Position numbers and translations under genes: made by a program | In this document: piece by piece, positions 1 to 64,000 of the stretch | Layout of the letters: each line of letters opens with the position of its first letter | How positions within the stretch are numbered: position 1 is the stretch's first letter | The notes under the pieces: generated by a model | Told to the model about the DNA's origin: nothing | Database searches by the model: none | The model's input: the letters and a program-made list of their open reading frames with translations, nothing else | Origin: Halomonas sp. 'Soap Lake #6' | GTDB taxonomy: Bacteria; Pseudomonadota; Gammaproteobacteria; Pseudomonadales; Halomonadaceae | Direction of reading: 5' to 3' | Assembly: GCF_003031405.1 (NCBI RefSeq) | Contig: NZ_CP020469.1 | Location: 4,526,001 to 4,590,000, forward strand | DNA length: 64,000 nt

Positions 1-1584
1 CGCGTATTGGAGCTGGTGGCAAGGCAAAAAGCCTGTGAGTACCCTGGCACTGCCTGCCAGGGGGACGCTTGCCCACTAGCAGCAGGCTTTTATGATCGCC
101 TGCCTGCGGCTCGCCAAGCTGCCGTAGAACGTGGTTGGCTTGATCGCGATGCGTTGCGTAAGGTGGCGCTGGCCCATAGTGTTTGCCCCTATTACTTAGG
201 GCAAGAGCTGGCCCGCTGGGCCGATGTGGTAGTGGGCGATGTCAATCACTGGTTTGATAGCCATGCGTTGCTGCATGGTTTGGCCCAAGCTAACGACTGG
301 CGGGTCGGTCTGCTGGTAGATGAAGCGCATAACTTAGTTGAGCGAGCGCGGGGTATGTACAGCGCTGAGCTTTCTCAACAGCGGTTGAGCCGCTTGCGTC
401 GCAGCTCTCCCCCTGCCCTTGCCAAGCCGCTGGCCCGTGTCGGTAGGCAGTGGCAGGCGCTAATTAAGGAGGCATCCATCAGCGAAGCAGCATCACCGCG
501 TTATCATTTGCTTGATGAGCTGCCCAGTAAGTTGGTGGCTGCGATGCAAACACTGGCGGGTGCAATAACCGATTATTTGGTTGAGCATCCCGAAGCTGCA
601 AGCTTTGAACTCCAAGAGCTATTGTTTGAAGCATTGGCCTTTTGCCGCTTAGCAGAGCGGTTTGGCGACCACTCGCTGTGCGACCTTGCTATTCATGGCC
701 GAGGTAACGCGGTACTTGGGCTGCGCAACGTTATTCCGGCAGACTTTCTAGCGCCGCGCTTCAAAGTGGCGCACACCGCTGTGCTGTTCTCGGCCACGCT
801 GACGCCTTTTCATTACTATCGTGATCTGCTGGGACTACCGGAAAACAGTGTGTGGCGGGAAGTGGCTTCACCGTTTGCCAGCCGTCAGTTGGAGGTGCAA
901 ATTCGCGCTGACATCTCCACGCGCTACCGTCACCGTGAGGCCTCTGTTGCACCTATTGTGGATGCCCTGGCAGGTCAGTATCAGCGCAAACCTGGCCACT
1001 ATCTGGCGTTTTTTAGCAGCTTTGCCTACCTGGAACAGGTGCTGGTGACGTTTCAGTACGCACACCCCAGCATACCGATATTCGCTCAAACCCGTGGTAT
1101 GCAGGAAGCCGAGCGTGAGCTGTTTCTGGCGCGTTTTACCCCAGGCGGAAAAGGAATCGGCTTTTCGGTGCTGGGCGGCGCTTTTGCAGAAGGTATTGAT
1201 CTTCCTGGAGAACGTTTAATCGGCGCATTTATTGCCACTTTAGGCCTGCCGCCGTTTAACGACTTTAACGAAGCACTGAAAGCACGTATGAATACCCGCT
1301 TCGGCCAAGGCGATGATTACACCTATCGCATCCCCGGTATGATCAAAGTGGTACAAGCCGCAGGAAGAGTGATTCGGAGTCCAGAAGATGAAGGGGTTGT
1401 GATATTAATGGATGACCGATTTACCCAGGCTCAGGTGCGCGCACTGCTACCAAGCTGGTGGGGGCTAGACACCCCCTTGCGCAACTTTTCTCACAACCTG
1501 TCTCACAACTGTTCTCAAGAGCTCTCGCAAGGACTCTCTCAAGAACGCTCTCACAATGTTTCTTACAAACCCTTTCAAAAATAA
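1..1584 (+). CDS. DinG/XPD-type ATP-dependent DNA helicase, 5' end missing
   Basis: The reading frame is already open at base 1, so the N-terminus and Walker A motif lie outside the window. What remains resembles superfamily 2 Fe-S helicases (DEAD_2 / DinG-YoaA-XPD group). Four cysteines near the start (C10, C17, C22 and C60, counting from the TTG at base 7) fit the 4Fe-4S cluster of this family. A DEAH box appears in LLVDEAHN. The C-terminal helicase domain carries the SATLTPF, GGAFAEGIDLPG and QAAGRVIRS motifs. The expected role is 5'-3' unwinding of DNA in repair or replication. The last 31 codons are not family-like: they consist of eight 12-bp units encoding SHNL/SQEL-style tetrapeptides, and the stop codon sits in the final unit. 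Which subfamily (DinG, YoaA or a nuclease fusion) cannot be decided without the N-terminus. Confidence 0.85.
   Translation, partial: RVLELVARQKACEYPGTACQGDACPLAAGFYDRLPAARQAAVERGWLDRDALRKVALAHSVCPYYLGQELARWADVVVGDVNHWFDSHALLHGLAQANDWRVGLLVDEAHNLVERARGMYSAELSQQRLSRLRRSSPPALAKPLARVGRQWQALIKEASISEAASPRYHLLDELPSKLVAAMQTLAGAITDYLVEHPEAASFELQELLFEALAFCRLAERFGDHSLCDLAIHGRGNAVLGLRNVIPADFLAPRFKVAHTAVLFSATLTPFHYYRDLLGLPENSVWREVASPFASRQLEVQIRADISTRYRHREASVAPIVDALAGQYQRKPGHYLAFFSSFAYLEQVLVTFQYAHPSIPIFAQTRGMQEAERELFLARFTPGGKGIGFSVLGGAFAEGIDLPGERLIGAFIATLGLPPFNDFNEALKARMNTRFGQGDDYTYRIPGMIKVVQAAGRVIRSPEDEGVVILMDDRFTQAQVRALLPSWWGLDTPLRNFSHNLSHNCSQELSQGLSQERSHNVSYKPFQK
1489..1584 (+). repeat. Eight 12-bp tandem repeats forming the helicase C-terminal tail
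   Basis: Eight consecutive 12-bp units (starts 1489, 1501, 1513, 1525, 1537, 1549, 1561, 1573) follow a TCTCACAANNNN / TCTCAAGANNNN pattern. Because 12 is a multiple of three, they encode a tetrapeptide repeat beginning with serine, and the terminal unit supplies the TAA stop. Divergence rises toward the 3' end. Confidence 0.85.
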
Positions 1585-1601
1585 GGACCTATAGGCGAGC
1601 A

Positions 1602-2384
1602 ATGGCGGATTTACTCTGGTACCAGTATCTTCTAATCGGTCTTATCTTCGCGTGGAGCGGTTTCGTGCGCACCAGCCTGGGTTTTGGTGGTGCCGTGCTG
1701 GCGCTGCCTTTTCTACTTTTGGTGACGAACCAGCCCTTGGTATTTTTGCCGATTATTGCCATTCACTTGCTGGTTTTCTCCAGCTGGATTGCTTGGAGCG
1801 GCCACCGTCAGCTGCAAAAAGCGGGAGTGGAAGGGGCTGCGCCGGAAAGTAATATCGACTGGAAGTATTTATCTAAAGCTTTAAAAATCATGATCATCCC
1901 TAAGCTGATTGGGGTGGTGGGGTTGTTAACGTTGCCCACACAGGTCATGACCAACATTATTTTCGGCATTGTGATCATTTATGCCATTGGGTATGTGCTG
2001 AATAGGCCGTTTAGAAGTAACAACAAGTATGTTGATGTCGTGTTGCTCGGCCTGGGTGGCTATGTCAGCGGTACGTCGTTGATTGGAGCGCCGCTGATTG
2101 TGGCAGTGTTCGCCACTCACGTGGCCAAAGAGCAACTGCGCGATACCATGTTTGTGCTGTGGTTTATCCTGGTAGTGATCAAGATGGTGTCGTTCGTCAT
2201 TGCAGGCGTCGACCTCCAACTGATCCATCAACTATGGCTACTGCCCTGTGCCTTTATCGGCCATTTGGTTGGCGAGAAAGCCCACCGTTATATGCTTAAA
2301 GCGGACACAGGGCTGTTCTTCCGGGTGCTGGGAGCGGTGCTGATTTTGGTCAGTGTGGTGGGGTTGCTTAATCCACCGAGTTGA
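1602..2384 (+). CDS. TauE/SafE-family membrane transporter (probable anion exporter)
   Basis: A 260-residue, strongly hydrophobic protein with about eight predicted membrane segments. It has the TauE/SafE signature region near the start (FVRTSLGFGGAVLALPF) and a second related half (LGGYVSGTSLIGAPLIV), as expected for this internally duplicated family. Members export sulfite, sulfonates or other organic anions; the substrate here is unknown. I chose ATG 1602, 17 bases after the helicase stop, because it gives the usual family N-terminus and has AAGGAC upstream. A longer frame from 1458 would read through the helicase tail repeats and is unlikely. The gene is probably co-transcribed with the helicase, and its stop lies 29 bases before the next start. 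Confidence 0.85.
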   Translation: MADLLWYQYLLIGLIFAWSGFVRTSLGFGGAVLALPFLLLVTNQPLVFLPIIAIHLLVFSSWIAWSGHRQLQKAGVEGAAPESNIDWKYLSKALKIMIIPKLIGVVGLLTLPTQVMTNIIFGIVIIYAIGYVLNRPFRSNNKYVDVVLLGLGGYVSGTSLIGAPLIVAVFATHVAKEQLRDTMFVLWFILVVIKMVSFVIAGVDLQLIHQLWLLPCAFIGHLVGEKAHRYMLKADTGLFFRVLGAVLILVSVVGLLNPPS

Positions 2385-2413
2385 AGAACCCATGGGCAGG
2401 GGTATTCGCTATT

Positions 2414-4153
2414 ATGAAATGTGTGATTGGTGCTCTGTGTAGGGGGAGGGTAGGCCGCTATAAGACGTTTGCAAGGCGGTTGGCCCAAGGTGTCGGGTGG
2501 CTGGCGCTGGTGTTGTTGGCTTCTCCCGCTTTGGCCGGCTGCCCAGGCGAATCTTCCACGGATTTGGCACGTATTAAAGGAGTGGGGGAACACGCTGCCC
2601 TTGCCACGGGCAGCGACGTGACCATTGATGGCATCGTGACGGGTGAATTCCTTGGTCGAGACCGCCTCAGCGGGTTTTATCTGCAGCAAGCCTCCGAGCA
2701 GGGGCCGGTGGGTATCTTCGTGTATGCACCTGAGCTGGCTGAGCATAAGGCAGCGCAGGTCATTCCAGGGCAGCATCTACAGCTACAGGCCCAGGCGGGC
2801 AGTTTCCGAGACCGCCCTCAGCTCCAGCGGGTATCCCACGTGACCACCTGTGACAGCGCTGGTGAACTACCAGAATCCATGGCGTTGCCGTGGCCGCTGG
2901 ATGAAATATCGCTTGCTGCCGTGGAAGACCTGTTGGTCACCTTCCCCGACCCGCTCACTGTGACCGGTAACTACGAACTTGCTCGCTATGGCACGTTACA
3001 GCTGTCTGCCCAGCGGCTTTTTAGGCCCACCAATATGGCTTCTCAGGCGTCGCCGAACCAGGCTACTCTGCTGTTGGATGACGGTAGCTACCGCACCGAT
3101 CCTATACCCGTGCCCTACCTGGATGAATACGGTACCCGCCGCGTCGGCAGCACGCTGGATGGGCTCACGGGGATTCTCACCCACGCTTTTGGCGACTATC
3201 GGCTACACCCTACGGAGGTAGTCACGTTTGCGAATAGCAACCCACGCCCCGCCCCTCTGGATGCACCGGAGAGCGCCCTACGGGTTGCCACCTTCAACGT
3301 GGAGAATTACTTTATTACGCTGGGGGAGAGAGGTGCCGCGAATGCTGAAGCGTTAGAAAGGCAACGCGCTAAGCTGGCCGCCACGGTGGCGGGCCTTGAC
3401 GCTGATATCCTGGCACTGGTCGAGGTGGAAAATCGCCCAGAGGCGTTGGCCGACCTGGCAGAGCAACTGCACCAGCGTACGGGCATTCGCTATCAGGCAC
3501 TGGGTGGCCAAACCCGCCGTGGCACGGATGCCATCAAGGTGGCGCTGCTCTATCGGCCCGATCGGGTGGAAGCACTCAGTGACCTGTATATGGACCGTGA
3601 CGATACCCACGACCGACCACCTATTGCCGCCTTCTTTCGCAGCGTCCAGGGCGGACCTGCCTTTGGTGTCGTCACTGCGCACTTCAAGGCGAAATCTGGT
3701 TGCCCTGCTCGGGGGGATGTTGATCGTGGTCAGGGTTGCTGGAATCAGCGTCGTGTCGCCCAAGCGGAAGCCACCAGCCGTTTTCTGGCATCGTTGGCCG
3801 ATGAGGCTGGCCACGAACGCCTATTGCTGCTGGGTGATCTAAATGCCTACGGCGCTGAAGACCCCATTCGCATACTGGTTCACTCGGACATGAGCGACTT
3901 GATCGCCCGCGACCTCCCCTCAGAGCGCCGCTACACTTATGTCTTTCGTGGCGAGTCGGGCTATCTCGACCACGCCTTGGCCAGTGCTGAGCTGGCTGCT
4001 GCCGTACAGCAGGTGCATATTTGGCCAATCAATGCTGATGAGCCGCGTTTCTTGAGCTACGAGAGCGAAGCAAACACGCGGGAAGAGAGCCAGTCCGACC
4101 CTTTTCGCTCGTCAGACCATGATCCCGTCGCGGTGGATCTTTCTTGGCCTTGA
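2414..4153 (+). CDS. Secreted endonuclease/exonuclease/phosphatase-family protein (ExeM/NucH-like)
   Basis: A 579-residue protein. It starts with a basic stretch and a hydrophobic core ending in SPALAGC, which could be cleaved by signal peptidase I after ALA or read as a lipobox (LAGC). Next comes an OB-fold-like region (about 40-270), typical of extracellular ExeM/NucH nucleases, and then an EEP catalytic domain. That domain shows RVATFNVENYF, DADILALVEVEN, the LGDLNAYG motif and the terminal SDHDPVAVDL. These match the metal-binding and catalytic residues of DNase I-like enzymes. The likely role is degrading extracellular DNA for phosphate or nucleoside salvage, though a phosphatase activity is possible. 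ATG 2414 was preferred to the TTG at 2381 because the latter overlaps the preceding stop. A strong terminator follows at 4177. Confidence 0.87.
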   Translation: MKCVIGALCRGRVGRYKTFARRLAQGVGWLALVLLASPALAGCPGESSTDLARIKGVGEHAALATGSDVTIDGIVTGEFLGRDRLSGFYLQQASEQGPVGIFVYAPELAEHKAAQVIPGQHLQLQAQAGSFRDRPQLQRVSHVTTCDSAGELPESMALPWPLDEISLAAVEDLLVTFPDPLTVTGNYELARYGTLQLSAQRLFRPTNMASQASPNQATLLLDDGSYRTDPIPVPYLDEYGTRRVGSTLDGLTGILTHAFGDYRLHPTEVVTFANSNPRPAPLDAPESALRVATFNVENYFITLGERGAANAEALERQRAKLAATVAGLDADILALVEVENRPEALADLAEQLHQRTGIRYQALGGQTRRGTDAIKVALLYRPDRVEALSDLYMDRDDTHDRPPIAAFFRSVQGGPAFGVVTAHFKAKSGCPARGDVDRGQGCWNQRRVAQAEATSRFLASLADEAGHERLLLLGDLNAYGAEDPIRILVHSDMSDLIARDLPSERRYTYVFRGESGYLDHALASAELAAAVQQVHIWPINADEPRFLSYESEANTREESQSDPFRSSDHDPVAVDLSWP

Positions 4154-4176
4154 AAATCATGGCTTTGAAAACTAGA

Positions 4177-4214
4177 AACGGCCACTTGCTCTAAGAGCTA
4201 AGTGGCCGTTTTTT
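4177..4214 (+). terminator. Rho-independent terminator after the secreted nuclease gene
   Basis: AACGGCCACTT pairs with AAGTGGCCGTT around a 12-14 base loop, followed by a run of six T on the + strand, 23 bases after the stop. Confidence 0.85.
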
Positions 4215-4224
4215 CTGAATTCTT

Positions 4225-4301
4225 TGGTCGGAATAGCAGGATTCGAACCTGCGACCTCTGCCTCCCGAAGACAGCGCTCTACCAAGCTGAGCTATATTCC
4301 G
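4225..4301 (-). tRNA. proK: tRNA-Pro (anticodon CGG)
   Basis: The minus strand folds as a full cloverleaf of 77 bases. The acceptor arms CGGAATA and TATTCCG pair, the D stem is GCTC/GAGC, and the anticodon loop TTCGGGA puts CGG at positions 34-36. The T arm is GCAGG-TTCGAAT-CCTGC, the discriminator is A, and CCA is encoded in the gene. CGG reads the proline codon CCG; in E. coli this tRNA is proK. It has its own promoter at 4335-4363. Confidence 0.95.
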
Positions 4302-4334
4302 AGTGTTGCTGAGCAGTGCTCAACAACGGAGCGC

Positions 4335-4363
4335 ATCATACGCAGAAAAGGGGCTTTTTTCAA
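4335..4363 (-). promoter_or_regulatory. Sigma-70 promoter of tRNA-Pro, embedded in the ispB terminator
   Basis: On the minus strand, TTGAAA (4358-4363) and TATGAT (4335-4340) are separated by exactly 17 bases. A GC-rich discriminator (GCGCTCCG) follows, as in stringently controlled stable-RNA promoters. The -35 box lies in the loop and descending stem of the ispB terminator hairpin. Confidence 0.7.
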
Positions 4364-4372
4364 GCCCCTTTT
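4346..4372 (-). terminator. Rho-independent terminator of ispB
   Basis: AAAAGGGGCTT and AAGCCCCTTTT form an 11-bp stem with a short loop, 30 bases beyond the ispB stop. The T-rich arm makes it potentially bidirectional. Confidence 0.8.
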
Positions 4373-4401
4373 AGCGGTGTGGCCCATCGGTAGTGCAGAA
4401 A

Positions 4402-5406
4402 TTACGCTTGTCGATCAACCGCTAAGCGGGCGAGTTGCGCCATGCTGTCGCGGTAGGGGCTGGGTGGTAAGGCTTCTAATTCGGCGAGGGCTTTATCAGC
4501 CATTTCCACTGCTCGTGCGCGGGTATACTCCAGCGCCCCGGTAGCGTTGATGATCTCAAGCACCTCATCCAGTTGCTCAAGCCCTCCTTTACGAATGACT
4601 TGACGGATCAGCTTGGCCTGCGCTGGCGTACCGCGTTCCATGGCATGGATCAGCGGCAGGGTGGGCTTGCCTTCGGCTAGATCGTCACCGACGTTTTTAC
4701 CCATGGCCTCAGCGTCGCCCTGGTAGTCCAGCAGGTCATCAATTAGCTGGAAGGCCAGACCTAAATAGCGGCCATAGTGTTGTAGTGCGCGTTCCTGTTC
4801 AGGCGTAGCAGCGGCGAGCACGGCTCCGCTATGAGATGCCGCTTCAAATAGCATCGCTGTTTTACCTTGAATGGTTTCAAAGTAGTCCGCTTCTGAAATG
4901 CTAGGGTTACCGATGTTGGTCAGCTGCAGCACTTCCCCCTCGGCAATCACGCAGGTAGCGCCCGAGAGAATCGCCATAATACGCATGGAGCCCACATCGA
5001 CCATCATTTGAAACGAGCGCGAGTAAAGAAAATCGCCCACTAACACAGAAGGCGCATTACCCCAGGCGTCGTTGGCGGTTTTTTTGCCGCGACGCATATG
5101 CGACTCATCCACTACATCATCATGCAGCAGGGTTGAGGTGTGCATAAACTCGATCAGCGTGGCCAGGGTAATATGCTTGTCGCCTGTATAGCCAATCGAG
5201 CGAGCAGCCAATAGCACTAATAGTGGGCGCAGGCGTTTGCCGCCACTTTCAATGATATATTGGCCGATAGTTTCCACTAGCGGCACTTTAGAGTTTAGCT
5301 GCTCAACAATCGTACGGTTTACGGCGTCAAAGTCGTCGGCCACCACGGCGTGCAGCGGTGAAGGCGTTGGGCTGGCAGGCGGGGTTGGGGAGACGTTGGC
5401 TGTCAT
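4402..5406 (-). CDS. ispB: Octaprenyl/polyprenyl diphosphate synthase
   Basis: A 334-residue trans-polyprenyl synthase that condenses isopentenyl diphosphate onto farnesyl diphosphate to build the long side chain of ubiquinone (and menaquinone). It shows GGKRLRPL, the first aspartate-rich motif DDVVDE in LLHDDVVDESHMRRG, and the second, DDLLDY, followed by GKNVGDDLAEGKPTLPL. Its length fits IspB. The start ATG is at 5406. Divergent placement next to rplU-rpmA is the usual gammaproteobacterial order. The N-terminus has a short Pro/Thr-rich stretch before the conserved fold. The product chain length (C40, C45 or other) cannot be read from motifs alone; ubiquinone-9 is common in Halomonas, so the enzyme may make C45. 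Confidence 0.93.
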   Translation of the reverse strand: MTANVSPTPPASPTPSPLHAVVADDFDAVNRTIVEQLNSKVPLVETIGQYIIESGGKRLRPLLVLLAARSIGYTGDKHITLATLIEFMHTSTLLHDDVVDESHMRRGKKTANDAWGNAPSVLVGDFLYSRSFQMMVDVGSMRIMAILSGATCVIAEGEVLQLTNIGNPSISEADYFETIQGKTAMLFEAASHSGAVLAAATPEQERALQHYGRYLGLAFQLIDDLLDYQGDAEAMGKNVGDDLAEGKPTLPLIHAMERGTPAQAKLIRQVIRKGGLEQLDEVLEIINATGALEYTRARAVEMADKALAELEALPPSPYRDSMAQLARLAVDRQA

Positions 5407-5474
5407 GGGTTCCGTTCATCGCGGCAGGTGAAAGTGGCGGCAAGGTTTCCTGCGACCGCCTTAAGTTGAGAGTT

Positions 5475-5503
5475 ATGCTATGGGGCTGTCTGTAAGGCGT
5501 CAA
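5475..5503 (-). promoter_or_regulatory. Candidate ispB promoter
   Basis: On the minus strand, TTGACG (5498-5503) is followed after 17 bases by TAGCAT (5475-5480), about 70 bases upstream of the ispB start. Confidence 0.5.
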
Positions 5504-5554
5504 GGCATCAAGTAGCGCATGAGGCGATGTGGCAATTGACAATGTCCCATGGTC

Positions 5555-5583
5555 TTGTGGTAAGCGCCGATAATCGTTATAAT
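5555..5583 (+). promoter_or_regulatory. Promoter of rplU-rpmA
   Basis: TTGTGG (5555-5560), a 17-base spacer and a perfect TATAAT (5578-5583) with a GC-rich discriminator. This leaves a leader of about 130 bases before rplU. The TTGACA at 5536 is wrongly spaced for this -10. Confidence 0.7.
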
Positions 5584-5720
5584 CCGCGACCCACTCATCA
5601 TGCTCCCTGTCAGATGGCTCCAAAAGGGGCGCCACTCGCAGCAGGTCGATAAGAGCGGAAAGCGATGAGCGTTGGATATGCAAGGCATAACCAGCATTAA
5701 CGACAAGTCCGGAGAGCGAC

Positions 5721-6032
5721 ATGTACGCAGTTATTAAAAGCGGTGGCAAACAGTACCGCGTTAAAGAAGGTCAAACCCTCAAACTCGAGAAAATCGAAGT
5801 CGCTACCGGCGAAACGATTGAGTTTGATGAAGTGCTGCTGGTAGCAGACGGTGATAACGTGAACATTGGCGCGCCTTTAGTAAGCGGTGCCAAAGTTTCC
5901 GCTGAAATCGTTTCCCACGGCCGTGGCGACAAAGTAACTATTATCAAATTCCGTCGCCGGAAGCACCACATGAAGCGTCAGGGCCACCGTCAGTGGTTCA
6001 CTGAAGTCAAAATTACCGGAATTTCCGCGTAA
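5721..6032 (+). CDS. rplU: 50S ribosomal protein L21
   Basis: A 103-residue protein with the standard L21 sequence from [14 protein letters not shown] to the basic [15 protein letters not shown] segment near the end. It binds 23S rRNA in the large subunit. The ATG at 5721 follows GGAGAG. The gene precedes rpmA by 31 bases, as almost everywhere in proteobacteria. The long leader (about 5590-5720) could carry translational control, but no known motif was recognised there. Confidence 0.97.
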
Positions 6033-6063
6033 GCGGTAAAATTCCCTTAAGGAGGATTTTGCA

Positions 6064-6321
6064 ATGGCACATAAGAAGGCAGCCGGCTCCACGCGTAACG
6101 GTCGCGATTCCGAATCCAAACGCCTTGGTGTGAAACTCTTCGGTGGCCAAGCGGCGACTGCGGGTAACATCATCGTTCGTCAGCGTGGCACACGTTTCCA
6201 CGCTGGCACTGGCGTTGGCCTGGGTCGTGACCACACGCTGTTCGCACTGAGCGATGGCTTCGTGAAGTTCGAGACCAAAGGTCCGAAGAACCGCAAATTC
6301 GTTAGCATCGTTTCTGCCTAA
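6064..6321 (+). CDS. rpmA: 50S ribosomal protein L27
   Basis: An 85-residue protein beginning [16 protein letters not shown], the flexible N-terminal arm that reaches the peptidyl-transferase centre. The remaining family core is complete ([27 protein letters not shown]). It is preceded by a strong AAGGAGGA ribosome binding site. It forms a two-gene operon with rplU and ends at a strong terminator at 6356. Confidence 0.97.
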
Positions 6322-6355
6322 GCAACACTGTTGCGCAGGACGAAGATAACGAAAG

Positions 6356-6384
6356 AAAAGCCCCGCCATGGCGGGGCTTTTTTG
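6356..6384 (+). terminator. Rho-independent terminator after rpmA
   Basis: AAAAGCCCCGCC pairs perfectly with GGCGGGGCTTTT, followed by more T residues. Confidence 0.92.
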
Positions 6385-6434
6385 TCTTTTTGATCCCTTT
6401 TACTCGCACGTTGTGAGTGGGATATAGCAGTTAG

Positions 6435-7649
<1,215 letters not shown>

Positions 7650-7653
7650 TTTC

Positions 7654-7710
7654 TAGTATCTGGTTTTTAGTATCTAGTGTTGAGTATCTAGTGTTTAGTA
7701 TTTAGCACTA
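7654..7710. repeat. 14-15 bp imperfect tandem repeat downstream of obgE
   Basis: Four units built on TAGTATCTAGTGTT (starts 7654, 7668, 7683, 7697) lie directly after the obgE stop. The remaining spacer up to proB has further weak echoes (GTTATAAGTACC, AAGTACAGGTTATC). Confidence 0.65.
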
Positions 7711-7736
7711 AGGCAGGGGTGGTTAGGTAATAAGCT

Positions 7737-7766
7737 AACAAGGGCTGCGTTCGCGCGGCCCTTGTT
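7737..7766 (+). terminator. Hairpin terminator between obgE and proB
   Basis: AACAAGGGC.TGCG pairs with CGCG.GCCCTTGTT around a TTCG-type loop. The following T tract is weak, so the efficiency is uncertain. Confidence 0.6.
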
Positions 7767-7864
7767 ATAAGTGCCTGATAATTTTTTGATATAGGTTATA
7801 AGTACCAAGTACAGGTTATCAGCATCGGATGTAAGCTATCAGAGCCTGATTAAGGTGGGGTCGC

Positions 7865-9004
7865 ATGGAAAGTAATGAGCAAATCCTTGGGCGCGGTGCG
7901 CTCAGCCGTGCACGACGAGTAGTAGTGAAAATCGGCAGTGCGCTAATCACTAATGATGGGCGTGGCCTGGATGAAGCTGCCATTGGTGGCTGGGTGGATC
8001 AGATTGCCACTTTGCATCAGCAGGGGATCGAGGTGGTTCTGGTCTCGTCGGGTGCCGTTGCTGCTGGCATGGTGCGTCTTGGTTGGCAGGTGCGCCCCAG
8101 TGCCGTGCATGAACTGCAGGCGGCTGCGGCGGTGGGCCAAAACGGCCTGACCCAGTGCTACGAGCATCATTTTGCCCGTCACGGCATGCTAACGGCTCAG
8201 ATTTTGCTCACCCATGATGACCTTTCCAACCGCAAGCGCTACCTCAATGCGCTGTCGGCACTGCGTACCTTAGTGGAAATGCGTGTGGTGCCGGTTATCA
8301 ACGAAAATGACACTGTGGTCACCGATGAGATTCGCTTCGGTGATAACGATACCTTAGGCGCACTGGTCGCCAACCTGTTAGAAGCAGATGCGCTGCTGCT
8401 GCTTACTGATCAGGAAGGGCTGTTCAATGCCGATCCTCGCCATGATCCCACCGCCCAGCTGATCGCCGAAGGCCGCGCCGACGACCCGCGCTTGGCCGCT
8501 GTAGCCGGCAGTGGCGGTGCCTTGGGGCGTGGTGGAATGACCACCAAGGTGCGAGCTGCACAACTTGCCGCCCGCTCTGGCGCGGTGACGGTGATTGCCA
8601 GCGGCCGCCAGCCGGATGTAATTACCCGAGTAATGGCGGGGGAAGCGTTGGGAACCTTATTGCGGCCTGATCAAGCACCGATTGCAGCACGCAAGCGTTG
8701 GCTGGCTGGTCAACTGCAGGTGCGTGGCACCTTGGTGCTGGATGCAGGGGCTGTGAATGTACTGCGCGGTAAAGGCTCTAGCCTGTTGGCGGTGGGTGTA
8801 CGCGAAGTGCAGGGTAGCTTTAAGCGCGGTGATATGGTGCTCTGCGTGGATGAACAGGGCGCACGCGTGGCTAAAGGGTTGGTCAATTATGGGGCTGATG
8901 AAGCCCGTCAGTTGGCGGGCCAGCCTAGCCACCAGATTGAAGCTATCTTGGGTTATGTAGAAGCCCACGAGCTGATTCATCGCGATAACTTGGTGGTTGT
9001 TTAA
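7865..9004 (+). CDS. proB: Glutamate 5-kinase
   Basis: A 379-residue enzyme that phosphorylates glutamate in the first step of proline synthesis. The amino-acid-kinase domain runs from about residue 16 to 270: [33 protein letters not shown] and the [12 protein letters not shown] loop. A C-terminal PUA domain follows (about 285-365). The ATG at 7865 follows AAGGTGGGG. Proline is a compatible solute and proB-obgE adjacency is common. The TAA overlaps the stop codon of the convergent DUF1853 gene (shared TTAA). Confidence 0.95.
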
Positions 9005-10026
9005 TCGCGAGTGTAGGGTGGTAGCGGCACTTGGCGTGGCCAGTCATTGGGCACAATGATAAGGCGCTCCATGTGTCGCTCTCTGCTTGTTTTTGTGATT
9101 GTTTTTGTGGTGGTTGCTGCTGTTGGGTTGTATAGCATCACCTGCTGTGGCCCGTAGCGCTCAATCAGTGGTCTCACTCGCGCTATTTCTTCGCTAGTAG
9201 GGTTAAATGCCCCTTGTGGTGGCGGAGCTAGCCAATGGGGTTTCTCCAACCACGCCATTTGCAGTGCCGCACTTCTTTCAGCCGCAAGCGCTGGCCAATC
9301 TTTTAAATGACACCACAGCCCGCGCCGGTGATTGGCAGTTGCCCCTATTGGTGGTGGTATCTCTGTGTGCCAGGGATAGAACAGGACACCGGGCATTGCC
9401 AGGCGCTGGGTGAGCTGGCTGATCAGCGATGGGGTTGGGCCTAAGTCTCTGGGTGCTAGCCAGTGAGCGATAATCGCCAATGCCGTGGCAGTGCTCGAAA
9501 TAGGCAGTTGATGGCGACGTAGGTGGCTGCACTTCAGCGCCAGACTATCCAGACCACCGGGGCCAATCCAGCGGCTTTGGCTGCTGGCATCCCCTGGTCC
9601 CTCCGGTAGCCCAAGATAAAACTTAATCGCCACTTCCAGATGCACGGGCGCGGGGTTGCCCCGCGTTCGATAGAGCATATCCAGCTCGCCAAGCGTGGTG
9701 CGCTTATGGGTGATTTTTACATTACTCGCCAGCAGACGAGTGTTGGGTGCGTTATCTAGCAGTAGGTGCCATAGCCGCTCGTGGTAGTGCCCCATGCGCG
9801 TGCCTAACTTGCCATCCAGTGTGCTTATCAGCGGTGCAAGCTGCGCCAGCCACTTGTCTACATCGTCTTGTAAACCAAGCTCTTGCTGAGTTGGCCTACC
9901 ACCGCAGGGCATGGGAGGTGGCAGCTCAACCACATCTGGAGTGGTGAGTAGCCAAGCTAGATCCCGTGCCGTTTGCGAAGTGAGGTGGGCTGGTACGTGT
10001 TCACTCTGCTCTGAGCGGTGGGTCAT
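9001..10026 (-). CDS. DUF1853 family protein
   Basis: A 341-residue protein with the hallmarks of DUF1853: an [14 protein letters not shown] segment, [10 protein letters not shown] and [11 protein letters not shown]. The acidic/lysine layout of these two motifs recalls a PD-(D/E)XK nuclease core, but this is inference and the family function is not established. ATG 10026 was chosen over the in-frame codon at 10080. It sits inside the stop codon of a 29-codon membrane-peptide gene (ATGA overlap), which implies translational coupling. The stop overlaps that of proB on the other strand. The gene probably shares a transcript with the upstream ferric-reductase-like gene. Confidence 0.8.
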
Positions 10027-10112
10027 TGGATACAGTGCGCGGCGAGCAGGACAACGGCAATGAGCAGCGCTAACACGCACACACCAGCGTATCTTGCGTA
10101 GTTGTGCAGCAT
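10023..10112 (-). CDS. 29-residue single-span membrane peptide, coupled to DUF1853
   Basis: A short frame: ATG at 10112 is preceded by an AGGGGG ribosome binding site six bases upstream, and the TGA overlaps the DUF1853 start as ATGA. The peptide has a short basic/aromatic N-terminus (MLHNYARYAG) followed by one hydrophobic helix (VCVLALLIAVVLLAA) and a four-residue tail. It starts 9 bases after the stop of the ferric-reductase-like gene, so three genes form a tight operon. I do not recognise a family. The good Shine-Dalgarno, the coupling and the clean transmembrane segment support it being a real small protein; a pure leader role for DUF1853 translation is the alternative. Confidence 0.6.
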   Translation of the reverse strand: MLHNYARYAGVCVLALLIAVVLLAAHCIQ

Positions 10113-10121
10113 AAAAACCCC

Positions 10122-11486
10122 CTAAACGATGTCGAAGCGGTCAGAGAAAATATGGGTGGGAGCGACGCCTTGGGCAATCAGTCCCTGCTCGGCACTATTC
10201 ATCATGGGGTCTGGTCCGCAAATAAAGTAGTCGCGCTGCCCATCGTCCGGGGGTAAGCAGCGGGCGAGTAGAGCTCGGTCAACGTAGCCCTCTTCACCTT
10301 CCCAGCCCTCATGGGGATCTGAGATGACGTGAATCAGTGTTAGCTCAAGATGCTGCGCCAAGTCGTCCAGATTGTCGCGGAATGTAGCCTCCCGCCAGGT
10401 TGGATTGGCATAAATTAACCAAATGGGCTGGCGGTTTTGCTGGTCACGAAAGGTATACAGCATACTTATAAAAGGAGTAATGCCAATGCCACCCGCAATC
10501 ATCACCAGGCCTGACGGGTTATTGGTGCGAGGAATAAAGGCACCAAAAGGACCTTCAATAAACGCGCGAGTATTGGCAGTTACATAAGGTAGTTGCCGGG
10601 TAAAGTCACCTAAACGTTTAGCGCTGAAAGTGATACGACCGCTGTTGGTAGCGCTTGATGAGAGGGAAAAAGGGTGTTGTTGCAGTGACCAAGGAGTGTC
10701 GCCCAGAGTAATCCAGAAAAACTGCCCCGGCTGGAAAAAGAACCGATGGGCCCCTGCGGGTTCGAGCGTTAGCGTGGTGGTATCGCCACGTTCAAGCTTG
10801 GTATCCACCACGCGCCAAGGGCGGCGGCGCATACGCCAGGGTCTTACTAGGCGTGTTTCCAACACTAAGCCAGCGGGAAGCAGAATCAGCAGTGCCAACC
10901 CAACTGAGGTAACCAAGCCCTCGGTATAGCGTTGGGCCATGATGGCATGACCCAGGCCCCCAAAAACGATAAACAGCGCTAAGCCACCGTGGAGCAGTCG
11001 CCACCACTCGTATGATAGCCCAAAGCGTTTTCGCCAAAGCGAGCTAATAAACAGCATAACGCTGGCACCCAGCAGAGCCATCAACGTCAGGGCGCGCAGG
11101 GTTTCCTGCCTAGGGTCAATAAAGTGAACCAGCGAGGGGTGCGCAATAAACAAAGCAACCGGGTGGGCAATCACTAGAAAAAGCGCCCCGATACCGATTT
11201 GGCGATGAAACTGCAGGACGTTATCAAAACCAACGCCATGGGCAAACCAAGTGTGTCGGCCGGATATTAAGGCCTGCAACGCCATGATGCTAAGGGCCAG
11301 CGCCCCTAACAAAACCGCCGCTTCACCTAGCCAACTGCGAGGGGCAGGCGGTGAGAGCAGTAGCCAGCCTATCGGCAGTAGGGCAAGTAAGCAGTAGAGG
11401 CTGCCCCATCCTAGGGCGCTGCGTGTCACTGGGCTCACGATGTTCTCCCCCACGATATTCTCCCCCACAATGTTCTCCCTGGGCAT
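10122..11486 (-). CDS. Ferric-reductase-like transmembrane flavoprotein (FNR-type)
   Basis: An approximately 454-residue membrane oxidoreductase. The first half has about six hydrophobic segments with histidines suited to haem binding (FHRQIGIGALFLVIAHPVAL, RLLHGGLALFIVFGGLGHA). The second half is a ferredoxin-NADP reductase module: an FAD-binding region with QQHPFSLSS, an NAD-binding GGIGITPFISM and the terminal CGPDPMMNS. It probably transfers electrons from NAD(P)H across the inner membrane to ferric iron or a quinone-like acceptor. The N-terminus is unusual: three 15-bp repeats each contain a GGGAG-type ribosome binding site and a GTG codon (11468, 11453, 11438), so translation may start at any of these rather than at ATG 11486. 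Confidence 0.8.
   Translation of the reverse strand: MPRENIVGENIVGENIVSPVTRSALGWGSLYCLLALLPIGWLLLSPPAPRSWLGEAAVLLGALALSIMALQALISGRHTWFAHGVGFDNVLQFHRQIGIGALFLVIAHPVALFIAHPSLVHFIDPRQETLRALTLMALLGASVMLFISSLWRKRFGLSYEWWRLLHGGLALFIVFGGLGHAIMAQRYTEGLVTSVGLALLILLPAGLVLETRLVRPWRMRRRPWRVVDTKLERGDTTTLTLEPAGAHRFFFQPGQFFWITLGDTPWSLQQHPFSLSSSATNSGRITFSAKRLGDFTRQLPYVTANTRAFIEGPFGAFIPRTNNPSGLVMIAGGIGITPFISMLYTFRDQQNRQPIWLIYANPTWREATFRDNLDDLAQHLELTLIHVISDPHEGWEGEEGYVDRALLARCLPPDDGQRDYFICGPDPMMNSAEQGLIAQGVAPTHIFSDRFDIV
11435..11482 (-). repeat. Three 15-bp repeats each carrying an SD-GTG start signal
   Basis: Minus-strand units GTGGGGGAGAACATC repeat three times (ENIVG ENIVG ENIVS in frame). Each GGGAG lies six bases before a GTG codon. 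Confidence 0.7.
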
Positions 11487-11628
11487 CCGTGCAAATAGCC
11501 TAAGTGTGAGAAAAAGCTGGGATTTCGCAAGTAAAAAGCGCTTGTGGTTAGCAAACTGCTACGCTTAGACAGTGCCAAATTGCTTGCTAGCAGGCGTTGA
11601 TGCTTACCCAGCAAAAGGAGAATGCGAT

Positions 11629-12978
11629 ATGGCGAAAGCGAAAAAACATAAAACAAAACATAAGACGTCCAAAGCGCACCAGCCTCAAGCCGAACAACAA
11701 GCTCCTCAAGCACTCACACCTGACACAGGTGCTGCACTGTTTGAAAATGCTCGCTCGCGATTGGAGTCAGTGTTTGAAGCGCTGGATATCCATCCGGATG
11801 CCCAGGCACGACTGATGCAGCCTAGCTTGTCGCTTCAGGTCAGCGTACCGGTTCGTATGGATGACGGTAGTCTTAAGGCCTTCCCAGCTTGGCGGGTGCA
11901 GTACGATACTAGCCTCGGCCCAGCCAAGGGCGGTGTGCGTTTCCACCTGGATGTTAATCAGCATGAAGTCACCACGCTGAGTTTCTGGATGGCGGTGAAA
12001 TGCGCGGTGGTTAACTTGCCCTACGGCGGTGGAAAAGGCGGTGTGCAGGTTGACGCCAAAGCACTTTCATCACTTGAGCGAGAGCGCTTAGCGCGGGGTT
12101 ATATTCGTGCTATTGCCGATATTATGGGACCCGACCGGGATATTCCTGCACCGGATGTGAATACCGATGCCACGGTAATGGGCTGGATGATTGATGAGTA
12201 TGAGCATATTGTGCGTGCCCAGGCGCCGGCCGCCATCACCGGTAAGCCGCTTTCACTGGGTGGCTCACCAGGTAGAGTAGAGGCGACTGGGCGCGGTGCT
12301 TTAAAAGTGTTGGATTTGTGGGCCGATCGCGAAGAGCGCACACCGGAAGAAACCACTGTTGCCGTACAGGGGTTTGGCAATGCGGCTTACCATTTTGCCC
12401 GACTCGCGAGTGAGCGAGGCTACAAAATCGTGGCACTGTCGGACTCAAGCGGCGCCATTTACAGCGCTGACGGGCTAGACGTTGACGCCGTAAAACAGGA
12501 TAAAAACAAGCACGGCTCATTATCGAAGAGTAAACAGGGCAAGCCGCTGGCGGGTGATAAGTTGCTGTCGCTTGAGGTAGATGTGCTGGCATTAGCGGCG
12601 CTAGAGAATCAGATTCACTGCAATAACGTTGACGATGTGCAGGCAGGGGCCATCCTCGAAATTGCTAATGGGCCGCTGACCTGTGATGCCGATACAGCAT
12701 TAGCCAAACGCGAAATCCCAGTGCTACCTGATGTCCTGGTTAATACCGGTGGGGTGATTGTTAGCTACTTTGAGTGGCTGCAAAATCGTGTGGGTGAAAA
12801 GTGGTGCGAAGAGGAGGTTAACAAACGCCTGGATAATCTGTTGGGTAAAGAAGCGCTGAGCGTATTAGTACGCGCTGAGAAAGAGCAGGTCACCTATCGC
12901 CAAGCGGCCTACCGCCAAGGGATAGAGCGTATTGCCGAAGCAATCATGGCGCGGGGAAACTGCCAGGATTGTCGCTAA
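11629..12978 (+). CDS. Glu/Leu/Phe/Val dehydrogenase (glutamate dehydrogenase type)
   Basis: A 449-residue amino-acid dehydrogenase that interconverts glutamate and 2-oxoglutarate plus ammonia. Visible are the substrate-binding region YDTSLGPAKGGVRFH, the NLPYGGGKGGVQ segment with the catalytic lysine, and DIPAPDVNTD. A Rossmann domain for NAD(P) follows (VAVQGFGNAAYH). ATG 11629 was chosen for its AAGGAG site; the frame opens upstream at 11572 but lacks such a signal. The first 30 residues are unusual: a lysine/histidine-rich extension (AKAKKHKTKHKTSK) followed by a Gln/Pro stretch, absent from typical enzymes of this family. The coenzyme preference cannot be told from the motif alone. Confidence 0.88.
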   Translation: MAKAKKHKTKHKTSKAHQPQAEQQAPQALTPDTGAALFENARSRLESVFEALDIHPDAQARLMQPSLSLQVSVPVRMDDGSLKAFPAWRVQYDTSLGPAKGGVRFHLDVNQHEVTTLSFWMAVKCAVVNLPYGGGKGGVQVDAKALSSLERERLARGYIRAIADIMGPDRDIPAPDVNTDATVMGWMIDEYEHIVRAQAPAAITGKPLSLGGSPGRVEATGRGALKVLDLWADREERTPEETTVAVQGFGNAAYHFARLASERGYKIVALSDSSGAIYSADGLDVDAVKQDKNKHGSLSKSKQGKPLAGDKLLSLEVDVLALAALENQIHCNNVDDVQAGAILEIANGPLTCDADTALAKREIPVLPDVLVNTGGVIVSYFEWLQNRVGEKWCEEEVNKRLDNLLGKEALSVLVRAEKEQVTYRQAAYRQGIERIAEAIMARGNCQDCR

Positions 12979-12992
12979 ATTAAGTCAAGACA

Positions 12993-13018
12993 ATAGCGGG
13001 CCCCACTGGACCCGCTAT
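12993..13018 (+). terminator. Hairpin after glutamate dehydrogenase (weak terminator)
   Basis: ATAGCGGG and CCCGCTAT pair with a 10-base loop that can pair further. There is no T run, so it may act only as a 3' stabiliser. Confidence 0.4.
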
Positions 13019-13108
13019 ACGTATTGAAGACATAAGTAAGGAAGGTATAAGTACTAAAAATATGAGTACTGCACCATCGGCGCACCACCCAGCAAGACGA
13101 TTACACAA

Positions 13109-13603
13109 CTAGTCGCGTTCAATGGCGCTAGCCTGGTCGCTGCCCTGGCGCAGTTTGATCTCAAGCTCGCGACCATCCTGGTCGCGCCCCTCAACCTCAA
13201 TCATGCCGCTCTTATCGATATCGATTTGTTCAAAGTCGGTCATGCCTTCCGCTTGGGCAACTGCAAGCGCTTGGCGTACATCCTCCTCACTCATACCCCA
13301 AGCGCCGGTAATTAAGCGCTTACGCTCCTCTTTTACCGTTTCCCCACTATCAAGGGCAAACTCAACATCGGCGTACCACTCATCATCAAGCCAGCCTTCA
13401 ACCTCCGTGCGTTCACGGCTTTTAATCTCAATCTCTTCATAGTGAGTAAAGCCGTAAGATGCTGCTGTATTCAACACATCGTCAATACGGTCAATGGGTA
13501 GGTAGTCAGCCTGCGCGCTGCCAGCAGCAAACATCGCTAAGCAAGCAGGAACCACTAACGCTTTTTTTAGCATGCTGATAGGTGCTCTCATAGGTGCTTC
13601 CAT
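13109..13603 (-). CDS. Periplasmic PepSY-like acidic protein
   Basis: A 164-residue exported protein. A cleavable signal peptide (KKALVVPACLAMFAAGSAQA) is followed by two related acidic halves: DVLNTAASYGFTHYEEIEIKSR... and QALAVAQAEGMTDFEQIDIDKSG..., each with an I-E-V-E-G/D motif. The duplication matches PepSY-type modules. The start ATG 13603 has AAGGAG seven bases upstream; internal ATGs at 13591 and 13573 are possible. The strongly acidic mature protein fits a halophile's periplasm. PepSY modules often inhibit proteases or sense metals, but nothing here shows which. The gene is convergent to glutamate dehydrogenase. Confidence 0.7.
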   Translation of the reverse strand: MEAPMRAPISMLKKALVVPACLAMFAAGSAQADYLPIDRIDDVLNTAASYGFTHYEEIEIKSRERTEVEGWLDDEWYADVEFALDSGETVKEERKRLITGAWGMSEEDVRQALAVAQAEGMTDFEQIDIDKSGMIEVEGRDQDGRELEIKLRQGSDQASAIERD

Positions 13604-13719
13604 AGATACTCTCCTTGTCCGTTAACAATAGTATGTAGGGAATATAGCAGGATACAAGCAGTACCTAGTGGCCACGCAAGCCGCGTTGTTGAATACCTTG
13701 CCCACTGTTTGCTGCCTGA

Positions 13720-13764
13720 GTGGTGGTAGTGGTGGTAGTGGTGGTAGTGGTGGTAGTGGTGGTG
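13720..13764. repeat. Five 9-bp GTGGTGGTA repeats abutting the Pho boxes
   Basis: Four perfect GTGGTGGTA units and one variant (GTGGTGGTG) run directly into the first Pho half-site at 13765. Confidence 0.85.
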
Positions 13765-13804
13765 ATGTCATTTATTTGTCATTGATGTGTCACCAGGTTG
13801 TCAC
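13765..13804 (+). promoter_or_regulatory. Tandem Pho boxes (PhoB sites) upstream of phnD
   Basis: Four half-sites, ATGTCAT, TTGTCAT, GTGTCAC and TTGTCAC, recur every 11 bp with 4-bp spacers. This is the PhoB layout (7-4-7, two adjacent boxes). They end about 72 bases before the phnD start. Activation during phosphate starvation follows from established PhoB biology. No phoB/phoR gene is in the window. Confidence 0.82.
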
Positions 13805-13876
13805 GGGAGTGACCCGCTGTTGTCATGCATGCTTGGCAGCATAGCGTCATCTTTGAACAGCCCGCTTAGGTGATGC

Positions 13877-14854
13877 ATGCAATCCTCACGTCTTTCTAAC
13901 ACGCTTTCCCGCACGTTGATTAGCACTGCTGTTGCAAGCACGTTTGCACTGGCGGCGGTTAACGCATCTGCTGATCTCTCTTCGCGCTATGTAGATAACG
14001 ATGGCGATATGGTTGCCGATGTACCCACTGAGGAATCCCAGTGGGTTGACCCGAATACCTTGGTTTTCGCTTATACACCTGTTGAAGATCCAGCCGTTTA
14101 CGCTGACGTGTGGGCTGGTTTTTTGGATCACCTAAGCGAAGCGACTGGCAAGCGGGTGCAGTTCTTCCCAGTACAGTCCAATGCGGCCCAGCAGGAAGCA
14201 CTGCGCGCAGGCCGCCTGCATGTAGCAGGTTTTAACACTGGTGGTGTGCCGGTTGCTGTTAACTGTGGCGGTTTCCGCCCCTTTGCCATTATGGCCAGTG
14301 AAGATGGCAGCTACGGCTATGAGATGGAGATTATCACTTACCCCGGTAGTGGTATTGAGTCCGTTGAAGACCTGCAGGGCCGCCAGCTGGCGTTTACTTC
14401 TGAGACCTCTAACTCCGGCTTCCGTGCGCCTTCTGCGTTGCTGCGCTCGGAGTATGGCCTAGAAGCTGGAGATGACTTTGAAACAGCGTTTTCCGGCTCT
14501 CACGACAACTCCATTTTAGGGGTGGTCAACAAAGATTATGACGCAGCCGCCATCGCTAACTCTGTCGGTACCCGGATGATCTCGCGCGGCGTGGTCAACG
14601 AAGGTGACTACGACATTATCTACACCTCGGAAACCTTCCCTACCACTGCTTATGGTGTTGCCCACAATCTAAAGCCCGAGCTTGCCCAGCAAATTCAGGA
14701 CGCTTTCTTCAGCTACGACTGGGAAGGTAGTGCCCTCGAGGCCGAGTTTGCCAATTCCGGTGAAGCGCAGTTCATTCCGATTACCTATGAAGAGCACTGG
14801 TCAGTGATTCGTACCATTGCTGATGCTAATGGCGTGACTTACGACTGCGATTAA
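13877..14854 (+). CDS. phnD: Phosphate/phosphite/phosphonate ABC transporter, periplasmic binding protein
   Basis: A 325-residue PhnD-family receptor. A signal peptide ends near AVNASA. The mature domain includes VFAYTPVEDPAVYADVW and then the ligand-binding core LRAGRLHVAGFNTGGVPVAV. The conserved TSETSNSGFRAPSALLR and GSHDNSILGVV segments follow. It captures a reduced or organic phosphorus compound in the periplasm and hands it to PhnE permeases. The start ATG 13877 lies behind four Pho half-sites. A perfect 12-bp hairpin separates it from phnC and may stabilise the phnD portion of the message, allowing more binding protein than transporter. Whether the ligand is phosphonate, phosphite or phosphate cannot be told from sequence. 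Confidence 0.88.
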   Translation: MQSSRLSNTLSRTLISTAVASTFALAAVNASADLSSRYVDNDGDMVADVPTEESQWVDPNTLVFAYTPVEDPAVYADVWAGFLDHLSEATGKRVQFFPVQSNAAQQEALRAGRLHVAGFNTGGVPVAVNCGGFRPFAIMASEDGSYGYEMEIITYPGSGIESVEDLQGRQLAFTSETSNSGFRAPSALLRSEYGLEAGDDFETAFSGSHDNSILGVVNKDYDAAAIANSVGTRMISRGVVNEGDYDIIYTSETFPTTAYGVAHNLKPELAQQIQDAFFSYDWEGSALEAEFANSGEAQFIPITYEEHWSVIRTIADANGVTYDCD

Positions 14855-14878
14855 TTCTTAGGTAGTTGTGTAACCCCA

Positions 14879-14906
14879 TCGGCCAGAAGGACAACCTTCT
14901 GGCCGA
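14879..14906 (+). other. Intercistronic hairpin between phnD and phnC
   Basis: TCGGCCAGAAGG and CCTTCTGGCCGA form a perfect 12-bp stem with an ACAA loop and no following T run. It fits an mRNA-stabilising or partially terminating element. Confidence 0.7.
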
Positions 14907-14930
14907 ACGTTATGAAGATGAGGTAACCCC

Positions 14931-15776
14931 ATGTTGACACTCACTGGCGTTGGTAAACGTTACCCAACGGGTGATCGTGCGCTCACCGATATCGAACTGT
15001 CACTCCCCAAAGGCCAGGTAATGGCGCTGATTGGGCCGTCTGGCGCGGGTAAAAGTACCCTGATCCGCTGTGTAAACCGCTTAGTAGAGCCCACCCAGGG
15101 CAGTATTCGTTTAGGAGACACCGAGCTGACCAAGCTATCTGGGAGCCGGCTGCGCCACGCCCGCCGCTCCATGGGGATGATTTTCCAAGAGTACGCTTTG
15201 GTGGATCGCTTAACCGTGATGGAGAACGTGCTATCGGGCCAGCTTGGCTATGTAGGCTTCTGGCGTAGCTTTCTGCGTCGCTATCCGAAAGAGGCGGTGG
15301 CTGAGGCTTTCCGTCTGCTGGAGCGGGTAGGCCTGCCCCACGCCATTGATAAGCGTGCCGACGCCCTTTCAGGGGGGCAACGTCAGCGGGTGGGGATTGC
15401 CCGGGCGCTGTTACAGAGTCCTAAACTGTTGTTGGTAGACGAGCCAACCGCCAGCCTGGATCCCAAAACCTCCCGTCAAATCATGCGGCTGATACGTGAA
15501 CTTTGCGCTGAGCGCGAGCTAGCAGCGATTATCAATATCCACGATGTGGCGCTAGCGAAGCAGTTTGCTGATCGCATTGTTGGCTTACGTGGCGGGCAAA
15601 TCGTATTTGATGGCCAGCCCAGTGAGCTAACCAGCGAAATTCTCACCACCATTTACGGTGAAGAGGATTGGGACACCACCACCGAGCCAGCTGAGGAAAA
15701 GAGCGAGGATGCTTTCCAACCTACGGCTTACACTGCGCACGCCATGCCGACCATGGTAGCTGGAGGCGCGCTATGA
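14931..15776 (+). CDS. phnC: Phosphonate-type ABC transporter ATP-binding protein
   Basis: A 281-residue ATPase energising the PhnDCE importer. Walker A is GPSGAGKST, the signature is [13 protein letters not shown], and Walker B is [13 protein letters not shown], followed by the H-loop region NIHDVALA. PhnC-specific segments such as [26 protein letters not shown] are present. The C-terminus extends about 30 residues beyond the usual end (Glu/Thr-rich then Ala/Met-rich). The stop overlaps the phnE start (ATGA), so the two are translationally coupled. Confidence 0.93.
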
Positions 15777-16603
15777 GCACCAGTGCCGATCCGCTGGCGC
15801 GTCAGCAGGCCGCTCGTCAAGGTCACTGGCGGCGGTTACCGCTGATTGACAATCCGCGTGTGCGCTGGGGGCTGGTGCTGGGCGGTGTGGTTTACCTAGT
15901 GCTTGCGTTAGCTTCAGTAGAGGTAAACTGGGCACGAGTAGCTGAAGGCTCAGGCCGGGCGCTAAATTTTTTAGGCGCCTTTCTACAGCCCGACTTTGTT
16001 AGCCGCCAGAACGATATTATGGCGGGGCTAATGGAAAGCCTCACCATGACGCTCACTTCCACAGTGATTGGTGTACTGCTGGCGATTCCAGTGGGGCTAG
16101 GTGCGGCGCGCAATATCTCTCCGCTACCAGTTTACGCGGTGTGCCGGGCGATTATTGCCGTATCGCGTACCTTCCAAGAGATCATTATCGCCATTCTATT
16201 TGTGGTGATGTTCGGCTTTGGCCCCTTTGCGGGCATGCTAACTCTCGCGTTCGCCACTATTGGTTTTATGGCCAAGTTGCTGGCCGAGGATATTGAAGAC
16301 CTCGATTGGAAGCAGGTTGAAGCCGTGCGCGCGACCGGAGCAAGTTGGTGGCAAACCATGAATCATGCCATTCAACCCCAGGTAATGCCGCGCTTAATTG
16401 GTCTTTCCATGTATCGGTTAGATATTAACTTTCGCGAGTCGTCGGTGATCGGGATTGTTGGCGCAGGCGGTATCGGCGCCACCTTGAACACCTCATTAAG
16501 TCGTTACGAGTACGGCACCTCTGCTGCCATCCTGCTGATTATCATCGCTATCGTGTTGATGAGTGAGTATGCCTCGAGCCACGTTCGCCGCTGGACACAG
16601 TAA
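15773..16603 (+). CDS. phnE: Phosphonate-type ABC transporter permease, first copy
   Basis: A 276-residue inner-membrane permease with about six hydrophobic segments. The permease-coupling loop is [20 protein letters not shown], and PhnE-like [20 protein letters not shown] lies near the end. It overlaps phnC by four bases. Together with the second PhnE it probably forms a heterodimeric channel, as the two proteins share the same motifs but differ in sequence. Confidence 0.92.
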
Positions 16604-16695
16604 TGCAATGGCTGAGCCCACACATATAACCCATATGCCTCGGTTCTTGCGCTTCACTCTGTGCGCTCATTGCGTGCCTTGAAAAGGAATCATCT

Positions 16696-17511
16696 ATGCC
16701 AGTTTCAACATCGTCTCAAGGTACTCCGCTGTGGCAGCGGCGTACTACCCGTGCCCAGTGGATACAGTACGTAGCCTGGTTGGCAGGTATTAGCCTGTTT
16801 TTACTCTGTTGGAAGGTGATTTCCGACAATACCATGTGGGTGTTTGTTGAAGATGCCGGCCGCCAGGGCAGTGACCTGATAAGCCGTATGATGCCGCCGC
16901 GCTGGGAATACGCCAGCGTACTATGGAAGCCCATGTGGGATACGCTGAACATCGCTACGCTGGGTACTGCACTGGGGATTGTGATGGCGTTTCCCGTGGC
17001 ATTTTTAGCCGCACGAAATACCACACCGCACCCATTGGTACGCAGCCTGGCGCTCACTATCATCGTCTCCTCACGCTCTATCAATTCGCTGATTTGGGCC
17101 ATGCTATTGGTGACTATTCTTGGTCCTGGCGTGCTGGCGGGTATTATCGCCATTGCACTGCGTTCGATCGGCTTCGTGGGCAAACTGCTGTACGAAGCGA
17201 TTGAAGAGATTCACCCCACGCCTGTTGAGGCGATTAGCGCCACCGGTGCCAGCCGCCTGCAGGTAATGAACTACGGCGTACTGCCCCAGATAATGCCAGC
17301 CTTTGCAGGCATTAGTGTTTACCGCTGGGATATCAATATTCGTGAATCCACCGTGCTGGGTTTGGTGGGAGCCGGGGGCATCGGTCTACAACTTAACGCG
17401 TCGATTAATAGCCTTGCCTGGAACCAGGTTAGCGTTATCTTTGTGATGATTTTTGCCACGGTGCTGGTTTCAGAGTGGGTATCAGCCCGTGTGCGTCACG
17501 CCATTATCTAG
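16696..17511 (+). CDS. phnE: Phosphonate-type ABC transporter permease, second copy
   Basis: A 271-residue permease paralogous to the preceding one. It carries EAISATGASRLQVMNYGVLP (coupling loop) and NIRESTVLGLVGAGGIGLQL, and has about six membrane helices. The start ATG 16696 follows AAAAGGAAT. A 92-base spacer separates it from the first phnE with no terminator visible, so it is probably in the same operon. Two consecutive PhnE genes occur in several phosphonate and phosphite systems. Confidence 0.92.
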   Translation: MPVSTSSQGTPLWQRRTTRAQWIQYVAWLAGISLFLLCWKVISDNTMWVFVEDAGRQGSDLISRMMPPRWEYASVLWKPMWDTLNIATLGTALGIVMAFPVAFLAARNTTPHPLVRSLALTIIVSSRSINSLIWAMLLVTILGPGVLAGIIAIALRSIGFVGKLLYEAIEEIHPTPVEAISATGASRLQVMNYGVLPQIMPAFAGISVYRWDINIRESTVLGLVGAGGIGLQLNASINSLAWNQVSVIFVMIFATVLVSEWVSARVRHAII

Positions 17512-17536
17512 CTAGCCGACAGGGTAAGGAGCAACT

Positions 17537-18166
17537 ATGCGTTTTCCTGATGCGCAGGTCACTACGATTGATATTATGCGCCATGGTGAGCCAGTGGGCG
17601 GACGAATGCTACGGGGCAGCACCGACCACCCGCTTAGCGAAACCGGCTGGCAGCAGGTGACCAACGCCGTGATGCGCCACACCGTGGCGGGCCGTCCACC
17701 GTATGACGCTATTGTCTGCTCGCCGCTGCTGCGCTGTCGCGAATTTGCGCTTTGGCTAGGCGAAGAGTTTGCACTGCCGGTACAGGTTGAGAATGACCTT
17801 GCCGAGCTTCATCTGGGGCGCTGGGAGGGTAAAACCCATGCTCAGGTATTTGCCGAAGAAGGCACCGAGCAGATGAGTGCGTTTTGGTACAACCCCACCC
17901 AGGCTTCTCCCCCTGAGGGAGAAACACTCGCTGAGCTGGATGCTCGGGTCAGCGAAGTGTGGCGGCGACTACTGGCTAATCCGCCCGGTAAGCATGTGCT
18001 GGTGGTTGCCCACCTATTTGTATGTAATGCACTACTACGCCAAGTATTGGCGCAGCCATTAAACAATGGCTTGGTGATGGACTTACCCTATGCTGCGATG
18101 AGTCGGTTGCGTCATGAGCGCCACGCCCTGGGAGAGACAACCTTTGTTGAGTGGATTGGTCGTTAA
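17537..18166 (+). CDS. Histidine phosphatase (phosphoglycerate-mutase-like), phn operon
   Basis: A 209-residue branch of the histidine phosphatase superfamily. The phospho-accepting motif is DIMRHGEP near residue 15. CSPLLRCREFALWL supplies the second arginine, LAELHLGRWEG carries the acid/base glutamate, and VLVVAHLFV holds the second catalytic histidine. It starts 25 bases after the second phnE behind AAGGAG, so it likely belongs to the PhoB-controlled transport operon. It may release phosphate from an imported ester or from an intermediate. A relationship to alpha-ribazole or sugar phosphatases is possible but not shown. Confidence 0.85.
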   Translation: MRFPDAQVTTIDIMRHGEPVGGRMLRGSTDHPLSETGWQQVTNAVMRHTVAGRPPYDAIVCSPLLRCREFALWLGEEFALPVQVENDLAELHLGRWEGKTHAQVFAEEGTEQMSAFWYNPTQASPPEGETLAELDARVSEVWRRLLANPPGKHVLVVAHLFVCNALLRQVLAQPLNNGLVMDLPYAAMSRLRHERHALGETTFVEWIGR

Positions 18167-18251
18167 CGAAACAGCATCAAGAACCAGTAGCGAGTAAGCC
18201 GAGCTTGGGCCATCATAAAAGCACTGCTAGCGTGCTGAGCCGGAGCGTTCT

Positions 18252-18731
18252 ATGCCGTTTATTCGCCTATCCCCACTGCTAACGCTATTTACCCTGCTGC
18301 TATTAGTGGGGTGTGCCAGTAAAGAAACAAAAATCGCACCGGCGCCCAGCCCTCAGGCAGGAATCTCCATGGAACGTGCGTTGATTCTCTCCCATGCCCA
18401 GCAGGCCATTGGTACGCCGTACCGCTTTGGCGGCAGCTCACCAGGGGGGCTTGACTGCTCAGGCTTAGTGGAAATGACCTACCGCGCAGCGGGCATTCGT
18501 GTACCGCGCACTGCTGATGAGCAGTTTCGAGCACTGCCTCAGGTAGAGGCTCCCCGCCCAGGTGACCTGCTGTTCTTCGGCAGTGGCGCAAAAGCTACCC
18601 ATGTAGGTATCTACCGTGGAAACCGTCAAATGATACACGCCCCTGGCAGTGGCAGGGCTGTGGTCAGTGTGCCACTGGATATTGACTACTGGCAGGCACG
18701 CTTTTTAGGTGCCGCTGCACCTGCGCCATGA
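18252..18731 (+). CDS. NlpC/P60 lipoprotein peptidase (Spr/MepS-like)
   Basis: A 159-residue lipoprotein. The signal peptide ends in the lipobox LLVGC (Cys 21), so the mature protein should be anchored in a membrane. The NlpC/P60 domain covers about 45-155: the catalytic cysteine is in GLDCSGLVEM, the histidine in THVGIY, and the third polar residue in MIHAPGSG. Such enzymes cut peptide cross-links in peptidoglycan during cell growth. Its length is close to MepS and related enzymes. It is monocistronic as far as can be seen; the start follows GGAG. Confidence 0.9.
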   Translation: MPFIRLSPLLTLFTLLLLVGCASKETKIAPAPSPQAGISMERALILSHAQQAIGTPYRFGGSSPGGLDCSGLVEMTYRAAGIRVPRTADEQFRALPQVEAPRPGDLLFFGSGAKATHVGIYRGNRQMIHAPGSGRAVVSVPLDIDYWQARFLGAAAPAP

Positions 18732-18805
18732 GCAGTGCTAACGTTTTTTTATTCACGACTAACTTCTCGTGGGTACTGAGCTGCTAGGGTGATCAAAGGT
18801 GTTTT

Positions 18806-19033
18806 ATGCCTACTATTGATGTGGTTATCCATCTCTCTGAGAGAGAATGCTTGGCGCACTATGAGGGGCGCTACTCCAATGTGCGTACACGCAGCGTGGA
18901 TGGTCGCTGGGTGGTGTTCCCCGCCGGGGCGCTACGCCGTGTTGTGACAAGAGACGGCGTACAGGGCGTCTTTCGTCTTGAGTTTTCCGATCAGGGGCGC
19001 TTTGTTAGCATCCAGCCGCTCTCAAGGCATTGA
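18806..19033 (+). CDS. DUF2835 family small protein
   Basis: A 75-residue protein matching the DUF2835 pattern: an N-terminal ECLAHYEGRYSNVRTRSVDGR, then VVFPAGALRRVVTRDGVQGVFRLEF. The family is short, gammaproteobacterial and of unknown role. The start follows AAAGGTG. No membrane segment or catalytic motif is seen. Confidence 0.8.
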   Translation: MPTIDVVIHLSERECLAHYEGRYSNVRTRSVDGRWVVFPAGALRRVVTRDGVQGVFRLEFSDQGRFVSIQPLSRH

Positions 19034-19160
19034 GTGCTTTTCGGTACTCACATGGCATTAAAATTGCTTGTATACTGTGGTGCAAGTAATGGGCTTACCC
19101 GCCCGTCAGCAAGCAGCCTGCCTACCCGGCAATGGCTGTAGCGTTTTTAGGAGATATACC

Positions 19161-19739
19161 ATGTCTGCCTCACCTGTCACGTTAATGGTGGCTCGCCGCG
19201 TGGCGAATGGCCGCTATCAAGATTTTAATCGTTGGTTAAATGAAGGCCGTGAACTAGCGGCTGACTTTCCGGGTTACCTAGGGTCTGGCGTATTGGCGCC
19301 GCCCACAGATGACGACGAGTACCAGATTATTTTCCGTTTTAGCAGTAGCGATACGCTGAGTGCCTGGGAGCACTCGGCTTCACGCCATGCATGGCTTAAG
19401 CGTGGTAAAGGCCTTTATGACGCCCCCCATGAGCATCGTGCCACAGGGTTGGATGCCTGGTTCCAGGTTAGCCCTGGTGTTACGCCGCCACGCTGGAAAC
19501 AAGCGGTGGCTGTTTGGCTGGCGTTCTTCCCAGTTTCGCTTTTGTTTCAATGGTTGTTTGGTGGAGTAATTGCAGATTGGGCGCTATTACCACGAGTAAT
19601 GGTAAGTACCCTTATGCTAACTCCTGTAATGGTGTTTGTATTTATTCCGCTTTCGACGCGCTTATTGGCCCCTTGGCTGCAGGGGAAATGGTCATTTGTT
19701 GACGTATTAATGCGCTGGCGCCAGGAACATAAAGTGTGA
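19161..19739 (+). CDS. Antibiotic-biosynthesis-monooxygenase-like domain with membrane anchor
   Basis: A 192-residue protein in two parts. Residues 1-100 form a dimeric alpha-beta barrel domain of the ABM type (VTLMVARRVANGRYQDFNRW; FPGYLGSGVLAPP; YQIIFRFSS; LSAWEHSASRHAWL). Residues 115-180 contain two hydrophobic segments (AVWLAFFPVSLLFQWLFGG and RVMVSTLMLTPVMVFVFIPL). ABM plus two membrane helices is a recurrent bacterial arrangement of unknown role. ATG 19161 was chosen because TAGGAGATATACC precedes it; the longer frame from 19068 lacks support. Confidence 0.78.
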   Translation: MSASPVTLMVARRVANGRYQDFNRWLNEGRELAADFPGYLGSGVLAPPTDDDEYQIIFRFSSSDTLSAWEHSASRHAWLKRGKGLYDAPHEHRATGLDAWFQVSPGVTPPRWKQAVAVWLAFFPVSLLFQWLFGGVIADWALLPRVMVSTLMLTPVMVFVFIPLSTRLLAPWLQGKWSFVDVLMRWRQEHKV

Positions 19740-19958
19740 AGTGGTGTTTTTTTTAAATTGGTTTAAGATGAATTAGCCTAAAGGGAGTGGGGGTGCACTA
19801 TTATTGTGCAGACTACTACTTTTGAATAAAAGATAAGGTTTGCTTTCCTCCTCCATGGGGTTCAACGCTGCAATGGTGCTACGCTAAATATGCCTGCAGT
19901 AGAAGGATAACTGGCTCTAGCCATTTGCCTGTGTGACAAGTCGCCCCATGGAGAACCT

Positions 19959-20645
19959 ATGATTCACGTTCATCATCTGGAAAAGTCCCGTTCACACCGT
20001 ATTTTATGGCTTCTTGAGTTACTGGGCGTTGATTACGAGATCCAGGTATATCAGCGCGATAGTAAGACGCAGCAGGCGCCGGATGCGCTAAAAAAAATTC
20101 ACCCGCTAGGTAAATCTCCAGTGATCACCGACGGTGAGCTGACCATTGCCGAGTCAGGGGCAATTATTGATTATCTTGTACACCGTTATGGGGACGGACG
20201 CCTACAGCCAGCAGAAAGTGACACCCATGAGTGGGTAGATTACCGTTACTGGTTGCACTACGGCGAAGGCTCATTAATGCCTCTGCTGGTAATGGGTTTA
20301 GTGTTTAGCCAAATCCCCAAACAGTCGCCGTGGATCATTAAGCCCCTGGCTAAGGGGATTAGTTCTACCGTACAACAACGCTTTATTCAGCCGCAAATAA
20401 ATCAGCATTTAAGCGTTATCGAAATGCACTTGGGCAAAAAAGAGAACTTTGCAGGCCACTGGCCGAGCGGCGCCGATATTCAAATGAGCTTTCCTCTCCA
20501 GGCAGTGGCAGCCATGCAAGCCTCGGACACCCAAGCCCTGAAAAAGTACCCCAATATTGCTGCGTTTGTGGCGCGTATCGAAAATGACCCCGCCTGGCAG
20601 CGGGTGGTAGCGCGTGCAGGCCCGCTTACGATGCCCGGTGGGTAG
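19959..20645 (+). CDS. gst: Glutathione S-transferase family protein
   Basis: A 228-residue protein with a thioredoxin-like N-terminal domain (MIHVHHLEKSRSHRILWLLE, then PLGKSPVITDG and ESGAIIDYLVHRYG, which carries the glutathione-binding Glu-Ser pair). An all-helical C-terminal domain follows. It is expected to conjugate or bind glutathione in the cytoplasm; the substrate is unknown. It ends six bases before the next gene. The 219-base spacer upstream (19740-19958) shows no feature beyond AT-rich tracts. Confidence 0.87.
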   Translation: MIHVHHLEKSRSHRILWLLELLGVDYEIQVYQRDSKTQQAPDALKKIHPLGKSPVITDGELTIAESGAIIDYLVHRYGDGRLQPAESDTHEWVDYRYWLHYGEGSLMPLLVMGLVFSQIPKQSPWIIKPLAKGISSTVQQRFIQPQINQHLSVIEMHLGKKENFAGHWPSGADIQMSFPLQAVAAMQASDTQALKKYPNIAAFVARIENDPAWQRVVARAGPLTMPGG

Positions 20646-20653
20646 GTACAGTG

Positions 20654-23275
20654 ATGCCGCGCGCACTGCTCCCACTAGCCATCCGGATGGTGACAACTGC
20701 AAAGACTGCAGTGCGTCTACCATGCTGCAGTTTTGCTGCAGCCATGCTGGTTGGTACGTGGCTATGGGTACCTCCTTCATTCGCTAATGAAGTGTTACTC
20801 GTAGGGGTATATCACAACCCGCCAAAGCTCTTTGCTGGTGACCAAGGAGAACTGAAAGGTATTTTGGGCGAACTGCTTGAAGCCATTGCGGACGAGGAGC
20901 AGTGGGAATTAGAAGGCTTCACGTGTGAGTTCTCTTACTGTCTGACGCTGTTAGAGCAGGGCAAAATTGATCTACTGCCTGATGTTGCCTGGAATGAAGA
21001 GCGTGCAGAGCGCTTGGCTTTCCACAAGGAACCCGTCATGCATAGCTGGTCTCAGCTTTATCAACGCGAAGGCTTGAACGTTGAAGCTATCTTTGACTTA
21101 GCGCAGATGCGTGTTGCAGTTGTTGAGGGGTCCATGCAGCAGAATTACTTAGCTGCTGTTACTCAACGCTTTGCCATACCGGTAACGTGGGTGCCATCGA
21201 GTAACTCCTCGGAAAGCTTCCAATTGGTGAGTAGTGGTGAGGCAGATCTTGTGGCGTCAAATCATCTGTTTGGCAATTGGCGCGCTTACGATTACGACCT
21301 GCGAGAAACGCCGGTCATCTTCCTACCGGTAAGGCTCTTCTATGCAGCGTCTCCTCAGCTATCTGAAGACGTACTTGATCGTATCGATGTGGTACTTAGC
21401 CGTTGGAAGCAAGATGCTGACTCCCGTTATTTCGATACCTTGGTTGCTTGGCGGGCACAAGCCCCTTTGTCACCTTTACTGCCCAACTGGCTGTGGTGGG
21501 GGGGTGGACTGTTAACACTACTCTTAGCACTGGCACTAGGCGGTAATGTATTACTGAAGCGCCGTGTTGCGCAGAACCGAGACCAGCTCACCGTCAATGA
21601 AACCTTGCTGTCCACTATTTTAGACAGTGTTGATGCGTACATTTATATCAAGTCACCCTCACTAGAGTATCGCTACGTTAATCACCGGGTTAGTGAGTTA
21701 TTTGGTCTCCCTGCAGACCAGATCATTGGGAAACGTGATGACGTGTTTTTTGATGAGGTAAGCGCAGCTGAACTTTATCGAGTAGACCATGAGGTGCTAG
21801 CGTCCGGTAAAAAAATGACAGTTGAAGAGCACAATGTGCTGCAAGGTGATGATCAGGATCAGATGCGCACTTTTTTATCAATTAAGACACCGCTTGTGAT
21901 GCGCAAAGGTGAAGCGGCCTGTTTGTGCGGTATTTCAACCGAATTGACAGAGTATCTAGAGATGCAATCGCGAACCCATCATTTGGCCTTTTATGATGCC
22001 TTGACGGGGTTGCCGAACCGTCGCTTGTTGATGGACTCCCTGGCTATGGTGACCGAGCAAGATAAAGCTGAACCTACGTTCAGTGCGGTGTTGATTGTCG
22101 ACCTAGATAATTTTCGTCTCGTCAATGATATCCAGGGCCATGAAAGCGGCGACCAGCTGTTGATAAGTGTCGCGTTGCAGCTACAACAGTTGTTAAACAG
22201 GGTAGCTCAGGATGCCACGATCGGACGGGTGAGTAGCGATGAGTTTGTGGTGCTGCTAAACGCCTTGGGTGAGCGGCAAAATGAAGCAGCATTAGTTACT
22301 GAGCGTGTCGCACGGCAGTTGCTGGAAGCAGTATCCCAGCTGCGTAACGACCGTGAACTACCCATTAGTGCAAGTATTGGCATTACTCTGTTTAGTGGCG
22401 CTAGCCACAGTATGAATAGCGTTCTACAGCAGGCTGATATAGCACTTCAGCAGGCCAAGGCAGAAGGTGGCAACAAGCTGCGTTTTTTTAATAGTGATAT
22501 GCAAACAAGCGTGCTGGAGCGGGCTAGTCTGGAAGGAGATCTACACCAGGCGTTGGCGCGTAACGAGCTGGCGCTTCATTATCAGTTACAGGTGGATCAC
22601 CACGGTGTGACGGTGGGCGTAGAGGCACTGCTTCGCTGGTACCACCCCAAGCGCGGCTGGGTATCACCCGCTACCTTTATCCCTCTGGCTGAAGAGAATG
22701 GGTTAATTGTGCCTATTGGCCACTGGGCGCTGAAATCCGCCTGCGAGCAGCTAGCTAAGTGGGCTGCGCAACCAGCTTATTCGTCTTTGTCTCTTTCGGT
22801 AAACGTCAGCTCGGTTCAATTTCAGCAGCCCGACTTTGTGCGTGAGGTAGAGGGGCTGTTAGCCGAAACTCAGGCGCCGGCAAGTCGGCTGGTACTGGAG
22901 GTCACGGAAAGCTTACTAATGCGTGAGCCGACAAGGGTGCGCAACACTATGCTCAGGCTGCGTGCTCGAGGCATCCGCTTTGCTCTGGATGATTTCGGTA
23001 CGGGCTACTCCTCACTTAGTTACTTAAAACGCTTACCCCTTGATGAGCTGAAAATCGACCAATCATTTATTCGCGAACTGCTGACGGATAAGACGGATGC
23101 CGCCATTGTAGATACTACGATCTTACTCGCCGTGAGCCTGGGCTTAACGGTAGTGGCAGAGGGAGTGGAGAAGAAGGAACAGTTGGATTGGCTGAGAGGC
23201 CACGGGTGTTACCGTTATCAAGGGTATCTGTTTGGCAGGCCAACACCAATTGAGTACTTGTTTGAAACGTATTAA
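20654..23275 (+). CDS. Solute-binding-sensor / PAS / GGDEF / EAL cyclic-di-GMP protein
   Basis: An 873-residue inner-membrane receptor. A signal or anchor segment is followed by a periplasmic solute-binding-protein (family 3) sensor (about 45-275). A transmembrane helix (LWWGGGLLTLLLALALGG), a PAS domain (about 310-430), GGDEF (about 445-615) and EAL (about 625-865) follow. The GGDEF motif is replaced by SSDEF (bases 22232-22246), so cyclase activity is doubtful. The EAL domain keeps EALLRW (22622) and DDFGTGYSSLSYLKRLP, suggesting an active c-di-GMP phosphodiesterase. A GTG at 20651 is an alternative start three bases upstream. The PBP sensor suggests control by an amino-acid-like or other small ligand. 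Confidence 0.88.
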   Translation: MPRALLPLAIRMVTTAKTAVRLPCCSFAAAMLVGTWLWVPPSFANEVLLVGVYHNPPKLFAGDQGELKGILGELLEAIADEEQWELEGFTCEFSYCLTLLEQGKIDLLPDVAWNEERAERLAFHKEPVMHSWSQLYQREGLNVEAIFDLAQMRVAVVEGSMQQNYLAAVTQRFAIPVTWVPSSNSSESFQLVSSGEADLVASNHLFGNWRAYDYDLRETPVIFLPVRLFYAASPQLSEDVLDRIDVVLSRWKQDADSRYFDTLVAWRAQAPLSPLLPNWLWWGGGLLTLLLALALGGNVLLKRRVAQNRDQLTVNETLLSTILDSVDAYIYIKSPSLEYRYVNHRVSELFGLPADQIIGKRDDVFFDEVSAAELYRVDHEVLASGKKMTVEEHNVLQGDDQDQMRTFLSIKTPLVMRKGEAACLCGISTELTEYLEMQSRTHHLAFYDALTGLPNRRLLMDSLAMVTEQDKAEPTFSAVLIVDLDNFRLVNDIQGHESGDQLLISVALQLQQLLNRVAQDATIGRVSSDEFVVLLNALGERQNEAALVTERVARQLLEAVSQLRNDRELPISASIGITLFSGASHSMNSVLQQADIALQQAKAEGGNKLRFFNSDMQTSVLERASLEGDLHQALARNELALHYQLQVDHHGVTVGVEALLRWYHPKRGWVSPATFIPLAEENGLIVPIGHWALKSACEQLAKWAAQPAYSSLSLSVNVSSVQFQQPDFVREVEGLLAETQAPASRLVLEVTESLLMREPTRVRNTMLRLRARGIRFALDDFGTGYSSLSYLKRLPLDELKIDQSFIRELLTDKTDAAIVDTTILLAVSLGLTVVAEGVEKKEQLDWLRGHGCYRYQGYLFGRPTPIEYLFETY

Positions 23276-23314
23276 CGCTGTTGGGCGTGTTTTAATTCGT
23301 TATTAGTGCTAAGT

Positions 23315-23354
23315 AAGTGCAAGCAGTAAAAATCACACTGCTTGCACTTGTTTT
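23315..23354 (+). terminator. Terminator between the GGDEF/EAL gene and nhaD
   Basis: AAGTGCAAGCAGT (23315-23327) and ACTGCTTGCACTT (23337-23349) make a perfect 13-bp stem with a nine-base loop, then GTTTT. It may serve both convergent genes. Confidence 0.8.
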
Positions 23355-23380
23355 AGTCAATGAGGTGGGCGGCAGTTTGG

Positions 23381-24859
23381 TTAATGAAATTGAGTGAAGC
23401 TAGCAGCGTTTAGCCACATGTGTACGGCAATACTGGCGATATAGCCAAGCATGATCACCGGTGCCCAACGTAAATGCCCCATAAAGGTGTAAGCGCCACG
23501 TGCTTGCCCCATGACGGCGACGCCTGCTGCGGAACCAATGGAGAGTAAGCTACCACCCACACCAGCAGTTAAGGTGATCAACAGCCAGTGCCCGTGAGAC
23601 ATCTCGGGTTGCATGGTCAGCACGGCAAACATCACGGGAATGTTATCCACCACCGCCGAGACTACCCCAAGCACAATATTGGCCCAGGTTGCGTTCCAGC
23701 CCGTATAAAGCGCATCGGAAAGCAGCCCAAGGTAGCCCATAAATCCAAGGCCACCCACGCACATAACCACCCCGTAGAAGAATAGCAGTGTATCCCACTC
23801 GGCCCGGGCAACACGGTTGAAGACATCAAACGGTACCACGCTGCCTAGCTGCTCAAGCTTTTTATTGTCGCCACGGCGGCTATAGCGTTCGCGCTTGCGC
23901 TCAAGCGAGCGGGGTAGCGTGCGGCGTAGGTAGTAGCCAAAGAACTGCAGGTAGCCAAGTCCTGTCATCATGCCAAGTACCGGCGGTAGATGAAGCAGCG
24001 TATGGCACAGTACTGCAGTGGTAATGGTCAGTAGGAAAAGTGCGATAATTCGCCGTGCACCGCGTTTCAGCCATACATCTTCGTAAACGCTGGCAGGCTT
24101 CTCATCTTTGATAAACGCACTCATGATGATGGCGGGTATCAAGAAATTGACCAGAGAGGGCAGGAAGAGGACAAAGAACTCCTGAAAGGCAACCATTCCT
24201 GCTTGCCATACCATGAGCGTTGTAATATCGCCAAATGGGCTAAACGCACCCCCAGCGTTGGCAGCAACCACAACGTTAATACACGCTAAGTTAATAAAGC
24301 GCTTATCACCCTCTGCAACTTTGGTAATAACAGCGCACATTAACAGGGCTGTGGTTAAGTTATCGGCAATGGGCGACAGCACAAAGGCAAGGCCACCCGT
24401 TAGCCAAAATAAGGTGCGATAGTTAAACCCTTTGCGCAGCATCCAGGAGCGTAAAGCATCGAATACTTTGCGCTCTTCCATGGCATTGATATAAGTCATC
24501 GCTACCAATAGGAACAGCATTAGCTCGGTGAACTCCAACAGCGTCACGCGGAACGCATGTTCCGACGTTTCTGACATGCCGTTTTGGACGTACACCCAGC
24601 CAATGAGTCCCCAAATGATACCGGCTGCTACCAGCACCGGCTTGGATTTGCGCATGTGGATTTTTTCTTCCGCCATGACTAACGCATAGGCTAAAACGAA
24701 AATTGCTACCGCAAAAAAACCGACAACAGAGGTCGTTAGATCAATATCGCCGGTCACGGCAAAAGCCGTAGGACTTACACATAGCAGCACAGCCGCTAAC
24801 AGAAAAAGCCAGCCACGAGAAACTCGTGGCTGGCCAGGGTCGTGGTGTAACGTTAGCAT
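23381..24859 (-). CDS. nhaD: Na+/H+ antiporter NhaD
   Basis: A 492-residue membrane protein with a signal-like first segment and about 12 helices. Family motifs are visible: GLAFVLSPIADNLTTALLMC, CINVVVAANAGGAFSPFGDITTLMVW and, later, SAVVDNIPVMFAVLTM and GVGGSLLSIGSAAGVAVMG. These polar helix interruptions fit the ion-binding sites. NhaD expels Na+ (or Li+) in exchange for protons and is typical of halophilic and alkaliphilic bacteria, consistent with a Halomonas-like host. The start ATG 24859 has AGGAA upstream. A 15-bp palindrome lies about 65 bases before the start. Confidence 0.93.
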   Translation of the reverse strand: MLTLHHDPGQPRVSRGWLFLLAAVLLCVSPTAFAVTGDIDLTTSVVGFFAVAIFVLAYALVMAEEKIHMRKSKPVLVAAGIIWGLIGWVYVQNGMSETSEHAFRVTLLEFTELMLFLLVAMTYINAMEERKVFDALRSWMLRKGFNYRTLFWLTGGLAFVLSPIADNLTTALLMCAVITKVAEGDKRFINLACINVVVAANAGGAFSPFGDITTLMVWQAGMVAFQEFFVLFLPSLVNFLIPAIIMSAFIKDEKPASVYEDVWLKRGARRIIALFLLTITTAVLCHTLLHLPPVLGMMTGLGYLQFFGYYLRRTLPRSLERKRERYSRRGDNKKLEQLGSVVPFDVFNRVARAEWDTLLFFYGVVMCVGGLGFMGYLGLLSDALYTGWNATWANIVLGVVSAVVDNIPVMFAVLTMQPEMSHGHWLLITLTAGVGGSLLSIGSAAGVAVMGQARGAYTFMGHLRWAPVIMLGYIASIAVHMWLNAASFTQFH

Positions 24860-24922
24860 GGCGTATTTTTCCTAATAATAGTTAGAATTAGAGGTTGTAA
24901 TCGACGCTAGTGTAACAACCAA

Positions 24923-24937
24923 TATTGCATTGCAATA
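24923..24937. promoter_or_regulatory. Palindrome upstream of nhaD (candidate operator)
   Basis: TATTGCA-T-TGCAATA is a perfect 7+1+7 inverted repeat, 64-78 bases before the nhaD start. No known regulator motif was matched. Confidence 0.35.
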
Positions 24938-25050
24938 CGGAATAAAAACGAATGAAAACTGCTGATAAGCAAGCTATTACGTCTTTTTTTAGAAACAACC
25001 TACTAGCTAAAGCAATCAAGCAGGTGCGGGCTTTAATGAGCTTATACTTT

Positions 25051-25114
25051 GGGAGTGGGGAGTGGGGAGTGGGGAGTGGGGAGTAGTGAGTAGTGAGTAG
25101 TGAGTAGTGAGTAG
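25051..25114. repeat. 7-bp tandem repeats in the nhaD upstream spacer
   Basis: About five GGGGAGT units grade into about four AGTGAGT units. They fill part of the 315-base spacer 24860-25174, which otherwise holds only the palindrome at 24923 and AT-rich sequence. No gene is seen there. Confidence 0.85.
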
Positions 25115-25174
25115 AAGCCAGCAACAGACTCTGCTGCTGGCTCCCATCGTTGTCTCCCACCACCGTAGGCGATG

Positions 25175-26794
25175 TTAGCTTGCTCGAGTTTCGAGTGCTT
25201 CTTCAAGCCAACCCAGTTTCATTTGTGGCACCGAGGCCAGCAACTGCTGGGTATAGTCGTCGAAGGGAGGGGAGAGTACCGTTTCACGGGAACCGTAACG
25301 TACCACTTCACCTTTATACATAACTGCAATCGAGTCAGCGATGGCTTTTACGGTTGCTAAATCATGGGTAATGAACAAGTAAGCGACATTCTCTTTGGCT
25401 TGTAGGCGCAGCAGTAGTTTAAGAATGCCATCGGCAACCAGAGGGTCTAGCGCGCTAGTGACCTCATCGCAGATAATCAGCTTAGGCTTAGCCGCAAGTG
25501 CTCGGGCTATGCATACCCGCTGCTTTTGGCCGCCGGAGAGTTCTGCCGGATAGCGGTCAATGAACCCTTCTCCTAGTTCGATCTCTTCTAGCAACTCAAT
25601 CACCCGCTTGCGCCGGGCTTTGCCTTTTAAGCCAAAGTAGAAGGTGAGCGGTCGGCCAATGATGGTTTCCACTGTATGGCGCGGGTTCATCGCCACATCG
25701 GCCATTTGATAAATCATCTGCAGTTCGCGCAACGTGTCTTTGTTCCGAGCACCCAACGTTTTTGGCAGCGGCTGCCCGTCAAACAAAAACTGCCCTTGAT
25801 TGGGAGGGAGTAGTCCCGTAATGGCTCGCGCCAAGGTAGATTTCCCCGACCCTGACTCACCAACAATCGCTAGCGTTTGGCCTGCGCAAAGGCTCATGCT
25901 GATCCCTTCGAGGACATTTCCTTTGCTGCTGCTATAAGCGGCGCTAACGTTATCTACCGTGAGAAGGGGATTGTCGGTTGGCGATTTAGGGGCATGCTCA
26001 ATCGAGCGAACAGAGACCAATGCTTGGGTATAGGGCTGCTGAGGGGACTCAATAATTTGGGCAGCGCTGCCCATTTCGACCTTTTCACCATGGCGCAGTA
26101 CCAAAATATCATCGGCCACTTGAGCTACCACCGCGAGATCGTGAGTGATGTAGAGCGCCCCCACGCCAGTGGTTTTAATCGCATGCTTAATGGCTGCCAA
26201 CACGTCTATCTGGGTAGTTACATCCAGTGCAGTGGTTGGCTCGTCGAAAATGATTAGATCAGGTTCCGGGCAGAGTGCCATCGCCGTCATGGCTCGCTGC
26301 AGCTGCCCGCCGGATACTTGGTGCGGATAGCGGCTGCCAAAGTGCTCGGGGTCCGGCAGGCCCAACTGTTTAAACAGTTCAACTGCTCTGGCTTCGGCGG
26401 CTTTACGGGTGGCTAAGCCATGTAGCAAGGTGGTTTCAATCACTTGCTCCATCAGCGTCTGGGCAGGGTTGAAGGCCGCCGCTGCTGACTGCGCCACGTA
26501 GCACACGGCCTTGCCACGCAGCTTGCGTAGTTCTTTAGGCGAGCCTTGTAAAATGTCGCGGCCGTTAACCCATACTTCACCACTTAAGCGAATGCCGCCA
26601 CGACCGTAGCCTGCAGGTGACAGGCCAATGGTGGATTTTCCGGCACCAGACTCTCCAATGAGCCCCAGCACCTTGCCACGCTCCAGGGTGAGGCTTACCC
26701 CATTGACAATGGTGATGTCTTGAGGCGCTTCGCCGGGAGGGTAGGTGGTGGCTTCGATGGTTAAGTTGCGGATGTCTAATAGCGTATCAGCCAC
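25175..26794 (-). CDS. Peptide-type ABC transporter, fused double ATP-binding protein
   Basis: A 539-residue protein with two complete ABC cassettes in tandem, equivalent to a DppD-DppF fusion. The first has GESGAGKST, SGGQLQRAM and LIIFDEPTTALD. The second has GESGSGKST, LSGGQKQRVCIARAL and LIICDEVTSALD. The fused arrangement, seen in YejF or GsiA, energises import of peptides or other large solutes. The start codon is GTG at 26794, after GGGGGC, and it overlaps the permease stop by eight bases, so coupling is expected. It is the last gene of the operon. Confidence 0.92.
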   Translation of the reverse strand: MADTLLDIRNLTIEATTYPPGEAPQDITIVNGVSLTLERGKVLGLIGESGAGKSTIGLSPAGYGRGGIRLSGEVWVNGRDILQGSPKELRKLRGKAVCYVAQSAAAAFNPAQTLMEQVIETTLLHGLATRKAAEARAVELFKQLGLPDPEHFGSRYPHQVSGGQLQRAMTAMALCPEPDLIIFDEPTTALDVTTQIDVLAAIKHAIKTTGVGALYITHDLAVVAQVADDILVLRHGEKVEMGSAAQIIESPQQPYTQALVSVRSIEHAPKSPTDNPLLTVDNVSAAYSSSKGNVLEGISMSLCAGQTLAIVGESGSGKSTLARAITGLLPPNQGQFLFDGQPLPKTLGARNKDTLRELQMIYQMADVAMNPRHTVETIIGRPLTFYFGLKGKARRKRVIELLEEIELGEGFIDRYPAELSGGQKQRVCIARALAAKPKLIICDEVTSALDPLVADGILKLLLRLQAKENVAYLFITHDLATVKAIADSIAVMYKGEVVRYGSRETVLSPPFDDYTQQLLASVPQMKLGWLEEALETRAS

Positions 26795-27626
26795 TGCGGC
26801 CCCCTTTGAGATCGGTCGTGTGGCGCAAAATCCAGTCAGCCACTAGGTTTACGGAGATAGCGAGCAGCGCGATGGCCGCAGCGGGAATTAACGCAGCGGG
26901 TACGCCAAATACAATGCCCTGGCGGTTCTCACGTACCATACTGCCCCAATCGGCATCTGGTGGCTGAACGCCTAGTCCCAGGAACGACAGCGATGATAGA
27001 AACAGCACCGCAAAAATAAACCTTAGGCCTAACTCGGCGACTAAAGGCGTTAGGGCATTAGGTAAAATCTCACGAAAGATAATCCAGCGTTTGCCTTCAC
27101 CACGTAGGCGAGCCGCTTCAACGAAGTCCATCACATTGATGTTAACGGCCACCGCCCGCGAGATACGGAACACCCGCGTAGAGTCGAGCACGCCCATAAT
27201 CAAAATCAGCATAAGGACGGTGCTGGGCATTACTGAAAGAATTACTAACGCGAAGATCAGCGTGGGGATCGACATCACGATGTCGACACCACGTGAGATC
27301 AGTTGGTCTACCCAGCCGCCGTAAACCGCAGCCAAAATACCCAGCACGGACCCCAGAGAGAATGCTAGGGCGGTGGCGAGGGCGGCAATAGTCATGGTGG
27401 TGCGTGCGCCGTAAATTAGCCGCGATAGCAGGTCTCGGCCAAGGTTATCGGTGCCTAGCCAAAACTCTGCCGATGGCCCCATCCACATATCGCCCACGCT
27501 TTCAGACATGCTGTAAGGTGCAAGCCACGGGGCGAAGACCGCCATGATTAAGAAGCTGAAGGTAAGTAGCAGTCCGACCAGTGCGGTCACCGGCAGTCGC
27601 TTCAGCAGCGAAAAAGGTTTCGACAT
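26787..27626 (-). CDS. Peptide-type ABC transporter permease (DppC-like)
   Basis: A 279-residue permease of the OppC/DppC type. The N-terminal segment is followed by the typical GTDNLGRDLLSRLIYGARTT and then six membrane helices. The coupling loop is DFVEAARLRGEGKRWIIFRE. An LSFLGLGVQPPDADWGSM motif near the end is diagnostic of the family. It pairs with the DppB-like permease upstream. Confidence 0.93.
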   Translation of the reverse strand: MSKPFSLLKRLPVTALVGLLLTFSFLIMAVFAPWLAPYSMSESVGDMWMGPSAEFWLGTDNLGRDLLSRLIYGARTTMTIAALATALAFSLGSVLGILAAVYGGWVDQLISRGVDIVMSIPTLIFALVILSVMPSTVLMLILIMGVLDSTRVFRISRAVAVNINVMDFVEAARLRGEGKRWIIFREILPNALTPLVAELGLRFIFAVLFLSSLSFLGLGVQPPDADWGSMVRENRQGIVFGVPAALIPAAAIALLAISVNLVADWILRHTTDLKGGRSG

Positions 27627-27671
27627 GGTGTTGCATTCCTGTCTGGTAACAGTGGCCTTAGTAAAGGCACA

Positions 27672-28631
27672 TTATTTAGGGTGGCGCAGGCGTGGGTTGG
27701 TGACGATGGCGATAATATCCGCCAGCATATTAAGCCCGATATATACCGCTGCGAAGATCAACCCAACTGCCTGTACCACCGGCACATCACGTTTCGACAC
27801 ATGATCAATTAAGTATTGGCCCATGCCTGGGTAGACAAATATCACCTCGACCACCACCACGCCGACAATCAAAAACGCCAAATTCAGCATGACCACATTC
27901 ACCACGGGGGCGATGGCGTTAGGAAAGGCGTGTCGGGCAATAATACGAAAGGTGCCCAGCCCTTTAAGCTCAGCGGTTTCGATATAGGGCGACTGCATTA
28001 CATTTAAAATGGCAGCGCGGGTCATGCGCATCATGTGCGCCAAAATTACTAGCGTTAACGTCGCGGCGGGTAAGGCAATAGCATGTAAGCGTTCGCCCAG
28101 GCTCATGCCGCTATGCACAGTGGACACACTAGGGAACCAGTTGAACTTCACCGCAAACAGGTAGATCAGCAGGTAGCCAATAAAGAATTCCGGCAGCGAA
28201 ATGGCAGTGAGGGTAGTACCGGAAATGGCCCGGTCGGGCCAGCGATTTTGATAGCGCACCGCGACAAGCCCCAGCAAAATCGCTAGCGGCACCGCTACAA
28301 TCGCTGTCCAGAAGGCAAGAAACAGCGTATTACCAACGCGACCCCATAGTGAGCTGCCGATATCCTGTCGGTTCGACAGCGCCGTGCCCAGGTCGCCCTG
28401 TAAAATACCACCTAGCCAATCGAAATAACGCAGCCAAGCAGGTTGGTCCAGGCCCAGCTCGCGTCGCAGGTTTGCTACGGCTTCCGGGGTGGCGCTTTGG
28501 CCGAGAATCGACTGAGCTACATCGCCCGGCAACAACTGGGTGCCGACAAAAATTAGCACCGAGACAGCGAGTAATAGCAAGAGGCCCAGCGCAATGCGCT
28601 GGGCGATCAGTTTAAGTACAAAGGTGTTCAT
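27672..28631 (-). CDS. Peptide-type ABC transporter permease (DppB-like)
   Basis: A 319-residue permease of the OppB/DppB type. It begins NTFVLKLIAQRIALGLLLLL, has the PGDVAQSILGQSATPEAV loop, and has the coupling segment TAELKGLGTFRIIARHAFP. The start at 28631 (14 bases after the binding-protein stop) was preferred over the frame opening at 28664, which would overlap the upstream gene and add an atypical N-terminus. It forms the channel with the DppC-like gene. Confidence 0.91.
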   Translation of the reverse strand: MNTFVLKLIAQRIALGLLLLLAVSVLIFVGTQLLPGDVAQSILGQSATPEAVANLRRELGLDQPAWLRYFDWLGGILQGDLGTALSNRQDIGSSLWGRVGNTLFLAFWTAIVAVPLAILLGLVAVRYQNRWPDRAISGTTLTAISLPEFFIGYLLIYLFAVKFNWFPSVSTVHSGMSLGERLHAIALPAATLTLVILAHMMRMTRAAILNVMQSPYIETAELKGLGTFRIIARHAFPNAIAPVVNVVMLNLAFLIVGVVVVEVIFVYPGMGQYLIDHVSKRDVPVVQAVGLIFAAVYIGLNMLADIIAIVTNPRLRHPK

Positions 28632-28645
28632 AGCAGAGATCCGAG

Positions 28646-30244
28646 TTATGAGGCCAACCAGCACTTAGAGAGCGCAAAGCCTGCCATCATCTCGCCCATT
28701 GGGTTGGCTGACCAGCCCCCAACGTTACTTAATGTGGCTTCGATGTAGTCGTTAAACATCGGTAGGATCAGGCCGCCTTCGTCTCGCACGGTCATAGCCA
28801 TATCGCGATATAGCTCGGCACGACGGGCCTGGTCTAATTCGCCGCGGGCTTCGCGCGCTAAGGTATCGAAATCATCGCGGAAGAAGCGGGTGTCGTTCCA
28901 GTCTGCGCTGGAGATATACGCGGTGGAGTACATCTGGTCTTGGGTGGGGCGGCCACTCCAGTATGAGGCGCAGAATGGTTGTTTATTCCACACCTCGGAC
29001 CAGTAGCCATCCCCAGGTTCGCGACGGACTTCCATATTGATGCCTGCTTGAGCGCAGCTTTGTTGGAACAGCTGAGCGGCATCCACCGCGCCTGGGAAGG
29101 CCACATCCGAGGTACGTAGTACGATAGGGCTGCTATGGCCTGACTTTTTGTAGTGATAGTTAGCCCGTTCGGGATCAAATTCACGCTGGGGAATGTCGTC
29201 AGGGAACAGTGGGTAGGCCTTGTTGATCGGGAAGTCGTTGCCCACACTGCCATAGCCACGCAGGATACGCTCGACCATATCTTCCCGGTTGATTGCATAC
29301 TTCAGCGCGAGCCGCAGGTCGTTATTGTCAAACGGCGCGGTATCACAGTGCATTGGGAAGACGTACTGCGCTCGGCCCGAGGTGTTGTTGATCACAATAT
29401 TGGGCAGTCGCTGTACCATATCGACAACCCGAGGCTCTACCCGGTTGATGAGATGCACCTGGCCGCTCTGCAGCGCTGAAATACGCGCAGTGGGATCGTT
29501 GATTACGATAATTTCAATTTGATCGGCAAAGCCGTACTCGTCGGGATTCCAGTAGTCTTCAAAGCGCTCAGCAATCTGTCGCACACCGGGCTGGAACTCG
29601 ACAACTTTATACGGGCCGGTGCCAATACCTGCTGCTGGATTATCCTTGCCGCCATTGGGCTGAATCATCAAGTGATAGTCAGATAGCAGGAAGGGCAAGT
29701 CGGCGTTTGGCTCTAGGGTCACGATAGTGACTTCATAAGTATCGGTGGCTTGTATCGATTCAATGCCGCGCATAATGCCTAGCGCACCAGACTGCGAGTC
29801 TTCATCGGAGTGGCGTTCAAGCGTGGCAACCACATCAGCAGCCGTCATCTCCTGGCCATTATGGAACTGAACGCCACGGCGGAGCTTAAAGATCCAGGTT
29901 TTGGCATCAGCGGTGGAGTCAACGCTTTCCGCAAGGCGGGGTACAAGCTCGCCCTCTGGTGAAACGTTGGTTAGGGCTTCCCCCCAGGATTGGCCAAAAG
30001 AGTGCTGTACTTGGCTTGTCCAGCTAGCTGGATCCAGGCTATCGGTTGATTCACCGCCCTGCATGCCTGCTTTGAGGATACCGCCACGCTGCGGAGTAGC
30101 GGTGCCAGCGAACGCTTGGCTGGTTAGCAGTGAACCCGCGAAAGGTGCAGCAATGCCGAGTGCCGCAGCGCGGCGTAAAAAGTCGCGACGCGACAGTTGG
30201 TCGAGAGTCGTTTGCTGGGTAAGAGTCTTGAGTGAAGGGTGCAT
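28646..30244 (-). CDS. Peptide-type ABC transporter substrate-binding protein (family 5), Tat-exported
   Basis: A 532-residue periplasmic receptor of family 5. The N-terminus has the twin-arginine motif SRRDFLRRA followed by a hydrophobic stretch ending at SQAFA, so export should use the Tat pathway. The SBP_bac_5 fold is evident from VPRLAESVDSTADAKTWIFKLRRG and GTGPYKVVEF. Tat export of this class often marks receptors for peptides, opines or glutathione-like ligands, but the ligand here is unknown. The gene opens the operon after the HAD gene; AAGGGAA lies before the start. Confidence 0.9.
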   Translation of the reverse strand: MHPSLKTLTQQTTLDQLSRRDFLRRAAALGIAAPFAGSLLTSQAFAGTATPQRGGILKAGMQGGESTDSLDPASWTSQVQHSFGQSWGEALTNVSPEGELVPRLAESVDSTADAKTWIFKLRRGVQFHNGQEMTAADVVATLERHSDEDSQSGALGIMRGIESIQATDTYEVTIVTLEPNADLPFLLSDYHLMIQPNGGKDNPAAGIGTGPYKVVEFQPGVRQIAERFEDYWNPDEYGFADQIEIIVINDPTARISALQSGQVHLINRVEPRVVDMVQRLPNIVINNTSGRAQYVFPMHCDTAPFDNNDLRLALKYAINREDMVERILRGYGSVGNDFPINKAYPLFPDDIPQREFDPERANYHYKKSGHSSPIVLRTSDVAFPGAVDAAQLFQQSCAQAGINMEVRREPGDGYWSEVWNKQPFCASYWSGRPTQDQMYSTAYISSADWNDTRFFRDDFDTLAREARGELDQARRAELYRDMAMTVRDEGGLILPMFNDYIEATLSNVGGWSANPMGEMMAGFALSKCWLAS

Positions 30245-30265
30245 AATAAGAGTTCCCTTGATTGG

Positions 30266-31033
30266 TTAGTGGTGGGGTGGCGCGATGTTTAGCTCGTTAT
30301 AATCGCGAACCACAAGATCGGCATGGGTCAGATAAGAGCCATCAAGATGAGGGGCGGCACAAATGCCAATGCTGGCCAGCAGGCCTGCATCTTTACCCAT
30401 CGCCATATCGCCATTGGAATCGCCAATGATGAGAGTGCGCTGGGGAAGAACGCCTAGCTGTTGGCAGGCCGCTAGTGCCATATCGGGGTAGGGCTTTCCA
30501 CGTGCGACTTGGTCATGGCCAAGTACCACGGGAAAATGATCGGTAAGCGACAGTATAGAGAGGTGCAGATCAGCGTTTTGTTTGTCGTCTGAAGTCACCA
30601 CCCCCATACGTACTCCAGCATGGCTGGCGCGTGTCACAAACTCAACAAGCCCTTTTACGGGGGTGACGCAGCTTGGCCAGTCAAGCTGCTGCGCCAGCGT
30701 GGTTATCGCATCCTGGGTGATTTGCGTTGCATCGTTCCACGCCACACGGGCTTCGAATAAGCTAAGCGCTAGAATGGTCGCGATATCGTCAAGCGAGCCA
30801 ATCGTAAGCGGTCCCGTTGGGTCCCAAAGCCTCTGCTCTGGATAAATACCGACTTTGGGATAGAGGTCATGATGTGAGAGCTGTTGGTGGGAAGGCAATT
30901 GGTGGTTGACGGTAGAAACTAACTGGTCGAACCAGCCAATCCATAGGTCACCAAAGTTGAGAAGTGTGCCATCTTTATCAAACAGAATGGCATCAATATC
31001 GTAGGTAACACCTTGGACGGTAAGTTGGGGCAT
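30266..31033 (-). CDS. HAD-superfamily hydrolase (phosphoglycolate-phosphatase-like)
   Basis: A 255-residue HAD protein. Motif I is ILFDKDGTLL with both aspartates. Motif II appears in MGVVTSDDKQN, the lysine is in HDQVARGKPYPDM, and motif IV is LIIGDSNGDMAMG. The cap domain is inserted after motif I. It is expected to be a small-molecule phosphatase. It lies 21 bases upstream of the binding-protein gene in the same orientation, so it is likely co-transcribed and may act on the imported compound or a product of it. The ribosome binding site before ATG 31033 is weak. Confidence 0.85.
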   Translation of the reverse strand: MPQLTVQGVTYDIDAILFDKDGTLLNFGDLWIGWFDQLVSTVNHQLPSHQQLSHHDLYPKVGIYPEQRLWDPTGPLTIGSLDDIATILALSLFEARVAWNDATQITQDAITTLAQQLDWPSCVTPVKGLVEFVTRASHAGVRMGVVTSDDKQNADLHLSILSLTDHFPVVLGHDQVARGKPYPDMALAACQQLGVLPQRTLIIGDSNGDMAMGKDAGLLASIGICAAPHLDGSYLTHADLVVRDYNELNIAPPHH

Positions 31034-31171
31034 AGGCAGCTATGGCTTCGGTGAGCCATCTCGTTGAGAGTGGTAGCGCTGAGCCTGTAATGTGCTTTCG
31101 ATAACCTCGTTAAGCGGTAATCTGTTCTACGTTTGGCACTGGTGTTAAGGGTAGCGGCTACCGGAGTTTTT

Positions 31172-31185
31172 ATTGAACGTTCAAT
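31172..31185. promoter_or_regulatory. Palindrome resembling a TetR-family operator
   Basis: ATTGAACGTTCAAT is a perfect 14-bp palindrome about 140 bases upstream of the HAD gene and 100 bases beyond the LysR gene stop. The TTGAAC-GTTCAA core resembles TetR/AcrR/BetI-type operators. The 251-base spacer 31034-31284 holds no other clear feature. Confidence 0.5.
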
Positions 31186-31284
31186 TGAAAACAAACAGTA
31201 GCCTGATTAAAGCCAACGTTGATGTCAAGTTGATGACAGTAGTGGAAAATTTCAGCTATTGCGTCAAAACGCTGAAAACTATGC

Positions 31285-32253
31285 TTATCCACGCAATGGA
31301 AATGTTGGATAGGCGTTTAACAGGCCCGCTAACTCATTGCACACAAAGCGTGCCTCGATCCACTGTTCGAGATGTGTATAGGTGTACTGGAGAAAGCGCT
31401 GAGCCGATTGAGGCAAGCGTCGATCATTGCGCACAATCACCTGCCAGTGGCTTTCAATCGGAAGCCCTGCAACAGGCAGAATCGTGAGTTCGGGATGCTC
31501 GTTTGGCAGCACATGCTCCGATAAAACGGCGACTCCCATTCTCGCTGCCACACCAACACGAATAGCTTCATTGCTCGCCATTTGCAGGGTTTTCTGCATA
31601 GTTAAACCATGCTCCTGAAGCCAGCTCTCCAGCAGCATACGCGTGGCCGAGCCTGGCTCGCGCAGTAGCAAGCGCTCCTTAAGCAGTTGTTCCATGGTAA
31701 TGGAGGAGTGTTGCGCAAGAGGGTGGTCGGCAGCCGCGATCGCAACTAGCGGGTTGCGCATAAAGCGTGCTGCTACCGCATGGGCGAGAGCGGGAGGGTG
31801 GCTGAAGACGTATAGGTCGTCCTCTTGGCGCTCAAATCTCGCCAATACCTGGCGACGGTTGCCAATATGTACAGTCACATCCACATCAGGAAATGCTTGG
31901 CTAAATGGTCCAAGTAGGCGCGGTAAAACATATTGAGCAGTATTCACCAGGGCAATGCTAAATCGTCCTCTGCTGCCTTGCTGCAAATCGCTGAGTTGGT
32001 CCGCAAAGTCATCAAAGCGGCCTAGCACATCCCGGCTAGCATGATAAAGCGCTTGCCCTGTGGCTGTCATGGTTAGGCCCTGTGTATGGTGTTCTAACAA
32101 AGGGCTGCCCACTGCTTCGCTCAACCGCTTGAGCTGCTGGGATACCGTAGGCTGGGTGAGATGAAGCTGCCTCGCAGCTTCACTAATTGACCCACAGCGC
32201 ACCACGGTCACATACACCTGCAACAATCTAAACGTCAGGTGACGAATATTCAT
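31285..32253 (-). CDS. LysR-type regulator (CbbR/CmpR-like)
   Basis: A 322-residue LysR regulator with an N-terminal helix-turn-helix (GSISEAARQLHLTQPTVSQQLKRL) and a C-terminal effector-binding domain. It is divergently transcribed from an SbtA-type bicarbonate transporter with a 144-base shared spacer, the usual position of the regulator relative to its target. CbbR/CmpR-like proteins respond to carbon-fixation metabolites, and the overall form of this one is compatible with that group; this is inference from context and general similarity. Confidence 0.87.
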   Translation of the reverse strand: MNIRHLTFRLLQVYVTVVRCGSISEAARQLHLTQPTVSQQLKRLSEAVGSPLLEHHTQGLTMTATGQALYHASRDVLGRFDDFADQLSDLQQGSRGRFSIALVNTAQYVLPRLLGPFSQAFPDVDVTVHIGNRRQVLARFERQEDDLYVFSHPPALAHAVAARFMRNPLVAIAAADHPLAQHSSITMEQLLKERLLLREPGSATRMLLESWLQEHGLTMQKTLQMASNEAIRVGVAARMGVAVLSEHVLPNEHPELTILPVAGLPIESHWQVIVRNDRRLPQSAQRFLQYTYTHLEQWIEARFVCNELAGLLNAYPTFPLRG

Positions 32254-32296
32254 TGGCCTTGGTTCTCTTAAAGGACAGTCTCGGAGTGTCAGTAGT

Positions 32297-32312
32297 ATAG
32301 ATGATTATCTAT
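32297..32312. promoter_or_regulatory. Candidate LysR operator between regulator and sbtA
   Basis: ATAGAT-GATT-ATCTAT is a 16-bp inverted repeat in the divergent spacer, midway between the two starts, as expected for a LysR recognition site. Confidence 0.5.
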
Positions 32313-32397
32313 GTATATCTTGAAAGTTATTATTAGTTGTCTTGCGCTACTCCCAGCAAAATGCAGCATCTTTTTTTAACCCTGTGGAGCGCCGACG

Positions 32398-33339
32398 ATG
32401 CCAGATATTGTGGTGATGTTTTTCTTACTGGGGCTAATAGCAGGGGCAGTGAAATCAGACCTGCAGGTCCCCAAGGCCACCTACGACACATTAAGCCTGC
32501 TGCTAATGTTAACTATTGGCTTAAAGGGCGGTATGGCGCTGTATGGAAATCTGCATTGGGGGTTAGTGCCGGAGCTATTAGGGGTAGCACTGTTATCGGC
32601 GTTGATACCACTGCTGTTGATGCCAGTACTGCGGCGTTGGGTGCGCCTTTCCGCAGCGGATAGTGCTAGCATTGCTGCCCACTATGGCTCGGTGAGTGCA
32701 GGTACCTTTGCGGTCGCGCTCGCTTATGCGGAAGCGCGGCAACTGGCCGTAGGTAGTGAAGTAACGCTCTATTTAGTGGCGATGGAACTGCCTGCTATCA
32801 TGATCGCGATTGCGCTATTCAGACGTCACCAAGGCGCGGCCGTTAAAGAGAGTACGCGTAAGCTCTGGCATGAAACGCTGACTAACCGCGGTGTGATCTT
32901 ACTGATTGGCGGTGTGGTAATTGGAGCACTCTACGGGCCATTTCAAGGAGAAGAAGTCACCGCGCTGTTTACTGGTGCGTTTAAAGGTGTGCTGGCGCTA
33001 TTCCTATTGGAAATGGGGCTAACCGCCGCGCAAACGCTGCGTCCAATGCCATGGCATCATTGGCGTTTGGTGACTTTTGCCCTTGTTACGCCAATGCTGC
33101 TGTCGCTGCTAGGCATTGCTGTAGGCGTGGCGCTAGGGCTGCCGTCTGGCTCGGTGGTCATTCTTGCTGCCTTGGCTGCCAGTGCTTCCTATATTGCAGC
33201 ACCCGCCGCGATGCGCGCTGCAATTCCCCAAGCGAATATTGGCCTTGCTATGCTGGCATCACTGGGTATTACCTTTCCGATCAACGTCATGCTGGGTATT
33301 CCGCTTTACCACCTACTCATTGAGTCGTTGCTGAGTTAG
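32398..33339 (+). CDS. sbtA: Sodium-dependent bicarbonate transporter (SbtA family)
   Basis: A 313-residue membrane protein with about ten hydrophobic segments and the SbtA/DUF897 pattern: LLMLTIGLKGGMALYG, HYGSVSAGTFAVALAYAE, LVAMELPAIMIAIALF and, near the end, ASASYIAAPAAMRAAIPQAN. SbtA imports bicarbonate with Na+. In a non-autotrophic host it could feed carboxylases such as those of fatty-acid, pyrimidine or anaplerotic routes. It is slightly shorter than cyanobacterial SbtA. The partner SbtB was not seen. The start follows no strong ribosome binding site. Confidence 0.85.
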   Translation: MPDIVVMFFLLGLIAGAVKSDLQVPKATYDTLSLLLMLTIGLKGGMALYGNLHWGLVPELLGVALLSALIPLLLMPVLRRWVRLSAADSASIAAHYGSVSAGTFAVALAYAEARQLAVGSEVTLYLVAMELPAIMIAIALFRRHQGAAVKESTRKLWHETLTNRGVILLIGGVVIGALYGPFQGEEVTALFTGAFKGVLALFLLEMGLTAAQTLRPMPWHHWRLVTFALVTPMLLSLLGIAVGVALGLPSGSVVILAALAASASYIAAPAAMRAAIPQANIGLAMLASLGITFPINVMLGIPLYHLLIESLLS

Positions 33340-33416
33340 TCATTTTTGAGCCGGGCGCAGGGAAGTGTTGTAGCCACCCCAATTGACAGCGCCCGTCTCA
33401 GTACCTAGGGTAGCAG

Positions 33417-33522
33417 CTGTCCTAGGGGAGCCTGCATTGGCTGAGATTCCACCGCCACTTGGCGTTGGTAACCCTTAGAACCTGATCCGGGTCATGCCGG
33501 CGAAGGGAAGGATGTAGCCAAC
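33417..33522 (+). promoter_or_regulatory. TPP riboswitch (THI element) for the sodium symporter gene
   Basis: The conserved blocks of the thiamin pyrophosphate aptamer occur in order: AGGGGAGCC, GGCTGAGA, ACCCTTAGAACCTGATCCGG and GTCATGCCGGCGAAGGGA. A closing P1 stem is formed by TCCT and AGGA. Confidence 0.95.
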
Positions 33523-33529
33523 CAATACA

Positions 33530-33594
33530 CCTCTTTGCTTTCGCCTGCCTGCTGTGTGCCCCCTGCATCCCCGGTCTATTAACAGGCAAAGAGG
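33530..33594 (+). promoter_or_regulatory. Expression platform sequestering the ribosome binding site
   Basis: CCTCTTTGC (33530-33538) is fully complementary to GCAAAGAGG (33586-33594), which contains the Shine-Dalgarno sequence of the symporter gene (ATG at 33605). This suggests that TPP binding blocks translation rather than causing termination. Confidence 0.7.
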
Positions 33595-33604
33595 ATTTTC
33601 TTTC

Positions 33605-35050
33605 ATGCTGCTTGACCCTATTTGGACCGGCCTTTGGCTATCTCTCTGTGCCATTGTATTGGCTGTGCCAGGCATACTCTATGCCCGCCGCCATCGCGAT
33701 AATCTTGAAGATTACATCATCGCTCGCAACAGTCAGAACACCCGCGCCACTGTGCTCACGCTGGTTGCGACCACGCTAGGTACCTGGATTTTGTTCGGTC
33801 CTGCCCAGGCTGCTACCTGGGGTGGCATTGGGGCCATACTCGGCTATGCGTTTGGCTCTATGGTCCCCCGGCTAGTGATGATCCCTCTTGGTCGACGGAT
33901 GCGCGAACTGATCCCCGAAGGCCATGGCTTAACGGAGTTCGTTATCCATCGTTACGGCCGTATCATGTACGCGTTTACACTGGTGATTATGCTGTTTTAC
34001 CTGTTCATTTTATTGGCTGCCGGGTTGACCGCCGTGGCCCGTATGGTGGGCTTACTGGCCCCCATTCCGCTATGGGTGACTGCTAGTGTGGTTATGGTCG
34101 CCACGTTGATTTACACCTTTTACGGTGGGCTGAGAGCATCTATTTACACTGACAAGCTACAGATGGTGGTGATTATGCCGCTGCTGGGGCTGCTGCTAGT
34201 ATTTGGTTGGCAGGCGGCAGGGGGCGTTGCGCCGACGCTGGCAGGGCTTGCCGAGAGTGCACCGCAACTGCTGCAGGTGAGTGATATAGGTGGAATACGC
34301 GCAGGCTTGACGTTCTTCCTTGCCGTGGCGCTAACCGGGCTCTTTTATCAAGGCACTTGGCAGCGCATTTATGCAGCTAAAGACACCAAGGTGCTGCGCC
34401 GTGGTTTCTGGATAAGCGGTGTGTGCAGCTTTATCGTGGTGGGCTTGATGGGGCTATTTGGGCTGGCTTTTGTGGGGCTTGGCCTTGAAGGCGATGGCTC
34501 TGTAGCGCTGTTCAGTGTGCTGCTGGCAGATGTGCCGCTATGGTTCGCGTTGGCGTTGGTTCCACTGGGCTTGGCGTTGGTGATGAGTAGTGCCGACTCC
34601 ACCATTAGTGCCACGTCGAGCATTATCGCTGTGGATATGGGGCGATTGATCCCCAACGCGAGCAGTGCCTCATTGATGAGCATGGCGCGCTGGCTGATTG
34701 TTTTAGCCGCTATCCCTGTCACTTGGGTTGCTTCTCAGGGGTATAGCGTCCTGTACCTGTTTTTGCTAGCCGATTTGCTATGTTCGGCAGCGGCGTTCCC
34801 CGTATTTTTTGGGCTTTTCTATCGTCGTTACACAGGCCTTAACGCCGTCATCAGTACCGCGCTAGGACTCGTGGCTGGCTTAGCGATGTTCCCTGCACCA
34901 GGTGGGAGCACGGCAACACTACTGGAGTCTTTCCTGTTGGCGGCACTGGTGCCCGTGGCGGTATCGCTACTGCTCTTACGTGTACTGCCTTCCCGCCCTG
35001 CGTATGACTTTGGCCTGTTACACACGGCGGTGCGCCGCTTTAAGGGATGA
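33605..35050 (+). CDS. Sodium:solute symporter under TPP riboswitch (thiamin/precursor-type)
   Basis: A 481-residue SSS-family symporter with about 13 membrane helices. Typical SSS segments are RNSQNTRATVLTLVATTLGTW, LTEFVIHRYG, TFYGGLRASIYTDKLQ, and the sodium-site region MSSADSTISATSSIIAVDM. The TPP aptamer immediately upstream indicates control by thiamin pyrophosphate, so the cargo should be thiamin, hydroxymethylpyrimidine, a thiazole or a degradation product. A comparable SSS transporter (ThiV) has been predicted in other bacteria from riboswitch context. The start ATG 33605 follows AGAGGA. The stop lies 50 bases from that of the convergent flavin monooxygenase. Confidence 0.87.
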   Translation: MLLDPIWTGLWLSLCAIVLAVPGILYARRHRDNLEDYIIARNSQNTRATVLTLVATTLGTWILFGPAQAATWGGIGAILGYAFGSMVPRLVMIPLGRRMRELIPEGHGLTEFVIHRYGRIMYAFTLVIMLFYLFILLAAGLTAVARMVGLLAPIPLWVTASVVMVATLIYTFYGGLRASIYTDKLQMVVIMPLLGLLLVFGWQAAGGVAPTLAGLAESAPQLLQVSDIGGIRAGLTFFLAVALTGLFYQGTWQRIYAAKDTKVLRRGFWISGVCSFIVVGLMGLFGLAFVGLGLEGDGSVALFSVLLADVPLWFALALVPLGLALVMSSADSTISATSSIIAVDMGRLIPNASSASLMSMARWLIVLAAIPVTWVASQGYSVLYLFLLADLLCSAAAFPVFFGLFYRRYTGLNAVISTALGLVAGLAMFPAPGGSTATLLESFLLAALVPVAVSLLLLRVLPSRPAYDFGLLHTAVRRFKG

Positions 35051-35099
35051 ATGCCCGGCAGCCGATATAACGTTCGGCAACACGACCGCCCGGCATCGC

Positions 35100-36392
35100 T
35101 TACGTTGCCGGGCGCGACAGACCTAGGTGGTCACGCAGCGTGCTACCCGTGTACTCACGGCGAAATAGACCACGGGCTTGCAGTAGCGGTACTACCTGAT
35201 CAATAAAGTCATCGATACTCCCTGGCAGCGTGGGCGGCATTAGGTTGAAGCCGTCTGCGCCACCTCCCTCTACCCAGCGCTGCATCTCGTCAGCAATCTG
35301 CTCTGGCGTACCGACCATCGTGCAGTGGCCACCACCAGCCGCTAATCTGCCTAATAACTGGCGCAGTGTAGGGGCTTCGCTTTCGATAATACGCAAAATA
35401 GTGGCATAGCGTCCTTTTGGGCCAGCGAATGCCTCTAGCGGTGGCAGTTCGGGTAGTGGTGCATCCAGTTCCCAGTGGCGGCAATCCTGGCCGATAAACT
35501 GGCTTAACTGATGAAGTGAATCTTCAGTGGGTAAGCGCTCATCTAATTCACGCTGCTGTGCTTTTGCGGCGGCCTCGGTGGAGGCTACATAGGTGACTAA
35601 CCCAGGCATAATTGCCACTGGCGCACGGCCAGCGGCGCGTACCCGGGCTTGGATATCCTGGTAGTAGGCCTGGGCAGAGGGCAGGTCGTAGGCTACGGCG
35701 TAAATCGCCTCCGCATAGCGGGCAGCAAGGTTGCGTCCCGGTTCAGAAGCGCCCGCTTGAAATAGCACAGGGTGCCCCTGGGGTGGTCGCGGTACGGTCA
35801 GTGGGCCATCAACCAAAAAGTGTTCGCCATGATGGTCGATGGGCCGTACTTTGCTTGGATCTGCAAACTGGCCCTGCCGGTCGCAGCGTAGCGCATCGTC
35901 GGCCCATGAATCCCACAAGGCTAACACCGTGTGCGCAAACTCTTCGGCGCGGGCGTAGCGTATGTGCTGAGAAGGCATGGCCTCCCAGCCATGGTTGCGC
36001 GCCTCGCTATCAAACATCGAAGTGACTAAATTCCACCCCATGCGGCCGTTAGAAATATGGTCTAACGAAGCGAGCATTCGCGCCGCATGGAAAGGGCTAA
36101 AAAACGTACTGGATATGGTGGAGATCAGGCCGATGTGCTCGGTGGCCCGCGCCATGGCCGAGAGCGCCGTCAGTGGTTCCAGGAACCACTGTGGCCCCCC
36201 GGCCACGTTTCCTGCAGCATGGCCATCGGCGAAAAATACCGCGTCCAATTTTCCGCGTTCGGCGGTGCGTGCCAACGACTCGTAATAGCGAATGTCGCCC
36301 ATGCGTTCGACGGCTGAGTTTGGCTCGCGCCAAGCTGCTTTATGGTGCCCGCAACCCATGATAAAAAGATTGAGATGCATCTGTGTGGCCAT
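35100..36392 (-). CDS. LLM-class flavin-dependent monooxygenase (NtaA/SnaA/DszA type)
   Basis: A 430-residue luciferase-like flavin monooxygenase. Family segments include GCGHHKAAWR, AERGKLDAVFFADG, ISTFFSPFHAARMLASLDHISNGRMGWNLVTS and HFLVDGPLTVPRPPQGHPVLFQAGAS. Enzymes of this class use FMNH2 from a separate reductase, oxidising heterocycles, chelates or sulfur compounds. It follows the SDR gene with a one-base overlap (TGATG) and so lies in the operon headed by the second TPP riboswitch. No flavin reductase is encoded beside it. The likely substrate is a thiamin-related heterocycle, by inference from the riboswitch only. Confidence 0.85.
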   Translation of the reverse strand: MATQMHLNLFIMGCGHHKAAWREPNSAVERMGDIRYYESLARTAERGKLDAVFFADGHAAGNVAGGPQWFLEPLTALSAMARATEHIGLISTISSTFFSPFHAARMLASLDHISNGRMGWNLVTSMFDSEARNHGWEAMPSQHIRYARAEEFAHTVLALWDSWADDALRCDRQGQFADPSKVRPIDHHGEHFLVDGPLTVPRPPQGHPVLFQAGASEPGRNLAARYAEAIYAVAYDLPSAQAYYQDIQARVRAAGRAPVAIMPGLVTYVASTEAAAKAQQRELDERLPTEDSLHQLSQFIGQDCRHWELDAPLPELPPLEAFAGPKGRYATILRIIESEAPTLRQLLGRLAAGGGHCTMVGTPEQIADEMQRWVEGGGADGFNLMPPTLPGSIDDFIDQVVPLLQARGLFRREYTGSTLRDHLGLSRPAT

Positions 36393-37174
36393 CAGTTTTT
36401 AACCAAGCCGCCGTCGACCACTAAATTTTGGCCGGTGACGGCCCTGCTCCAAGGTGATGCAAAAAACAGTGCCGCATCCGCAAACTCCTCGGGGGTAGTG
36501 ACACGGCGTAGTGGCGTGTTGGCTGCGATGAGATCGAACACAGCTTCAGGCGTGGCGGCGGAAGCGTCGGTTGTGCGCAGCAGCCCACCCGACAACATAT
36601 TAACCGTAATACCGTCAGGCCCCAGATCGTTGGAAAGCGTACGGGTGAGCGACAGTAGTGCTGCCTTGGCAGCCGTATAGTCGTGATAAGGCACTACTGG
36701 GTTTTGGAAGAGGTTAGTTCCAATGTTAATAATCCGCCCACCGCCCTGTTCGCGCATGCCCGGTAGTGCCGCCTGAATGGTGTTGAGCGCGCCTCGTGCC
36801 ACGCCCTGCAACTGCTGGTCGAGGTTTTCCCAAGTGAGCGTGTCTGGGGTTGGGCGCGCATCGCCATTAAATGAAAAATCCGGCAGGGCATTATTAATCA
36901 GCGTGGTCACCGGCATTCCAAAATGCGCTTGTGCGGTGGTAAACATCGCCTTCACTGCTACTGGGTCACGCACATCCGCTTGTATCGCCAGAGCGCGCTC
37001 AGGGGCTTGTGCCGCCAGTGCTTCTGCCGCGTCAGCGCTGTTTAAGTAGTTCACGACAACCCGTGCGCCCTGCGCTAAAAACGCATGTGCCAGGCATGCG
37101 CCTAGGCCACGGCTAGCGCCAGTAATCAAAACAACTTGCTGGGAAAGCGGAAGTGCGGTGGGTATTGTCGGCAT
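36392..37174 (-). CDS. Short-chain dehydrogenase/reductase (SDR) under TPP riboswitch
   Basis: A 260-residue classical SDR with the cofactor motif TGASRGLG, NNALPDF, and the catalytic tyrosine/lysine in YHDYTAAKAALL; the terminal VVDGGLVKN is typical. It is annotated in relatives as a 3-oxoacyl-ACP-reductase-like protein, but nothing here shows a role in fatty-acid synthesis. ATG 37174 was selected over 37219 because GAGGG precedes it and the family N-terminus fits. It is the first gene after the minus-strand TPP riboswitch and is overlapped by the flavin monooxygenase (TGATG), giving a two-gene operon. Confidence 0.83.
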   Translation of the reverse strand: MPTIPTALPLSQQVVLITGASRGLGACLAHAFLAQGARVVVNYLNSADAAEALAAQAPERALAIQADVRDPVAVKAMFTTAQAHFGMPVTTLINNALPDFSFNGDARPTPDTLTWENLDQQLQGVARGALNTIQAALPGMREQGGGRIINIGTNLFQNPVVPYHDYTAAKAALLSLTRTLSNDLGPDGITVNMLSGGLLRTTDASAATPEAVFDLIAANTPLRRVTTPEEFADAALFFASPWSRAVTGQNLVVDGGLVKN

Positions 37175-37232
37175 TATGGTATGTCCCTCGTAAAGGCAAG
37201 AGATGCATACCGGCCACATGGCTGGCCATTAG

Positions 37233-37318
37233 CGTGACATCCCTTCGCCGGTATGAACTGGATCAGGTTCAGCGGGTCTTATCTCAGCCCTGACGTAATG
37301 CCAGGACACCCCGTGTCG
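37233..37318 (-). promoter_or_regulatory. TPP riboswitch (THI element) for the SDR-flavin monooxygenase operon
   Basis: On the minus strand the conserved blocks ACGGGGTGTCC, GGGCTGAGA, ACCCGCTGAACCTGATCC, AGTTCATACCGGCGAAGGGA occur in order, with GACA/TGTC closing P1. A GGCCA-TGGCC hairpin (37212-37227) lies between the aptamer and the SDR start and may be part of the expression platform. Confidence 0.95.
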
Positions 37319-37404
37319 TTTGTTAAAGATATCCTAACTGATAACCCTGCTCGATTCATACCGCAAGACTCATCGCCCTCTTTATTAGGCCGTATTTGAT
37401 CATC

Positions 37405-37425
37405 GTAATGTTATAATATATCTTC
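37405..37425 (+). promoter_or_regulatory. Candidate Zur site / promoter region of zinT
   Basis: GTAATGTTATAATATATCTTC resembles the gammaproteobacterial Zur operator (AATGTTATA-N-TATAACATT), with a clear left half and a degenerate right half. It contains a TATAAT that could be the -10 box, so Zur would block transcription. Confidence 0.5.
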
Positions 37426-37472
37426 TTTATTGGACTGCATTGCTTTGCAATCGGCAAAAGGAGAGATCAGAT

Positions 37473-38180
<708 letters not shown>

Positions 38181-38212
38181 CCAAAGCAGCCTAAGCTGTT
38201 TTATGAACGACT

Positions 38213-38248
38213 AAAAAGCGCTGGCCGAGATGCCAGCGCTTTGCTTTT
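38213..38248 (+). terminator. Rho-independent terminator after zinT
   Basis: AAGCGCTGGC and GCCAGCGCTT pair with a six-base loop, followed by TTGCTTTT. Confidence 0.85.
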
Positions 38249-38331
38249 ATTGGTACAGGAGTAATGCTGGTTAGTTAGCGTTATGTCGTCGTTTCACAGT
38301 TCATATTTAGCAAACGTCAAGAGGTGTCACC

Positions 38332-38724
38332 ATGCGCTTAACGTCACTCTTTTTGGGTGTGGGGTTTTTGGTATCAAGTGGTTTTGCAGCCGCGAGCGAG
38401 GCATGTGATAACGCCAATACGCAAATGGAGCTAACCCAATGCACGGCGCAGGCCTATCAAGCGGCTGATGGTGAGCTTAACGAGGCCTACCAAGAACTCA
38501 TCAGCAAGCTGAGCCAATCCTCCAGTGATCAGTTAAGAGCAGCGCAGCGGGCGTGGATAGCATTTCGTGACGCAGAGTGCGCGTATGAAAGTAGCGCCGT
38601 GGAAGGCGGCAGTGCGCAGCCGATGGTACGTAATGGCTGCCTCACAGCACTCACAAAGCAGCGTACAGAGAGGCTGCGTGAGCATGCTAGCTGCGAAGAG
38701 GGGGATATGAGTTGCTCTTGGTAA
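38332..38724 (+). CDS. LprI/DUF1311 family secreted protein
   Basis: A 130-residue protein with a signal peptide ending near AAASEAC. The LprI-N domain follows: CDNANTQMELTQCTAQAYQAAD, then AQRAWIAFRDAECAYESS and CLTALTKQRTERLREH. Cysteines at regular positions probably form disulfides in the periplasm. LprI proteins of mycobacteria inhibit lysozyme; the role in proteobacteria is uncertain. The gene is monocistronic with its own promoter region. Confidence 0.82.
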   Translation: MRLTSLFLGVGFLVSSGFAAASEACDNANTQMELTQCTAQAYQAADGELNEAYQELISKLSQSSSDQLRAAQRAWIAFRDAECAYESSAVEGGSAQPMVRNGCLTALTKQRTERLREHASCEEGDMSCSW

Positions 38725-38805
38725 ACTGCGGTTAATAGCTAGAGTTCAAGCTTTGTCTCGAGGCTATGCGTTATCAGTGTTCGGTCAGTCGAGCGTGCAG
38801 CGGCA

Positions 38806-39693
38806 TTATTGAAGCAGTTCAACAAGAATATCAGCAACGTGTCGAACAACAGGATCCTTCTCATGACGCAAATGCCATGCCAGATGCAGGGTAAAGCCGG
38901 GTACCTGCATAGGGGGTGGAAGAGATATTAGGTCGGTGAAATCAGCGACGACACGGGAGGGCAGCATGGCGATCATATCGGATCCCTGCAGCAGCGCTGG
39001 CACCATCTGGAAGTTGGGCACCACCGCACCAACCCGGCGTGAGCTGCCTAGCTTGGCCAACTCCGAATCCAGCGACGTCCGTTTGTCGCCACGCCCGGAA
39101 ACGATGATGTGCGGGTATTCCAGCCAAGTGTTTAGATTGAAATCGGCGGCAGCAGGATGCCCAGCGCGCATGGCGACGACATAGTGTTCGACGAACACTT
39201 CTTCACGATGCAACTTTTCCTCGGTAGATGAGAAAACGGAGATGGCAATATCGGTGGCCCCGTCGATGAGTGCCTGACGGGCGGCCTCGGCGCCATGCCA
39301 GGGTTGAATCACTATATCGACGCCAGGAGCTGAGCGCTGCAGTTTCCGCTGCAAGGGTGCGGTCACGAACACCGCAGGATAGTCTGCCATGGCGATCCGC
39401 AGCGTTTGACGGATGTCAGCCAGTGGCACCTTGGGCGGATCGACTAGATTCACCACCTCTGCAAGCAGCGATTTCAGCGGTTCACGCAGCGCCTCGGCCT
39501 TTGGCGTTAGACGCATCGTGCCGCGGCCGCGTTCGAGCAACTCATCACGGAAAAGATAACGACATCGTTGCAAAGCGGCGGAGGCGGCAGGCTGTGACAT
39601 GCCCAGTTTATCGGCAGCATGACTGACATGCGCCTCATCCAGAAGCGCATCAAGGACAACGAGCAGGTTGAGGTCGAGTGAGCGAAGATTCAT
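38806..39693 (-). CDS. LysR-type regulator (NodD-like group)
   Basis: A 295-residue LysR regulator beginning MNLRSLDLNLLVVLDALLDE, a start typical of the NodD/aromatic-catabolism group. Its helix-turn-helix lies in HVSHAADKLGMSQPAASAALQR. It is divergent from the quinone-reductase / carotenoid-oxygenase pair with a 96-base spacer that contains an inverted repeat, so those genes are its likely targets. The inducer is unknown. Confidence 0.87.
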   Translation of the reverse strand: MNLRSLDLNLLVVLDALLDEAHVSHAADKLGMSQPAASAALQRCRYLFRDELLERGRGTMRLTPKAEALREPLKSLLAEVVNLVDPPKVPLADIRQTLRIAMADYPAVFVTAPLQRKLQRSAPGVDIVIQPWHGAEAARQALIDGATDIAISVFSSTEEKLHREEVFVEHYVVAMRAGHPAAADFNLNTWLEYPHIIVSGRGDKRTSLDSELAKLGSSRRVGAVVPNFQMVPALLQGSDMIAMLPSRVVADFTDLISLPPPMQVPGFTLHLAWHLRHEKDPVVRHVADILVELLQ

Positions 39694-39699
39694 GAAACA

Positions 39700-39718
39700 A
39701 ATAATAGAACATATTATT
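39700..39718. promoter_or_regulatory. Inverted repeat in the LysR / quinone-reductase spacer
   Basis: AATAATA-GAACA-TATTATT (7-5-7) lies just upstream of the LysR start (39693) and about 70 bases before the divergent gene. It is a plausible LysR binding site or core promoter. Confidence 0.45.
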
Positions 39719-39789
39719 AATCGATTGGAGTAATTTTGGTCGTGGGTGCATCGTTTCCGTGTAGTTATCTAAAGGAGGCGACACACCCC

Positions 39790-40386
39790 ATGACTAAGAC
39801 ACTCATTCTTCTGTTCCACCCCGACCTTGCGCACTCGAAGGCCAATGTTGCGTTGGCTGCGGCAGCGGCCAAGCTACCTGCCGTGGAGGTCGTCGATATG
39901 CAAGCCATCTATCCCGATGGCATCGATATATCAAACGACGGCGAGCGCGAGGCCCTGCGGCTGCTTGAATCCGACCGTATCGTGCTGCAGTTTCCCATCC
40001 AGTGGTATTCCACGCCGCCGCTGCTAAAAGCCTGGCAAGATGCCGTGCTGACGCGGATGTTCTACATCGCCTACGAGACGGAAGGGCATATTTTCGAAGG
40101 CACACCGCTAATGGTGGCCGCAACAGCTGGCAACATACCAGATGCCTACCGTCCCGGCGGGCGCAACATGTTCACAATGAATGCGCTTCTCGCCCCGTTG
40201 CAGGCCACCGCGCATCGCTGTGGTCTGCCGTGGGCCGAGCCTTTCGTTCTCTATCAGGCCGACAAGCTGTCAGCGGAAGCACTTGATGCCGCTGCTGTCG
40301 AGTATGCCGCTGCACTCAAGCGCTGGATCGCCGGCAGTACAGCGCTCTGTGTGCAGGAGCCTGAGCTAAGGAGAGCAGCCCAATGA
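39790..40386 (+). CDS. NAD(P)H oxidoreductase, flavodoxin-fold (quinone reductase/KefF type)
   Basis: A 198-residue flavoprotein of the NQO1/KefF/MdaB family. It starts TKTLILLFHPDLAHSKAN and contains DRIVLQFPIQWYSTPPLLKAWQD, the FMN-binding and dimer region, then AATAGN. Expected role: two-electron reduction of quinones or similar acceptors. ATG 39790 is preceded by the strong site AAAGGAGG; the frame opening at 39736 is unlikely. It overlaps the carotenoid-oxygenase start by four bases (ATGA), so both are coupled. The region has more C- or G-ending codons than its neighbours, hinting at transfer. Confidence 0.85.
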   Translation: MTKTLILLFHPDLAHSKANVALAAAAAKLPAVEVVDMQAIYPDGIDISNDGEREALRLLESDRIVLQFPIQWYSTPPLLKAWQDAVLTRMFYIAYETEGHIFEGTPLMVAATAGNIPDAYRPGGRNMFTMNALLAPLQATAHRCGLPWAEPFVLYQADKLSAEALDAAAVEYAAALKRWIAGSTALCVQEPELRRAAQ

Positions 40387-41843
40387 CTTACAGCAGACGC
40401 GATATCCTGCGTATGGCAAGCGGCCTTGCCGCAAGCACATTCGCAACCTCCATTCTGAGCTTCGAAGCGTTCGCCAAGAGTGGCAGCAGTCCCGGCCCCG
40501 TTCCGAACTTTCTAGATGGACATTTCCGCCCCGTTAACAGGGAGACAACGGCCTTTGACCTGCCGGTGCGCGGTGCCATCCCGCCCGCTTTATCAGGGCG
40601 CTACTTCCGCAATGGTCATAACCCAAAGGACGGCATCAATCCAGGTGCCTGGTTCTATGGTTCAGGCATGATCCATGGATTGCGCATCTCAGGCGGGCGT
40701 GCTGAGTGGTACCGCAATCGCTGGGTCAAGACCCCGGCGCTGGAGGGGGCGCCGCTGTTCATCGATCACGAGACGATCGACCTCCATGCGAGTGCGGCCG
40801 GCACCAGCGTGATCGCGCATGCGGGGCGTATCCTGGCTCTTCAAGAGGTCAATTTTCCCTTCGAGATCACTCCCGAACTGGAAACGATCGGCGCCTACGA
40901 TTTTGGCGGTGCTTTAAAGACGATGATGACGGCCCATCCCAAGATCTGCCCCCGCACAGGCGAGATGCTTTTCTTCGGCAATTCGCCTCTCCCGCCGTAT
41001 TTGACCTACCACGTGGCGGATGCCTCGGGGCGGCTGGTGCATAGTGAGGTGATCGAAGGGCCAAACGGTTCTGTCATACATGACTTCGCTATCACTGAAA
41101 ACTATGTGATTTGGTTCGATCCCAACGTCGCTCTTGATCTACATTCCGAGCTTGCTTTTCCCTATACGTGGCAGAAGGAGTATCACGGCAGGATCGGCGT
41201 TATGCCGCGTGACCGCAGCAAGGGGGGAGTGCAGTGGATCGACGTCGATCCCTATTACATGCTGCACTTCTCCAATGCCTGGGAAGACGCAGATGGTCAC
41301 CTTGTGGTCGAGGGACCGTTCTTTGACGAAGCCGCTTGGGGGAAAGCCTCAGCCTTTATCAATGGCACCGCGCCTCAGGGAGCCGCGCCTGTCAGTGGGG
41401 CCAAGCGCAGCCGATGGATAATCGATCCGCAACAAGGGACGGCGCGTGTCGGGCTGCTCGATGACCTTACGACCGAGTTCCCCATGATCCACCCCGGCTT
41501 CGCCGGGCGGCAAAACCGCTTCGCCTATGCGGTGGTTTTCCCCGACGCAGCGCGCGCCGGTTACGGCATCGTCAAATATGACATGGAGTACGACCGGCGC
41601 TGGGTGCTTGACCTTCCCGCAGGTGTCTATGCGGGCGAGCCCTGCTTCGTCCCCGACCCACAGGGACGCAGTGAAGATGATGGGTGGCTATTAACCTACG
41701 TTACTGATCTGCGTAGCAACGTGGCAGAGCTGTGGATCCTAGACGCAACAAAGGTAGGCGACGGCCCTGTGGCTGCAATCGAACTGCCTGCCTGGGTGCC
41801 CGCCGGTGTGCACGGAACGTGGATTGGCGATAATGAGGTTTAA
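40383..41843 (+). CDS. Tat-exported carotenoid oxygenase (RPE65/lignostilbene dioxygenase family)
   Basis: A 486-residue carotenoid-cleavage-oxygenase-family protein. The N-terminus has the twin-arginine signal SRRDILRMASGLAASTFATS, so the enzyme should be periplasmic. Four iron-ligand histidines appear in order: TAHPKI, GSVIHDFAIT, MLHFSNAWE and VHGTWIG near the C-terminus. The family cleaves alkene bonds of carotenoids or stilbenoids with O2. Its pairing with a quinone reductase and a divergent NodD-like LysR suggests a catabolic function for an aromatic or terpenoid compound. Most characterised enzymes are cytoplasmic or membrane-associated, so Tat export is notable. The gene lies just downstream of the 3' end of tmRNA. 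Confidence 0.88.
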   Translation: MTYSRRDILRMASGLAASTFATSILSFEAFAKSGSSPGPVPNFLDGHFRPVNRETTAFDLPVRGAIPPALSGRYFRNGHNPKDGINPGAWFYGSGMIHGLRISGGRAEWYRNRWVKTPALEGAPLFIDHETIDLHASAAGTSVIAHAGRILALQEVNFPFEITPELETIGAYDFGGALKTMMTAHPKICPRTGEMLFFGNSPLPPYLTYHVADASGRLVHSEVIEGPNGSVIHDFAITENYVIWFDPNVALDLHSELAFPYTWQKEYHGRIGVMPRDRSKGGVQWIDVDPYYMLHFSNAWEDADGHLVVEGPFFDEAAWGKASAFINGTAPQGAAPVSGAKRSRWIIDPQQGTARVGLLDDLTTEFPMIHPGFAGRQNRFAYAVVFPDAARAGYGIVKYDMEYDRRWVLDLPAGVYAGEPCFVPDPQGRSEDDGWLLTYVTDLRSNVAELWILDATKVGDGPVAAIELPAWVPAGVHGTWIGDNEV

Positions 41844-41964
41844 CAGAAACGGGGGCACTGGGCGACATATTGACATTAGCTTGCCAGGTTAAAGTGAACC
41901 CATTGATTTGCTGTCGTGGCGAGCTAGTGTGCCCTCAAATGGCATGCCTTGTAAGCCCACAGGC

Positions 41965-41990
41965 ACAAAAAAAGCACCCGTAGGTGCTTG
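41965..41990 (-). terminator. Rho-independent terminator of ssrA
   Basis: On the minus strand AAGCACC-TACG-GGTGCTT is followed by TTTTTTT, downstream of the tmRNA 3' end. Confidence 0.85.
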
Positions 41991-42005
41991 ATTTGTATAG
42001 TAAGG

Positions 42006-42385
42006 TGGTGGAGGCGGCGGGAATTGAACCCGCGTCCGCCAGCACGCGCCTATTGGCTCTACATGCTTAGATTTCGTCATTTGATTTAACGCGACTGACT
42101 CCGACGATCAGGATTCAGCAACGCGAGCCTTCTAAAGTTTGACGGTTGGCGAGAAGACACCACCAACCGCGGTCCTATCAGCTTTAGCTCATATCCCCGC
42201 AGTGATGAATAGGCACATCACCTTGGGGCCAGACAAGAAGCTAACAGTGTTTAAGCTGCTAGCGCGCCTTGAGCGTAGTTTTCGTCATTTGCGACTATTT
42301 TTCGTGATGTGGGATTTACGAGATACATCACGCTCTCGGCATGCACCGCAAGGGTTGTCACCAGCGTCGAAACCATGTCGCCCCC
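42006..42385 (-). ncRNA. ssrA: tmRNA (SsrA)
   Basis: The 380-base minus-strand RNA starts GGGGGCGACATGG and ends with a tRNA-like T arm (GCGGGTTCAATTCCCGC) and encoded CCA. An internal reading frame (42292 down to 42251) encodes the degradation tag ANDENYAQGALAA and its TAA stop. tmRNA rescues stalled ribosomes with SmpB, which is encoded directly upstream. The 3' end is a common integration site for mobile elements, but no duplicated 3' end was found to the left. Confidence 0.97.
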
Positions 42386-42400
42386 TTATTACAGACGAGC

Positions 42401-42429
42401 ATTCTACCGTGCTCGCTGTCAATTGACCA
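42401..42429 (-). promoter_or_regulatory. Candidate ssrA promoter
   Basis: On the minus strand, TGGTCA (42424-42429), a 17-base spacer and TAGAAT (42401-42406). The -35 box lies right after the smpB stop codon. Confidence 0.55.
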
Positions 42430-42430
42430 G

Positions 42431-42922
42431 TTATGCCTTGTTATGTTCCCGCATAATTCGGCCTTTTTGACGACTCCAGTCGCGGTCTTTTTCAGTCGCA
42501 CGCTTGTCGTGCAGCTGTTTGCCGGTTACTAGTGCCAGCTCACATTTTACTTTGTTGCGCTTCCAGTAAAGTTTGAGCGGCACGCAGGTGTGACCCTTGT
42601 CCTGAGTTACCGAGAAAATCTTGGCGATCTCTTTGCGGTGCAGCAGCAGCTTGCGGGTACGGGTTGGGTCGGCAATTTCATGGGTACTTGCCGTATTAAG
42701 CGGCATGATGTGGCTGCCCAGTAAAAATGCCTCGCCGTTACGCACCAGGATGTAGGTATCGGTAAGCTGCGCTTTACCAGCGCGCAGACTTTTTACTTCC
42801 CACCCAGCGAGCACCAAACCTGCTTCGAAGATTTCGTCGATATGGTACTCAAACCGTGCCTTCTTGTTTTGGGCAATAACGCTGCTGCTGGGGCCCTTAC
42901 TGTTACCTTTCTTAGTGGCCAT
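42431..42922 (-). CDS. smpB: SsrA-binding protein SmpB
   Basis: A 163-residue SmpB. The conserved core reads [29 protein letters not shown], then [15 protein letters not shown] and KLLLHRKEI, with the basic C-terminal tail [19 protein letters not shown] that enters the decoding centre. It binds tmRNA for trans-translation. It is adjacent to ssrA, with the RNA transcribed in the same direction immediately after. Confidence 0.96.
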
Positions 42923-43049
42923 GGAACCTCATCGTTGATCTGTCGGTAGCGCCCCCCTTCGTTATGCGGGGAGGCGTGATACCATTTAAGGTCTGAAAAA
43001 ATGTTTCCCATGATACGCTTTGGGCACTGTGAAGTCAGCGGAGAGGTCA

Positions 43050-43484
43050 ATGCCAACCGTTAATCGTACCGCCTTGGTGCGGCACACCCCCCAACAAATG
43101 TTCGATTTAGTGAATGACTTCGAACGTTACCCTGAGTTTCTGCCGGGGTGTCGCCGTGCACGTTTGCTTGAGCGCGATAACGTCCACTTGGTCGGCGAGA
43201 TGACCCTGGGGCGCGCTGGTGTAGAGCAAACCATTACTACCCGAAATAACTTATTTGCCCCTGAGCGCATCGAGCTTTCGCTGGTAAAGGGACCGTTTAA
43301 ACGTCTGAAGGGACGCTGGTTATTTGTCCCCATGGGGGAAGATGCCTGCAAGATTAGCTTAGAAATGGAGTTTGAGTTTGCCAATCGGTTGCTGGGTATG
43401 GCGTTTGGCAAATTGTTTCAGCAGATTGCAGGGCAGTTAGTGGATGCCTTTACGAAACGTGCTGACGAGCTTTATGGACGTTAA
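43050..43484 (+). CDS. ratA: RatA / COQ10-like START-domain protein
   Basis: A 144-residue START-fold protein. It begins PTVNRTALVRHTPQQMFDLVNDFERYPEFLPGCRRARLL, typical of the COQ10/RatA family, with a conserved KGPFKRLKGRW strand. E. coli RatA was reported to block ribosome subunit association; homologues such as COQ10 bind ubiquinone. The start at 43050 follows GAGAGG. Divergent from smpB, it overlaps the next gene rnfH by 11 bases. Confidence 0.9.
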   Translation: MPTVNRTALVRHTPQQMFDLVNDFERYPEFLPGCRRARLLERDNVHLVGEMTLGRAGVEQTITTRNNLFAPERIELSLVKGPFKRLKGRWLFVPMGEDACKISLEMEFEFANRLLGMAFGKLFQQIAGQLVDAFTKRADELYGR

Positions 43485-43785
43485 TACGCTGACAGTAGAG
43501 GTCGCCTTCGCGCTACCGCATAAGCAGCGCCTGGTGGTCGTTCAGGTGCCTCAGGGCACAACGGCACGCCAGGCGGTTGTGTTGGCTGATTTTCCAAGCC
43601 TGTTTCCCGAGCTACCCAGCGCTACCTTTGAGCAGGCGCCGCTAGGTATTTTTGGCAAGGCACTGCGCCAGCCTGAGCAAGAGGTTCTACGCGCGGGCGA
43701 CCGCGTGGAAGTGTATCGCCCGCTGCAGATTGATCCCAAAGCTGCGAGGCTGGAGCGTGCAAAGCGCCAAGCCAAAAGCCAATAA
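43474..43785 (+). CDS. rnfH: RnfH family ubiquitin-like protein
   Basis: A 103-residue beta-grasp protein of the RnfH/UPF0125 family, with VEVAFALPHKQRLVVVQVPQ and the conserved end YRPLQIDPKAARLERAKRQ. The start ATG 43474 lies inside ratA, which implies coupling. RatA/RnfH pairs were once proposed to be a toxin-antitoxin system; that role is not generally accepted for RnfH, and it has no known enzymatic motif. The stop is three bases from the convergent bamE stop. Confidence 0.9.
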   Translation: MDVNTLTVEVAFALPHKQRLVVVQVPQGTTARQAVVLADFPSLFPELPSATFEQAPLGIFGKALRQPEQEVLRAGDRVEVYRPLQIDPKAARLERAKRQAKSQ

Positions 43786-43788
43786 GTG

Positions 43789-44259
43789 TTACTCGGTCAT
43801 AATCACCGGCTGTGAATCGGGTGTGCTTTCAGGCGCTGGTGCTTGCTGAGTAGGCGCCGGTAGAGCATCAAGCGGGTCGGTGCCTTCTACCGCTGGCCCC
43901 ATACCGCTATCAGTACTGATCGGCAAATCGCGAGATAAATCACCTTGCTGATCAATATTTGTCAAGCGACCTGCGTTATCAAAGGTAAGGGTGACACGGC
44001 GCTGTTCAACACCGCTGTAGGCTTTATCAAGGCGATAAACATAGTCCCACTGACGCGAGTCGAAGGGGGCTTCCAGCAGGGGGCGCCCCATCACGTAGGT
44101 CACTTGCTCCTGGGTCATACCCGGCTGGAGCTGGCTAACCATCTCTTGGGTCACCAGGTTGCCCTGGGGGATATCGCGCTTGTAAACGCCGACGTAACTG
44201 CAGCCGCTAACAACGGTCAGGGCAACGGAAAGAGTAATGATACGAGTCAATTTTTGCAT
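43789..44259 (-). CDS. bamE: Outer-membrane assembly lipoprotein BamE
   Basis: A 156-residue lipoprotein with lipobox VVSGC. The SmpA/OmlA domain follows: VYKRDIPQGNLVTQEMVSQLQPGMTQEQVTYVMGRPLL and then DSRQWDYVYRL. It joins the BAM complex that inserts beta-barrel proteins. A proline- and alanine-rich acidic tail extends beyond the core. Divergent placement next to fur is the classical gammaproteobacterial order. Confidence 0.94.
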   Translation of the reverse strand: MQKLTRIITLSVALTVVSGCSYVGVYKRDIPQGNLVTQEMVSQLQPGMTQEQVTYVMGRPLLEAPFDSRQWDYVYRLDKAYSGVEQRRVTLTFDNAGRLTNIDQQGDLSRDLPISTDSGMGPAVEGTDPLDALPAPTQQAPAPESTPDSQPVIMTE

Positions 44260-44331
44260 TTGAGCCTATTCTTCACTATCGTGGTTTCGGTCGATGATAC
44301 CCGACCTAACCTGTTACTGCGAAGAGCAACC

Positions 44332-44784
44332 ATGGCCGATCAGAACCATGAACTGCGCAAAGCCGGGCTAAAAGTGACCCTGCCGCGCGTCAAGATCCTG
44401 CAGATTCTCGAAAATGCTTCGGGCCAACACCACCTTAGCGCAGAAGAAGTGTATAAAACACTGATTGATGCGGGCGAGGATGTTGGTTTGGCAACCGTAT
44501 ACCGTGTGCTGACTCAATTTGAGTCAGCAGGCTTGGTCATTCGTCATAACTTTGACGGTGGCCATGCGGTATTCGAGATGACCCAAGAGGACCACCATGA
44601 CCACATGGTGTGCCTGGAGAGCGGTGAGATCATCGAGTTTCTCGATGAGATCATCGAACGTCGTCAACAAGAGATTGCAGAAGAGCACGGCTACGAGTTA
44701 GTGGACCATGCCCTTGTGTTGTACGTGCGCCCACGTGGGTCGGACGTTACGCGCCAGGACAGCGGCCCCGTTAACCGTAAATAA
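44332..44784 (+). CDS. fur: Ferric uptake regulator Fur
   Basis: A 150-residue Fur. It has the winged helix (HHLSAEEVYKTLIDAGEDVGLATVYRVLTQFESAGLV) and a metal-sensing region (HDHMVCLESGEIIEFLDEIIERRQ, followed by HGYELVDHALVLYV). It represses iron-uptake genes when Fe2+ is plentiful. ATG 44332 was chosen because it gives the family N-terminus; the longer frame opened upstream is antisense to bamE. It ends at a bidirectional terminator shared with argO. Confidence 0.96.
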   Translation: MADQNHELRKAGLKVTLPRVKILQILENASGQHHLSAEEVYKTLIDAGEDVGLATVYRVLTQFESAGLVIRHNFDGGHAVFEMTQEDHHDHMVCLESGEIIEFLDEIIERRQQEIAEEHGYELVDHALVLYVRPRGSDVTRQDSGPVNRK

Positions 44785-44845
44785 TCCGTGAGAGGTGGGG
44801 CGTGGTCAGTGCTCTGCACTTGGCGCACGCCTCAAATTTATTGCC

Positions 44846-44879
44846 AAAAAGCGCTGACATTGCCGTCAGCGCTTTTTTT
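44846..44879. terminator. Bidirectional terminator between fur and the LysE/ArgO gene
   Basis: AAAAAGCGCTGAC and GTCAGCGCTTTTT pair perfectly with a five-base loop and T/A runs on both sides. Confidence 0.9.
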
Positions 44880-44888
44880 GTGCCACGT

Positions 44889-45500
44889 TTAACCCACAGC
44901 GGTGGGTACAAGTGAAAACGCCACCAGCAGCATAATAATGCCGATTAGCGTGTCGAAGGCCCGCCATGCGCGTGGTGATTGCAGTTTGGGGCCAAGGTAG
45001 CGCCCAAACGCAGCAAGTGAAAAAAACCAAAACGCTGATGCAAAAGCCGCTCCGACAACAAAAGCCGCTGTATTAGGCTGCTGAACGCCCACACTGCCAA
45101 TAAGTACCACAGTGTCTAGGTAGACATGTGGGTTTAAAAGCGAAATAGCGGCTGCTTGGCCTGCAACTTTCCAGCCGCTATGAGTGCCATGCTGCTGACT
45201 GGCTTTTAAGCCACTGTTGCCCTGCCAGGCGCGTTTGAAGGCTTGCCCGCCTAACCAGCACAGTAGCGTGATGCCTAACCAGGTCATAACTGGTATTAGC
45301 GTAGGTAGCTGCTGCTGTAGTGACTCAATGCTATACACACCCAGTGTAATCAGTACTGCATCGATACTGGCACAAATGGTGGCCACCACCCAGGGATACT
45401 CTCGGCGCATACTTTTATTCAGCACCCAGGCATTTTGGGCGCCTATGGCGACGATGAGGCCGATGGAGATGGCAAATCCCGTGAGTAACGATGGTGTCAT
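44889..45500 (-). CDS. argO: LysE/ArgO family amino-acid exporter
   Basis: A 203-residue, six-helix LysE/ArgO exporter. It begins with a SIGLIVAIGAQNAWVLNKSMRRE loop, and the conserved helix ISLLNPHVYLDTVVLIGSVG follows, as in arginine/lysine exporters. ATG 45500 was preferred to 45518 because AGAGG lies upstream of it. It is divergent from argP, its presumed activator; the 504-base spacer between them contains 12-bp and 16-bp tandem repeats. Confidence 0.9.
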   Translation of the reverse strand: MTPSLLTGFAISIGLIVAIGAQNAWVLNKSMRREYPWVVATICASIDAVLITLGVYSIESLQQQLPTLIPVMTWLGITLLCWLGGQAFKRAWQGNSGLKASQQHGTHSGWKVAGQAAAISLLNPHVYLDTVVLIGSVGVQQPNTAAFVVGAAFASAFWFFSLAAFGRYLGPKLQSPRAWRAFDTLIGIIMLLVAFSLVPTAVG

Positions 45501-45645
45501 GCTGAGAGCCTCTAACACTGGTCAATGAGCGATTTACAATAAATGTGGGCTCGATCATTAATCTAACGAATAATATTTATGCTACATAAGATTTTCTTAT
45601 GATGGCTATGGCACTAGCAGATGCCTTAACCGCGGCTTAGTAGGT

Positions 45646-45741
45646 GGTAAGTACGTGGGTAAGTACGTGGATAAGCGCGTGGATAAGCGCGTGGGTAGGC
45701 ACGTTAGTAGGCATGTGGATAAATATGTGGATATAAGGCGG
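45646..45741. repeat. 12-bp tandem repeats between argO and argP
   Basis: Eight consecutive units of GGTAAGTACGTG / GATAAGCGCGTG type begin at 45646, followed by more degenerate copies to about 45870. They lie in the shared divergent spacer (45501-46004), which otherwise shows no gene. Confidence 0.85.
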
Positions 45742-45931
45742 TTAATCCTGTGGTTATAAAGTGGGTAAGTGCGTAGATGTCTAGCCGGTATGAGGGTGTG
45801 GGGTGGGTGAGTATGTGGGTATTTAGTGGATAAATATGTGGATATAACGTGAGTAAGCTTGTGAAAAGGTGTGGTTAGTTTCTTGTTGTAGGGTAAGCCA
45901 TTAGGAGTCATAGACTTACTCAACGCTTTTT

Positions 45932-45995
45932 AGAACAGTCTTGAGACAGAACAATCTTGAACCAGAACAATCTTGAGCCAGAACAATCTTAAGGC
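45932..45995. repeat. Four 16-bp tandem repeats ending at the argP start
   Basis: Units AGAACAATCTTGAGCC-like at 45932, 45948, 45964, 45980; the last ends nine bases before the argP ATG and overlaps its expected ribosome-binding region. Confidence 0.85.
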
Positions 45996-46004
45996 AGGTG
46001 TGGA

Positions 46005-46874
46005 ATGTTGGACTACCGGCTACTGGAGGCGCTTAGTGCGGTTATTGAAACGGGTGGGTTCGAAAAAGCTGCGCAGAAACTTCACCTTACCCAATCAGCT
46101 GTAAGTCAGCGTATTCGCCAGTTGGAACATCGCTTGGGACAGCCAGTGGTACTACGTCGCTCGCCTCCTGTGGCCACAGCATTAGGGCGTCGCCTGAATA
46201 ACCACTTACAGCAGGTCAAGCAGTTGGAGCTGGGTCTGTTAGATGAAGAGCAGGGCGAGCCGATCAAGATACGTTTGACCGTCAATGCAGACTCAATGGC
46301 AACATGGTTGCCACAAGCAATCGCAGCTTGCCCGCTAAGTGCCCAGATGGACTTTGACTTAGTGGTTGAGGACCAAGAGGTAGGGCTTGACCGGATGCGC
46401 AATGGAGAGGTGATGGCGTGTATATGTGCCGAAGCCCAGCCGGTCAACGGGGGCGCTGTAAGTTCACTAGGCGTCTTACGTTACCGCGCCTTGGCGAGCC
46501 CAGCGTTTGTTGAACGCTATCGCACACAGTCTGAACCTAAGCGGTTGGTTGACGCCCCCTGTTTGATTTTTAACCGAGATGACCGCCTACAGCACCAGTT
46601 TCTTGAGGCATTGGGGCTCCCTCCGCCTGTTCGTCAACATCGTGTCCCATCCTCTGAAGGCTTTGTTGAAATGGCGCTACACGGCATGGGATACGGTATG
46701 TTGCCAGAGCTGCAGGTGGCCGATTATCTCGCAAGTGGTCAATTGGTTGATGTAGGGCCAGTATTTATATTGGATGTACCCTTATATTGGCACTTCTGGC
46801 AGACGGAAAGTGCGCCGCTGACAGCATTGCGGCGCACAGTGTTGGATCACGCGAGCCGATTATTGCAGGGCTAG
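46005..46874 (+). CDS. argP: LysR-type regulator ArgP (IciA)
   Basis: A 289-residue LysR protein with MLDYRLLEALSAVIETGGFEKAAQKLHLTQSAVSQRIRQLE, matching the ArgP/LysG group (IciA in E. coli). ArgP activates the lysine/arginine exporter argO divergently, and that is the arrangement here. The four 16-bp repeats upstream end in its ribosome binding region. It is convergent with recN. Confidence 0.92.
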   Translation: MLDYRLLEALSAVIETGGFEKAAQKLHLTQSAVSQRIRQLEHRLGQPVVLRRSPPVATALGRRLNNHLQQVKQLELGLLDEEQGEPIKIRLTVNADSMATWLPQAIAACPLSAQMDFDLVVEDQEVGLDRMRNGEVMACICAEAQPVNGGAVSSLGVLRYRALASPAFVERYRTQSEPKRLVDAPCLIFNRDDRLQHQFLEALGLPPPVRQHRVPSSEGFVEMALHGMGYGMLPELQVADYLASGQLVDVGPVFILDVPLYWHFWQTESAPLTALRRTVLDHASRLLQG

Positions 46875-46897
46875 TTATGGTCCAGTGCTGTATTGAT

Positions 46898-48571
46898 TCA
46901 GTGCGGTGGGCGCTGACTGGCGTGAAGCATTTCACGGGCGTGGGCGAGAGTCTGGTCAGAAAGTGTGACGCCGCCAAGCATGCGTGCCAGCTCACTAATT
47001 CGTCCGCGCTCGTCTAGCAGTGCCATATGAGTCAGAGTGGTATCTCGCTTGGCGCGTTTTTCAATATGCAGGTGCTGATGCGCTTGAGCGGCGACTTGAG
47101 GGAGGTGGGTGACGGTCATCACTTGGCCATTTTCTCCCAGTTTACGCAGCAGTTGGCCGACGATTTCAGCCGTGGCGCCGGAAATTCCCACGTCTACTTC
47201 ATCAAATACCAAGCTGGGGATGGTTGAGTGGGCAGCTGCCACCACTTGAATGGCGAGGCTAATACGCGAAAGCTCGCCGCCAGAAGCTACCTTGGTTAGT
47301 GGCCTTGCAGGCTGGCCAGGGTTGGCGCTAATCAGAAACTGCACATGATCCAGGCCTTCCGGGGTGGGCGTTTCACGCGGCGTAACGGCGACCTCAAAGC
47401 GGGCCTTGCCCATGGCCAGGAAAGCCAACTGCTGTTGAACTTCTTTGCCTAAGCGGGCTGCGGCTTTTTGTCGCGCCTCGCTGAGCTTCTTGGCCTCACT
47501 GCGGTAACGCTCGCGACACTCCGCCACTTTATTGCTAAGCGCTTCCAGGTCATCATCGCTGGCCTCTAGTTGGGCAACTTCCAGGCTAAGCTGAGCATGT
47601 AGCGCACAAATTTCTTCTGGAGCAACGTGATGCTTACGAGCTATGCGGTGCACATCGCTCATGCGCTCTTCCACCCAGGCTAAGCGCTCTGGGTCTAACT
47701 CGGTAGTGCTGGCCAGGCGGTTAAGCTCGCTAGAGGCTTCCTCTACTTGAATGCGGGCATCGCTCAGCATGGCTAGGGTGTTGGCTAGCGTGCCTTTGTC
47801 ACTGCCAGGTAAAGCGCTTAGGTGGGCGTAAGCTTGATTCAGTAGAGAAAGCGCACCACCTTCATCGCTAGCGCAGCAGTCGGCGGCGAATTGGGTTTCC
47901 CGCAGGGTTTCTTCTGCGTGGGCTAGGGTGTGTTGCTCCTCTTCCAGGGTTTTAAGCTCGCCTTCTGCCAAGCCCAGTTGGTCGAGCTCTTCCACTTGGT
48001 AGCGCAGTAGCTGGCGCTTGGCTTCCACCTCGCTGCCCTCTTCGCTGAGCTTTTTCAACTGTCGCCGGGCGTTGCGCCATTCGCGAAATACTTCCGCGAG
48101 CTGCTGGCTGCTTTCACGTAGCCCCGCGTAGTCGTTTAGTAGCGCAAGGTGGGTCTCTTCGCGCATTAACGCCTGGTGGGCGTGCTGGCCATGGATCTGG
48201 ATCAGTTGCTCGCCGAGAGATTTAAGGTCGGCGATGGTGGCTGGGTGACCGTTGATCCATGCTTTAGAGCGGCCGCTAGCGGTGACTACTCGACGCAGTA
48301 AGCACTCTTCTATGGGGAGCTCTCGGGCGGCTAGCCACTCGATGGCTGCAGGCAGGTGCTGTATATCAAACCGGGCGGAAAGGTCGGTACGTTCGCAGCC
48401 ATGGCGTACGCTGCCTGCATCGGCACGCTCGCCTAAGCAGAGGCCCAGGGCGCCCAGTAAAATCGATTTTCCCGCACCGGTTTCACCGGTAATGGCGGTC
48501 ATGCCGTGGGTTAAATCGAGTTCAAGTCGGTCAACAATAGCGTAGTCCTGGATTGCTAGCTGAGAGAGCAT
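46898..48571 (-). CDS. recN: DNA repair protein RecN
   Basis: A 557-residue SMC-like ATPase. Walker A is ITGETGAGKSILLGALG near the start, the coiled-coil centre (about 160-370) is rich in Glu/Lys, and the C-terminal region carries KVASGGELSRISLAIQ (signature) and LVFDEVDVGISG (Walker B). It acts in recombinational repair of double-strand breaks. An SOS-like box and a strong CAGGAGGCC ribosome binding site precede ATG 48571, consistent with LexA control. Confidence 0.95.
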   Translation of the reverse strand: MLSQLAIQDYAIVDRLELDLTHGMTAITGETGAGKSILLGALGLCLGERADAGSVRHGCERTDLSARFDIQHLPAAIEWLAARELPIEECLLRRVVTASGRSKAWINGHPATIADLKSLGEQLIQIHGQHAHQALMREETHLALLNDYAGLRESSQQLAEVFREWRNARRQLKKLSEEGSEVEAKRQLLRYQVEELDQLGLAEGELKTLEEEQHTLAHAEETLRETQFAADCCASDEGGALSLLNQAYAHLSALPGSDKGTLANTLAMLSDARIQVEEASSELNRLASTTELDPERLAWVEERMSDVHRIARKHHVAPEEICALHAQLSLEVAQLEASDDDLEALSNKVAECRERYRSEAKKLSEARQKAAARLGKEVQQQLAFLAMGKARFEVAVTPRETPTPEGLDHVQFLISANPGQPARPLTKVASGGELSRISLAIQVVAAAHSTIPSLVFDEVDVGISGATAEIVGQLLRKLGENGQVMTVTHLPQVAAQAHQHLHIEKRAKRDTTLTHMALLDERGRISELARMLGGVTLSDQTLAHAREMLHASQRPPH

Positions 48572-48620
48572 GGGGCCTCCTGAGGCGATGCAGCACAGAA
48601 GCTGGATACTTATCCAATGG

Positions 48621-48636
48621 TTGTTGTTTTATACAG
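48621..48636 (-). promoter_or_regulatory. LexA (SOS) box of recN
   Basis: On the minus strand CTGTATAAAACAACAA is a near-consensus SOS box (CTGT-N8-ACAG with one mismatch), 50 bases before the recN start. Confidence 0.7.
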
Positions 48637-48663
48637 TAGTCGATAACTCACTTCAATGCCCCT

Positions 48664-48691
48664 CTTGAGATGGCTTTTATGGCCCCCATAT
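48664..48691 (+). promoter_or_regulatory. Sigma-32 heat-shock promoter of grpE
   Basis: CTTGAGA (48664-48670), a 13-base spacer and CCCCATAT (48684-48691) match the RpoH consensus, about 80 bases before grpE. Confidence 0.8.
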
Positions 48692-48770
48692 AGCCAGCAT
48701 GTGTAATTCACACCCTCTTTGGAATCTAGGTGGCCGATTGCGGCACCTTTGCATATTTTAGGAGCTGAAC

Positions 48771-49415
48771 ATGGCAAAAGAACCGCAAACCCCGTTGGAT
48801 GATGAGCTGGCTCGCCGTGAACAAGAAGCCGAAGTCACTGAACAGACTGTCGAAGAGCGCCTGTTGGAAGGTGAGCTGGAAGACTTGATTAGTGACGAAG
48901 AAATTAGCGACGAAGAGCTGCTGGTAGACAGTATTGATAACCCAGAAGCCGACATGCTGGCTGCTCAGGTAGAAGAGCTTGAGCAAAGCCTGGCAGAAGC
49001 CAAAGATCAGGCACTACGAGCTGCCGCTGAAGCCCAAAATGTGCGTCGCCGGGCCGAGCAAGAAGCAGAAAAGGCCCGCAAGTTTGCGCTCGAAAAATTC
49101 GTAAAAGAACTTCTCCCCGTCGTAGATAGCCTCGAAAAAGCGCTAGAGAGCATGCAGGATGGTGCATCGGACGTCCATCGTGAAGGTGTCTCCATGACCT
49201 TGAAGATGCAGCTTGATGTGCTCAATAAATTTGGTGTTGAAAGCGTTGAGCCTCATGGCGAGCCCTTCGATCCACAAGTACATGAAGCGATGGCCATGGT
49301 GCCAAATCCCGAGCTTGAACCGAATACCGTTATGGATGTGATGCAGAAAGGTTATCTACTCAACGGTCGCCTGGTGCGCCCGGCCATGGTGGTGGTCAGC
49401 CAAAAAGCGAAGTAA
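48771..49415 (+). CDS. grpE: Nucleotide exchange factor GrpE
   Basis: A 214-residue co-chaperone. A long acidic N-terminus (residues about 1-75) is followed by the coiled coil and the conserved LKMQLDVLNKFGVE and PFDPQVHEAMAMVP region. GrpE releases ADP from DnaK. The N-terminus is longer and more acidic than in E. coli, as in other halophiles. It heads the grpE-dnaK-dnaJ heat-shock block. Confidence 0.95.
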   Translation: MAKEPQTPLDDELARREQEAEVTEQTVEERLLEGELEDLISDEEISDEELLVDSIDNPEADMLAAQVEELEQSLAEAKDQALRAAAEAQNVRRRAEQEAEKARKFALEKFVKELLPVVDSLEKALESMQDGASDVHREGVSMTLKMQLDVLNKFGVESVEPHGEPFDPQVHEAMAMVPNPELEPNTVMDVMQKGYLLNGRLVRPAMVVVSQKAK

Positions 49416-49445
49416 GAAAAGGTTGGCGCAAAGCAGTAAAAAGCC

Positions 49446-49473
49446 CTTGAAATGCTGCCAGCGGCCCCCAAAT
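49446..49473 (+). promoter_or_regulatory. Second sigma-32 promoter, in front of dnaK
   Basis: CTTGAAA (49446-49452), a 13-base spacer and CCCCAAAT (49466-49473). The spacer equals that of the grpE promoter, so dnaK may also be transcribed independently. Confidence 0.75.
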
Positions 49474-49558
49474 AAAGGTCAACCCCGCGGGTAAGCCCGC
49501 AATATGTTTTGAAAACGAAATTTTTAGTTTTGTAACTACCGAATTCGAGGTTTTTGCT

Positions 49559-51493
49559 ATGGGACGCATTATTGGTATCGACCTGGGCACCACCAACTCT
49601 TGTGTGGCTGTGCTTGATGGTGATAGCGCTAAAGTAATTGAGAATGCCGAAGGTGGCCGCACTACGCCTTCTATCATCGCGTACACCGATGATGGCGAAA
49701 CACTGGTAGGTCAGGCCGCTAAGCGCCAGGCCGTGACCAACCCTGAAAACACGCTTTACGCGATCAAGCGCCTGATTGGCCGTCGCTTCAAAGACGATGT
49801 TGTACAAAAAGACATCAAAATGGTGCCGTACAAAATCGCCGAAGCCGACAACGGTGATGCCTGGGTAGAAGTAAAAGGCAAGAGAATGGCACCGCCGCAA
49901 GTAAGCGCGGAAGTGTTGAAGAAAATGAAGAAAACCGCCGAAGATTACCTCGGTGAACCGGTTACTGAAGCGGTTATCACCGTACCGGCCTACTTCAACG
50001 ACAGCCAGCGTCAGGCTACGAAAGATGCCGGTCGTATTGCTGGTCTTGATGTAAAACGTATCATCAACGAGCCGACTGCTGCCGCATTAGCCTACGGTAT
50101 GGACAAATCCCGCGGCGATAAAACCATCGCGGTATACGACCTGGGTGGTGGTACCTTCGATATCTCTATCATCGAAGTAGCGGACGTTGACGGCGAAACT
50201 CAGTTTGAAGTGTTGGCCACTAACGGCGACACCTTCCTGGGCGGTGAAGATTTTGACCTGGCGCTGATCAACTACTTGGTTGACCAGTTCAAAGCTGATA
50301 GCGGCATTGATTTGTCTGGCGACAACCTTGCTATGCAGCGTCTAAAAGAAGCTGCAGAGAAAGCCAAGATCGAGCTTTCCAGTGCCCAGCAAACCGACGT
50401 TAACCTGCCGTACATCACGGCCGACAACACTGGTCCGAAACACCTTAACGTTAAGGTGACACGCGCCAAGCTGGAGTCTCTGGTTGAGGAGTTGGTACAG
50501 CGCTCCCTTGAGCCTTGCAAAATGGCGCTCAAAGATGCTGGCCTGTCTGCTTCTGAAATCGATGAAGTGATTCTGGTCGGTGGTCAGACCCGCATGCCGA
50601 TGGTGCAGAAGAAAGCTGCTGACTTCTTCGGTAAAGAAGCGCGCAAAGATGTCAACGCTGATGAAGCGGTTGCTGTCGGTGCTGCGATTCAGGGTGGTGT
50701 ATTGGGCGGCGACGTTAAAGACGTGCTGTTGCTCGACGTAACTCCGCTAACCCTGGGTATCGAAACCATGGGCGGCGTGATGACCGCACTGATCGACAAG
50801 AACACCACGATCCCGACCAAGAAGACACAAACCTTCTCAACGGCGGATGACAACCAAACGGCGGTGACCATTCACGTTGTTCAGGGTGAGCGTAAGCAAG
50901 TGTCGCAGAACAAGTCGCTTGGCCGTTTCGACCTTGCTGAGATTCCGCCGGCACCGCGCGGTGTACCGCAAATTGAAGTCGCCTTTGACCTGGATGCCAA
51001 CGGTATCCTGAATGTGTCGGCCAAAGACAAAGCGACTAACAAAGTGCAGTCCATCGTCATCAAAGCGTCTAGCGGTCTTACCGATGAAGAGATCGAGCAG
51101 ATGGTGCGCGATGCAGAAGCCCACGCTGACGAAGATAAGAAATTCGAAGCGTTGGTACAGTTGCGCAACCAAGCTGACGGCATGATTCACGCTACGCGTA
51201 AAACCGTTCAGGAAGCGGGTGATAAAGCGACCGATGACGAAAAACAGGCCATCGAAACCGCTATCACTGAGCTGGAAGAAGCGATCAAAACCGACGATCA
51301 GGACAACATCCAGAAGAAACTGGATGCTTTGACCGAAGCTTCTGGCCAGTTGGCGCAGAAAATGTACGCTGAGCAGGCGGAAGCAGCCCAGCAAGCCGAG
51401 GGTGATGGTGCAGAGAGTGCCAACGCCAAGCAGGATGATGACGTGGTTGACGCCGAGTACGAAGAAGTCAACGACGACAAGAAACAGCAGTAA
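49559..51493 (+). CDS. dnaK: Chaperone protein DnaK (Hsp70)
   Basis: A 644-residue Hsp70. The actin-like ATPase domain begins [14 protein letters not shown] and contains [14 protein letters not shown]; the substrate-binding domain has [18 protein letters not shown]. The C-terminal lid ends in the conserved acidic tail that finishes [14 protein letters not shown]. It refolds proteins with DnaJ and GrpE. The gene is preceded by its own sigma-32 promoter and followed by a 9-bp GCAA-loop hairpin. Confidence 0.98.
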
Positions 51494-51522
51494 CCAACCT
51501 CTTTCTGCCAAGGAAAGCGGTG

Positions 51523-51544
51523 ACGCGGGAGGCAACTCCCGCGT
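51523..51544 (+). other. Hairpin between dnaK and dnaJ
   Basis: ACGCGGGAG and CTCCCGCGT form a perfect stem with a GCAA tetraloop, without a T run. It may stabilise the dnaK end of the transcript or slow read-through into dnaJ. Confidence 0.55.
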
Positions 51545-51605
51545 TGCTGTTTCCGCGGTCGAGACGCCTAATTAAGTGCGTAGCTAACCAGGAGGCGTAG
51601 GACCC

Positions 51606-52757
51606 ATGTCCAAACGCGATTATTACGAAGTCCTGGGTGTCGAAAAAGGGGCCGATCAGAAAGAGATCAAAAAGGCCTATCGCCGTCTGGCGCAAAAATT
51701 CCACCCTGATCGAAACCCGGACGATAACAGCGCAGCGGAAAAATTCCGTGAAGTGTCTGAAGCGTACGAAATCTTAAGCGATGGCGAAAAGCGCGCGGCG
51801 TACGACCAGTTTGGTCATGCCGGTGTGGATGGCCAGGGCGGAGGCTTCGGTGGCGGCGGTTTTGGCGGCGGCTCTGGCGACTTTGGAGATATCTTCGGCG
51901 ATGTGTTTGGCGATATCTTTGGCGGCGGCGGTGGCCGACGCCGTGGTCCCAACGCGCCTGCCCGTGGCTCAGACCTGCGCTATAACCTAGAGCTGGACCT
52001 AGAGAGCGCTGTGGCTGGTACGACGGTAGATATTCGCGTACCACGCCATATTGAGTGTGACCGCTGCGATGGTGAGGGTGCGGAGCCAGGCACTAGTAAA
52101 GTGACTTGCCCGACGTGTAATGGTCACGGCCAGGTGCGTATGCAGCAGGGCTTCTTTGCCGTGCAACAAACCTGCCCGACCTGCCATGGCAGTGGGGTGC
52201 AGATTAAGGTGCCATGCCATAAGTGTAATGGTGAAGGACGCGTGCGTGAAACCCGCACTCTGTCGGTGAAAATTCCGCCGGGTGTCGATACCGGTGATCG
52301 TATTCGCCTAAACGCTGAAGGTGAAAGCGGCGTTAACGGTGGACCACCGGGTGATCTATACGTACAGGTTTCCATCAAACCGCATCACATCTTCAGACGC
52401 GACGGCAAGCACCTACAGTGTGACGTGCCGATTAACTTTGTAGATGCAGCCCTTGGTGGCGAGCTTGAAGTGCCCACGCTAGATGGCCGTGTGAAGCTGA
52501 AAATCCCGCCGGAAACACAAACAGGCAAGCTGTTCCGCCTGCGTGGCAAAGGTGTGAAGCCAGTGCGTGGTGGTGCCCCGGGTGACCTGCTGTGCAAAGT
52601 AGTGTTGGAGACGCCCGTCAATCTTAACGACGAGCAAAAAGACCTGCTTCGCCAATTGCAAAAGAGCTTTGACGGCAGTAACAGTCACAGCCACTCACCG
52701 AAGAAGACCGGCTTTTTTGACAGTGTGAAGAAGTTTTTTGAAGAGATGAAGCCGTAA
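51606..52757 (+). CDS. dnaJ: Chaperone protein DnaJ
   Basis: A 383-residue DnaJ. The J domain has the HPD motif in KFHPDRNP, a glycine/phenylalanine-rich linker ([15 protein letters not shown]) follows, and the zinc domain carries four CxxCxGxG repeats ([32 protein letters not shown]). The C-terminal peptide-binding domain is complete. It activates the DnaK ATPase. The A of the TAA stop is also the first base of a 19-bp tandem repeat. Confidence 0.98.
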
Positions 52758-52832
52758 TTCCGAGATAGTGCTGTGATTCTGAGATAGTGCTGTGATTCTG
52801 AGATAGTGTTGCAATTCTGAGATAGTGTTAAG
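52757..52832. repeat. Four 19-bp tandem repeats directly after dnaJ
   Basis: Units of ATTCTGAGATAGTGCTGTG start at 52757, 52776, 52795 and 52814, with the first base inside the dnaJ stop codon. A terminator follows at 52851. Confidence 0.9.
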
Positions 52833-52850
52833 ACACTAGATGTATGGTTC

Positions 52851-52878
52851 AAAAACCCCCGGCTTCCCGGGGGTTTTT
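52851..52878 (+). terminator. Rho-independent terminator after dnaJ
   Basis: AAAAACCCCCGG pairs with CCGGGGGTTTTT around a short loop with a T run, 93 bases after dnaJ and just before the EamA gene. Confidence 0.9.
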
Positions 52879-52902
52879 GCTATTCAAGGAACGTTAAACC
52901 CA

Positions 52903-53814
52903 ATGGAAAACCTTGAAGAAAGGCCCTCAATGGGTATTCTGCTACGGATTCTGTCAGGCCTGCTATTCACAGGAATGCTGGTGTGTATTAAAGCAGTGAG
53001 TGACACCGTGCCAGTGGGGCAGTCGGTGTTTTTCCGCTCGCTGTTTGCGCTACTGCCGATTGTTGTTTTTCTTATGCTACGGCGGGAGTTTCCCCAAGGG
53101 TTGGCTACGCGCCGCCCAATGGGGCATGCGCTGCGTTCGGGGTTAGGGGCGGCGGCGATGTTTGCCTCTTTTGCGGCGGTGGCGCTACTGCCGGTAGCAG
53201 AGGCAACGCTGCTCGCCCAGCTAACGCCTGTCTTTATGGCGGTGGGCGGTGTACTGCTGCTGGGAGAGCGGTTCTCGCTTTATCGTGCGGGCGGTGTTGT
53301 GTTAGCGCTTGCCGGGGTGGCTGTACTGATCTTTCCTGGGCTTGATGCTAGTGCCTGTAATGGGCAACTGACTGGGTACGTGCTGGGGGCGCTCAGTGCG
53401 TTGTTAACCGCAGGAGCATTACTGACGGTTAGGCGAATTTCGCGAACTGAAACGGCGGCTTCCATCGCCTTCTACTTTATTGTGGTTGCAGCGCTGGCAG
53501 GGCTGGCAACACTTCCATTGGGCTGGGCATCACTTACCCGAGTAGAGTTTGCGCTTTTGGTGTTGTCGGGTCTGTTTGGTGGTGCTGCCCATATCGCGAT
53601 GACCTTAGCCCTGCGTTACGCTGAGGCATCGCGTTTGGCACCCTTTGAATATATTGCCTTGGTGTGGCCTGTGATGGCCGACTGGGTGCTATTTGGGTCG
53701 CCGGTATCCAGTGGCTTTCTGCTAGCGCTACCGCTGATGTTGAGCGGAGTAGCGCTAGCAGCGATGGAAGGGCGGCGACTGAGGTTAAGGGTTAAATGGC
53801 TGCTTCGACGATGA
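52903..53814 (+). CDS. EamA/DMT family transporter
   Basis: A 303-residue drug/metabolite transporter with ten predicted helices in two repeats. Typical segments are RILSGLLFTGMLVCIKAVSD, LPVAEATLLAQLTPVFMAVGG and the second-repeat YAEASRLAPFEYIALVWPVM. The ATG at 52903 was chosen because the frame opening at 52840 includes the upstream terminator hairpin. The substrate is unknown. Its 3' end overlaps, on the opposite strand, the remnant of an ABC ATPase gene. Confidence 0.85.
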   Translation: MENLEERPSMGILLRILSGLLFTGMLVCIKAVSDTVPVGQSVFFRSLFALLPIVVFLMLRREFPQGLATRRPMGHALRSGLGAAAMFASFAAVALLPVAEATLLAQLTPVFMAVGGVLLLGERFSLYRAGGVVLALAGVAVLIFPGLDASACNGQLTGYVLGALSALLTAGALLTVRRISRTETAASIAFYFIVVAALAGLATLPLGWASLTRVEFALLVLSGLFGGAAHIAMTLALRYAEASRLAPFEYIALVWPVMADWVLFGSPVSSGFLLALPLMLSGVALAAMEGRRLRLRVKWLLRR

Positions 53815-54131
53815 GCTGAGGCTGGCCCTTTGAACAAGGCTCGATACGTGCTGCTACGTGGTAGACCTTGCGTAGCAGGGCGGGAGTAATCACCTCGGCG
53901 GTGGGGCCGCAGGCAATCAATCGCCCGTTTTCCAACAGTATGGCGGCGTCAGTGAAGCGCAGCGCATGCCCAGGTCGTGGAGCGCCACCAATATCAACAT
54001 CTGACGTTCGTCGGCCAGTCTGCGCAGCACCGTCAAAAGAATAATTTGGCGGTTAAGGTTGAGTGCGGAGGTGGGTTCATCAAGCATCAGGATCTCGGGT
54101 TCCTGGACCATAGCTTGGGCGGCACTGACTG
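53792..54131 (-). pseudogene. Truncated, frameshifted ABC-ATPase remnant (iron/siderophore type)
   Basis: The minus strand encodes the end of an iron-type ABC ATPase but lacks Walker A and the signature. It begins AAQAMVQEPEILMLDEPTSAL (Walker B and D-loop). After ALHDLG near 53970 a missing base shifts the frame; continuing in the other frame gives RFTDAAILLENGRLIACG, then TPALLRKVYHVAARIE, and stops at 53792. These are the usual C-terminal segments of FecE/HmuV-type proteins. Nothing remains of a start or upstream cassette, and the fragment overlaps the EamA gene's end. A sequencing error could explain the frameshift but not the missing N-terminal half. Confidence 0.8.
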
Positions 54132-54287
54132 ATTTGGTTAATGGTAGGTTGGCATTGCTGGTGCGTTGTGGCTTTTAATAGTATTGAGACGCAATTAGTA
54201 TTGTAGCTTATTAGCGTTTTGGTGCTATGTATGTGTGCCGATTTTAGCGCCACTTTTGCGGCTGCCTCTTGCGTGTTAGTGAGGCAT

Positions 54288-54451
54288 GGCTCGTAAGACA
54301 TAGCCCGTGAAACATGGCCCGTGAGACATGGCCCGTGAGACATGGCCCGTGAGACATGGCCCGTGAGACATGGCCCGTGAGACATGGCCCGTAAGACATA
54401 GCCCGTAAGACATAGCCCGTAAGACATGGACCGTAAGAAACAGCCCGTCAG
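54288..54451. repeat. Nearly twelve 14-bp tandem repeats upstream of the DUF2218 gene
   Basis: The unit GGCCCGTGAGACAT recurs from 54288 to about 54451; units 3-7 are identical and outer units carry one to three changes (GTAAGACAT, GTGAAACAT). No spacer exists between units, so this is not a CRISPR. It ends 23 bases before the next start codon. Confidence 0.93.
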
Positions 54452-54474
54452 TATTTATATCTTGGAGTCGACCT

Positions 54475-54756
54475 ATGCCCTTATCCCGTGCCGAAATTGC
54501 CACGCCTTCTGCTGAGCGTCTGATAAATCGCCTTTGCAAGCATTGGGCGCATAAGCTGGAGGTAGAACAGAGCGATCAGCAAGCCACCATCACGTTTGAG
54601 ACCGGCGCCTGCCTAATGCACGCTGAGCCTGAGCGGCTGCTGGTGTCTATCGAAACGCTGGAAGAGGAGCATCTGGACCAGTTGGAGGGTGTGGTGGAGA
54701 GCCACCTAGTGCGTATGGCAAAAGACGAACCGCTGGAAATCGTCTGGGAAAACTAA
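54475..54756 (+). CDS. DUF2218 family protein
   Basis: A 93-residue protein with the DUF2218 pattern: RLINRLCKHWAHKLEVE and LDQLEGVVESHLVRMAKDEPLEIVW. Members are commonly found beside siderophore and iron-ABC genes, which matches the decayed ABC ATPase immediately to the left. The role is unknown. The gene follows a long 14-bp repeat array and probably has its promoter in or after it; CTTGGAG lies before the start. Confidence 0.8.
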   Translation: MPLSRAEIATPSAERLINRLCKHWAHKLEVEQSDQQATITFETGACLMHAEPERLLVSIETLEEEHLDQLEGVVESHLVRMAKDEPLEIVWEN

Positions 54757-54806
54757 TTGGGATGATATATAGGACTGCCTTTAGCGCCGCATCGCTAAGG
54801 GTGGTC

Positions 54807-54815
54807 TGTTATAAT
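54807..54815 (+). promoter_or_regulatory. Extended -10 promoter of dapB
   Basis: TGTTATAAT (a TG-N-TATAAT extended -10) lies 72 bases before the dapB start; no good -35 hexamer is present at 17 bases. Confidence 0.6.
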
Positions 54816-54838
54816 CGCAGTCACTTTTCTATCCCTGA

Positions 54839-55693
<855 letters not shown>

Positions 55694-55723
55694 TGTGTAT
55701 GGCTCCATGCGTTGAGCCTTACT

Positions 55724-57073
55724 TCAACCCTGGCGGCGATGTTGTAGCCGCCCCCCTGCCCAGGTTTCGAAGATGGCACGGTCGTCGCCTAGCATCATCA
55801 GGGTGAATAGCTCCTCTGCCAAGCTCTCACATCTGGCCATGCGCCTTGCCATCAGCGGTGAGGCTGATAGGTCGATGACAACGAAATCGGCATCCATGCC
55901 AGGCGCGAAGCGGCCTATACGGTCATCTAGCGACAGCGAGATGGCATTGCCTCTGGTTAGGGCATGGAAGCCTGACCAGGCCGTCAATGGTTGACCGAGT
56001 AGTTGCCCTACCTGATAACCCGCCTTGAGGGTGGCTAGGCCGGAAAGGTCAGTGCCCGCACCAATATCGCTGGCCAGGGTCAGGTTTAGCCCTATGTCCT
56101 GCGCTGCGCGGCGGTCAAACAGTCCGCTGCCGAGGAACAGATTGGAACTCGGGCAGAAGGCAATATTGGCACTGCGGTCGGCTAGTCGCTTGCGCATTCC
56201 GTCGTCCAGGTGGATGCCGTGGGCGAAGGTGCTGCGTGGGCCCACCAGTCCGGACTGCTCGTAAACCTCAAGGTAGTCACGACTTTCCGGAAACAGCTCG
56301 GCTACCCAGTCCAACTCGCCTAGGTTTTCCGATAAGTGGGTCTGCAGCCATAGACTCTCATCGTTGCGTAGCAGACCGCCGGCAGCATCCAACTGGGCGC
56401 GAGTGGAAGTGGGGGCAAAGCGTGGCGTAACACTGTAGCCGAGGCGGTCGGTGCCGTGCCAGTCACTGATCAAACGCTCAGTATCGCGGATACCACCGAG
56501 GGTCTTGTCGGTAAGCGCCTCTGGTGCGTGGCGATCCATCAGTACCTTGCCTGCGAGCATGCATAGGCCGCGGCGCTGGGCAGCACTGAAGAAGGCATCT
56601 ACCGAGTTGGGGTGGCTTGAGCAGAACACTTGGGCTGAGGTAGTTCCTACGCGCATCAGCTCTTTGAGGAAAGCTTCGGCCATGTTGTCGGCATGCGCGC
56701 GCTGGGCGAAGCGACACTCCTCGGGAAAGGTGTAATCATTCAGCCAGTCCAGCAATTGGCGGCCATAGGAGGCCATGATGTCGAGCTGGACGTAGTGGAC
56801 ATGGCTGTCAATGAAGCCCGGCATAATCAGTTTGTCACGCTGGTCGATGACGCTGACATCCGCAGGCAGTTGCGGGGCCAGGTCGCGGTAGTCGCCAATG
56901 CCCTGGATGCGGCCGTCAGCCCACCACAGGGCGCCATCTTGATGGTAGACAACGCTGCCATCTCGTGGAGTGTCGCCATCGCCTGGGTCGGCATCGAAAC
57001 TCAAGATGCGTGCACGTATCAACCAGGCATGCCCCTGCTCTTGCGTCGGGTATTGTCCTTGCTCTTCATTCAC
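55724..57073 (-). CDS. guaD: Guanine deaminase
   Basis: A 449-residue amidohydrolase with metal motifs PGFIDSHVHY, THLSEN (TAH-type), STFAHGIHL and LASDIGAGT. This is the pattern of guanine deaminase, which converts guanine to xanthine. It is the last gene of a minus-strand block with xanthine dehydrogenase and a purine permease. It begins 36 bases after xdhB. Higher GC at codon ends than flanking genes hints at horizontal acquisition. Confidence 0.92.
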   Translation of the reverse strand: MNEEQGQYPTQEQGHAWLIRARILSFDADPGDGDTPRDGSVVYHQDGALWWADGRIQGIGDYRDLAPQLPADVSVIDQRDKLIMPGFIDSHVHYVQLDIMASYGRQLLDWLNDYTFPEECRFAQRAHADNMAEAFLKELMRVGTTSAQVFCSSHPNSVDAFFSAAQRRGLCMLAGKVLMDRHAPEALTDKTLGGIRDTERLISDWHGTDRLGYSVTPRFAPTSTRAQLDAAGGLLRNDESLWLQTHLSENLGELDWVAELFPESRDYLEVYEQSGLVGPRSTFAHGIHLDDGMRKRLADRSANIAFCPSSNLFLGSGLFDRRAAQDIGLNLTLASDIGAGTDLSGLATLKAGYQVGQLLGQPLTAWSGFHALTRGNAISLSLDDRIGRFAPGMDADFVVIDLSASPLMARRMARCESLAEELFTLMMLGDDRAIFETWAGGRLQHRRQG

Positions 57074-57109
57074 GGTGTGGCTCCTGAAGATAATGTTAGA
57101 GAAGGGGGC

Positions 57110-59536
57110 TTAGTGGTCACTACTTTGTCCTCCGGCGACGGCATGGCGCAGATTAATGCGTGCCGCTTCGGCTGCGGCCATGACTCGCTCAGGAGTAGCC
57201 GGAGTGTCCAGACGCACCGCCTGGGTGTATCCGCTTAGGCTGGCCAGAGCGTCACGTAGTGCCGCCCATACCGATATGCCGAGCATAAAGGGAGGTTCTC
57301 CTACCGCCTTGGAACGATAAATGCTGGCCATGGAATTGGGGTGCCCTTCCATTAGGCCGACGTTGAAGGTTGCAGGGAGGTCGCCGTAGGTCGGGATTTT
57401 GTAGGTTGCCGGGCCGCTTGAGATCAGTTGGCCGCGTTCATTCCATTTCAGTTCCTCGCTGGTTAACCAGCCCATCCCCTGAATGAAGCCTCCTTCGACT
57501 TGGCCGATATCGATAGCAGGGTTAAGGGAGTCGCCTACGTCATGAAGAATGTCGACGCGATCCACCTGGTATTCACCACTCAGAGTGTCCACCGAGACTT
57601 CGGCCACGGCTGCGCCGAAAGCGTAGTAATAGAAAGGCCGGCCGCTGCCGTTGGCGCGGTCGTAATGGATCAATGGCGTGGCGTAGAAGCCTTTTTCCGA
57701 CAGCGAGACGCGCGATAGATAGGCAGCCTGGACCAGCTCTCCCCAGGCAATGTGGTGTTCACTTTCTCCAAGGCCTGTGACCAGGCAGCCATTTTCCATA
57801 CGCATGGCTTCGCGATCGAGGTGATAGTGCTCGGCGGCAAAGTCATAGAGCCGTGTCTTGAGTTTGAGCGCTGCATCACGGGCTGCTTGACCATTAAGGT
57901 CGGTACCGCTGGAGGCTGCGGTAGGCGAGGTGTTGGGCACCTTGTCGGTGCGTGTGGCAGTGATGCGAACCTTCTCCAGGTCCAGCCCAAGCTCCCGCGC
58001 TACCACCTGGCAGATCTTGGTATGCAGGCCCTGGCCCATCTCGGTGCCACCGTGGTTGATCATCACACTGCCGTCGGTATAAACATGAAGCAGCGCACCA
58101 GCTTGGTTGAGGTGCTGGGCGGTGAAGGAAATACCGAATTTCACCGGGGTCAGCGCCAGGCCCTTGCGAATCACAGGGTTCTGGACGTTGAACTCTCTGA
58201 TCGCCTTGCGTCGTTGCCAGTAGTCACTCGAGGTTTCGAGTTGCTCGACTAGTTCATGCAAGAGAGCGGTCTGATCCACCGTCTGGCCGTAGTGGGTGGT
58301 GTTGCGCCCGTCGCGGTAGAAATTGCGCTTGCGCACGGTCAGCGGATCCTCACCCATACGGCGTGCGATGTCTTCCATTGCCGCTTCGATCACCATCATG
58401 CCTTGGGGACCGCCGAAGCCGCGGAAGGCCGTGTTAGAGGCGGTATGGGTGCGGGCACGGTGCCCGGTGACGCGAACCTCGCCGAGGGAGTAAGCATTAT
58501 CCGAGTGAAACATGGCGCGATCGACGATGGCATCGGAAAGATCTGGAGAGTAACCACAATCGCCGATCACATTGATATCGCCACCCAGGATCACGCCATG
58601 GGCATCGACGCCGAGACGGTAGTGATTATGAAAGGGGTGGCGTTTTCCGGTCACGCGCATGTCATCGACCCGCGATAAACGTAAGCGGCAGCTGCGCCCG
58701 GTGCGTCTGGCGATCAAGGCGGCCAGGCAGGCCCAGGGGGAAGCCTGCGTCTCCTTGCCACCGAAGCCGCCACCCATGCGCCGTGTCTCGACAGTGACCG
58801 CATGCAAGGGGATACCGAGCACCTCGGCGACCAGCTTCTGCGTCTCACTGGGATGTTGGTTCGAGGTATGGACCACGACACCTTCGTCCTCGCTGGGGTG
58901 AACGACGCAAGCCTGCCCTTCCAGGTAGAAGTGTTCCTGGCCACCGACGAACTGCTCGCCGGTAACGATAATGGCAGCATCGCTGAGGGCTTTCTCCCAA
59001 TCCCCGCTGACTTGCTGGTGGGTGGGGCGTACTAGATCACCGGCCTCGACAGCGGCCACGGGGTTGAGGCTAGCAGGGCGTTCTTCGATCTCGACGATGG
59101 CCTTGTTGACTGCCTGACGGGCAGCGCGGTGGCTGTTAGCCGCCACGGCGAACAGTACTTGGCCGGCATAGAGCACTTCACCGTCGGCCATAATGGGATC
59201 GCCTGGAAACACCGGGCCGATATCGGTATGGCCTGGTACATCTGCCACGCTAATGACGTCGACCACGCCAGGGGCGGATCGTACAGCTTCCAGGTCCATA
59301 CGGGTGATGCGGCCATGGGCGACAGGCGAGAGGCCCACGGCTAGGTGCAGGGCGTCGGCCGGAAGGGCCAGGTCATCGATATAATCCGCCCGCCCGGTGA
59401 CGTGCTTGATCGCACTCTCGTGGTGGGCCGAAGCACCTGAGAAAGAGCTACTGGAGAAAGAGCTAGCGGAGTTTTTTTCAGGCTGAGATTTTTTCTGTTC
59501 GGGCTGAAGCTCCGACAGATCAGTGAGCGTACGCAT
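57110..59536 (-). CDS. xdhB: Xanthine dehydrogenase, molybdenum-binding subunit
   Basis: An 808-residue large subunit of xanthine dehydrogenase. Cofactor and substrate segments include RRMGGGFGGKETQ, TAFRGFGGPQGM and, near the end, SKAVGEPPFMLG with the catalytic glutamate. The N-terminus has a serine-rich stretch (SASSFSSSSFSGAS) from imperfect repeats. Its start overlaps the xdhA stop by 17 bases. It pairs with XdhA to oxidise hypoxanthine and xanthine to urate. The maturation factor XdhC is not encoded here. Confidence 0.95.
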   Translation of the reverse strand: MRTLTDLSELQPEQKKSQPEKNSASSFSSSSFSGASAHHESAIKHVTGRADYIDDLALPADALHLAVGLSPVAHGRITRMDLEAVRSAPGVVDVISVADVPGHTDIGPVFPGDPIMADGEVLYAGQVLFAVAANSHRAARQAVNKAIVEIEERPASLNPVAAVEAGDLVRPTHQQVSGDWEKALSDAAIIVTGEQFVGGQEHFYLEGQACVVHPSEDEGVVVHTSNQHPSETQKLVAEVLGIPLHAVTVETRRMGGGFGGKETQASPWACLAALIARRTGRSCRLRLSRVDDMRVTGKRHPFHNHYRLGVDAHGVILGGDINVIGDCGYSPDLSDAIVDRAMFHSDNAYSLGEVRVTGHRARTHTASNTAFRGFGGPQGMMVIEAAMEDIARRMGEDPLTVRKRNFYRDGRNTTHYGQTVDQTALLHELVEQLETSSDYWQRRKAIREFNVQNPVIRKGLALTPVKFGISFTAQHLNQAGALLHVYTDGSVMINHGGTEMGQGLHTKICQVVARELGLDLEKVRITATRTDKVPNTSPTAASSGTDLNGQAARDAALKLKTRLYDFAAEHYHLDREAMRMENGCLVTGLGESEHHIAWGELVQAAYLSRVSLSEKGFYATPLIHYDRANGSGRPFYYYAFGAAVAEVSVDTLSGEYQVDRVDILHDVGDSLNPAIDIGQVEGGFIQGMGWLTSEELKWNERGQLISSGPATYKIPTYGDLPATFNVGLMEGHPNSMASIYRSKAVGEPPFMLGISVWAALRDALASLSGYTQAVRLDTPATPERVMAAAEAARINLRHAVAGGQSSDH

Positions 59537-61013
59537 GTAGCATCACCTCCTGAGTTTGTGTCTTGGCTTGGGTAGACGGTTCGATGATCAGGCGTAGGCG
59601 TTCAAGCAGCGCACTGGCGGACCGCAAGCGGTAATCGGCACTGCCACGCACATCACTCATTGGCGAAAAGTCACTGGCCAGGGCCTTGCGTGCCGCCTCG
59701 AAGGCTGTACGTGACGGTGGAGATCCTTCGAGTGCGGCCTCGGCGGCTCGGGCTCGGGCCGGTATGCCGGCCATGCCGCCGAATGCCAGGCGTACATCGC
59801 GCAGGAAGCCATCCTCCAGATGCCAGGCAAAAGCACCAAGTACCGCGGAAATATCATCTTCGCGGCGCTTCGAGAGTTTCCATACCTTCAGTGGGCGGCC
59901 CGCCTGGGGTTCGGGAATAAAGATCGCGCTTAAGACTTCATCCGCACCGAGATCAGTCTTCTTGTAATCAAGGAAGAAGTCGATGGCGGCAATCTCGCGG
60001 GTTCCTTTAGGGCCTGCAAGGTGTAGCTGGGCATCGAGGGCCAGCAGTACCGGTGGTGTGTCGCCGATGGGTGATGCATTGGCCACATTGCCTCCCAGGG
60101 TGCCGCGATTGCGTACCTGGGCCGAGCCGAGGCGGTGAAGCAAGTGGGCGAAGGTTGGGTATTCGCGCTTGAGCAGAGGCTCCAGGCGGGCATAGGTGAC
60201 GGCGGCGCCGATCCACCAGCCGGGGCGCCCGCCAGCATCCAGGCCTTGTTCGATACGCTGGAGCTCATCTACTCGCGTGGTATCAATAACCCGTGGAAAG
60301 TCTGTCAGGTGCTGAGTGGCCTCAAGCCACAGGTCAGTGCCGCCAGCGACCAAACGTGCCTCCGGATGGGCTGCACGCAGGCGGACCAGTTCGCCTAGTC
60401 GGCGGGGCTGGTGGAAATGGCTGGCATCTACAGCCAGTTGATTGGCCGGGTGCTGGTTATCCGGTGCGTCATCCCACGTTTTATCCAGCCACGCTGGACG
60501 GTGGCCATCAATCTTGTTCATGGCCAGTGCGGCATCGCGGATGGGGCGATAGCCAGTACAGCGGCACAGGTTACCGCCAAGGGCGGCTTCCAGACGTTCG
60601 GAGCTAAATGCAGTAGCGAGCGGAGCGGGGTGCCGATGCTGCTCTTCGTGCAGCGTGAACAGTGACATCACGATGCCTGGTGTGCAGAAACCACACTGAC
60701 TGCCGTGGCATTCAACCATGGCAGTCTGGGCAGGATGCAGGCGCTCCTGGCCATCCGCCAAGCCCTCTACGGTTACTAGGTGGCAGCCTTGAAGCTGATG
60801 AGCCGGCATGATGCATGCGTTGGCGCTGTGGTAGTGCAGCTCACCATTAGCATCAGGGGCGCCGATGGCCACAGTGCAGGCACCGCAGTCACCTGAGGCA
60901 CAGCCTTCCTTGGTGCCGGTCAGGTGAAGTTGTTCGCGCAACAGCTCCAAGACGCTGAGGTGGGCATCCGCGGCGACGCGCTGCGGTTGACCATTGAGGT
61001 AAAAGTTAATCAT
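59520..61013 (-). CDS. xdhA: Xanthine dehydrogenase, Fe-S/FAD small subunit
   Basis: A 497-residue subunit. The plant-type 2Fe-2S site is at EGCASGDCGACTV (C38, C43, C46) and the second cluster has HGSQCGFCTPG and GGNLCRCTGYRPI. The FAD domain follows (ARLVAGGTDLWLEAT, RNRGTLGGNVANASPIGD). Electrons move from the Mo site in XdhB through these clusters to NAD+. The azgA gene lies upstream with an intervening 18-bp repeat array. Confidence 0.95.
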   Translation of the reverse strand: MINFYLNGQPQRVAADAHLSVLELLREQLHLTGTKEGCASGDCGACTVAIGAPDANGELHYHSANACIMPAHQLQGCHLVTVEGLADGQERLHPAQTAMVECHGSQCGFCTPGIVMSLFTLHEEQHRHPAPLATAFSSERLEAALGGNLCRCTGYRPIRDAALAMNKIDGHRPAWLDKTWDDAPDNQHPANQLAVDASHFHQPRRLGELVRLRAAHPEARLVAGGTDLWLEATQHLTDFPRVIDTTRVDELQRIEQGLDAGGRPGWWIGAAVTYARLEPLLKREYPTFAHLLHRLGSAQVRNRGTLGGNVANASPIGDTPPVLLALDAQLHLAGPKGTREIAAIDFFLDYKKTDLGADEVLSAIFIPEPQAGRPLKVWKLSKRREDDISAVLGAFAWHLEDGFLRDVRLAFGGMAGIPARARAAEAALEGSPPSRTAFEAARKALASDFSPMSDVRGSADYRLRSASALLERLRLIIEPSTQAKTQTQEVMLHAYAH

Positions 61014-61134
61014 AGTTCTACCCGTTATGTTGTTATTGGATATTTAGTTATTAACCAACCATTCAAGCCATTCAGGACAAGCCATTCAGGAATAGTTAGG
61101 GTGAGGAGTGTCCGTAGTCGGGGAGCCAACTACT

Positions 61135-61188
61135 TATGCCGTCAGCAACAACTAGGCCGTCAGCAACAACTAGGCCGTCAGCAACATG
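61135..61188. repeat. Three 18-bp repeats spanning the azgA stop codon
   Basis: Units TAGGCCGTCAGCAACAAC start at 61135, 61153 and 61171; on the minus strand they encode the LLTA-stop end of azgA three times in a row. Other short repeats (CCATTCAGGACAAG type) lie at about 61058-61095. Confidence 0.85.
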
Positions 61189-62525
61189 ACCACCGCTAAC
61201 AGGGCCGATACCCACATAGCAGGCTTAATCTCGTTCAACTTGCCGGTGGCGAGCCGGATTAGCACAAAACTGATAAAACCAAAGGCGATACCAAGGGTGA
61301 TGGAGTAAGTCAGTGGCATTAAGATGATGGCCAGAAATGCGGGGAAAGCCTCTTCAAGGCGGCTCCAGTCGATCTTTCCAATGGGGGCCATCATAAACAG
61401 TCCTACCAGTACCAGGGCTGGAGCAGTCGCGATGCTAGGTACCAAGGACAGCAGCGGCGAGAGGAATAAGAAGGGTAGGAATAGCACGCCAATAACTACT
61501 GCAGTGAGTCCAGTTCGGCCACCTTGGGCGACGCCGGCACCAGATTCGATAAAAGTCTGCGCAGCGCTGGTACCGAGAGGAGCTGCAATCATCGATGCAA
61601 AAGCATCTACAGTCATGGAGCGCTTAAGGTTGCGTGGATTGCCGTTGGCATCCTTGAGGTCAGCAGACTCGGACAGGGCCATGAAGCAGGACAGCGAGTC
61701 GAAGAAGTTAGTGAACAGCATCACAAAGATAAAAGGTAAGTAAGCTACCTTTAGGGCGCCTAGAATATCGACCTTCATCACTGCCGAGAAATCTGGCCAT
61801 GAGGCCAACCCTTGCCAAGCCACCAATACTTCGTCACTCCACAGCCGGCCCATAGGAGCCGCCAGCAGGGTGGTTAGGGCGATACCCAGGATCAGAGCTC
61901 CATTGAAGCCGCGAATTACCAATATCGCTGTGACCATCAGGCCAATGAAAAAAGTGACGAGACTTGCATTCAGGTCGCCAAGGCTAATAAGGGTCGCCGG
62001 GTTGGCAACGATGAACCCGGCATTCTTGAGCCCAATAAAGGTAATGAACAGGCCAATACCGCAGGTGATGGCGTAGCGCAATGAGGCGGGAATGGCCTCG
62101 ATGATAGCTTCACGCACGTTGAACATTGCCAGTACCGCGAACAATACCCCCGACCAGAACACACAGCCCAGAGCAACTTCCCACGATAACCCCGCGCCAA
62201 GCACCAGGGTGTAAGTGAAAAGCGCGTTCATGCCCATGCCTGGTGCGACCAAAATTGGGTTGCGGGCATACAGGCCCATAGCCAGGCTACTAAAAAAACT
62301 GATGACTACTGTGGCGGAGAGGGCTGCAGAAAAGGGAATGCCAGCATCGGATAGGACTGCTGGGTTGACCACGATGATATACATTCCGGCCAGAAAAGTA
62401 GCAATACCTGCAAGCACTTCGGTCTTCACCGAGGAGCCGCGGCGGCTGACATTGAAGTAGTTATCCAAGGCAGTCGTTGCCGGGACGGGGGAGGAGCCGG
62501 AATACGGCGTAGGGCTTTGTGGCAT
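61170..62525 (-). CDS. Purine permease, AzgA-type (NCS2 family)
   Basis: A 451-residue transporter with about 12-14 helices. Conserved parts include VLAGIATFLAGMYIIVVNPA, ILVAPGMGMNALFTYTLVLG and LFTNFFDSLSCFMALSE. The pattern fits the AzgA (adenine/guanine/hypoxanthine) group of NCS2 permeases. ATG 62525 was chosen because it gives the family N-terminus and has AGAGAA upstream. It probably brings in guanine or hypoxanthine for GuaD and Xdh. A palindromic GTATAC element lies in its upstream region. Confidence 0.9.
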   Translation of the reverse strand: MPQSPTPYSGSSPVPATTALDNYFNVSRRGSSVKTEVLAGIATFLAGMYIIVVNPAVLSDAGIPFSAALSATVVISFFSSLAMGLYARNPILVAPGMGMNALFTYTLVLGAGLSWEVALGCVFWSGVLFAVLAMFNVREAIIEAIPASLRYAITCGIGLFITFIGLKNAGFIVANPATLISLGDLNASLVTFFIGLMVTAILVIRGFNGALILGIALTTLLAAPMGRLWSDEVLVAWQGLASWPDFSAVMKVDILGALKVAYLPFIFVMLFTNFFDSLSCFMALSESADLKDANGNPRNLKRSMTVDAFASMIAAPLGTSAAQTFIESGAGVAQGGRTGLTAVVIGVLFLPFLFLSPLLSLVPSIATAPALVLVGLFMMAPIGKIDWSRLEEAFPAFLAIILMPLTYSITLGIAFGFISFVLIRLATGKLNEIKPAMWVSALLAVVMLLTA

Positions 62526-62642
62526 GACGATATTCTCTTTGTAGTTATTGAGTGAGCTATCGAACAAAACGGGTTTGACCATTTGGTCAATAGCTGCAAG
62601 CGTAGACAAAAATCGCCCTATAAGGCAACTAAATATATTAAT

Positions 62643-62655
62643 TTTGTATACTAAA
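62643..62655. promoter_or_regulatory. Candidate GntR-type operator upstream of azgA
   Basis: TTTGTATACTAAA, with a central GTATAC palindrome, lies about 118 bases before the azgA start, like FadR/GntR-type sites. No regulator gene is in the window. Confidence 0.4.
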
Positions 62656-63129
62656 TTTATGTCGTTCGGCGGAGCTTTCCGCACTGGTCAATGGTCAGGA
62701 GAGTGGAGGGCATCGTTTGTTCGCGACCTAACAATCTATTTGCCCAAGCAAGTAGTGAGCGGTCGAAGAGGGTAGGGAACTGTAGCCAGTCTTAAAACGT
62801 CAACTGCAGGTGAAAGCGTTACTTCTAGCGTGATCTGTGGTTTTAGGCCTAGCCTAATGTCAATAAATCCTGTAACATTCCAAAAATTTTGGCCCAGTGG
62901 CTGCAGAAAAGCAGCAAAATATCTGTATTGAGCGAGCGAATAACTTGTAGAGAAGATGCTGTCGAGATGCTCTTCAGAAAAGAGGATGTTCTTCAGGCAA
63001 AACTCTGCGAAAGAGCTCTGTGGTAAAAGCTCTGCAGAAAAAGCACCGCGCTTGTTGCACTGGCCTTAGGTTAGAAAAATAGTCAGCTAAGCGCTGCGCC
63101 ATGGCCACTTACCATGGAAGAGAACAACA

Positions 63130-63239
63130 AGCGGGATGAAACCGATTTTTTATTATCGGCTTCGTCCCGCTTTTTTACGACCAGACGTTTGCACGCAAAC
63201 GCCGACAAACCGGATCGCCGAGCCTGCGCCCACAGGCTC
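63130..63239 (+). promoter_or_regulatory. carA leader with three hairpins, the first terminator-like
   Basis: AGCGGGATGAAACCGAT (63130-63146) pairs with 63155-63171 with one mismatch and one G-U pair, and is followed by TTTTTT. Next come CGTTTGC/GCAAACG (63186-63201) and GAGCCTG/CAGGCTC (63220-63239). This could be an attenuator or simply a terminator with a structured leader. Confidence 0.55.
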
Positions 63240-63262
63240 CCACCAGCATGGGAGAACTTGTC

Positions 63263-64000
63263 TTGAATAACCCCGCATTGAGCAAACCCGCGATATTGGC
63301 CCTGGAAGATGGCAGTGTATTTCACGGTACAGCCATTGGCGCGGAGGGCGTCACAAGCGGTGAGGTGGTGTTCAATACAGCCATGACCGGCTACCAGGAA
63401 ATCCTCACTGATCCCTCTTATACTCGCCAAATCGTTACGCTTACCTACCCCCATATCGGCAACACTGGCATCAATTCAGAAGATGTAGAGTCCGCATCGA
63501 TTGCTGCGGCGGGCTTGGTGATTCGTGATCTACCGCTGATGGCCAGCAGTTTTCGATCCGAACAAACGCTTTCTGACTATCTGAAAAGCCAAAATGTGCT
63601 GGGCATTGCGGATATCGATACCCGTCGCCTAACGCGCATTCTGCGCGATAAAGGTGCGCAAAATGGTGCGATCCTGGCGGGAGCAGATGCAGAAGGCGAT
63701 GATGCGGTAGAGCGGGCGCTGGCGGCGGCGAAGGCGTTTCCTGGGTTGAAGGGAATGGACCTGGCCAAAGAAGTGTCATGTAAAGAGGCTTACGAGTGGA
63801 CGGAAGGCGAATGGACCTTGGGCGAAGGTTATGCCGATGCTGCCGGCCCTGATGGAAAGGCCGAGCGGCCCTACCATGTGGTGGCGTTTGATTACGGGGT
63901 TAAGTTCAACATTCTGCGCATGCTGGCTGCTCGTGGTTGCCGTCTAACGGTAGTGCCAGCACAAACGCCTGCAGCTGAGGTGTTGGCGATGAACCCGGAT
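63263..64000 (+). CDS. carA: Carbamoyl-phosphate synthase small subunit, 3' end outside window
   Basis: A partial CarA (about 246 residues visible). [20 protein letters not shown] is followed by [27 protein letters not shown] and then [18 protein letters not shown]; near the end [21 protein letters not shown] is seen. CarA supplies ammonia from glutamine for pyrimidine and arginine synthesis. The start is ambiguous: TTG 63263 is preceded by GGGAGA at a good distance, whereas ATG 63248 has only a weak signal. I chose TTG. Hairpins in the leader suggest regulation. Confidence 0.88.

Follow-up and report, generated by a model that had tools for sequence, protein, structure and literature searches.

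Both thiamin and its pyrimidine vitamers are in short supply for marine microbes. In the salvage route formed by ThiXYZ, YlmB and TenA, FAMP is converted via AmMP to HMP, and both YlmB and TenA are hydrolytic enzymes. PMC10470507 assigns roles in the salvage of degraded thiamin to YlmB and TenA_E, credits TenA_E with the use of FAMP, and regards thiamin oxidation as a likely source of diverse vitamers while calling the transporters and genotypes that enable their use unclear. Symporters of the ThiV/SSSP type occur in SAR11, Methylobacillus, Marinobacter and algae; they are associated with a TPP riboswitch and adjoin thiG in several Marinobacter (PMC4260697). Their signature is Tyr78, Asp139 and Phe254 in SiaT numbering (PMC11452348). 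YkoEDC is an ECF transporter of HMP-type precursors, and ykoCDEF is described as an HMP transporter (PMC12236431). Here, we analyze a locus of Halomonas sp. 'Soap Lake #6' in which an SSS symporter meets an SDR oxidoreductase and an LLM flavin monooxygenase between two TPP aptamers. With somewhat more confidence than doubt, we read it as a module that is repressed by TPP and salvages thiamin's pyrimidine half: the SSS protein would import the substrate, the LLM protein oxidize it to an aldehyde and the SDR reduce this aldehyde to HMP.

The window, i.e., the whole stretch of 64,000 nucleotides that was analyzed, carries the first aptamer on the forward strand at 33414–33525 (RF00059, 73.6 bits, E 1.3e-12, model positions 1–105), in front of the SSS gene (33605–35050, 481 amino acids), whose family membership is supported by PF00474 (71.1 bits versus a cut-off of 22.8). 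On the reverse strand, the second aptamer at 37323–37223 (67.7 bits, E 3.7e-11, equally spanning model positions 1–105) precedes the operon encoding the SDR (37174–36392, 260 amino acids) and the LLM protein (36392–35100, 430 amino acids), which are joined by a TGATG overlap of stop and start with base 36392 common to both genes. Judging from its ribosome-binding site, the SDR likely starts at 37174 rather than at the upstream ATG at 37219. Both aptamers pass the covariance-model membership test over the full model, with an Rfam gathering score of 54.3 bits, and both were recovered by a search of the whole 4.80 Mb genome. This search yielded four TPP aptamers in total, the other two being located 5' of thiM-thiE and 5' of tenA, with thiC next after tenA. 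The initial annotation had described a convergent symporter and SDR/LLM operon with an aptamer at either outer end, on opposite strands, and gene families, coordinates and Rfam scores bear out this picture. Its remark that no thi gene is present holds at the locus itself, but neither for the source genome nor for several related loci.

TPP-induced switch-off is the known behavior of this riboswitch class and would be expected at both leaders. In the case of the SDR, the candidate expression platform is a predicted hairpin GGTATG...CATACC (37178–37211, reverse strand) that holds the ribosome-binding site, and this site is paired in 31 of 34 distinct leaders versus a fraction of 0.64 of shuffles. 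The candidate platform of the SSS gene (33530–33594, forward strand), derived from the minimum-energy fold and direct reading, would allow CCTCTTTGC (33530–33538) to pair with GCAAAGAGG (33586–33594) and to cover the AGAGG ribosome-binding site. Here, however, pairing in 14 of 23 distinct leaders is about that of shuffles (0.57), so that the case for sequestration at this leader is weak. The predicted folds thus support a ribosome-binding-site hairpin for the SDR leader, not for the SSS leader; the leaders compared were the 34 and 23 distinct ones with a recognizable ribosome-binding site among 82 SDR and 41 SSS matches, respectively.

The LLM protein is a TIGR03860 NtaA/DmoA-type FMN monooxygenase (529.8 bits versus a curated cut-off of 279.7). 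Its alignment-based AlphaFold model (pLDDT 91), which supersedes an earlier single-sequence fold with a pLDDT of 38.6, finds its best PDB matches in BdsA, CmoJ/YtnJ, the NTA and EDTA monooxygenases and the riboflavin lyase RcaE, at TM scores of about 0.8–0.9. The nearest solved relatives cleave C–S or C–N bonds, and FMNH2-dependent oxygenation of a heteroatom-linked carbon would be the activity expected of this family. Family and fold are common with NtaA, EmoA, DszA (BdsA), CmoJ, DmoA and RcaE, and the identity with BdsA, CmoJ/YtnJ and the NTA/EDTA monooxygenases amounts to 35–40%, as would be the case for a DszA/CmoJ/NtaA-type monooxygenase that serves the general scavenging of sulfur or nitrogen and lies between TPP switches by coincidence. 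We consider such a coincidence very improbable, because the aptamer-linked proteins form a clade of their own (63–96% identity), set apart by 46 conserved positions from the closest LLMs outside it (47–53% identical), and because the link to an aptamer recurs across phyla. The clade, which spans Proteobacteria and Actinobacteria, also has a distinct operon partner and is under TPP control. We know of no TIGR03860 member that acts on thiamin. The in-frame stops that some LLM copies were reported to contain sit at the end, and the translated matches are free of stops. The SDR is of the NF006393/PRK08642 type (437 bits versus a cut-off of 292), and Thr153-Tyr166-Lys170 is present in all 91 related loci, a count that includes duplicates. 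In public records the LLM protein and the SDR are named 'LLM class flavin-dependent oxidoreductase' and '3-oxoacyl-ACP reductase', respectively, and at Pfam level the three proteins of the module belong to SSF, Bac_luciferase and adh_short. A literature search for oarX, presumably the name of a TPP-regulated SDR, gave among the matches listed only unrelated work, mostly on sheep genetics.

The association of the pair with TPP aptamers, whose recurrence the initial annotation had named as the check on its reading, was found repeatedly. Among the best 80 of 588 LLM matches, the same SDR adjoins the LLM gene in all 19 loci of the clade and an aptamer lies in front of 18 of them, whereas none of the 61 more distant loci (of which 59 have 1.2 kb or more of upstream sequence) has an SDR of this type or an aptamer in front. 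Over four overlapping sets, an aptamer precedes the LLM operon in 18/19, 12/13, 13/13 and 15/20 loci; six Marinobacter genomes are common to the first and third set, and two LLMs of the second set are identical to LLMs of the first. Aptamers were located by a regular expression for most loci and by Rfam for the source window, 20 carrier genomes and two misses, and two loci had no aptamer even at a loose Rfam threshold. Carriers make up 13 of 124 Marinobacter genomes, 13 of 151 genomes of the source organism's family and, in the family of Candidimonas, 71 of 250. In the latter, the aptamer reading covered the 20 best-scoring of the 71 loci, and two of these 20 have an LLM gene without an adjoining SDR. 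A chance origin of the two Halomonas aptamers is ruled out by E-values of the order of 1e-11 or better together with the recurrence in four locus sets.

The importer accompanying the pair is not always the same. An SSS gene is present in 12 of the 19 clade loci (among the best 80 of 588 LLM matches) and in 15 of 16 further mapped loci, each time with an aptamer on its strand (12/12 and 15/15 SSS-bearing loci). The Halomonas protein is a candidate ThiV/SSSP-like importer of a thiamin precursor: Pfam family and 5' TPP aptamer agree with those of the described symporters, and thiG adjacency recurs in Marinobacter. PDB sequence searches with it gave choline, urea, glucose and multivitamin transporters among the matches listed, and SiaT was not among them. 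Among the importers considered, namely the SSS and YkoEDC types, YkoEDC was seen near the SDR-LLM pair under TPP control in just two actinobacterial loci, whereas many Proteobacteria have the SSS symporter, an unrelated transporter type, in this place. One Micrococcaceae locus has a TPP-controlled ykoEDC in the position held elsewhere by the SSS gene. The cluster of Cryobacterium comprises TPP-SDR-LLM, thiE, thiO-thiG followed by a thiF- or moeZ-like gene, and TPP-ykoEDC, and the aptamer before its thiO scores 38.8 bits, below the gathering score. Common TPP control of importer and enzymes would also suit a protective role, in which the pair destroys a toxic thiamin analog (bacimethrin or an oxidized vitamer) that enters via the derepressed importer; bacimethrin is a natural antivitamin of this kind (PMC12637900). 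We nevertheless regard protection as unlikely, since detoxification by itself would explain neither why the pair adjoins genes of thiamin biosynthesis nor the absence of ThiC in carriers.

This absence is most pronounced in Marinobacter, where no ThiC was detected for 9 of 13 carriers versus 3 of 111 non-carriers (Fisher p 1e-8, uncorrected for strain kinship; p 2e-7 when three non-carriers whose ThiC match stays below the cut-off are added to those without ThiC). In the family of Candidimonas the trend is weak: ThiC is absent in 17 of 71 carriers versus 23 of 179 others (p 0.036). In these counts, partial ThiC matches are taken as present (carriers G291 and G312, and three non-carrier Marinobacter below the cut-off), several of the ThiC-less genomes are small (0.8–2.3 Mb), several carriers are metagenome assemblies, and most genomes come without a completeness estimate. 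ThiC was not found in module-bearing members of several unrelated lineages, namely nine Marinobacter, Candidimonas and relatives, and Cryobacterium. Candidimonas itself lacks matches to both ThiC and TenA; the genome has just two TPP aptamers, and both sit at the module. One Marinobacter genome counted as ThiC-positive (G005) contains a Halomonas-like ThiC, 95% identical to that of the source genome and 77–78% to those of Marinobacter, which may reflect contamination or transfer.

Such a pattern would also arise if the pair replaced ThiC outright, with LLM and SDR using O2 to build HMP or its phosphate from a precursor unrelated to thiamin and with the SSS symporter as an extra. Yeast THI5 carries out a synthesis of the HMP phosphate type from pyridoxal phosphate and histidine. 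The strong co-occurrence with ThiC loss in Marinobacter, its extension to Candidimonas and Cryobacterium, and the additional lack of TenA in Candidimonas all fit this alternative. On the other hand, most of the loci read also encode a TPP-controlled importer, an argument for a substrate taken up from outside; no precursor is evident, and 54 of the 71 carriers in the family of Candidimonas keep ThiC. We therefore judge outright replacement improbable. Salvage of an imported compound remains our preferred reading, and the question is which half of thiamin it concerns.

Were it the thiazole half, the SSS protein would import a thiazole vitamer from which LLM and SDR restore 5-(2-hydroxyethyl)-4-methylthiazole for phosphorylation by ThiM. 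The source genome has a TPP-controlled thiM-thiE, 5 of the 11 Marinobacter carriers for which ThiG was looked for or its position established have thiG directly 3' of the LLM gene (order SDR-LLM-thiG), and the LLM family includes C–S cleaving enzymes. Yet it is ThiC rather than ThiG that is more often missing in carriers: of the 20 carriers in the first set, 7 are without ThiC and 2 without ThiG, one genome being without both; ThiC is present in 13 of the 20, the source genome included. Moreover, ThiG is kept in 25 of 28 ThiC-less carriers, although its retention is not special to carriers, since it was also found in 9 of the 11 ThiC-less non-carriers tested (26 such genomes in all). The symporter family, too, has been tied to HMP (PMC11452348), and salvage of the thiazole half appears rather unlikely to us. 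The thiamin role put forward in the initial annotation is supported by the thiamin gene neighbors, the replacement of SSS by YkoEDC and the ThiC data, which favor the pyrimidine over the thiazole half; its transporter part is not new, as ThiV/SSSP with a TPP riboswitch is already in print (PMC4260697).

For pyrimidine salvage, a role backed by the genomics above, we envisage the following course. At low TPP, both riboswitches would permit expression of the SSS and of SDR-LLM. The symporter would bring in a pyrimidine-bearing relative of thiamin, either an HMP-type vitamer or a thiamin breakdown product; oxidized or damaged thiamin is a conceivable substrate. Using O2 and FMNH2 from a reductase encoded elsewhere, the LLM protein would oxidize the CH2 between the pyrimidine and a nitrogen atom, the latter belonging to an amine, a formamide or a damaged thiazole, and thereby free 4-amino-2-methylpyrimidine-5-carbaldehyde. 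The SDR would then reduce this aldehyde to HMP, from which thiamin would be made via ThiD and ThiE. From families, folds and gene context we infer that a pyrimidine vitamer is transported, and likewise which two reactions take place and in what order. No conserved reductase partner was seen among some neighboring genes examined, where only a siderophore-interacting-type flavoprotein is encoded 3' of the LLM gene in a Rhizobium locus and a NUDIX protein in another locus. A ThiD-type match is present in all 20 genomes (17 above the cut-off), and TenA in 18 of 20 carriers, once as a partial match, so that most carriers already possess an HMP salvage enzyme.

If the module imports a pyrimidine breakdown product and converts it to HMP, it follows the same logic as ThiXYZ-YlmB-TenA. 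It differs in chemistry, as an O2-dependent flavin monooxygenase and an SDR take the place of hydrolytic enzymes, and it is not a member by homology: the family matches of its three proteins include neither TenA nor YlmB. Unlike the pair described here, the ThiV symporters are presented in the main text of PMC4260697 with zero occurrences each of 'monooxygenase', 'dehydrogenase' and 'luciferase'. In the literature searched we found no description of an SDR-LLM pair with TPP switches; Rodionov 2002 and the supplements of PMC3766115 and PMC4260697 lay outside this search, and an earlier listing is possible, Additional file 5 of PMC3766115 being a list of TPP-regulated orthologs.

In summary, the widespread TPP-controlled oxygenase pair would be a concrete and testable candidate for a further step in thiamin salvage, and the model provides a likely pathway for two enzymes that carry only generic annotations. 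Since the absence of ThiC is currently read as auxotrophy, such a step would change predictions of vitamin B1 auxotrophs. More tentatively, and with doubt outweighing belief, we suggest that the pair forms an O2-dependent, TPP-repressed route to HMP which, fed by a ThiV- or YkoEDC-type importer, has taken the place of ThiC in several lineages unrelated to one another, as a candidate main source of the thiamin pyrimidine. To our knowledge, no oxygenase would have been known in thiamin salvage before, and the route would open to aerobic bacteria those pyrimidines from thiamin that are beyond the reach of TenA.

Exactly two TPP aptamers in the 64-kb window exceed the Rfam gathering score of 54.3, both at full length, at 33414-33525 on the forward strand (73.6 bits) and at 37323-37223 on the reverse strand (67.7 bits). 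Between them lie an SSS symporter gene (33605-35050, +; PF00474) and, on the reverse strand, an SDR gene (37174-36392; NF006393/PRK08642, 437 bits against a cut-off of 292) followed by an LLM monooxygenase gene (36392-35100; TIGR03860 NtaA/DmoA FMN monooxygenase, 529.8 bits against a cut-off of 279.7), which share base 36392 in a TGATG overlap. The initial annotation had described two complete, opposite-strand aptamers at the outer ends of a block formed by a symporter and an overlapping SDR/LLM pair, and this description is right because aptamers, gene layout and family assignments agree.

Just ahead of the first aptamer is a gene of the SbtA-like sodium-dependent bicarbonate transporter family (32398-33339, +; PF05982, 370 bits), and divergent from it a LysR regulator gene (31285-32253, -) that is nearest to CbbR at 233.9 bits, below the cut-off of 450. 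A reading frame divergent from the SDR aptamer (37440-38180, +) has a stretch of His-Asp repeats close to its beginning and gives the impression of a metal-binding secreted protein. The surroundings also hold a tmRNA gene (42385-42006, -; 204.8 bits) adjoined by a reading frame that looks SmpB-like (42922-42431, -), and a segment (27672-30244, -) with an ABC-transporter solute-binding protein gene (SBP_bac_5 with Tat signal) and, after it, a seemingly permease-like reading frame, next to a HAD-family hydrolase gene.

The module is real, is spread across phyla and is a member of the TPP regulon. A search of many genomes for SDR-LLM pairs behind TPP aptamers, as the initial annotation had proposed, shows that the arrangement recurs. 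With the LLM as query against genome contigs, the best 80 of 588 loci were analysed, and these split sharply into 19 at 63-96% identity and 61 at no more than 52%. The 19 close loci (Halomonas, Marinobacter, Candidimonas, Azoarcus, Rhizobium, Micrococcaceae, Cryobacterium and Corynebacterium) all carry the same SDR (66-97% identity) directly ahead of LLM, preceded by a TPP aptamer in 18 cases, the exception being L018. A few of the 61 distant loci have SDRs, all distant (28-32%), and none has an aptamer in front of LLM (L051 and L056 have less than 1.2 kb of upstream sequence); their sole aptamer, in L029, lies almost 4 kb behind its LLM. The clade LLM is present in 13 of 151 genomes of the window's own family, 13 of 124 of the genus Marinobacter and 71 of 250 of Candidimonas's family, with an aptamer ahead of the operon in 12/13, 13/13 and 15/20 loci (the last being those read, out of 71), respectively; the four locus sets partly overlap and their counts are therefore not to be summed. 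Among the five exceptions in Candidimonas's family, L149 is truncated by the contig boundary, and the other four, L152 and L160 among them, show an aptamer on the symporter side only.

Variants of the arrangement occur. In L152 and L160, from the same genomes of Candidimonas's family as L161 and L162, LLM is accompanied by a divergent TPP-SSS unit and has no SDR at its side. L018 and L173 (genome G036) hold SDR-LLM pairs without a TPP aptamer: Rfam gave none even at E 0.1 in L018 and in L127, a shorter cut of L173's place, and L173 itself was scanned by regex. The LLM of L173 overlaps at its end with a NUDIX gene, and upstream there is a gene of the nucleoside deoxyribosyltransferase type. Plasmid-borne LLM copies occur in four Pseudochrobactrum records and one of Rhodococcus, and the one copy read from each genus has both aptamer and SDR. 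In a quick tree the LLMs form a single clade (SH-aLRT 100) against six outgroup rows. Close SDR relatives were also found in two Methylobacillus species (P0026, P0080).

In the SDR leader a hairpin can form over the ribosome-binding site, which is paired in 31 of 34 distinct relatives versus a fraction of 0.64 in shuffled controls; judged from this predicted pairing excess, translation of SDR-LLM is likely repressed by TPP. At 14/23 versus 0.57, the SSS leaders give no clear signal beyond composition; the window's own SSS leader forms a perfect nine-base stem over its ribosome-binding site.

The same SSS is found in 12 of the 19 close loci among the best 80, with a possible thirteenth in L011, whose contig ends behind a divergent aptamer, and in 15 of 16 further mapped loci, several from genomes counted already. 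Its arrangement is convergent in Halomonas; Marinobacter and most Candidimonas-family loci read have it divergent, with the two aptamers back to back. This SSS is a putative member of the ThiV/SSSP symporters, a type already known in print with a TPP riboswitch and reported beside thiG in several Marinobacter (PMC4260697, McRose et al.); HMP was argued to be the cargo of ThiV in a 2024 SAR11 study (PMC11452348), and YkoEDC is named an HMP transporter (PMC12236431). At L045, from Micrococcaceae, ykoE-ykoD-cbiQ stands behind a divergent TPP aptamer, and the Cryobacterium locus L013 reads TPP-SDR-LLM, thiE (other strand), thiO...thiG-thiF/moeZ-like, TPP-ykoE-ykoD-cbiQ, with a weak aptamer ahead of thiO (38.8 bits, below the gathering score). 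The SSS and YkoEDC importers may therefore be interchangeable in the module.

The thiamin genes of the carriers bear on the question of which half of the vitamin is concerned. Among 20 carriers (the window's genome and those of the 19 close loci of the best 80), ThiC, for the pyrimidine half, is missing in seven and ThiG, for the thiazole half, in two, one genome lacking both; two carriers lack TenA and a third, G014, has it only in part, while all 20 have a ThiD-type match (17 over the cut-off). In Marinobacter, nine of the 13 carriers gave no ThiC match, versus three of the 111 genomes without the module (Fisher p 1e-8, or 2e-7 if a further three non-carriers, with sub-cut-off matches, are scored as lacking it; strain relatedness uncorrected). 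The three non-carriers with no match at all, of 2.1-3.2 Mb, may be incomplete. In one of the four ThiC-positive Marinobacter carriers ThiC is Halomonas-like: on contig C96 (L177) of the Marinobacter gelidimuriae assembly G005 it is 95% identical to that of the window's genome and 77-78% to other Marinobacter, through either contamination or transfer. Candidimonas's family shows a weak trend (17/71 carriers versus 23/179 others; p 0.036, relatedness uncorrected). ThiG is retained in 25 of 28 ThiC-less carriers, but the same holds for 9 of the 11 that were checked among the 26 ThiC-less non-carriers. Neither ThiC nor TenA was found in Candidimonas, whose only two aptamers are at the module. On the LLM tree ThiC-plus and ThiC-minus carriers are interleaved, with six changes at the fewest. 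In five Marinobacter carriers (G004, G005, G217, G240, G261) thiG follows LLM within about 150 bases, and another six have it at a different place or gave no match (11 of 13 carriers covered, without G175 and G202). The ThiC/ThiG/TenA pattern thus favours, without proving, that the module serves the pyrimidine half.

Enzymes of the BdsA, CmoJ and NTA-monooxygenase type cleave C-S or C-N bonds, in many cases through oxidation of the adjacent carbon, which releases an aldehyde. The LLM model (pLDDT 91) matches BdsA/DszA, CmoJ/YtnJ, NTA and EDTA monooxygenase and the riboflavin lyase RcaE, with TM of about 0.8-0.9 and 31-40% identity. Forty-six positions set the LLM clade apart, each conserved in 95% or more of its 84 rows (duplicates included) but in no more than 15% of 61 neighbours (from the best 80 loci), which is consistent with a substrate of its own. 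No conserved flavin reductase partner was seen among the scanned neighbours of LLM. The Thr-Tyr-Lys triad of the SDR is invariant in 91/91 loci (duplicates included), and such an SDR in the LLM operon suggests that the LLM-derived aldehyde would be reduced to an alcohol. In a scheme that we put forward tentatively, as its exact reactions may well differ, the importer would bring in a thiamin pyrimidine vitamer, the O2-dependent LLM would act on a thiamin relative to give a pyrimidine carbaldehyde, and the SDR would convert this to HMP. Among the papers listed from full-text searches of an open-licence library, none was seen to describe the SDR-LLM pair.

The window's genome (4.80 Mb, single contig) has four TPP aptamers, the remaining two preceding thiM-thiE and tenA, the latter followed next by thiC; ThiG and ThiD are encoded elsewhere. 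With this gene set the Halomonas host therefore seems capable of making its own thiamin, and it devotes two of the four TPP switches to the SSS/SDR-LLM locus. In summary, the module probably serves thiamin pyrimidine salvage, and, though distinctly less sure of the exact LLM-then-SDR chemistry, we lean slightly towards the fuller statement that the pyrimidine would be recovered from an imported vitamer by an O2-dependent route.
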